From NCBI GenBank assembly GCA_024228355.1, contig JAAETN010000382.1, forward strand, positions 1 to 33,220: a stretch of 33,220 bases of DNA. Reading direction: 5' to 3'. The notes under the pieces were generated by a model. That model saw nothing but the letters and a program-made list of their open reading frames with translations, was not told where the DNA came from and made no database searches. This DNA comes from Maribacter sp. (lineage in GTDB: Bacteria > Bacteroidota > Bacteroidia > Flavobacteriales > Flavobacteriaceae). Shown here in pieces: positions 1-33,220 of this stretch. Every line of letters begins with the position of its first letter. The first letter of the stretch is position 1. A program made the position numbers and the translations under genes.

Positions 1-1284
1 CGTATTGGCAATTTCGGCCGCTTTATAGTATCCTATTTTTGTATTCAATGCGGTAACCAACATCAATGAGTTGTTTAATAACTCTTTGATTACTTCATGA
101 TTAGGCTCAATACCTGCAGCACAGTTTATATCAAAGCTCACGCATGCGTCGCCAAGTAATTGGGCAGATTGTAAAATGTTCGCTGCCATTACCGGTTTGA
201 ACACATTAAGTTCATAATGTCCTTGTGTTCCTCCTATGGTAACCGCGACATCATTACCCATTACCTGTGCACAGACCATGGTGAGCGCTTCGCACTGGGT
301 TGGATTCACTTTCCCTGGCATTATTGAACTTCCCGGCTCGTTTGCAGGAATGATTATTTCACCAATACCGGAACGTGGCCCTGAAGCCATCATACGAACA
401 TCGTTGGCGATTTTATTCAAGGAAACAGCCAATTGTTTCAATGCTCCATGACATTCAACTATTGCATCATGGGCAGCAAGGGCCTCGAACTTATTAGGGG
501 CTGTTTTAAAAGGTAGGCCAGTGAACTCAGCAATATATTTGGCAACAAGAACGTCATATCCCTTTGGAGTATTAAGTCCGGTACCAACAGCAGTTCCTCC
601 CAAGGCTAGTTCACTGAGGTGGTCCAAAGTATGTTGTAAGGCTTTAAGACCATGCTCCAACTGTGAGGCATAACCAGAGAACTCTTGTCCCAAGGTTAGG
701 GGAGTGGCATCCATTAAATGCGTACGTCCAATCTTGACCACATCTTTAAAGTCCTCTGCTTTTTTAGTCAATGTGTCTTTTAGTTGGGTAACACCAGGAA
801 TGGTAACCTCGACTATTTTTTTATAGGCAGCAATGTGCATTCCTGTAGGGAATGTATCATTTGAAGATTGTGATTTGTTTACATCATCATTGGGTTGTAT
901 GGTTTTTTCGCCTTCGCCAATAACCTTTCCTGCAATTTCATGTGCACGATTGGCAATCACTTCATTCACGTTCATATTGCTTTGCGTGCCGGAACCTGTT
1001 TGCCAGATTACCAGCGGAAACTGGTCATTATGTTTCCCATCTAATACTTCATCACAAACAGTTGCAATCAAATCTCTTTTTTCCGCGGGTAGAACACCAA
1101 GTTCGTGGTTTGCATAGGCTGCGGCTTTTTTCAAATAGGCAAATCCGAAAACAATATCCAACGGCATAGAGGCCGATGGACCAATTTTAAAATTATTTCG
1201 GGAACGTTCGGTCTGTGCACCCCAATATTTATCGGATGGTACCTCAACTTTTCCCATTGTGTCTTTTTCAATTCTGAAACTCAT
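1..1284 (-). CDS. fumC: Fumarate hydratase class II, 3' end outside the window
   Basis: Reverse-strand reading from ATG at 1284 gives [35 protein letters not shown]...[18 protein letters not shown]...[16 protein letters not shown]...; fumarase/aspartase signature GSSxMPxKxN. Runs off the left edge and is absent from the ORF track. Confidence 0.95.
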
Positions 1285-1599
1285 AATAGGGTATTTAGGT
1301 TTATAATACCATTGCAACAAAAAAATGCATCATATAATCCGCTTCTTTTTTGCTCATACTTCTTCAAAATTCAACCGAAAGTATTGTTATGCTTAAATCT
1401 TATTCTTTGTATAAACAACAAATAGTTTGAATTAGTTATGAATCATTTTTTCATCCCAAGGGTATAACAAAGGTACTTCATTAGTGGATTTTAAATCTCC
1501 TTGTCAGACTTAAATTTTAAGAAATTGAAGATTTTTTTCGCATTTGATTTGCTCTTTTAACTGTTTTCAAAGTATCTTAGCACCATAAAATAAATACAG

Positions 1600-1776
1600 A
1601 TGTTCGAATTCGACCAATATTTAGGATTTTTAGCGTTTTTAACCATATTGACCATAGGATTCTGGTTAATGTTTTTTTTGTTGATGTTCGTAGTGCCTTA
1701 TTGGTTGGGTGGCAACATTATGGAATTCTGGAGAGAACGGCGTAAAGCCAAAAGAGCCGCTCGTTTAGAGGAATAG
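1600..1776 (+). CDS. Small membrane protein, 58 aa, uncharacterised
   Basis: ATG at 1600: MFEFDQYLGFLAFLTILTIGFWLMFFLLMFVVPYWLGGNIMEFWRERRKAKRAARLEE*. Hydrophobic segment followed by a basic amphipathic tail. Below the track length cutoff. A terminator hairpin follows immediately. Confidence 0.65.
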   Translation: MFEFDQYLGFLAFLTILTIGFWLMFFLLMFVVPYWLGGNIMEFWRERRKAKRAARLEE

Positions 1777-1810
1777 AAAAAGAGGCCTAACGGCTTCTTT
1801 CTTTTTTTAT
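1777..1810. terminator. Rho-independent terminator, possibly bidirectional between convergent genes
   Basis: AAAGAGGCC-TAAC-GGCTTCTTT-CTTTTTTT hairpin (one G-T pair) with U-tract between the 58-aa ORF and the convergent TonB receptor gene. Confidence 0.6.
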
Positions 1811-1832
1811 AGCATTTTGGGTTGTTATTGGT

Positions 1833-4340
1833 TCACCCTTCAAAATCGTCATCATCTCCATCGTTATTTCTTTCTCCATTTCTATTTCTTTGGCTTTGAG
1901 GGTCATTAAACCTATAAAGAAAAGATAATCTTATAGAACGTTGTCTCCATTGAAATTCGCTATAGGTATACACATTGTCCGTTCTTGTTTCACTTCTACG
2001 TTTCCGAGTATTGAACAAATCGCTAATATTCAAGGATAAAGTGGCTTTATCTTTCACGATGTCCTTGCTAAAAGCCATATTTGTGCTTAACATACTCTTT
2101 CTCTTGGATTGGGCGTCTTCTGATGGCCCCATATAAAATAGATTGGTTTGAAAATCAATTTTTCCAGGCAATGGCAGTTTAGCACTGAACCGTGTGAACC
2201 ATGTAAAATTATCGGCATCAAAATTTTGGACGATTTCTTGGTCCTGAAAATTTACATAGCTGTAATCTCCCCTTAATTGTCTTTGGAATAAATTAAGGTT
2301 CCAACTCAACCTCCAATTTCTTTTTGGGGTATAAGACGTTGTGAATTCCATTCCGGTCCTGCTTTCAGTGGCAAGATTAATCGGGGTACGAACCTGCACA
2401 GGAACTAATACAGGGTTAGCTGGGTCATCGGGATTTTCTATCTCCACAAAGTCCCCTCTTTCTTGGGTAATAAATTGAAAGACTCCAGTTGATTTATTAG
2501 AATATACTGATGTATTGAAAGTAAATTTATCCCATCTTCTCAAATATCCCAAATCAAAGGCATTCGTGTATGTGGGATCAAGATTGGGGTTTCCTTGAAA
2601 TAAATTGGTGTTACTGGACCTTGAGGGGAACGGATTTATAAATCTTGAACGAGGTCGTCGTAATCTTCTGCTATAACTAATAGTTAGTTGTTCTTTCTCG
2701 GAAAACTCATATCCCAAAAACAAGGAAGGAAACCAATCTACATAATCCTTATTACTTATTTCGTTCGTATTAACGAGTTCTACCCCAATGTCTGAGGCCT
2801 CCATTCGTAAGCCACCTAGAATATTAAATTTATTCAATTTGGTGCCCAACTGGGTATAGGCAGAATTCACATATTCCTTATAATTTAGTTCATTACTAAA
2901 ATTAGGGTCGCTGTTCAACATTCCATTTTCAAGAATACCAAAATTAAAATCAGTGTTAAAATTATTGAAGGTGCCACGATAACCCAATTCAAATTGCGAT
3001 TTGTTGTCTTTACCAAAGGGTAGCACATAATCCATTTGAATAAGCTGCCTTATTTGACTTTCATCGTTAATGGTCTGCTCGGTTGGCAGTGCTGAAGTTT
3101 CACCTATAATAATCTCCTCGATTATTGAGTTTTCAAGTTCACTCCCTGTTGAATATTGATAATCCATTGTAAGTTCATGGCCATCTTTATCAAATTTCTT
3201 TTTATAATTTACAGAATATTGTATGTCTTCCTCATCTTCAAGTTCGTTGGTGAACCTGTTTCTTTGTATTGTTGGATTTTGGCTGGCATCAAAATTGAAG
3301 AAGTCAACACTAACCGTATCATCGCCAGTGGATTTTCGATAAACGAACGAATTGGTAATACTACTGGTAGAATCTATGAAATACTCAAATCCAATATTGG
3401 TATTGAAACCATCACTTTGCCTCTGATAATTCCTATATTCATCCTGAAAGCTGGCCGTGCTTCCATCAAGATTGAAATTTTCTTGCTCAAAAAGAGCATT
3501 GCCTGGGCCAGAGCGATAGCGATAAGAGGTGTTTGTGAAGATATTGAACTTCTCTCTTCTGAGATTAAGGCTAAGGTTACCACCATAACTTTCTGGGTTA
3601 CCTATATTTAAGCTAAACGAGCCATTGACCCCTGCGGTTTTACTTTGTTTTAAAATGATATTGAGTATGCCTGCCGTACCTTCTGCGTCATAACGGGCAG
3701 AGGGGTTTGTGATTACCTCTACTTTTTCAATGGCCTCCGCTGGTAATTGTTGTAATGCTTCGGTGCTTAGCCCAGAGAGGGCAGATGGCTTACCATTAAT
3801 AAGAATACGAACACTCTCATTACCTCTTAAACTAATATTACCCTCAACATCCACTGATACAGAGGGAACATTGTCCAGAACATCTGTAACAGAACCTCCT
3901 TTGACCGTAAGGTCCGAGCCTACATTGTATATTTTCTTATCTAGCCGTAACTCAACAGTAGTTCGTTCACCAACGACTTCAACACCTTCGAGTTGTTCAA
4001 CATCAATGGCTATTTTAATGGTTCCTAAATCTGTAGAGGTTCTATAGGTCTGGGCATCAAGTTCATATGTTTTATAGGAGATGAATTCTACACGTACATT
4101 ATATCTGCCAGGCATGGTCTGCACTTTGAACTTACCCGTTGCATCGGTAATTCCTCCTGTAACCCTGTCGGGATTCCGTAGGTTCTGTAAGATCAAGGTT
4201 GCATATTCCAGCGGTTTTCCTGTATCCTGATCTACTACTAGTCCTGTTATATTTATTGGTTCTGGTCTTTGCCCTTGGGGTCTTTGTGCTATTGAAACGA
4301 TCGACGTGAACACAAGCAATAACAAGAATAGTTGTTTCAT
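1833..4340 (-). CDS. TonB-dependent receptor / outer-membrane beta-barrel protein with carboxypeptidase-regulatory-like N-terminal domain
   Basis: 835 aa; signal peptide; INITGLVVDQDTGKPLEYATLILQN (CarboxypepD_reg-like); plug-like segment SVTDVLDNVPSVSVDVEGNISLRGNESVRILINGKPS; barrel-type C-terminus. Confidence 0.88.
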   Translation of the reverse strand: MKQLFLLLLVFTSIVSIAQRPQGQRPEPINITGLVVDQDTGKPLEYATLILQNLRNPDRVTGGITDATGKFKVQTMPGRYNVRVEFISYKTYELDAQTYRTSTDLGTIKIAIDVEQLEGVEVVGERTTVELRLDKKIYNVGSDLTVKGGSVTDVLDNVPSVSVDVEGNISLRGNESVRILINGKPSALSGLSTEALQQLPAEAIEKVEVITNPSARYDAEGTAGILNIILKQSKTAGVNGSFSLNIGNPESYGGNLSLNLRREKFNIFTNTSYRYRSGPGNALFEQENFNLDGSTASFQDEYRNYQRQSDGFNTNIGFEYFIDSTSSITNSFVYRKSTGDDTVSVDFFNFDASQNPTIQRNRFTNELEDEEDIQYSVNYKKKFDKDGHELTMDYQYSTGSELENSIIEEIIIGETSALPTEQTINDESQIRQLIQMDYVLPFGKDNKSQFELGYRGTFNNFNTDFNFGILENGMLNSDPNFSNELNYKEYVNSAYTQLGTKLNKFNILGGLRMEASDIGVELVNTNEISNKDYVDWFPSLFLGYEFSEKEQLTISYSRRLRRPRSRFINPFPSRSSNTNLFQGNPNLDPTYTNAFDLGYLRRWDKFTFNTSVYSNKSTGVFQFITQERGDFVEIENPDDPANPVLVPVQVRTPINLATESRTGMEFTTSYTPKRNWRLSWNLNLFQRQLRGDYSYVNFQDQEIVQNFDADNFTWFTRFSAKLPLPGKIDFQTNLFYMGPSEDAQSKRKSMLSTNMAFSKDIVKDKATLSLNISDLFNTRKRRSETRTDNVYTYSEFQWRQRSIRLSFLYRFNDPQSQRNRNGERNNDGDDDDFEG

Positions 4341-4350
4341 TTTATTTTAG

Positions 4351-4893
4351 TTAACCTTTATCTGCCTTCTTTTTCTTCTTCTTCTTCTTCTTCTGTCGCT
4401 TTTCTTTCTTCTTTTTTTCCTTGTTCGTCTTTGCCACTCCATTTTTTTGAAGTTCAACGAAAGCTTCATATTTTTCAAGAGGCAATCCTGCCTTGAGTTC
4501 CTCAGATTGTCGTTCAGTGATTTGCTCCATTTTTTCGCGCATTTTATCAGGAGTCAATTTTAATATTTGCATCTCAATACGCTCTTGGACATATTTTTTA
4601 AGAGTACTGCTTAAAACGGCAGTTTCAAATTCATTTAATTCCAAAGCAGATGCAATCGCCGGCATTTCATTATCAACAATTTCTTCTGCAGTTAAATTTT
4701 CAGGTTCCTTTTTCGGTGCCTCAGCTTGTGGTATTGCACTTCTACCTCGGCCATAACCATAACCCCTGCCATAACCATAGCCTCCCCCGCCATACCCGTA
4801 GCCTCTTCCGCCATAACCATATTGTGCTTGTAATTCCACTCCTGTTAACAATAAGGTGAACAGGGCAATCAAGTATGTTTTATTGATTTTCAT
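4351..4893 (-). CDS. Exported low-complexity protein: Gly/Tyr-rich N-terminal region and poly-Lys C-terminus
   Basis: 180 aa; signal peptide MKINKTYLIALFTLLLTGVELQAQ; (YGYGG/RG)n repeats; coiled middle; KKKKKEKRQKKKKKKKKKADKG tail. 10 bp upstream of the TonB receptor, so probably the same operon. Confidence 0.75.
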   Translation of the reverse strand: MKINKTYLIALFTLLLTGVELQAQYGYGGRGYGYGGGGYGYGRGYGYGRGRSAIPQAEAPKKEPENLTAEEIVDNEMPAIASALELNEFETAVLSSTLKKYVQERIEMQILKLTPDKMREKMEQITERQSEELKAGLPLEKYEAFVELQKNGVAKTNKEKKKKEKRQKKKKKKKKKADKG

Positions 4894-4932
4894 AATGTTT
4901 CTGATTAATTAGATTTCAAAAATAGTTGAAGG

Positions 4933-4952
4933 TTTAACCCTTAAGGGTTAAA
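4933..4952. promoter_or_regulatory. Perfect 20-bp palindrome TTTAACCCTTAAGGGTTAAA
   Basis: Self-reverse-complementary, 40 bp upstream of the start of the 4351..4893 gene. Confidence 0.5.
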
Positions 4953-5063
4953 ACTTTGTTAAAGCATGTTCATATGCTTAGATTAGTTAAACAAGAAAGA
5001 TGCCAAAAAAAGGAAGCATAGCTATGGAAAATACAACATAAGATAAAGATGCAAATTCTCTTT

Positions 5064-5408
5064 CTACTTTATTAGATCCAATATCTTTTCTGTTGGCCGA
5101 CCAATAACAGCCTTATTTCCCTTTATGACTATAGGTCTTTCAATTAGTTTCGGATTTTCTATCATGGCATCCAAAATTTCGTCTTCACTTAGATCTCTTC
5201 CACGATAATTCTCTTTCCAAATGACCTCATTTTTGCGCACTAGATTATCGGCCGACATTTTCAAATAGCCCAACACCTGTCTTAGTTCATCTTTGGTCGG
5301 AATATTTTCCAAATACTTGACTACCTCAAATTGTTCCCCAGATTTCTCCACAGCTTCCAAACCTTGACGCGATTTGGTACATCTTGGATTATGGTAAATT
5401 CTTATCAT
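5064..5408 (-). CDS. arsC: ArsC-family arsenate reductase-like protein (thioredoxin-fold glutaredoxin-dependent type)
   Basis: MIRIYHNPRCTKSRQGLEAVE...IERPIVIKGNKAVIGRPTEKILDLI; ArsC motif NPRCxKSR and RPIV. The start at 5408 is preferred over the track start at 5435. Confidence 0.85.
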   Translation of the reverse strand: MIRIYHNPRCTKSRQGLEAVEKSGEQFEVVKYLENIPTKDELRQVLGYLKMSADNLVRKNEVIWKENYRGRDLSEDEILDAMIENPKLIERPIVIKGNKAVIGRPTEKILDLIK

Positions 5409-5424
5409 AATTATTAGCTTTTTA

Positions 5425-6042
5425 TTAAATAGCAATATTCATTTTACTCAAATCATTTTGTAATTGCGCAGCATTTTTGAAGTGGATTCCTTTGATTCCC
5501 AATTCTTCGGCGGCCTTCACATTGTCAAAATTGTCATCAACAAACACTGCTTTTTCGGGATTAATGTTAAATCGGTCTAATGTGATATTATATATTTTTT
5601 GGAATGGTTTTATTGTTTTTTCAGCCCCAGAAACTACAATACCATCAAAATACTGCAAAAAATCAAAACGTTGTATGGCTACAGGAAATGTTTCGGCGCT
5701 CCAATTGGTCAAGGCATAAAGACTATGCATATCCAATTGTTTTAGTTTCCTTAGTAAATCCACTGAATCCGAAATAGCACCTCCCAACATTTCTGGCCAT
5801 CGGTCATAATACATTCTTATCCAGGTTTCATATTCAGGAAACTGATTGACCAATAGCTCAGTGCCTTCTTTCAAGGGCCTTCCGGCATCGTGTGCCACAT
5901 TCCATTCCGAAGTACAAATAGTGTTTAAAAACCAATCTACCATTTCCTCGTCTCCATCGAAAACATCACGATAAACGTATCTGGGATTCCAATCGATTAA
6001 TACGCCACCTAGGTCAAAAATAATAGTGTCAATTGTACGCAT
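5425..6042 (-). CDS. HAD-family hydrolase (YihX-like)
   Basis: IIFDLGGVLIDWNPR motif I, ALTNWS motif II, KPFQKIY and VFVDDNFDNVKAA motifs III/IV. Confidence 0.88.
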   Translation of the reverse strand: MRTIDTIIFDLGGVLIDWNPRYVYRDVFDGDEEMVDWFLNTICTSEWNVAHDAGRPLKEGTELLVNQFPEYETWIRMYYDRWPEMLGGAISDSVDLLRKLKQLDMHSLYALTNWSAETFPVAIQRFDFLQYFDGIVVSGAEKTIKPFQKIYNITLDRFNINPEKAVFVDDNFDNVKAAEELGIKGIHFKNAAQLQNDLSKMNIAI

Positions 6043-6060
6043 TTAATTATACCTTGTTGA

Positions 6061-7159
6061 TTATTCTTCCTCCTTTTGCCCCATCATCATTAAAAAGGCC
6101 TTTAAGAACTGATCAATATTACCATCCATGACGGCATCTACATTTCCAGTTTCTTCTGCAGTTCTAACATCCTTTACCAATTTATAAGGGTGCATTACGT
6201 AATTCCTTATTTGTGAACCCCATTCTATTTTCATTTTAGAGGATTCAATCTCTGCCCTTGCTTCCATTTTCTTGCGGAGCTCTATCTCATACAATTGGGA
6301 TTTTAACATCTTTAAAGCCGTGGCCCTGTTGTCATGCTGTGAACGTGAATCTGAACATGATATTTGTATACCAGTTGGTTTATGCACCAATTGTACTTTC
6401 GTTTCTACCTTATTTACATTTTGTCCCCCCGCACCGCTTGATCTTGCAGTAGTAATTTCAATATCGGCAGGGTTTACATCAATCTCTATGCTGTCATCTA
6501 CCAGTGGGTAGACATATACCGAGGCGAAAGAAGTATGTCTTTTTGCATTACTATCAAAAGGCGAAATACGTACCAAACGATGCACTCCATTTTCACCTTT
6601 AAGCCAGCCAAAAGCATATTCGCCCTCAATCTCTAAGGTCACGGTTTTTATGCCAGCTACATCACCTTCTTGATAGTTGAGTTCCTTAACCTTATAACCA
6701 TTTTTTTCACTCCACATCAAATACATGCGCATAAGCATAGCAGCCCAATCGCAACTTTCAGTCCCACCCGCGCCAGCTGTAATCTGCAACACTGCAGTGA
6801 GCTCATCGCCTTCATCTGAAAGCATGTTCTTGAACTCTAACTTTTCTATTAAATCGGTTGCTTTGTCGTAATGGGTGTCGACTTCAGCTTCGGAAACCTC
6901 ACCTTCTTTTTGAAATTCAATCAACACCTCCAAATCATTTACCAATGTTTTTGCAGCGTTAAAGTCGTCAACCCAAAGCTTTTTGGATTGAATATATTTC
7001 ATTTGTTCCTGGGCTTTTTTTGGATCATCCCAAAAATCGGGTGCAAGTGTTTTTTCCTCTTCGTTTTCTATTTCAATAAGCTTGGCATCTATGTCAAAGA
7101 TACCTCCTCAGCGCACCAAGGCGCTCAATGAGATCTTTGGATTGATCTACTGTTATCAT
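6061..7159 (-). CDS. prfB: Peptide chain release factor 2, expressed by programmed +1 ribosomal frameshift: join of 7159..7097 and 7095..6061 on the minus strand
   Basis: GGQ motif ([26 protein letters not shown]). The upstream reverse-strand reading [21 protein letters not shown] stops at TGA (7096..7094) in AGG-AGG-TAT-CTT-TGA-C. A +1 shift continues as [36 protein letters not shown], giving 365 aa. Confidence 0.95.
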
Positions 7160-7254
7160 CGTAAAACATTTTTAGCAAAAATAGGATATAACTATGGTTG
7201 TGCAATCTATTTTACATAAATTTAGTCCAGACTAATTCAAGCCAAAAAAACATC

Positions 7255-9654
7255 ATGAAAAACATTTACCTCTTCACATTTTTTGTGTTTATAGGAATAC
7301 TTAAAAGCAATGCCCAGTTTGCGGATAAAAGCAAGGATTTTCAAAAATTCACAGGCCTGTTCGATTTTTATCACGATGATAAAAACGATAAGATGTATAT
7401 GGAGGTCAATAACCTTGAAAAGAATTTTCTTTATGTCTATTCATTGAGTAGTGGTATTGGAAGTAATGATATAGGTCTTGATAGAGGACAACTTGGAAAT
7501 GAACAAGTTGTATTTTTTCGTAAAGCTGGAAATAAATTGTTGTTGGTACAACCCAATTTAAAATTCAGGGCATTAACTGATAATGAATTGGAACGCAGGT
7601 CGGTGGAGCAGGCATTTGCAAAATCCATCTTATTTGGCTTTAAGATTGAGGAAGAGAAAAATGGAAAATACATCATCGATATTACCGATTTTTTAATTCA
7701 GGACGCACATGGTGTCATTTCAAGATTAAAACGATTGCAACAAGGGACCTATAGTCTAGATAAGTCTAAAAGTGCTTTTGCTATGGAACGAACCAAGGCC
7801 TTTCCAAATAATATAGAATTTGATGTAACAATGACCTTTAAGGGGGATCCCAAAGGTGGGCATATTAGGTCGGTTACCCCAAATGCCAATTTAGTGACCG
7901 TTGCACAGCATCACTCTTTTATAGAATTACCGGATGATAACTATCAAAAAAGAGTATTTGATCCTCGTTCCGGGTCATACCCAACTTCTTATTATGACTA
8001 TTCTACTCCAGTTCAGGAACCCTTAATAAAACGATATATAACAAGACATCGCCTCAAAAAGAAAGACCCTACAGCCTCGGTAAGCGAAGCAGTAGAACCA
8101 ATTGTTTATTATTTAGACAATGGTACTCCAGAACCCGTGCGCTCGGCACTTTTGGAGGGTGGTAGATGGTGGAACCAAGCCTTTGAAGCTGCGGGATATA
8201 AAAACGCATTCCAATTGATTATGTTACCTGATGATGCTGATCCGTTGGATGTTCGGTATAATGTGATACAATGGGTACACCGATCTACAAGAGGTTGGAG
8301 TTATGGAAGCAGCATAACTGACCCAAGAACAGGTGAAATTATTAAAGGGCATGTTAGTCTTGGAAGTTTACGGATAAGACAGGATTTCTTAATTGCGCAA
8401 GCCTTGATGAACAAGCCTTTTGCAGACAGGGATGATAATTACCAGCCTATGCTGGATCTGGCCTTGGCCCGTATTCGCCAGCTCTCTGCCCACGAGATCG
8501 GACATACTTTGGGGTTTGCCCATAATTATGCGGCTTCAACCAATGACAGGGCCTCGGTTATGGACTATCCACATCCACAATTCTCATTGGAAAATGGCGA
8601 GGTTGATTTTTCAAATGTATATGATACGGGTATTGGTGACTGGGATAAAGTGACTGTTGCCTATTCATATACCGACTTCCCACAAGGTTCAAACGAAAAA
8701 GAAGGTTTGAATAGCATATTGAACAATGCAATCGAAAAAGGTTTAAGGTATATAACGGATCAGGATGCCCGGCCTATGGGCAGTGCACATTTTTTGGCAC
8801 ATTTATGGGATAACGGTAAAAATGTTAGCGAGGAGTTGAACAATATGCTTAAACTACGTACTGCTGCCATCGACAATTTTTCTATAGACAATATAAGAAC
8901 AGGCGAACCCAATACAGTTTTAGAGGATGTTTTTGTTCCGCTTTATTTTTTCCATCGCTATCAAACCGAGGCTGTGGCAAAAGTAGTTGGTGGTCTTGAG
9001 TATAACTATGCCGTCAAAGGTGATGGACAGCAAACCGTTTCGATTGTCGACAGAAAAATACAACAGCAGGCATTATCAAGTATATTGAAAACATTGGATG
9101 CCAGTCAAATAGCAGTTCCAAAGGAGAAACTGTCACTTTTTCCGCCTAGGGCCTTCGGTTATGGTAAAACCAGGGAATCTATTAAAGGAAAGTCCGGTGT
9201 TTCATTTGATGCGCTCTCAGCCGCCGAGACGGCAGCTGATATGACATTGGGCCTCTTATTACATCCTGAACGAGCTTCCAGGCTAATCCAACAAAAGGCT
9301 TTGGAACCAAGTAATCTGAATCTTCCTGATGTATTGGATGCAGTAATAGGGGAAACAATAAACAAAAAACATAAAGACAATTATATTTCGGAAGTTCAGC
9401 AAAATATTAATTTTAGGGTACTTTATCATATCATGAACCTTGCAGCCCACAAAAAGGTGCATCCTCAAGTTAATGCCTTTGCCAATTTAAAGCTAAAGGA
9501 ACTCAAAGGTCGTCTAGTGGTAAAGAATGACGCTTTAGCGTCTGAAATGGCTCGAAGAATAGATAAATTTTTTAAAGCACCGGAGAAGTTTGAAATTATT
9601 CAAGCCCCAAAAATCCCAGATGGTTCACCTATTGGCATGGACTGTATGAACTAA
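7255..9654 (+). CDS. Zinc-dependent metalloprotease (DUF5117/DUF4953-type)
   Basis: HEIGHTLGFAHNYAAS metzincin-like zinc motif; signal peptide MKNIYLFTFFVFIGILKSNAQ from the internal start at 7255; about 800 aa. Confidence 0.88.
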   Translation: MKNIYLFTFFVFIGILKSNAQFADKSKDFQKFTGLFDFYHDDKNDKMYMEVNNLEKNFLYVYSLSSGIGSNDIGLDRGQLGNEQVVFFRKAGNKLLLVQPNLKFRALTDNELERRSVEQAFAKSILFGFKIEEEKNGKYIIDITDFLIQDAHGVISRLKRLQQGTYSLDKSKSAFAMERTKAFPNNIEFDVTMTFKGDPKGGHIRSVTPNANLVTVAQHHSFIELPDDNYQKRVFDPRSGSYPTSYYDYSTPVQEPLIKRYITRHRLKKKDPTASVSEAVEPIVYYLDNGTPEPVRSALLEGGRWWNQAFEAAGYKNAFQLIMLPDDADPLDVRYNVIQWVHRSTRGWSYGSSITDPRTGEIIKGHVSLGSLRIRQDFLIAQALMNKPFADRDDNYQPMLDLALARIRQLSAHEIGHTLGFAHNYAASTNDRASVMDYPHPQFSLENGEVDFSNVYDTGIGDWDKVTVAYSYTDFPQGSNEKEGLNSILNNAIEKGLRYITDQDARPMGSAHFLAHLWDNGKNVSEELNNMLKLRTAAIDNFSIDNIRTGEPNTVLEDVFVPLYFFHRYQTEAVAKVVGGLEYNYAVKGDGQQTVSIVDRKIQQQALSSILKTLDASQIAVPKEKLSLFPPRAFGYGKTRESIKGKSGVSFDALSAAETAADMTLGLLLHPERASRLIQQKALEPSNLNLPDVLDAVIGETINKKHKDNYISEVQQNINFRVLYHIMNLAAHKKVHPQVNAFANLKLKELKGRLVVKNDALASEMARRIDKFFKAPEKFEIIQAPKIPDGSPIGMDCMN

Positions 9655-9726
9655 TCCCGGCTTAGAATTATTTCCATTTATATATCAATTGCAAATCGCT
9701 AAACAGAAACAAACACTAGTTCAATC

Positions 9727-10749
9727 GTGAGAATTAATCTAATAAGTGATACTGTAACAAAGCCTAGCCGAGGAATGTTGGAGGCTATGATGAGTGCTGA
9801 AGTTGGTGATGATGTTTTTAAGGCCGACCCTTCGGTAAATCTTTTGGAAGAAAAAGCAGCAAAATTATTCGGTAAGGAAGCAGCATTGTTTTTTCCAAGT
9901 GGGACAATGGCCAATCAAACTGCAATTAAGTTACATACACAACCAGGAGAGCAATTAATTTGCGACAAGTTCGCACATGTGTATAACTATGAGGGTGGGG
10001 GAGTTAGTTTTAATAGTGGTGTTTCATGTAAACTGGTCGATGGTCATCAAGGCATGATGTCTGCGGGGCAGGTTGAAGCAGCCATAAATCCACCTGACTT
10101 TTACCACAGCCCGTTGACCACTTTGGTGTGTATTGAGAATACTACCAATAAAGGTGGTGGTGCCTGTTGGGATTTTGAAGAACTAAAAAGAATAAAGGAA
10201 GTTTGTGCTGCCCATGGTCTTGCCTATCATCTTGACGGTGCCAGGATTTGGAATGCACTTGTTGCCAAAAATGAAACCCCTGAACAGTACGGTAAACTTT
10301 TTGACACCATTAGTATTTGCTTCAGTAAGGGCCTAGGCTGCCCTGTAGGATCTGTTTTGATGGGAAGTAAGGAATTAATGGACAAAGCACTGAGAATACG
10401 TAAAATTCTAGGCGGAGGCATGCGACAAGCAGGATATTTGGCTGCTGCTGCTGTTTATGCGCTGGACCACAATATCGAAAGACTGGCAAATGATCATCAA
10501 AAAGCTTCGGAAATAGGAAAGATCTTGAAAGGACTGCACTATGTTAAAAAGGTGGAACCCATTGAAACGAACATAATTATTTTTGAAATTGATGAGAAAA
10601 TTTTGAAAGAAACTGATTTTGTCAATCAATTAGCAAAAAATGACATTTCAATTATTGGCATGGGGCAAGGAAAATTAAGAATCGTAACACATATGGATTA
10701 TACAGATAAGATGCATGAATCTTTTTTGTCTACCCTTAAAAAACTATAG
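9727..10749 (+). CDS. ltaE: Low-specificity L-threonine aldolase / beta-eliminating lyase family
   Basis: MRINLISDTVTKPSRGMLEAMMSAEVGDDVFKADPSVNLLEEKAAKLFGKEAALFFPSGTMANQ; PLP lysine region CFSKGLGCPVGSVLMG. Confidence 0.92.
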   Translation: MRINLISDTVTKPSRGMLEAMMSAEVGDDVFKADPSVNLLEEKAAKLFGKEAALFFPSGTMANQTAIKLHTQPGEQLICDKFAHVYNYEGGGVSFNSGVSCKLVDGHQGMMSAGQVEAAINPPDFYHSPLTTLVCIENTTNKGGGACWDFEELKRIKEVCAAHGLAYHLDGARIWNALVAKNETPEQYGKLFDTISICFSKGLGCPVGSVLMGSKELMDKALRIRKILGGGMRQAGYLAAAAVYALDHNIERLANDHQKASEIGKILKGLHYVKKVEPIETNIIIFEIDEKILKETDFVNQLAKNDISIIGMGQGKLRIVTHMDYTDKMHESFLSTLKKL

Positions 10750-10755
10750 AGGTAC

Positions 10756-11089
10756 TGGTGTTACGAAGGGTATCCTGCTGAGTTCACAACTATCGAAACT
10801 CAAGTTATAGGGGCCGACGCTACAGTAGCCAAAACCACAATTGGATCTAATAATGCTTCCTATACCAAAAGAATATTATTAGAGCCTGCACGGGTAGTAG
10901 AAGAAGTTATTCCTGCGCAGTATGATGAGATTACAAAAACTGTTTTAGATAAGGATGCTTATACTGTTGAAGAAACAGTACCTGCCTGAAAGAAGAGCCA
11001 AAGCAGTAGCAGATTACTTAATTACAAAAGGAGTTAACTCTAGTTTACTAGTAGCCAATGGTTACGGTGAAAATAAAGTAAAAGAATAG
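10756..11089 (+). pseudogene. Decayed OmpA-family outer-membrane protein remnant
   Basis: Reading from 10756: WCYEGYPAEFTTIETQVIGADATVAKTTIGSNNASYTKRILLEPARVVEEVIPAQYDEITKTVLDKDAYTVEETVPA then TGA at 10987-10989. After a frame change, 10991..11089 reads RRAKAVADYLITKGVNSSLLVANGYGENKVKE*, which resembles the end of an OmpA peptidoglycan-binding domain. No plausible start codon; the rest of the domain is missing. Confidence 0.7.
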
Positions 11090-11192
11090 ATGTAAAGAGG
11101 GTGTTTCTTGTACTGAGAGAGAGAGCATGCTGTAAACAGAAGAACGAAATTTAGGTTAATCAATAACTAAAACGATTACTCTTACCACAATG

Positions 11193-11228
11193 AAAAAAGG
11201 GCATCCTGTAATGGGACGCCCTTTTTTA
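11193..11228. terminator. Rho-independent terminator, likely bidirectional
   Basis: AAAAAAGGGCATCC-TGTAAT-GGGACGCCCTTTTTT stem-loop with flanking A and T tracts. Confidence 0.8.
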
Positions 11229-11246
11229 CTAAAATCAAATTTAATG

Positions 11247-11699
11247 TTATTTGTATTTATTCAATAAGTCCAAATGATATTGAATTTCACCATTCATGCT
11301 ATAGCCAGAATACTCATCCAGTGCATTGCCTTTGCCATTTACTATTTTGAGTAAGGGAAATACGCCTTTTTTGTTATACTTACCCATGACCTCCTTGTTA
11401 TGTGCCATTTGCTCCGGGGTAAGCAAGTCACTATTTCTAGGAACATCTACATATAATAACACGTAGTCTTTGGAGATTGCCTTGAACTCCTGGGAATCGA
11501 AGAGGTCTGTCTTTAGCATTTTGCACGGTGGGCACCAGTCGCTACCCGTAAAATAGACCAGTACATTCTTGCTTTCCTTTGTTGCTTCCTTCAAGGCTTT
11601 GTCATAGTCTGTTAACCATTTAGAATCCTTAACGACATCAAAATCGGCCTGAGCACTTAAAATTAGAGGTAAAAGGAATAATATAAATGCTTTTTTCAT
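11247..11699 (-). CDS. Exported thioredoxin-like protein (Thioredoxin_7-type)
   Basis: Signal peptide MKKAFILFLLPLILSAQA; VYFTGSDWCPPCKMLKTDLF (CPPC active site). Confidence 0.85.
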   Translation of the reverse strand: MKKAFILFLLPLILSAQADFDVVKDSKWLTDYDKALKEATKESKNVLVYFTGSDWCPPCKMLKTDLFDSQEFKAISKDYVLLYVDVPRNSDLLTPEQMAHNKEVMGKYNKKGVFPLLKIVNGKGNALDEYSGYSMNGEIQYHLDLLNKYK

Positions 11700-11740
11700 A
11701 AACCTGTTTTTTTCTGAATATCAAAAAACTTGCCAACTTG

Positions 11741-12067
11741 TTATTTGAATAACGAATCCATTCCCGGAATATTGGGCATTCCTTCTTTTGCAACGGCAGC
11801 CAGTTCGGTTTCATTTACATTTGTTGCCTTTTCAATTGCTTTGTTTAAGGTCAAGATCAAATAGTCCTCTAGTTGTTCTTTATCCCCTAGTAAACTATCA
11901 TCTATCTTGATTTCCTTAATTGATCTATTCGCAGTAATCGATACTGATAACAGATCATCAGATGAGTTTTCCTGCAGATAAACCGTATCCAACCTTTTCT
12001 TAGTAGCCTCTACTTTTTCTTGGGTTTCTTTGAGTTTCCCCATCATACCCATCATATCTCCAAACAT
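11741..12067 (-). CDS. YbaB/EbfC family nucleoid-associated protein
   Basis: 108 aa; [29 protein letters not shown]...[42 protein letters not shown]. Confidence 0.9.
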
Positions 12068-12126
12068 AATTACTTTTTAAATTGCTAAGCTCAAAATTAC
12101 TAAATTGTACCGATAATCAAATTTGT

Positions 12127-14265
12127 ATGATACAAATAGGAAAAAGAACCTTAGTTTTTGTGGTAAGCATTACTTTTGCGGTTTCTTGCCAAAACGAAAA
12201 GAATACCATGACGAAAACCGAAGCCCCAGTTGCTAAAAAAGTTTCAAAGGAATTAACCATTCATAGTGATACAAGAATAGATGATTACTATTGGATGAAT
12301 GACCGTGAAGATGCTGAGGTAATAGATCATTTAGAAAAGGAAAACAAATACTATAATAAATTGACAGCCCACACCAAGGACTTTCAGACTAGTTTATTTG
12401 AGGAAATGAAATCGAGAATCAAGGAAGATGACTCATCGGTGCCCTATGAACAAAATGGATATTGGTATGTAACCAGATATGAGACCGGCAAGGAGTATCC
12501 TATCTATAGTCGTCATAAAGGTTCTTTGGAGGCACCGGAGGAAATTATGTTCAATTGCAATGAAATGGCAGAAGGACATGAGTTTTTTAATTTAGGCGGA
12601 ATTGCAATAAGTCCGGATAATAAATTAGCCTCTTTTGGGGTAGATACAATTTCCAGAAGATTATATACCATTCAGATAAAAAACTTGGTCACTGGTGAGA
12701 TATATGTCGATAAAATAGACGATTCTACCGGAGGATCAGTATGGGCGAATGATAATAAAACCTTGTTCTATAGTAAAAAAGATTCCGTAACATTAAGATC
12801 CGATAAAATCTTCAAACATACTTTTGGAACCAATGCTGCTGAAGATAAAATGGTTTTTCATGAAGAGGATGATACATTTGGCACATATGTATACAAGTCC
12901 AAATCAAAAAAATATGTAATTATTGGATGTTACAGTACACTGACTTCTGAATTCCAGATTCTTAATGCCGATACTCCTGATGCTGCATTTAAGGTTTTCT
13001 CACCTCGTAAACGAGGATTGGAGTATTCCATTTCCCATTATGGTGATTCATTTTATGTATTGACAAATAAGGACAAAGCGAAGAATTTCAAATTGATGAA
13101 AGTAGCTGAAACCAATACTTCCTCAGAAAATTGGAAAGAGTTCATCCCACATCGAGATGATGTATTATTGGAAGAGATTAATATTTTCAAGGAGTATTAC
13201 GTACTTTCTGAACGTGAAAACGGTCTGAATAAATTAAAAATTTCCCGTTGGGATGAAAAAGATAGTTTTTACTTGCCATTTAAAAGTGAAACATACACAG
13301 CTTATGTGAGTAGAAATCCCGAGTTTGATACTGATACCTTGCGTTACGCGTATAATTCAATGACCACACCTAGTTCAGTAATTGATTTTAATATGAAAAC
13401 AAAGGGTCAAGTGGTCAAAAAAGAACAGGAAGTCTTAGGTGGTAAGTTCAAAAAAGAGAATTACAAATCAGAACGAATCTGGGCTACGGCAAGGGATGGG
13501 GTTAAGGTACCTATGTCAATAGTATATCACAAAGACACCAAGATCGATACAAATACCCCTATTTTACAATATGCTTATGGATCCTATGGCGCAACCATCG
13601 ACCCATATTTCTCAACAGTGCGACTAAGTTTGTTGGATCGCGGCTTTGTGTATGCCCTTGCCCATATTAGAGGCGGGCAATATTTGGGAAGGCAGTGGTA
13701 TGAAGATGGTAAATTGTTGAAAAAGAAAAACTCATTTACAGATTTTATAGATTGTTCTAAACATTTAATTGAAAATAAATATACCAGTACTGACCATTTA
13801 TACGCAATGGGAGGTTCAGCTGGGGGATTATTAATGGGCGCAGTCGTTAACATGGCGCCTGAAGTATATAATGGGGTAATATCTGCCGTACCTTTCGTTG
13901 ATGTTGTTACCACAATGTTAGATGATTCAATTCCCTTGACCACTGGGGAATTTGATGAATGGGGCAATCCTAACGAAAAAAAATATTATGATTACATGAA
14001 ATCATATTCCCCATATGATAACGTTATAGCCATGGACTATCCCAATTTATTTGTTACCACGGGATTACATGATTCACAGGTGCAGTATTTTGAACCAGCA
14101 AAATGGGTGGCAAAAATCAGAGAGCTTAAAACTGATAACAACTTATTGTTATTTGATATTAATATGGATGCAGGTCATGGTGGGGCTTCTGGTCGTTTTG
14201 AAGCTCTGAAAGAGGTTGCAAAGGAATATGCATTTTTATTGGATTTAGAGGAAAAAATCCAATAA
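12127..14265 (+). CDS. S9 family peptidase, oligopeptidase B-like lipoprotein
   Basis: Lipobox-like VSITFAVSCQNEK from the start at 12127; ISPDNKLASFGVDTISRRLYT; catalytic GGSAGGLLMGAVVNMAPE; C-terminal DAGHGG. Confidence 0.92.
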   Translation: MIQIGKRTLVFVVSITFAVSCQNEKNTMTKTEAPVAKKVSKELTIHSDTRIDDYYWMNDREDAEVIDHLEKENKYYNKLTAHTKDFQTSLFEEMKSRIKEDDSSVPYEQNGYWYVTRYETGKEYPIYSRHKGSLEAPEEIMFNCNEMAEGHEFFNLGGIAISPDNKLASFGVDTISRRLYTIQIKNLVTGEIYVDKIDDSTGGSVWANDNKTLFYSKKDSVTLRSDKIFKHTFGTNAAEDKMVFHEEDDTFGTYVYKSKSKKYVIIGCYSTLTSEFQILNADTPDAAFKVFSPRKRGLEYSISHYGDSFYVLTNKDKAKNFKLMKVAETNTSSENWKEFIPHRDDVLLEEINIFKEYYVLSERENGLNKLKISRWDEKDSFYLPFKSETYTAYVSRNPEFDTDTLRYAYNSMTTPSSVIDFNMKTKGQVVKKEQEVLGGKFKKENYKSERIWATARDGVKVPMSIVYHKDTKIDTNTPILQYAYGSYGATIDPYFSTVRLSLLDRGFVYALAHIRGGQYLGRQWYEDGKLLKKKNSFTDFIDCSKHLIENKYTSTDHLYAMGGSAGGLLMGAVVNMAPEVYNGVISAVPFVDVVTTMLDDSIPLTTGEFDEWGNPNEKKYYDYMKSYSPYDNVIAMDYPNLFVTTGLHDSQVQYFEPAKWVAKIRELKTDNNLLLFDINMDAGHGGASGRFEALKEVAKEYAFLLDLEEKIQ

Positions 14266-14343
14266 TTAAAAAAAAAGAGTAATTTTGTCGGGGAATTTTA
14301 ACAATTTCTCAATTGTTTGGATTTCAAAATTTAGACCGCCTTT

Positions 14344-15396
14344 ATGGAACATAAGATAAATGCCTATAATAGTATCCTAGATTTAATAGGAAACACTCCA
14401 CTAATCAAACTGAACAAACTAACTGCCAATTTAACGGGTAACTATTATGCCAAGGTTGAAGGCTTTAACCCAGGACATTCTGCCAAAGATAGGATCGCAT
14501 CCTATATCATAGAACAAGCAGAAAAGAAAGGGATTCTGACCGAAGGGAGTACAATTATCGAAACTACTTCTGGAAATACTGGCTTTAGTTTGGCTATGGT
14601 GAGTATAATCAAGGGATATGAATGTATTTTGGCAGTTAGCTCAAAATCATCAAAGGATAAGATCGACATGCTTAGGTCAATGGGCGCTACTGTGCATGTG
14701 TGTCCTGCGCACGTTAGTGCTGATGATCCACGATCATATTATGAGGTTGCAAAACGCTTGCATGAAGAAACCAAAGATTCTGTATATATAAACCAATATT
14801 TTAATGAATTGAATATAGATGCACACTATGCATCTACTGGTCCTGAGATTTGGGAGCAGACCAATGGGAACATCACCCATCTTGTAGCCTGCAGTGGTAC
14901 TGGTGGAACCATTTCAGGCATTGCTAGGTACTTAAAAGAGAAATCCCAAAATGCTGGGACCGATGTTCGTATAATTGGCGTTGATGCTTTTGGTTCAGTA
15001 TTGAAAAAATACCACGAAACCGGTGAATTTGATGCGGATGAGATTTATCCCTATAGAATTGAAGGATTAGGTAAGAATCTGATACCATCTGCAACTGATT
15101 TCGACTCTATCGATGAGTTTATTAAGGTATCGGATGAGGAAAGTGCCCATGCTGCCCGTGAATTGGCCAAAACCGAGGGTATTTTTGCTGGTTATACCAG
15201 TGGAGCCGTAATGCAAGCAGTGAAACAATTGGATGCATTGGGTAAATTCGGAAAAGATAGCAATATAGTTGTTGTATTCCCAGATCACGGTTCCCGTTAT
15301 ATGAGTAAGATATATAGTGATCAATGGATGGAAGACCAAGGTTTCCTAGGAACAGAGGTAGAGCAAGAAACCCAAAAAGTACAGTTTATTAAATAA
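14344..15396 (+). CDS. PLP-dependent cysteine synthase family enzyme; candidate cysteate synthase
   Basis: [30 protein letters not shown] (PLP Lys), [28 protein letters not shown]. Family call is strong; the cysteate role is inferred from context. Confidence 0.88.
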
Positions 15397-15420
15397 CATT
15401 CAACTTATTTGAAAAATAGT

Positions 15421-15455
15421 AAAAGCAGCGATGGTAACAACACTGCTTTTTTTTT
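15421..15455 (+). terminator. Possible intrinsic (attenuating) terminator between the two PLP-enzyme genes
   Basis: AAAAGCAG-N14-CTGCTTTTTTTTT stem-loop plus T tract. Confidence 0.5.
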
Positions 15456-15521
15456 GGCCCTAAATAAGTTATGAATGCTAATGAAAAATCTATATTTTTG
15501 CAGATAAACCAACTAGGTATA

Positions 15522-16781
15522 ATGAAAGACTTATTTGAAAGAATAATTGAGAACAAAGGTCCATTGGGCAAATGGGCTTCTCAGGCAGAAGGATATTTTG
15601 TTTTTCCAAAATTAGAGGGTCCAATTTCCAATAGAATGAAGTTCCAGGGTAAGGAGGTCATTACTTGGAGTATCAATGACTATTTGGGTCTTGCAAACTT
15701 ACCAGAAGTAAAAAAAATAGATGGGGAAGCGGCCGCTGAACATGGTTCTGCCTACCCAATGGGAGCAAGAATGATGAGTGGTCATACCGATTTTCATGAG
15801 CAGTTAGAGCAAGAATTGGCCGCTTTTGTAAAGAAAGAAACCGCTTATTTATTGAATTTTGGTTATCAAGGAATGGTTTCTGCCATTGATGCTTTGGTAT
15901 CTAAAGATGATATCATTGTTTATGATGTTGATTCCCACGCTTGTATTATTGATGGTGTTCGTTTACATATGGGTAAGCGTTTTACTTTTAAGCATAATGA
16001 TATTGAGAGCCTGGAGAAGAACCTGGAGCGTGCCAAGAAAATGGCTGAGCAAACAGGAGGAGGAATTTTAGTTATTTCAGAAGGTGTTTTCGGGATGAGG
16101 GGTGAACAAGGTAAATTGAAGGAAATCGTTGCCCTAAAGAAAAAATATAAGTTTAGATTATTTGTTGATGATGCCCATGGTTTTGGAACTTTAGGCAAAA
16201 CCGGGGCAGGAGCAGGGGAAGAACAAGGTGTGCAGGACGATATAGATGTGTATTTTGCGACCTTCGCAAAATCAATGGCCGGGATAGGTGCTTTCTTGGC
16301 GGCAGACAAAGAAATAATAGATTATCTAAAATACAATTTGCGTTCCCAAATGTTTGCAAAATCACTCCCAATGATTTATGTAAAAGGAGCTTTGAAACGT
16401 TTGGATATGTTACGTACCATGCCTGAACTTAAGGCAAAACTTTGGAAAAACGTAAATGCTTTGCAGAATGGGCTCAAAGATAGGGGATTTGATATAGGAA
16501 CTACAACAAGCTGTGTAACACCGGTTTATTTAAGTGGTAGCATTCCTGAGGCAATGGCATTGGTAAAGGACCTTCGTGAAAATCATGGAATATTCTGTTC
16601 TATAGTCGTTTATCCAGTAATTCCAAAGGGAATGATTTTATTGCGTTTGATCCCTACTGCGACACATACTATGGACGATATTGCGGAAACCCTGGATGCG
16701 TTTTCTTCAATTAGGGAACGGCTGGAAAATGGCACATATAAGAGATTATCAGCAGCGGTAGCCGCTGCAATGGGGGAATAA
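15522..16781 (+). CDS. Alpha-oxoamine synthase family PLP enzyme (AONS/KBL/SPT-like); candidate cysteate-fatty acyltransferase or serine palmitoyltransferase
   Basis: TWSINDYLGLANLPEVKK, GSAYPMGARMMSGHTDFHEQLEQELAAF, VDDAHGFGTLGKTGAG, ATFAKSMAGIGAF (PLP Lys). The start at 15522 (MKDLFERIIENKGPLGKWA) is preferred over 15471. Confidence 0.88.
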   Translation: MKDLFERIIENKGPLGKWASQAEGYFVFPKLEGPISNRMKFQGKEVITWSINDYLGLANLPEVKKIDGEAAAEHGSAYPMGARMMSGHTDFHEQLEQELAAFVKKETAYLLNFGYQGMVSAIDALVSKDDIIVYDVDSHACIIDGVRLHMGKRFTFKHNDIESLEKNLERAKKMAEQTGGGILVISEGVFGMRGEQGKLKEIVALKKKYKFRLFVDDAHGFGTLGKTGAGAGEEQGVQDDIDVYFATFAKSMAGIGAFLAADKEIIDYLKYNLRSQMFAKSLPMIYVKGALKRLDMLRTMPELKAKLWKNVNALQNGLKDRGFDIGTTTSCVTPVYLSGSIPEAMALVKDLRENHGIFCSIVVYPVIPKGMILLRLIPTATHTMDDIAETLDAFSSIRERLENGTYKRLSAAVAAAMGE

Positions 16782-16810
16782 GGCGAATTTCCTTTGTTAA
16801 TTAAATACTG

Positions 16811-16853
16811 AATTCCAAATTCCCATACATTCATTGGAATTTGGAATTTTTTT
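16811..16853. terminator. Intrinsic terminator between convergent genes
   Basis: AATTCCAAATTCC-N12-GGAATTTGGAATT (13-bp perfect stem) followed by a T tract. Confidence 0.8.
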
Positions 16854-16860
16854 AATGAAA

Positions 16861-18003
16861 CTACTGCAAATCTTTCCTATAAGTCCGTCGTCGTTTATAG
16901 ATTTCCGGATTAAAATGTTTCCAGATTTGTTTTATCGCAATGTTATCTTCCAATTCTGGCGTACGAACACAATTTTCAATCTTTTTTTCTGAGAAAGTCT
17001 TATAATATTCATTGAAAATAACGGCTGTTACACCTTTGTTTTGGTATTCAGGATGTACACCTATCAAGTAAAAAAGTACATCCTTACTTCGCTTCTTAGC
17101 CCTTAATAGATGAAAAATACCAAAAGGAAACAATTTACCCTTAGACAATTGAAGTGCTTTTGAGAACGATGGCATAACAATGCCAAAAGCAATAAGCTCA
17201 TCATTTTTATCTAATATGAATTTAATGTATTCAGGATTTATAAAACTGATATATTTCTTCTTGAAATAGGATTTTTGTACATCGGTGATGGGAACAAAGG
17301 ACGATAGGCTGGAATACGTTTCATTGAACAAATCAAACATCTTATCAGTCATGGGTAGGACATCCTTTGTCTTCGTAAAGTTAACTGCTTTAATACCGTA
17401 TCTTCTTTTTACCAATTCGTTGGCTTTAATGAAGAACTTTGGATCGGCATTTGAAAAAGGAAATCTGTTTTCCATGTATTCCTTTTCCTTTGCAAATCCC
17501 AAGCGCTCATAATGACTTTGGTAGTAAGAATGGTTATACCAGGTGATCATAGTTCCCATTTCATTGAATCCCTCTATAAGCACTCCAACTTTGTCTAAAT
17601 TTGAAAATCCAACGGGCCCTTCCATAAACTCCAAATTATTCTCAAGGCCAATTTCACCCACTTTTTGCAATAATGCTTCAGACACTTCAGTATCGTTAAT
17701 AAAATCAAACCAACCAAAGCGCATCTTTTTTACATTTTGTTGATTAATTTCAATCTTATTGATTATGGCTACTATTCTGCCGGCGACTTCTTTGTTTTTA
17801 TAGGCAAGGAAAAAACGTGCATCTGCATTTTCGAAGGCAGGATTTTTGGTTTTATCAAACGTTTCCAATTCGTCATTGATAATGGGGGGGACCCAAAAGG
17901 GTGAGTCTTTGTACAGCGAAAAGGGGAACTTGACAAATTTCTTTATTTCGGCTTTTGAGATAGCTTCTTTTAGGGTGACCATACGATTATTTTGAAAGGT
18001 CAA
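16861..18003 (-). CDS. GNAT-fold acyltransferase, about 380 aa
   Basis: C-terminal GNAT-like segment VLFYLIGVHPEYQNKGVTAVIFNEYYKTFSEKKIENCVRTPELEDNIAIKQIWKHFNPEIYKRRRTYRKDL; N-terminal FPFSLYKDSPFWVPPIINDELETFDKTKNPAFENADARFFLAYKNKEVAGRIVAIIN. Confidence 0.75.
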   Translation of the reverse strand: MTFQNNRMVTLKEAISKAEIKKFVKFPFSLYKDSPFWVPPIINDELETFDKTKNPAFENADARFFLAYKNKEVAGRIVAIINKIEINQQNVKKMRFGWFDFINDTEVSEALLQKVGEIGLENNLEFMEGPVGFSNLDKVGVLIEGFNEMGTMITWYNHSYYQSHYERLGFAKEKEYMENRFPFSNADPKFFIKANELVKRRYGIKAVNFTKTKDVLPMTDKMFDLFNETYSSLSSFVPITDVQKSYFKKKYISFINPEYIKFILDKNDELIAFGIVMPSFSKALQLSKGKLFPFGIFHLLRAKKRSKDVLFYLIGVHPEYQNKGVTAVIFNEYYKTFSEKKIENCVRTPELEDNIAIKQIWKHFNPEIYKRRRTYRKDLQ

Positions 18004-18090
18004 TATTAGCGATATTAATCAAAAACAGGAAATTTACGAACCAATTTTTAATTGAATTTCAATGATTGAATTCAATAACTTGAAAGTGTA

Positions 18091-19158
18091 TTAATCGCTA
18101 TTTTTCCTTTGGGATTTTTTGAGTTTTCGAAGTTGTTTCTTGGTAGGGCCCAAGTCAACATCCTCAGCACCGGAACCTCTATTCTTCTTACTTTTCTTTT
18201 TACTTTTCTTGTTCTTTTTCATACTGTTCTTCCTGATTTCCCCTCCATTATGATCAGCATTCTGATCTTCGATGGCTTTGGGCGCGTCATTATGAAAATC
18301 AAACCGATATGATACACCTGCACTAATAAAAATCCGCGATGGGCTATTCTTGAAACTTGCTCCGAGATTAATATCGGCCTGTAGATTTTCATTGAAAAGA
18401 TGGGCGACACCACTACGCAATAATACATCTGAATAGCGATCACTTTTAATACCCTGATTTTCCACAAAAACACTCCATTTAGGATTTCTAAAGGCATGTG
18501 AGAGAGATAATAAATAACTCATTTCCGGAAAATCGGAGCCAATACGGTCATAGGCCAAATTTGAGATGAGTACAATCCTCGGTGAAATTCGACTTTGAGT
18601 GGCGACCATTACACGTGGTGAAACTGTTGGGTCACCCACATAAAATGGATTATCTCCAAGCACAAAACTAGCCCCGGCATATAATGAAACTGACGGTATC
18701 AGGTTTTTAAGTTGAAAAACATTGTTTGCCCGCCAACTGTATAAATTTGGTTTATCATTTTTGTAACGGTCGTATATAAGATATTTAAGCCCAATTCTAT
18801 TTCTATAAAAATCGGTCCTTGATTCGCTTGCTGCAAAATCGGTAAAGGTTATGTTCTGGTTTTGAAAGGTACCTTCCCAGTTTATTTCAAGTTGTTCGAA
18901 TAAAAGTCCGTACCGCAATGAAATATCAGTACCCCAGATATTGCTTTGAGTATTCAAAAGACTGTGATCTTGTTGTTCGTAGAACAGACCAGTTTCTAAT
19001 TGCAATACATTTTTTCCAATGGCATAGGCGCTAACAGATAAACCTGGTCTGTTTGAATTAATGACATCGGTATATTGGGATAACCCTAAAAATGGAATTG
19101 AAAAAAGTAATATTAGAGTATAATACCTTACCTTTTTCAATTCGGAATTACCGTCCAT
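18091..19158 (-). CDS. Outer-membrane transporter-like protein (Phenol_MetA_deg-type) with basic Lys-rich C-terminus
   Basis: SNRPGLSVSAYAIGKNVLQLETGLFYEQ...ISPRIVLISNLAYDRIGSD...SVFVENQGI...SAGVSYRFD barrel-like strands; tail KKNKKSKKKSKKNRG...TKKQLRKLKKSQRKNSD. Confidence 0.7.
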   Translation of the reverse strand: MDGNSELKKVRYYTLILLFSIPFLGLSQYTDVINSNRPGLSVSAYAIGKNVLQLETGLFYEQQDHSLLNTQSNIWGTDISLRYGLLFEQLEINWEGTFQNQNITFTDFAASESRTDFYRNRIGLKYLIYDRYKNDKPNLYSWRANNVFQLKNLIPSVSLYAGASFVLGDNPFYVGDPTVSPRVMVATQSRISPRIVLISNLAYDRIGSDFPEMSYLLSLSHAFRNPKWSVFVENQGIKSDRYSDVLLRSGVAHLFNENLQADINLGASFKNSPSRIFISAGVSYRFDFHNDAPKAIEDQNADHNGGEIRKNSMKKNKKSKKKSKKNRGSGAEDVDLGPTKKQLRKLKKSQRKNSD

Positions 19159-19245
19159 AGTTTGTTTTTATTATTATTTTAAGACTTTTGCTCATTTAAT
19201 ACAACGTTAGAATTGTACTTTTGATATAAATTATTTAAAATTAGT

Positions 19246-19509
19246 ATGGCTTTTCTGAAAACGCTTTTTATAATTCTTCTGGTATATTATTTACTTAAAA
19301 TACTGGCCAGATGGTTTGCACCTAAAATTTTCAGTTATGCTGCAAAGAAAACCGAAGAAAGATTTCGTGAAAATTTTGGTGATTTTGCTAACCAGCGGGG
19401 GAATGATGAAGAACAAATCGGTGATGTGATTATAGATAAGAAACCTGCAAAGAAAAATGCGGCCTCCAAAAAAGTTGGTGAATACATCGAATTTGAGGAA
19501 TTAGATTGA
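19246..19509 (+). CDS. DUF4834-like small membrane protein
   Basis: MAFLKTLFIILLVYYLLKILARWFAPKIFSYAAKKTEERFRENFGDFANQRG; typical single-TM DUF4834 layout. Confidence 0.7.
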   Translation: MAFLKTLFIILLVYYLLKILARWFAPKIFSYAAKKTEERFRENFGDFANQRGNDEEQIGDVIIDKKPAKKNAASKKVGEYIEFEELD

Positions 19510-19543
19510 TTATTTTAGCAGAACCAACTACTTAAACAAACCA

Positions 19544-21979
19544 ATGAAGTCAGGTTTAAAAGCATTTTACACCCATTTTTTTGTTATTGTTTTTTTCGTA
19601 ATCGCGGCCCTGACCTATTTCAATCCTGTACTTCAGGGTAAAGTGATTCAACAATCCGATATTCGCCAATATACTGGTATGGCGAAGGAACAAAACAATT
19701 TTCGTAAGAAAACTGGTGATGAGCCTTATTGGACGAACAGCGCTTTTGGAGGGATGCCAACATATCAACTTGGTGCTTATTATCCCCACGATTATGTTAA
19801 GAAACTAGATCGATTGATTCGATTTTTACCCAGACCCGCTGACTATCTCTTTATTTACTTTTTGGGCTTCTATATTTTACTGTGTTGTTTAAAAGTTGAT
19901 TATAGGTTAGCGGCTATGGGAGCCCTTGCCTTTGGGTTTTCTACATATTTGATAATTATTCTTGGAGTTGGGCATAATGCAAAGGCCCATGCATTGGCAT
20001 ATATGCCGATGCTATTGGGTGGAATTATCCTAACCTTTAGGGGAAAGTATCTCTGGGGATTTGTTCTGACCGCTATTGCCATGGCACTGGAAGTTGGTGC
20101 CAATCATTATCAAATGACGTATTACTTCATGTTATTGGTATTGATTTTAGGAGTTGTTTATATGGTCACCGCATTCCGTGAGAAGAAAATGAAAAATTTC
20201 TTTGGTTCTTTAGGATTATTGATTGTTGCTGTTTTTCTTGGAATTGCTGCCAATGCCACGAGTTTAATGGCTACAAAAGAGTATGCCGATTGGAGCACAC
20301 GCGGTAAGTCCGAGTTGACCATAGATCCTGATGGTTCTCCAAAGGACAATACAAAAGGGTTAAGCAAAGATTACATTACACAATATAGTTACGGTATTGT
20401 GGAATCCTTGAACATTTTCGTACCACGACTGTTTGGTGGTTCCAATGGAGAGGATTTGGGAGAGAATTCCAAAACTTTCGATTTTCTTATCGATCAAGGC
20501 ATTTCAAAAAGTCAGGCTATGGATTTTTCCAAAAGTATGCCCTTGTATTGGGGCAATCAACCAGGCACTGCCGGCCCCGCCTATATAGGTGCAATAATAT
20601 TCTTTCTATTTATTATTGGAGTGCTATTGGTCAAGGGAAAAGCCAAATGGTGGCTTATAGGTGGCGTACTTATGTCACTTGTCTTATCATGGGGCAAAAA
20701 TTTTGGTTTGCTCACCGATTTTATGATCGATTATTTTCCGTTGTACAATAAGTTCAGGGCAGTTTCCTCGATTCAGGTTATTTTGGAGCTCTGTGTACCA
20801 ATAATGGCCGTTTTAGCATTAAAAGAACTACTTGATTCCTCCGTGGATAAAGCAAAGAAATTAGAGGCCTTGAAAATTTCATTGTTTGCGATATTGGGCA
20901 TTGGTATTGCTTTGTTTTTGTTCAAGGGAGCTTTCAGTTTTGAAAGCTTTTCCGATGAAACATTAAAGCGTTACTATGGTGATGAGATTCTTTCATTAAT
21001 ACAATTGGATAGAAGGGCAGTTTATACAAATGACCTTTTGAGAACAATGATTTTCATTGCCTTGGCAGCAGGTATAATTTGGTTGTATCTAAAGGAACGA
21101 CTAAAGCAAAATTTACTTGTGATCCTAATTGGATTGTTGATAGTAGTGGATTTGGTTGGGGTGGATATGCGCTATGTGAACAAGGATGATTTTGTGTCGA
21201 AACGTAGAATGTCCAATCCGTTTCCAGAATCTCCCGCAGACAAGCAAATTCTTCAAGATGAAAGTATTTATAGGGTTTATGATCCGCAAGAAGGATTAAA
21301 TGGTGCGCGTACCTCCTTCTATCACCAATCGATTGGGGGATATCACGCTGCCAAACCGGCTGGCTTACAGGATTTGTTCGATTTCTATATCTATAAGGGA
21401 AAAATAGAAATCCTGAACATGCTTAATGTCAAGTATGTGATTCAACAAGATGAAGACGGCAGAAGTGCTCCTGCCATGAATCCCGATGCCAATGGTAATG
21501 CATGGTTTGTAAATAAGTTAATTGAGGTAAAGAGTGCCAATGACGAAATCAAAGCCCTTGAAAATGTGGATGTAAAGAATGAGGCAGTTGTGAATACATC
21601 ACGTTTTAATACCATCAAAAGGTTTAACTTTCACGCGGATTCCTTGGCGACTGTGGCACTAACAGATTATAAACCAAACCATCTGACCTACAGGGCTTCA
21701 AATCCTAACCCAGGGGTATTGGTATTTTCTGAAATGTACTATGAAAATGGATGGAATGCTTATATAGACGGACAGCTAAAAGACCATTTTAGGGTCAATT
21801 ATGTCTTACGGGCCCTGAATATTCCTGGAGGAGATCACACAATTGAATTCAAATTTGAACCTAAAGTAATTCAAAAAGGAAGTCGAATAACATTGGCAAG
21901 TTCTATTGTTCTTGGATTGATTGTTCTAGTTGGGATAGGATTTTCTTTCAAGCACACTCCCAAAAAAGAGGAGGACTAA
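19544..21979 (+). CDS. YfhO-like multi-pass membrane protein
   Basis: 811 aa, many TM segments; YFNPVLQGKVIQQSDIRQYTGMAKE...GGMPTYQLGAYYPHDYV...; C-terminal VFSEMYYENGWNAYIDGQLKDHFRVNYVLRALNIPGGDHTIEFKFEP typical of this family. Confidence 0.85.
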   Translation: MKSGLKAFYTHFFVIVFFVIAALTYFNPVLQGKVIQQSDIRQYTGMAKEQNNFRKKTGDEPYWTNSAFGGMPTYQLGAYYPHDYVKKLDRLIRFLPRPADYLFIYFLGFYILLCCLKVDYRLAAMGALAFGFSTYLIIILGVGHNAKAHALAYMPMLLGGIILTFRGKYLWGFVLTAIAMALEVGANHYQMTYYFMLLVLILGVVYMVTAFREKKMKNFFGSLGLLIVAVFLGIAANATSLMATKEYADWSTRGKSELTIDPDGSPKDNTKGLSKDYITQYSYGIVESLNIFVPRLFGGSNGEDLGENSKTFDFLIDQGISKSQAMDFSKSMPLYWGNQPGTAGPAYIGAIIFFLFIIGVLLVKGKAKWWLIGGVLMSLVLSWGKNFGLLTDFMIDYFPLYNKFRAVSSIQVILELCVPIMAVLALKELLDSSVDKAKKLEALKISLFAILGIGIALFLFKGAFSFESFSDETLKRYYGDEILSLIQLDRRAVYTNDLLRTMIFIALAAGIIWLYLKERLKQNLLVILIGLLIVVDLVGVDMRYVNKDDFVSKRRMSNPFPESPADKQILQDESIYRVYDPQEGLNGARTSFYHQSIGGYHAAKPAGLQDLFDFYIYKGKIEILNMLNVKYVIQQDEDGRSAPAMNPDANGNAWFVNKLIEVKSANDEIKALENVDVKNEAVVNTSRFNTIKRFNFHADSLATVALTDYKPNHLTYRASNPNPGVLVFSEMYYENGWNAYIDGQLKDHFRVNYVLRALNIPGGDHTIEFKFEPKVIQKGSRITLASSIVLGLIVLVGIGFSFKHTPKKEED

Positions 21980-23250
21980 TGAAAAAAGTCTTGATCATTA
22001 CGTATTATTGGCCTCCGGCTGGGGGACCAGGAGTTCAACGTTGGTTGAAATTCGTGAAATACCTTCCAGATTTTGATATAAAACCTATTGTATATATTCC
22101 CGAAAATCCCAATTATCCGATAACTGATGAATCCTTTGTGAAAGATATTCCAGAAGGAATTGTTATTTACAAGCATTCCATTAAAGAACCCTATAAATGG
22201 GCGAGTTTGTTCTCGGGCAAAAAGGCCAAGCGAATAAGCTCCGGAATAATAAAAAGCCAAAATCAGTCTTTCTTAGAGAAGATTATGCTATGGGTACGTG
22301 GTAATTTATTTATTCCAGATGCCCGTAAGAATTGGGTAAAACCATCAGTAAGGTTTTTAGCAGATGTTCTTGGAAAGGAAAAAATTGATACGGTTGTGAC
22401 AACTGGTCCTCCGCACAGCGTTCATTTAATAGGACATCAGTTAAAACAAAAGAGGAATATCAAGTGGCTGGCCGACTTCAGGGATCCATGGACATCTATC
22501 GGATATCATAAAAAACTAAAGCTTACCGCTAAATCAGAAAGGAAACACAGGGAATTGGAGCAATTGGTCTTAACTTCGGCAAATCAAATAATTGTAACAA
22601 GTAGAACGACCAAAGAAGAGTTCAAGGATATTAGCAGTAAGCCTATCACTGTAATCACTAATGGGTATGACCTGGACTACAAAGGTGGCAGACCATTAAC
22701 TAAAGATTTCACGATTTCACATATAGGTTCATTGCTTTCTGGAAGAAACCCTAAGGTATTGTGGGATGTTTTGGCGCAGATAGTTCAAGAAAATGAAGCC
22801 TTTAGGCAAAGCTTTAAGTTAAGATTAGCGGGGGTTGTAAGCGAAGATGTACTACAAAGTATGTATAGCTCAGGATTAAAGGATTATATTGAATTGATTG
22901 GATATATATCCCATAGTGAGGCGATAATACTTCAGCAAAACTCGCAAGTACTTTTATTGGTAGAAATAGATTCCCTAGAAACAGTGGGAATCCTACCAGG
23001 TAAATTATATGAATACATTTCTGCTAGACGACCTATTTTGGCTATTGGACCAAATAATTGGGATGCCGCTCAGGTTATTGCAGACACCCAATCAGGAAGT
23101 ACCTTTGATTATCAATCCGATATAGCTCTAAAAAATGTAATTTTAGAGTGGTTTGCTGCCTATGAAAAAGGAAATCTTATATCGAATTCCGTAGGTATTA
23201 AAAAGTACAGTAGAAGGGAGCTTACGAAGGAATTATCCAAACTAATTTAA
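21979..23250 (+). CDS. Glycosyltransferase family 4-like
   Basis: MKKVLIITYYWPPAGGPGVQRWLKFVKYLPDFDIKPIVYIPE...; ISHIGSLLSGRNPKVLWDVL; PGKLYEYISARRPILAIGP. Confidence 0.88.
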   Translation: MKKVLIITYYWPPAGGPGVQRWLKFVKYLPDFDIKPIVYIPENPNYPITDESFVKDIPEGIVIYKHSIKEPYKWASLFSGKKAKRISSGIIKSQNQSFLEKIMLWVRGNLFIPDARKNWVKPSVRFLADVLGKEKIDTVVTTGPPHSVHLIGHQLKQKRNIKWLADFRDPWTSIGYHKKLKLTAKSERKHRELEQLVLTSANQIIVTSRTTKEEFKDISSKPITVITNGYDLDYKGGRPLTKDFTISHIGSLLSGRNPKVLWDVLAQIVQENEAFRQSFKLRLAGVVSEDVLQSMYSSGLKDYIELIGYISHSEAIILQQNSQVLLLVEIDSLETVGILPGKLYEYISARRPILAIGPNNWDAAQVIADTQSGSTFDYQSDIALKNVILEWFAAYEKGNLISNSVGIKKYSRRELTKELSKLI

Positions 23251-24704
23251 TGGGAATAGTCAGTAAACAAGCGTTGAACAATACCTTAATCACCTATCTG
23301 GGTTTTGGTTTTGCTGCGGTTAATACCCTATTTCTTTATACGAATTTTTTAACCGATCAGTATTATGGTCTAGTAACCGTAATATTATCAACTTCAGCTG
23401 TTTTGATGCCGTTGCTGGCATTTGGCGTACCCAATACCTTGGTCAAGTTTTACAGCAGTTTTAAAATTAAGAAAGAGACTGAAAGTTTTGAAACACTGAT
23501 GCTTTTGCTACCCTTGTTATTGATTATTCCCATTGGTCTTTTTGCTTATATTTTTAACGATGCCATTGGTGGTTTTATATCACAGGAAAATTCACTTGTC
23601 AAGGACTATGTTTTGCACATCTTTCTTATTGGGATGGCCATGGCATATTTTGAAGTGTTCTATGCTTGGGCCAAAGTGCAAATGAAATCTGTTTTTGGGA
23701 ATTTTATGAAAGAGGTTTTTAATAGGATAGGGGTAATGGGTCTCTTGTTATTGGTGTATTTTGATGTTATATCAGTTGACTTTTTTCTAAAAGCCCTAGT
23801 GGTCTTATATCTTTTGAGAACGTTGATAATGAAGTTATATGCTTATAAATTGAAAATGCCAAAGTTGAATTTTGATTTCCCTGCCAGTACGCGATCTATC
23901 TTGAACTACACTACATTGATAATCCTAGGAGGATCCGCAGCTGTTATTATTTTGGAGATTGATAAGGTAATGATAAATCAATTTATTCAGATTGAAAATG
24001 TTGCCTACTATGGAGTGGCAGTCTATATAGCAACGACGATTATTGTCCCATCAAGGGCCATGCACCAAATTACATATCCCTTAACCGCCGAGATTCTCAA
24101 TGATAATGATAAACCTGCATTAAATGCATTATATCAAAAATCGTCCCTAACACTTTTTATTGCCTCTGGGATACTATTTGTACTCATCATAACCAATTTG
24201 AATGATTTGTTTTTAGTACTCCCCGTAGAATATCGAGGTGGTTTCACTATCGTTTTTTTAATAGGTTTAGCCAAGGTATATGATTCCCTATTGGGGAATA
24301 ACAATGCCATTCTATATAATTCGGATTACTATAGAACACTGTTGGGAATGGGCATTTTATTGGCGATTCTTGTGGTATTGCTCAATATCTGGTTTATACC
24401 CAATTTTGGTCTTAATGGAGCAGCCATGGCTACATTTATCGCCATCGCCATCTATAATACGATTAAATTGTTTTATGTAAAATCGAAATTTGAAATTTCT
24501 CCTATTACAAGGGAAACAGCTAAGGTATTTGGACTTCTTTTAGTGTTGGGAATTATCTTTTACTTTGTGAAATTACAATTTCATCCTATTGTCAACATAC
24601 TCCTTAAAAGTGCATTGACCGTTTTTGTTTATTTAATAGTCCTTTATCGATTTAAAATATCTGAGGATGTATATGCCATGCTCTCAAAATATATCAAAAA
24701 ATAA
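23250..24704 (+). CDS. Polysaccharide/oligosaccharide flippase (Wzx/MATE-like)
   Basis: 484 aa, about 14 hydrophobic segments; N-terminal MGIVSKQALNNTLITYLGFGFAAVNTLFLYTNFLTDQYYGLVTVILSTS typical of Wzx-type exporters. Confidence 0.85.
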   Translation: MGIVSKQALNNTLITYLGFGFAAVNTLFLYTNFLTDQYYGLVTVILSTSAVLMPLLAFGVPNTLVKFYSSFKIKKETESFETLMLLLPLLLIIPIGLFAYIFNDAIGGFISQENSLVKDYVLHIFLIGMAMAYFEVFYAWAKVQMKSVFGNFMKEVFNRIGVMGLLLLVYFDVISVDFFLKALVVLYLLRTLIMKLYAYKLKMPKLNFDFPASTRSILNYTTLIILGGSAAVIILEIDKVMINQFIQIENVAYYGVAVYIATTIIVPSRAMHQITYPLTAEILNDNDKPALNALYQKSSLTLFIASGILFVLIITNLNDLFLVLPVEYRGGFTIVFLIGLAKVYDSLLGNNNAILYNSDYYRTLLGMGILLAILVVLLNIWFIPNFGLNGAAMATFIAIAIYNTIKLFYVKSKFEISPITRETAKVFGLLLVLGIIFYFVKLQFHPIVNILLKSALTVFVYLIVLYRFKISEDVYAMLSKYIKK

Positions 24705-24705
24705 A

Positions 24706-24732
24706 CCCTGACGGAAATTATTCGCGTCAGGG
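24706..24732. terminator. Stem-loop terminator after the flippase gene
   Basis: CCCTGACG-N11-CGTCAGGG hairpin between convergent genes; weak T tract. Confidence 0.6.
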
Positions 24733-24762
24733 CTTAAACAACTAACCAACCTAAAAACTATC

Positions 24763-26052
24763 TTACTGTCTTCTAGAGCTTCTTGATTGTGTGGCTCTAG
24801 AGCTTTTACTTCTACTGTTACTTCTTGTTGCTACACTTCTACTTCTAGAAGGCGACTTGCTAACTGTAGTTCTCTTGTTTGAACTACGTGTTGAAGGTCT
24901 TTTGGCAACTGACCTCTGGGTCCTAGTAGTACTGCTACGTACGTTCCTGCTCTGGTTTCTGTTTTCAGGTTTTTTGTACGTTTTGGTACTTCTAGTTACC
25001 GTTCTACTTCGAGGCGTTTGGGTTACCGTTCTTTTGGCAACTGTATTTCGCTGTGGTGACCTAACAGTAGTTGATCTTTTATTTACAGCACTTCGCTGTG
25101 GAGATCTTACTGTCGAGGATCTTTTCGTTATTGTTCTATTATTAGATGATCTAGCATCATTTTTACGAACTGATCTTCTTTCAATATTCTTGGATCTATC
25201 AACAGCTGTTCTTCCTGCTACCTTCCCATTAGAACGGTTTGATCTTGTCCCTGTATTTCTAATATTATCATTTCTATTACTATTCGATCTATACGATTTG
25301 TATGAATTATTGTTTCGAGCTACATTTCTATTACTTCTAGAATCATAAGTCCTTCTACTTCTGTTATCTCTCTGAACTACACGCTTATCATTTCTGTAAA
25401 CCGAGGCCCTATCACGTCGAACCTTGTTATATCTATGTTCCCGTCCAATTTTTGCATAAGCTCTCCTCTTATTGTATCTGTAAGGACTGTAATAGGTATA
25501 TCTATATGGTGTATAATATCTTCTATAGGGCCTATTGTACACTAAACAGAATCCTAAAGCTGGTCTTACAAAAAACCTATGAAAAGGCCTGTACACATAA
25601 TGCCTGTTATAAATGTTTATGTATCCTGAATGATAATCATAATATCCGCGATGGTTGTAGTAAACATACATTCCACCCATTCTATAAACTCTATTGTTTC
25701 TGTAACGAATATCAACATCACCAATCTGGGTTACACGACCATAATGGTCATAATAGATAGGTACATTCTCAACTTGGATTACCGCACCGTAATCATCATA
25801 TTGTGCATATGGACTATAATCATATCCTGAATTGAACGTAACACCGTTTCTACGACCAGACATCTGATTATCAATATAAAAGTCAAACTCACCATCGGGA
25901 TATACTGAAAACGTAATGCCATTCTCAACAAAAATGAATGAGTTGTTGTATCTATAAGCATTGCGTGTTGCAACCTTATCTTCAACTGTACTAGCCATGA
26001 TACCTGAGGTACCTAAAATGAGGGCTGTAAAAAGGAGTACTAAATTTCTCAT
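24763..26052 (-). CDS. Exported Tyr-rich/Arg-Ser-Thr-rich basic protein
   Basis: 429 aa; signal peptide MRNLVLLFTALILGTSGIMAS; folded Tyr-rich middle; about 200-aa Arg/Lys/Ser/Thr tail with KRSSTVRSPQRSAVN / KRSTTVRSPQRNTVA repeats. Confidence 0.8.
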   Translation of the reverse strand: MRNLVLLFTALILGTSGIMASTVEDKVATRNAYRYNNSFIFVENGITFSVYPDGEFDFYIDNQMSGRRNGVTFNSGYDYSPYAQYDDYGAVIQVENVPIYYDHYGRVTQIGDVDIRYRNNRVYRMGGMYVYYNHRGYYDYHSGYINIYNRHYVYRPFHRFFVRPALGFCLVYNRPYRRYYTPYRYTYYSPYRYNKRRAYAKIGREHRYNKVRRDRASVYRNDKRVVQRDNRSRRTYDSRSNRNVARNNNSYKSYRSNSNRNDNIRNTGTRSNRSNGKVAGRTAVDRSKNIERRSVRKNDARSSNNRTITKRSSTVRSPQRSAVNKRSTTVRSPQRNTVAKRTVTQTPRSRTVTRSTKTYKKPENRNQSRNVRSSTTRTQRSVAKRPSTRSSNKRTTVSKSPSRSRSVATRSNSRSKSSRATQSRSSRRQ

Positions 26053-26068
26053 GATATAAGGTTTTAAA

Positions 26069-26084
26069 CCTGTCTGCCGACAGG
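26069..26084. repeat. GC-rich hairpin CCTGTC-TGCC-GACAGG in the leader of the basic-protein gene
   Basis: Perfect 6-bp inverted repeat with a 4-nt loop, 17-32 bp upstream of the start codon at 26052. Confidence 0.55.
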
Positions 26085-26197
26085 CAAGATTCCCGAATGC
26101 AATTATTCACATTCGATTAGTACGTACCAAACAGCGTGCCACAAATTTTTATTACGGCATAAATACTTGATAAACAGATATTTAAAAATAAATTAAC

Positions 26198-28975
26198 CTA
26201 AAGTTTTTCCCTTAGGTAATTTGCGGTGAAAGAAGTTTTGCTTTGTACGATCTGTTCAGGAGTACCCTGGGCAAGCAATTTTCCACCATTTTCACCTCCT
26301 TCTGGGCCAAGATCAATAATATGGTCCGCACATTTAATAAGTTCAATATTATGCTCGATTACAATGACGGAGTGACCACGGGCAATGAGAGCATCAAAAG
26401 ATTTCAATAATTTCTTGATATCGTGAAAATGTAATCCGGTAGTTGGTTCATCAAAAATGAACAAGGCCTTGTCTTTTGAGGTTCCCTTCACTAAGAATGA
26501 AGCTAATTTAATACGTTGAGCTTCGCCACCTGATAAGGTAGAGGAAGACTGACCTAAAGTAACATACCCTAAACCAACGTCGCGCAATGGCTTGAGTTTA
26601 CTTACAATTTTAGTTTGGCTATGCTTTTCAAAGAAGTTGATAGCGTCATCAATGGTCATATTAAGGACATCATCAATACTCGCATCCTCAAATTTAACTT
26701 CCAATACTTCTTTTTTAAATCGCTTGCCACCACAAGTATCACATTCAAGATGTACATCGGCCATAAACTGCATCTCTACGGTTATTTCACCTTCACCCTT
26801 ACATTTTTCACAACGACCACCATCAACATTGAAAGAGAAATGTTTGGCCTGGTAGGCTCTGATTTTACTTAATTTCTGTGAAGCGAATAAGGCTCGGATA
26901 TCATCATAGGCCTTTATATATGTAACAGGATTGGAACGGGATGATCTACCTATAGGATTTTGGTCAACAAATTCTACATGTTTTATAGATTGATATTTAC
27001 CTTCGACAGCGGTAAACTGTCCGGCCTTTTGACCGTAGCCTCCTACTTCCTTAAGTATAACCGGGTATAACAGTTTTTTTACCAAAGTACTTTTACCACT
27101 TCCTGATACTCCCGTTATTACGGTTAGCATGTTCAAAGGAAAAGTTACGTCGATATTTTTAAGGTTGTTTTCTCGAGCCCCTTTTATCTCAATATAATTA
27201 TCTGATGACCTCCTTGTATTGGGAATCACTATATTTTCGGTGCCATTTAGATAACGTGCAGTTAAGGATGTGGATTTAAGAATTTCTTCCAAAGTACCAT
27301 GTGCAACAACTTCGCCTCCCTGTGTTCCGGCTTCAGGTCCGATATCAATAACTTCATCGGCCGCCATCATAATATCCTCGTCATGCTCTACTACGATAAC
27401 GGTATTGCCCAGATCTCGAAGGGATTTTAATACGTCTATGAGGTTTTCGGTATCCTTGGGGTGTAATCCTATACTAGGTTCGTCCAATATATACATTGAA
27501 CCCACAAGACTACTACCTAAAGAGTTTGCCAGGTTTATACGCTGACTTTCACCACCAGAAAGTGTGTTCGATTTTCTATTTAAGGTAAGGTAGTTAAGTC
27601 CAACTTTTTCCAAAAAACCCAATCTGGTATTAATTTCTTTCAGCAATCGAGACGCAATTTTAATATCGTACTTGTTTAAGGAAATATTAGTAAAGAACAC
27701 AACCAATTTCTTTATTGGCAATTCAACCAAATCTGATATCGATTGGCCATCCACTTTCACATAGTCGGTCTCTTTACGTAATCGTTTGCCCTTGCAAAGG
27801 TTGCATCTGGTTTTTCCACGATAACGAGAAAGCATTACCCTATTTTGGATCTTATAGCTTTTCTCCTCTAGCATTCCAAAAAATCTATAAAGCCCGGTAA
27901 AATGCGAATTACCATCCCAAACTAATTGTTTTTGATCCTCAGAAAGCTTAAACCAAGGCTTATGTATGGGAAAATCGAACTTATAAGCAGAGTTTACCAA
28001 TTCATCACGGTACCGACCCATACTTTCACCACGCCAAGGAAATATGCCACTTTCAAAAACAGAAAGTGCTGTGTTGGGAACTACCAAATCTTCATCTATA
28101 CCAATAACATCCCCATATCCTTCACATTTTGGGCAAGCACCATATGGATTATTAAAACTGAAAAGATGGGCATTGGGCTCTAAAAAGGCCATTCCATCTT
28201 TTTCGAACTTATTATTGAATACAAATTGCTTTTTGGTTGCAAGTTCCTCAATGATGCATTCTCCCTTGCCCTCAAAAAATGCTGAATCAATGGCATTGGC
28301 CAATCGGTTGTAAAAATCCTCGTCGTTTTTTGTTATTATTCTGTCTATGACAAGACTAAATTTCCGACCAATGTCTTTTGGGGCAGCATCAATACGTATA
28401 ACCTCTTCCTTAAATTTAATTCTGGCATAACCTTGTTTAGAAAAAAGTTGTAGTGATTTTATGGGGTCTCGATCATCTTTTATAACTATTGGTGCAAGCA
28501 ATAATAGTTTTTCACCTTCATTGAAAGCCTGAACATGTTTTACAACATCGGTGACCGTATGTTTTTTTACTTCTTCGCCAGATATGGGAGATATTGTCTT
28601 ACCAATGCGGGCATAAAGCAATTTTAGATAATCGTATATCTCAGTGGTAGTACCGACTGTAGAACGAGGATTCGTGGAATTTACTTTTTGCTCTATAGCT
28701 ATAGCGGGCGCAATCCCTTTGATATAATCGACCTTGGGTTTATTTAATTTTCCCAGGAACTGCCTGGCATAGGAAGATAGACTTTCAACGTATCTGCGCT
28801 GACCTTCAGCATATAAGGTGTCGAAGGCCAAGCTAGATTTTCCTGAACCTGAAAGTCCAGTTATTACGACCAGCTTATTCCTTGGGATAGCAACGTCAAT
28901 ATTTTTCAAATTGTGCAAGTTTGCACCTTTGATTATTATATTTTCCTTTGGATTTACCTCAAGTATTGAAGGCAT
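26198..28975 (-). CDS. uvrA: Excinuclease ABC subunit A
   Basis: [36 protein letters not shown]; two ABC signatures ([28 protein letters not shown]); zinc-finger CxxC motifs. The start at 28975 ([26 protein letters not shown]) is preferred over 29017. Confidence 0.97.
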
Positions 28976-29219
28976 AATATTTGTTAGGTCTGCAAAGATA
29001 CGATATGTGAAATGCAATTGCTAACAAAGCTGTTTTAACGTCATAAATCATGATGATCTTAATACTATTTTTTTTATAACCTATATTTTTTTCTATATTT
29101 GACCTTAACAAAATGTTATCACGCCTATAGCAAGACAATTACTTTTTAAAATTAGTGTATGATCCAAAAGGCCTTTTTATAACAATTGGCCCTTGGTTTT
29201 AACTAAAAAAGTAATTGAT

Positions 29220-29801
29220 ATGGAGCTTCAACTTGCAGATTCCCAACTTATAAGATATTACATCAAAGGAGACGAAAGAGCTCTTGAAACATTGATTAAT
29301 AGGCATAACCAACGACTTAGTAGTTTTATATACTCCAAGGTCAATGACCGAGAAATTACCGAGGATATATTTCAGGATACCTTTATTAAAGTCATACGGA
29401 CCCTGAAAAAAGGAAGATATAGTGAAGAAGGCAAATTCTTGCCTTGGGTTATGCGAATTGCCCATAACCTGATAATAGATCATTTTAGAAAGAATAGTAG
29501 GATGCCCTTGTTCGAAGGTACAAGTTCATTTAATATTTTCTCAGTAATAAGCGATGAGAAGTTGAATGCAGAAAAACAGCTTATAAAAAATCAAATAGAC
29601 AAAGATTTGGTATTGCTTATTGATGAATTGCCCAAAGATCAAAAAGATGTTTTGGTAATGCGTATATATAAGGATATGAGTTTCAAGGAAATTTCTGAAA
29701 ATACGGGTGTTAGTATAAATACGGCTTTGGGACGAATGCGTTATGCCTTGATCAATCTTAGAAAGATAATTGAAGAGAATAATATTGTTTTAACGAATTA
29801 A
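29220..29801 (+). CDS. ECF-type RNA polymerase sigma-70 factor, cassette copy A
   Basis: EDIFQDTFIKVIRTLKKG...FLPWVMRIAHNLIIDHFRKN (region 2); DELPKDQKDVLVMRIYKDMSFKEISENTGVSINTALGRMRYALINLRK (region 4). Start at 29220 aligns with the paralogue start. Confidence 0.93.
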   Translation: MELQLADSQLIRYYIKGDERALETLINRHNQRLSSFIYSKVNDREITEDIFQDTFIKVIRTLKKGRYSEEGKFLPWVMRIAHNLIIDHFRKNSRMPLFEGTSSFNIFSVISDEKLNAEKQLIKNQIDKDLVLLIDELPKDQKDVLVMRIYKDMSFKEISENTGVSINTALGRMRYALINLRKIIEENNIVLTN

Positions 29802-29916
29802 TCATCCCGTAGGTCGAGCATCTTTTAGTTTTGACGAATTAAAAGGTCTTAGGTCGAACGTATTTACTATATTTATTGATGTGGCGTTTTCTTAATGAAA
29901 CAATACTGAAGAAAAT

Positions 29917-30060
29917 ATGGAAAATTTTTACGTCAAGAATAAAAGCAAGTGCAAAATAGTAAAGGCAAAACCAGAAACCATTGAGTTTTTGCTGAATTAT
30001 TCCAAATCATTGAAGATCACTGAGGCGGAAGGTATAAAGTTCGAAAGTAACCTGAACTGA
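29917..30060 (+). CDS. 47-aa small protein, cassette copy A
   Basis: MENFYVKNKSKCKIVKAKPETIEFLLNYSKSLKITEAEGIKFESNLN*. Same length as, and about 49% identical without gaps to, the 31091..31234 ORF. Below the track cutoff. Confidence 0.8.
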   Translation: MENFYVKNKSKCKIVKAKPETIEFLLNYSKSLKITEAEGIKFESNLN

Positions 30061-30082
30061 ATAATCCTTAGAGAAAAATTTG

Positions 30083-30117
30083 AAACCCTTATTACTTATG
30101 TAGTAAGGGTTTTTTTA
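30083..30117 (+). terminator. Intrinsic terminator after cassette A
   Basis: AAACCCTTATTAC-TTAT-GTAGTAAGGGTTTTTTT hairpin with T tract. Confidence 0.88.
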
Positions 30118-30436
30118 TACCCCTAATTGAAATAGGATTTACTTTGGACTAGCATTTTACGAAAACACTGGTTTAATATATTGTATTAGTTCATTACATC
30201 GACACAACTTCCATTCTCTTAAAATATTGTGATAAAAATCAAAAATCATTGTTTCACATCAAAATCCAAGGGTTTGACAACATAGTTTTTTCTGCACACC
30301 CTGTTTTATCTAGTTTTAGGTCATAATTAAAGAATAGCACAGTTTAGAATTGACCGTGTTAAAAACTCAAAGTAATACTAACTAATATTAAGCTTTAACT
30401 AAACAAAGCCCCTAATCTTAAAAAAAAGTAATTTGT

Positions 30437-31021
30437 ATGGAACTACAAATCGAAGATTCAGAACTAGTAAGAGATTATATCAGCGGAGATGAAAAAGCTC
30501 TCGAAATCTTAATTAACAGACACAACCAACGTATTTCAAGCTTTATTTATTCTAAAGTATTGGATAGGGATATTACGGAGGATATATTTCAGGATACTTT
30601 TATAAAAGTAATCAAAACCTTAAAGAAAGGGACTTATAGTGAAGAAGGTAAGTTTTTACCTTGGGTAATGAGAATTGCCCATAACCTTATCATAGATCAC
30701 TTTAGAAAGAACAAAAGAATGCCTATGTTTGAAGGCAACGATGACTTTAATATCTTTTCTGTAATAGGGGATGACAAGTTAAATGCCGAGAAACAACTGA
30801 TAAAAGATCAAATCAATTCAGATTTAAGATATCTTATTGATGAATTGCCAGATGATCAGAGAGAAGTACTTTTAATGCGTATCTATAAAGATATGAGCTT
30901 CAAGGAAATTTCAGAAAATACTGGTGTAAGTATAAATACTGCTTTGGGTAGAATGAGATACGCTCTTATTAACCTCAGAAAGATCATTGACAAAAACAAT
31001 ATAGTTCTTACAAATTCATAG
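30437..31021 (+). CDS. ECF-type RNA polymerase sigma-70 factor, cassette copy B
   Basis: Ungapped alignment with 29220..29801: 162 of 193 residues identical by manual count. Confidence 0.93.
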   Translation: MELQIEDSELVRDYISGDEKALEILINRHNQRISSFIYSKVLDRDITEDIFQDTFIKVIKTLKKGTYSEEGKFLPWVMRIAHNLIIDHFRKNKRMPMFEGNDDFNIFSVIGDDKLNAEKQLIKDQINSDLRYLIDELPDDQREVLLMRIYKDMSFKEISENTGVSINTALGRMRYALINLRKIIDKNNIVLTNS

Positions 31022-31090
31022 TACTTATTTAGTTAAAACAATATTTTGATTTTAGTTGCGTTATTCTAACATAACAATACTATAATCAAT

Positions 31091-31234
31091 ATGGAAAAAA
31101 TTTACTTTGAGAATCAAAAGAAAAGCAGTCCAGTCATGGCCTGCAGAGAAACAATCCAGTTTTTGACCAGTTATTCCAAGTCGCTCTGTATTGTTCATCA
31201 CAACAATTTACAGTTTGAGATAAACTTAAACTAA
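31091..31234 (+). CDS. 47-aa small protein, cassette copy B
   Basis: MEKIYFENQKKSSPVMACRETIQFLTSYSKSLCIVHHNNLQFEINLN*; paralogue of 29917..30060 (shared ETI.FL..YSKSL.I and C-terminal NLN). Confidence 0.8.
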   Translation: MEKIYFENQKKSSPVMACRETIQFLTSYSKSLCIVHHNNLQFEINLN

Positions 31235-31235
31235 T

Positions 31236-31265
31236 AAAAAGACCCGTAATTTAGCGGGTCTTTTT
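31236..31265. terminator. Intrinsic terminator after cassette B, overlapping the 3' end of nth
   Basis: AAAAAGACCCG-TAATTTAG-CGGGTCTTTTT; on the minus strand it overlaps the last codons of nth. Confidence 0.88.
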
Positions 31266-31913
31266 ATATTTATAATAGTCACTCAAAACTGTTTTTCTTC
31301 CTATAGTCTTGGTTATAACGTCTTTGTCGAGATTCCATCCTCTTGCAGGGGAATATTCCCTGCCATACCAAATAATCTGCAAGTGAAGGTCATTCCAGAT
31401 TTCTTTAGGAAAAATTCGTTTGGCATCTTTTTCAGTTTGCACCACATTTTTCCCTTTTGAGAATCCCCATCGATACATTAATCTGTGAATATGGGTATCT
31501 ACAGGGAAAGCAGGGGTACCAAAAGCTTGGGATACAACCACACTTGCCGTTTTATGACCAACCGAAGGCAATTCTTCCAACAGCTCAATATCATTTGGCA
31601 CAGCTCCATCATACTTATCAATCAAAATTTGGGATAACCCATAAATACCTTTCGATTTCATAGGGGAGAGACCTACGGGTTTAATTATGTCACGAATTTC
31701 TTCCACTGATAATTTCACCATGTCGTAAGGATTATCTGCCTTGGCAAATAATACTGGGGTTATTTGATTAACTCTAATGTCAGTACTTTGGGCAGACATA
31801 AGCACAGCAATTAAAAGAGTATAGGGGTCTTTATGGCTTAAAGGGACAGGGATTGTTGGATACAAATCCCTAAGCGTTTTTATAGTGAAATCGATCTTTT
31901 CCTTTTTTGTCAT
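31251..31913 (-). CDS. nth: Endonuclease III-like DNA glycosylase lacking the C-terminal Fe-S cysteines
   Basis: HhH-GPD: LLIAVLMSAQSTDIRVNQITP; ELPSVGHKTASVVVSQAFGTPAFPVDTHIHRLMYRWG (catalytic Lys and Asp). No Cys in the translation. Confidence 0.92.
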   Translation of the reverse strand: MTKKEKIDFTIKTLRDLYPTIPVPLSHKDPYTLLIAVLMSAQSTDIRVNQITPVLFAKADNPYDMVKLSVEEIRDIIKPVGLSPMKSKGIYGLSQILIDKYDGAVPNDIELLEELPSVGHKTASVVVSQAFGTPAFPVDTHIHRLMYRWGFSKGKNVVQTEKDAKRIFPKEIWNDLHLQIIWYGREYSPARGWNLDKDVITKTIGRKTVLSDYYKYKKTR

Positions 31914-31959
31914 AATAAGCTTAAATTAGCCGGATTAAAGAATTGCTAATTTATAAAAA

Positions 31960-32418
31960 TTGAATATGAATACATTAATAGTGGGGGACAAGGTTCCCTA
32001 TTTTACTTCTAAAGATCAGGATGGGAATGCTGTAAGTTTATCTGATTTTGCCGGGAAGAAACTTATTGTTTTTTTCTACCCAAAAGCCAGCACCCCAGGT
32101 TGTACTGCTGAAGCCTGTAATTTAAGGGACAATTACACTGAGCTGCAATCCCAGGGTTTTGAATTGTTAGGGGTTAGTGCAGATTCCGAAAAAAGACAGG
32201 CAAATTTCAGGAATAAGTATAAATTCCCATTTCCATTGTTGGCAGATGAAGATCGTACTGTTTTAAATATTTTTGGAGTCTGGGGACCTAAAAAGTTCAT
32301 GGGACGTGAGTATGACGGAATACACAGAAAGACCTTTGTTATCAATGAAGAAGGTATTGTTCTAAAGGTAATTGATAAGGTGAAGACCAGGGATCACGCT
32401 GCGCAATTAATGGACTGA
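31960..32418 (+). CDS. bcp: Thioredoxin-dependent thiol peroxidase (peroxiredoxin Q/BCP)
   Basis: VFFYPKASTPGCTAEACNLRDNYTELQSQGFELLGVSADSEKRQANFRNKYKFPFPLLADED. Confidence 0.93.
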   Translation: MNMNTLIVGDKVPYFTSKDQDGNAVSLSDFAGKKLIVFFYPKASTPGCTAEACNLRDNYTELQSQGFELLGVSADSEKRQANFRNKYKFPFPLLADEDRTVLNIFGVWGPKKFMGREYDGIHRKTFVINEEGIVLKVIDKVKTRDHAAQLMD

Positions 32419-32445
32419 GCACTAGATTTTTTATCTACTTTAAGA

Positions 32446-33220
32446 TTAAACTTTTTCCTCGCTCTTTTTTTGAATATTTGGAATAAAGAGATTTTTTTCT
32501 TTGATGATGTCAGCAACACCCTCAGGCAAGGCATCTTGCCAGCCCTCTTCATTATTTATCATTTTCTTGAAGACATCCCTAGAAAAAATGTGCATAATCT
32601 CAGGATCATAATCAATTATGTCCATTACTTTTCCATTATATTTAAAGAACTTATAAAGTTCTTTCATTCTAGGATGAACCTTGACGTTATTACTTGTCAT
32701 TATCTGACCCGTCTCCCCGTTCTTCATCGGATATAGATATACCTGCAGTTCCTTAAAGAATAATTTACCAAATGCTTCCAAGATACCACCGCTCAAATGG
32801 CGATAATATTTTTCGTCGAAAATATCCACTAGATTATTTACACCCATGGTTAATCCAATTTTAGCTTTGGTGTAGTTGTTAAAGTATTCAACCAACCTAT
32901 AATATTCCTGGAAGTTGGATATCATAACCGTATGGCCCATAGAACAAAGCAATTCGGCCCTATCCATAAAGTCACGTTCATCTATTTCACCCGAGGCTTT
33001 AAGGTTAGATAAGGTGATTTCAAAAATTACGATCGCCTTGTCCTCATCAACTCTTTGATCACGTATAAAAATATCATAGGACTTTTCAAGCATATCCATA
33101 TTAACTTTTGTCACTGGACGAAAACTACCCCTTAAAGCCAATATGTTCTTTTTGTAAAGTTTTGCTGCTGGGAGCAGATTATTGCCATCAGGGCCGAACA
33201 TAACCGCATCGGTCATGCCA
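32446..33220 (-). CDS. Conserved uncharacterised protein, truncated by the window edge
   Basis: Frame stays open past the track start (33216) to the right edge. NVKVHPRMKELYKFFKYNGKVMDIIDYDPEIMHIFSRDVFKKMINNEEGWQDALPEGVADIIKEKNLF resembles Bacteroidota proteins I have seen annotated inconsistently. Confidence 0.6.
   Translation of the reverse strand, partial: GMTDAVMFGPDGNNLLPAAKLYKKNILALRGSFRPVTKVNMDMLEKSYDIFIRDQRVDEDKAIVIFEITLSNLKASGEIDERDFMDRAELLCSMGHTVMISNFQEYYRLVEYFNNYTKAKIGLTMGVNNLVDIFDEKYYRHLSGGILEAFGKLFFKELQVYLYPMKNGETGQIMTSNNVKVHPRMKELYKFFKYNGKVMDIIDYDPEIMHIFSRDVFKKMINNEEGWQDALPEGVADIIKEKNLFIPNIQKKSEEKV

Follow-up and report, generated by a model that had tools for sequence, protein, structure and literature searches.

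The DNA analysed here, which we refer to as the window, is a stretch of 33,220 nucleotides from Maribacter sp. (contig JAAETN010000382.1). It contains two tandem copies of an ECF sigma factor gene. Each copy is followed by a small open reading frame (ORF) on the same strand.

29220–29801, forward strand: ECF sigma factor copy A, 193 aa, with Pfam matches to Sigma70_r2 and r4 and with orthologues in the genus.
29917–30060, forward strand: small gene A, encoding 47 aa with a predicted helix (residues 19–31) and β-hairpin (32–45); a candidate minimal anti-sigma.
30437–31021, forward strand: ECF sigma factor copy B, 194 aa, with Pfam regions 2 and 4; the slower-evolving copy in the tree.
31091–31234, forward strand: small gene B, a 47-aa paralogue of small gene A.

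The flanking ORFs at 26198–29017 (reverse strand), 31251–31913 (reverse strand) and 31960–32418 (forward strand), which we take from sequence recognition to be uvrA, nth and bcp, recur in conserved synteny among relatives. The two sigma proteins are 84% identical, and each tandem copy retains its own small partner. In a tree of the sigma factors, in which several forks are weak, copies A of many genera cluster apart from copies B, and copy A is the faster-evolving of the two. Read in this way, the tree shows that the tandem duplication of sigma gene and small gene (29220–31234) is old, arose within part of the family and predates the genus. An orthologue of the sigma factor was found in 257 of 296 genomes of the class, with one per genome outside the duplicated clade. 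By this count, it is a near-universal and mostly single-copy ECF sigma factor of the class.

The preliminary description of 29917–30060 gave a sequence that matches the window exactly and claimed a protein-coding gene. The claim is borne out by selection and by an ORF that stays open in relatives. Small proteins A and B are 49% identical over 47 of 47 residues, without gaps; the earlier figure was about 51% difference at identical length. Equal length despite such divergence had been taken as a sign of selection on the protein. The conclusion was right, and is upheld by third-position bias and a dN/dS of about 0.1–0.2 overall; the argument from length is weak by itself. In a survey of the genus, the small ORF was present in 11 of 12 genomes, the remaining genome being 68% complete. 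Both copies were found, and every full copy encoded 47 aa with zero stops; one further copy was interrupted by a contig end. Stops and frameshifts in relatives, which had been named as grounds for rejecting the gene, were looked for and the ORF was open throughout. Within the genus, pN/pS was 0.22 for copy A (9 sequences) and 0.20 for copy B (10 sequences), and the median dN/dS of the small gene was ~0.1. Differences at codon positions 1, 2 and 3 numbered 273, 215 and 746 for copy A, and 275, 236 and 788 for copy B, an excess at third positions. The amino acid sequence was also conserved across the order. Judged by these patterns of substitution, the ORF at 29917–30060 is a real gene, and is under strong purifying selection.

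The same data bear on a different kind of product. The functional molecule might be a sigma-dependent small RNA of ~200 nt that holds the ORF incidentally, or a dual-function RNA. The shortness of the unit, which has a promoter motif and a terminator to itself (described below), would suit such an RNA. A comparable case is Rfp11 of Flavobacterium psychrophilum, a putative regulatory RNA listed with a CGT-box (SM6) promoter and conserved beyond that species (PMC9723704, Table 2C). Rfp11 resembles the product of the small gene in being short, conserved and transcribed from an ECF-type promoter with a CGT box; it differs in having been published as a putative regulatory RNA (PMC9723704). Possibly, Rfp11 is what the small gene gives rise to in that species. 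However, a small regulatory RNA of the Rfp11 kind would be expected to lack coding constraint, and here constraint is strong: change is biased to third positions, dN/dS is low and the amino acid sequence is conserved order-wide. The region of the window also had no Rfam match. We consider an RNA product very improbable.

The 47-aa family is widespread. A profile built from the two window sequences detected it in 175 of 201 Flavobacteriaceae genomes (174 of 200 genera). With a 65-sequence profile, every Flavobacteriaceae genome but one in the order sample was recovered, as were other families of the order. An 82-sequence profile recovered the last genome too, and thus all in the sample. Flavobacterium genomes likewise yielded the sigma and small genes. 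The linkage between the two is established: in every inspected Flavobacteriales locus, the small ORF was 42–115 nt downstream of the same sigma orthologue, in the same orientation. The sigma factors at these loci were 50–100% identical to that of the window. As expected of an anti-sigma gene, the small gene is adjacent to and co-oriented with an ECF sigma gene in Flavobacteriales, as are its longer relatives in other orders.

Each small gene is flanked by a promoter-like site and a terminator-like hairpin.

29866–29890, forward strand: site resembling an ECF promoter ahead of small gene A, with ACTATA followed by CGTTTT at 29885–29890; its PWM score of 24.2 is the second highest in the window.
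30083–30117, forward strand: intrinsic-terminator-like hairpin and T run after small gene A, recognised in the sequence.
31038–31064, forward strand: site resembling an ECF promoter ahead of small gene B, with the sequence ACAATA-N15-CGTTAT; its PWM score of 32.9 is the highest in the window.
31236–31265, forward strand: intrinsic-terminator-like hairpin after small gene B, recognised in the sequence.

An AAC-type box and a CGT box at such spacing is the layout of an ECF promoter. The CGT box has also been described in PMC9723704. The site of copy A is in the same register as the ACAATA/CGTTAT of copy B, with a 5′ box two bases shorter. In 100 of 100 upstream regions, CGTT was found 22–46 nt before the start codon, and A-A-T-A-like bases stood at a constant spacing from it, which gives the consensus ACAATA-N15-CGTTAT. 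The CGTT was used for alignment; hence, the remaining columns are independent evidence. These include A at −19 (94%), T at −17 (90%), A at −16 (91%) and T at +5 (93%). The motif is also seen ahead of partner genes from other orders. The pattern ACAATATTT-N12-CGTTAT matches the genome exactly at one site only, upstream of small gene B. Near matches to the motif were not enriched genome-wide (34, versus 27 for a reversed-pattern control) and no regulon emerged. We infer that the promoter of the small gene is most likely read by the upstream sigma factor.

In copy A (29840–29895), the promoter-like site is preceded by an extra conserved TAGGTCGAAC block. Many copies (29840–29895 and 31038–31080 in the window) have ATAAC ~6 nt after GTTAT, which makes a short palindrome across the point where transcription is expected to start. 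The F. psychrophilum CGT-box list suggested gldN (Type IX secretion) as a target; this was rejected, since gldN had no conserved site for the motif nearby in the genus. A search for Peptidase_C25, run without a positive control, returned nothing.

A hairpin and T run soon after the small ORF was seen in most inspected Flavobacteriales loci. With its own promoter motif and terminator, the small gene can therefore be a separate short mRNA. A promoter motif so dedicated and specific, paired with a terminator, could also serve an effector: the small protein would be the main product of the sigma factor's response, with another target and no role on the sigma factor itself. We think this improbable, given strict linkage to one sigma factor across a class and the homology of the family to an anti-sigma domain (below). 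The terminator-like hairpin immediately 3′ of the ORF also has the appearance of an attenuator, for which the ORF would be the leader peptide. Yet the protein is conserved throughout, without regulatory codon runs. Moreover, nth behind copy B is on the opposite strand, as it is in most single-copy relatives, so there is nothing to attenuate. Gene order refutes a leader peptide for copy B, and we give the idea as a whole almost no credence.

The sigma A gene has upstream elements of its own.

29094–29101, forward strand: probable primary-sigma promoter −7 box, TATATTTG, of sigma gene A, proposed from sequence.
29123–29219, forward strand: structured 5′ leader of sigma A, from a 43-sequence alignment and covariation.

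The −7 consensus is TAnnTTTG (PMC9723704). The leader carries an invariant GCCTATA (29123–29129), and an arm, CAATTACTTTTT (29136–29147), that pairs with AAAAAGTAATTG (29206–29217) just before the start codon. Among 43 Flavobacteriales sequences, 9 of the 12 pairs of this helix showed changes on both sides. This was equalled in 0 of 500 shuffles, and slid versions of the helix scored far lower. The longest stems had a mean of 10.7 pairs, compared with 6.2 in shuffled ends. The leader belongs to no Rfam family; matches in the window were sub-threshold only, and mostly terminator-like. We regard the leader as a candidate for a new cis-regulatory RNA, which would gate translation of the sigma factor by sequestering its start codon. 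Copy B apparently lacks the 5′ arm.

The core of the small protein had been proposed to form a short helix. AlphaFold2, supplied with the family alignment, agrees with this and predicts one helix at residues 19–31 (pLDDT about 92). A β-hairpin follows, with strands at residues 32–37 and 40–45; the mean pLDDT is 79. The 47-aa form has no match in Pfam, NCBIfam or among PDB sequences (PDB chains at E ≤ 1). Foldseek searches with the model returned no matches, as expected because the fold is so small. Hence, neither sequence nor fold gives a direct match of the 47-aa form to a known anti-sigma. The last residue is Asn in 82 of 82 aligned Flavobacteriales members (window codons 30055–30057 and 31229–31231), and in many hairpin-keeping relatives from other orders. 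It could be a C-terminal recognition signal. In the small protein and the sigma factor alike, a helix is often followed by a terminal Asn; mimicry of the sigma C-terminus was rejected, with an hhalign probability of 0.2%.

In other orders of Bacteroidia, the downstream neighbour of the sigma gene is a longer relative of about 53–87 aa, and is of two kinds. The first kind (53–79 aa), which we call intermediates, keeps the same helix and either continues into a C-terminal hairpin or ends straight after the helix. In the second kind (69–87 aa), the full form, the N-terminal part resembles an anti-sigma domain. The AlphaFold2 model of the full form has four helices (pLDDT 89). Of its 21 Foldseek matches among 350,542 PDB chains, 20 were to MucA, RsiW, ChrR, RseA, RslA or RskA. 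Single E-values exceeded 1, and the support that Foldseek lends to this modelled fold is in the unanimity of the matches. A full-form profile, run over the genomes, also picked the N-termini of proteins of 250–300 aa, several of which adjoin other ECF sigma genes. Six of the seven examined carry RskA_C or zf-HC2, one of the six below the curated cut-off. One full-form member matched the NCBIfam anti-sigma model with an E-value of 7.5e-6, which is below the model's cut-off.

Profile comparisons with hhalign join these forms in steps. The 47-aa form aligned with the intermediates at a probability of 98% (E 2e-13), and the intermediates with the full forms at 97% (E 1e-10). Direct comparison of the 47-aa form with the full forms gave 84% (E 8e-6) over P-x3-T-I-x2-LL-x-YSKSL, an alignment of 24 columns only. 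The best of 60 column-permuted controls per comparison reached 3.5%. Taken together, profile similarity indicates that the 47-aa form is homologous to the anti-sigma domain, and it does so only through the intermediates, up to the N-termini of the RskA_C and zf-HC2 proteins. Outside Flavobacteriales, HMMs recognised a partner at 46 of 80 sigma loci, many of which had trained the profiles, compared with 0 of 80 on the opposite strand. At the other 34 loci no partner was recognised by the HMMs.

At loci L264, L271, L274–L276 and L279, which represent some families of the class, only 1–7 nt separate the end of the sigma match from the start of the full-domain partner gene. There is therefore no intergenic promoter at these loci, and sigma factor and partner may be translationally coupled there.

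Class I anti-sigmas contact sigma regions 2.1/2.2 through helix 4, which blocks RNAP binding, and region 4 through helix 1 (PMC7406223). By alignment, helix 4 is the counterpart of the helix that the 47-aa form retains. We also measured mutual information between this retained helix and the sigma factor in 181 pairs, with an effective number of 54. Sigma residues 30–45, which are situated at the beginning of region 2 and make up 8.5% of columns, received 12 of the top 30 couplings. For the 121 pairs with UvrA, the count was 10 of 30; entropy-matched UvrA controls averaged ~4 of 30, and reached 10 in 1 of 40. We treat this coupling of the helix with sigma region 2 as suggestive only.

No function was offered in the preliminary description. 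The present analysis adds the anti-sigma reading, a promoter motif of sigma type and a family that extends across the class. Because the relatives in other orders resemble classic anti-sigmas, the 47-aa protein is probably a stripped-down brake on the sigma factor. Specifically, we think it likely to be a minimal soluble anti-sigma of the upstream ECF sigma factor, transcribed by that same factor as negative feedback. The ancestor would have been a complete four-helix anti-sigma domain of ~75 aa, such as is still encoded at the same place in other orders. In Flavobacteriales, helices 1–3 would have been lost and the last helix kept, with the core P-x3-T-I-x2-FLL-x-YSKSL. The kept helix would then run into the short β-hairpin that ends in the invariant asparagine. 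By docking on sigma region 2.1, it would hold the sigma factor off RNA polymerase. The small gene would be transcribed from its own intergenic ECF-type promoter, most likely by the same sigma factor, which would complete a circuit of negative feedback. Both tandem sigma copies have kept a partner of their own. We infer the inhibition, the binding face and an inducing signal.

A partner need not be an inhibitor. Known complexes have a helix in contact with sigma region 4 (PMC7406223); this helix has been lost, and the 47-aa form has gained a hairpin and an invariant C-terminal Asn that the full-domain relatives lack. After loss of helices 1–3, the protein might thus act on the sigma factor as a co-activator, a stabiliser or an adaptor, with hairpin and Asn serving, for example, in delivery to a protease or sensor. 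Conversely, the retained helix is the counterpart of the helix that covers the face by which sigma region 2 binds the polymerase, and an ECF sigma gene is usually accompanied downstream by an anti-sigma gene (PMC7712824). We consider a non-inhibitory partner unlikely, but less so than an effector.

A broader version of the anti-sigma reading can be put forward tentatively. The 47-aa protein could represent a new structural type of ECF anti-sigma, in which a sigma-2-binding helix and a hairpin with terminal Asn replace helices 1–3. This type would occur in most or all Flavobacteriales, beside a class-wide core sigma factor, and would be made from the sigma factor's own intergenic promoter. With the sigma gene gated by an RNA leader that sequesters its start codon, the result would be a two-layer loop. 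On this account, the loop would have been overlooked because the gene has only 47 codons.

In Bacteroidetes, anti-sigma domains are found beside only 6% of ECF sigma genes, compared with an average of 32%; the low figure was said to necessarily reflect other modes or broken synteny (PMC7406223). If the anti-sigma reading is right, a near-universal sigma factor of the class has its partner next door after all, hidden because of its small size and the erosion of its domain. A 47-aa gene tends to escape annotation, and this order comprises common marine and soil bacteria. The family offers a natural graded series, from full anti-sigma domain to single helix, in which one can ask for the smallest working anti-sigma. 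It also gives a starting point for work on an uncharacterised flavobacterial core sigma factor.

Three known systems are worth comparing. EcfO-Reo of Bacteroides, from the same phylum, likewise pairs an ECF sigma factor with an adjacent anti-sigma. Equivalence is ruled out, since Reo extends across the entire envelope, from the cytoplasm to the surface of the cell (PMC13114119). Like the class I ASDI proteins RseA, MucA, RsiW, ChrR, RskA and RslA, the 47-aa protein is encoded beside an ECF sigma gene, and its longer relatives at the same locus have four helices in the predicted model. Unlike them, it has no helices 1–3, membrane segment or H-x3-C-x2-C zinc motif, and it ends in a β-hairpin. 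With a single helix and hairpin, it falls outside the four-helix class I fold, and we do not file it as a plain class I member because helices 1–3 are absent. Its monomer model also departs from the two-helix form of CnrY (class II) and NepR. Whereas CnrY uses two helices and is membrane-bound, the 47-aa model has one helix and a hairpin, and matches no PDB chain. What the small protein would share with CnrY and NepR is a very short inhibitory segment with its last helix on sigma region 2 (PMC7406223, PMC4598750), which makes them analogues of how it may work.
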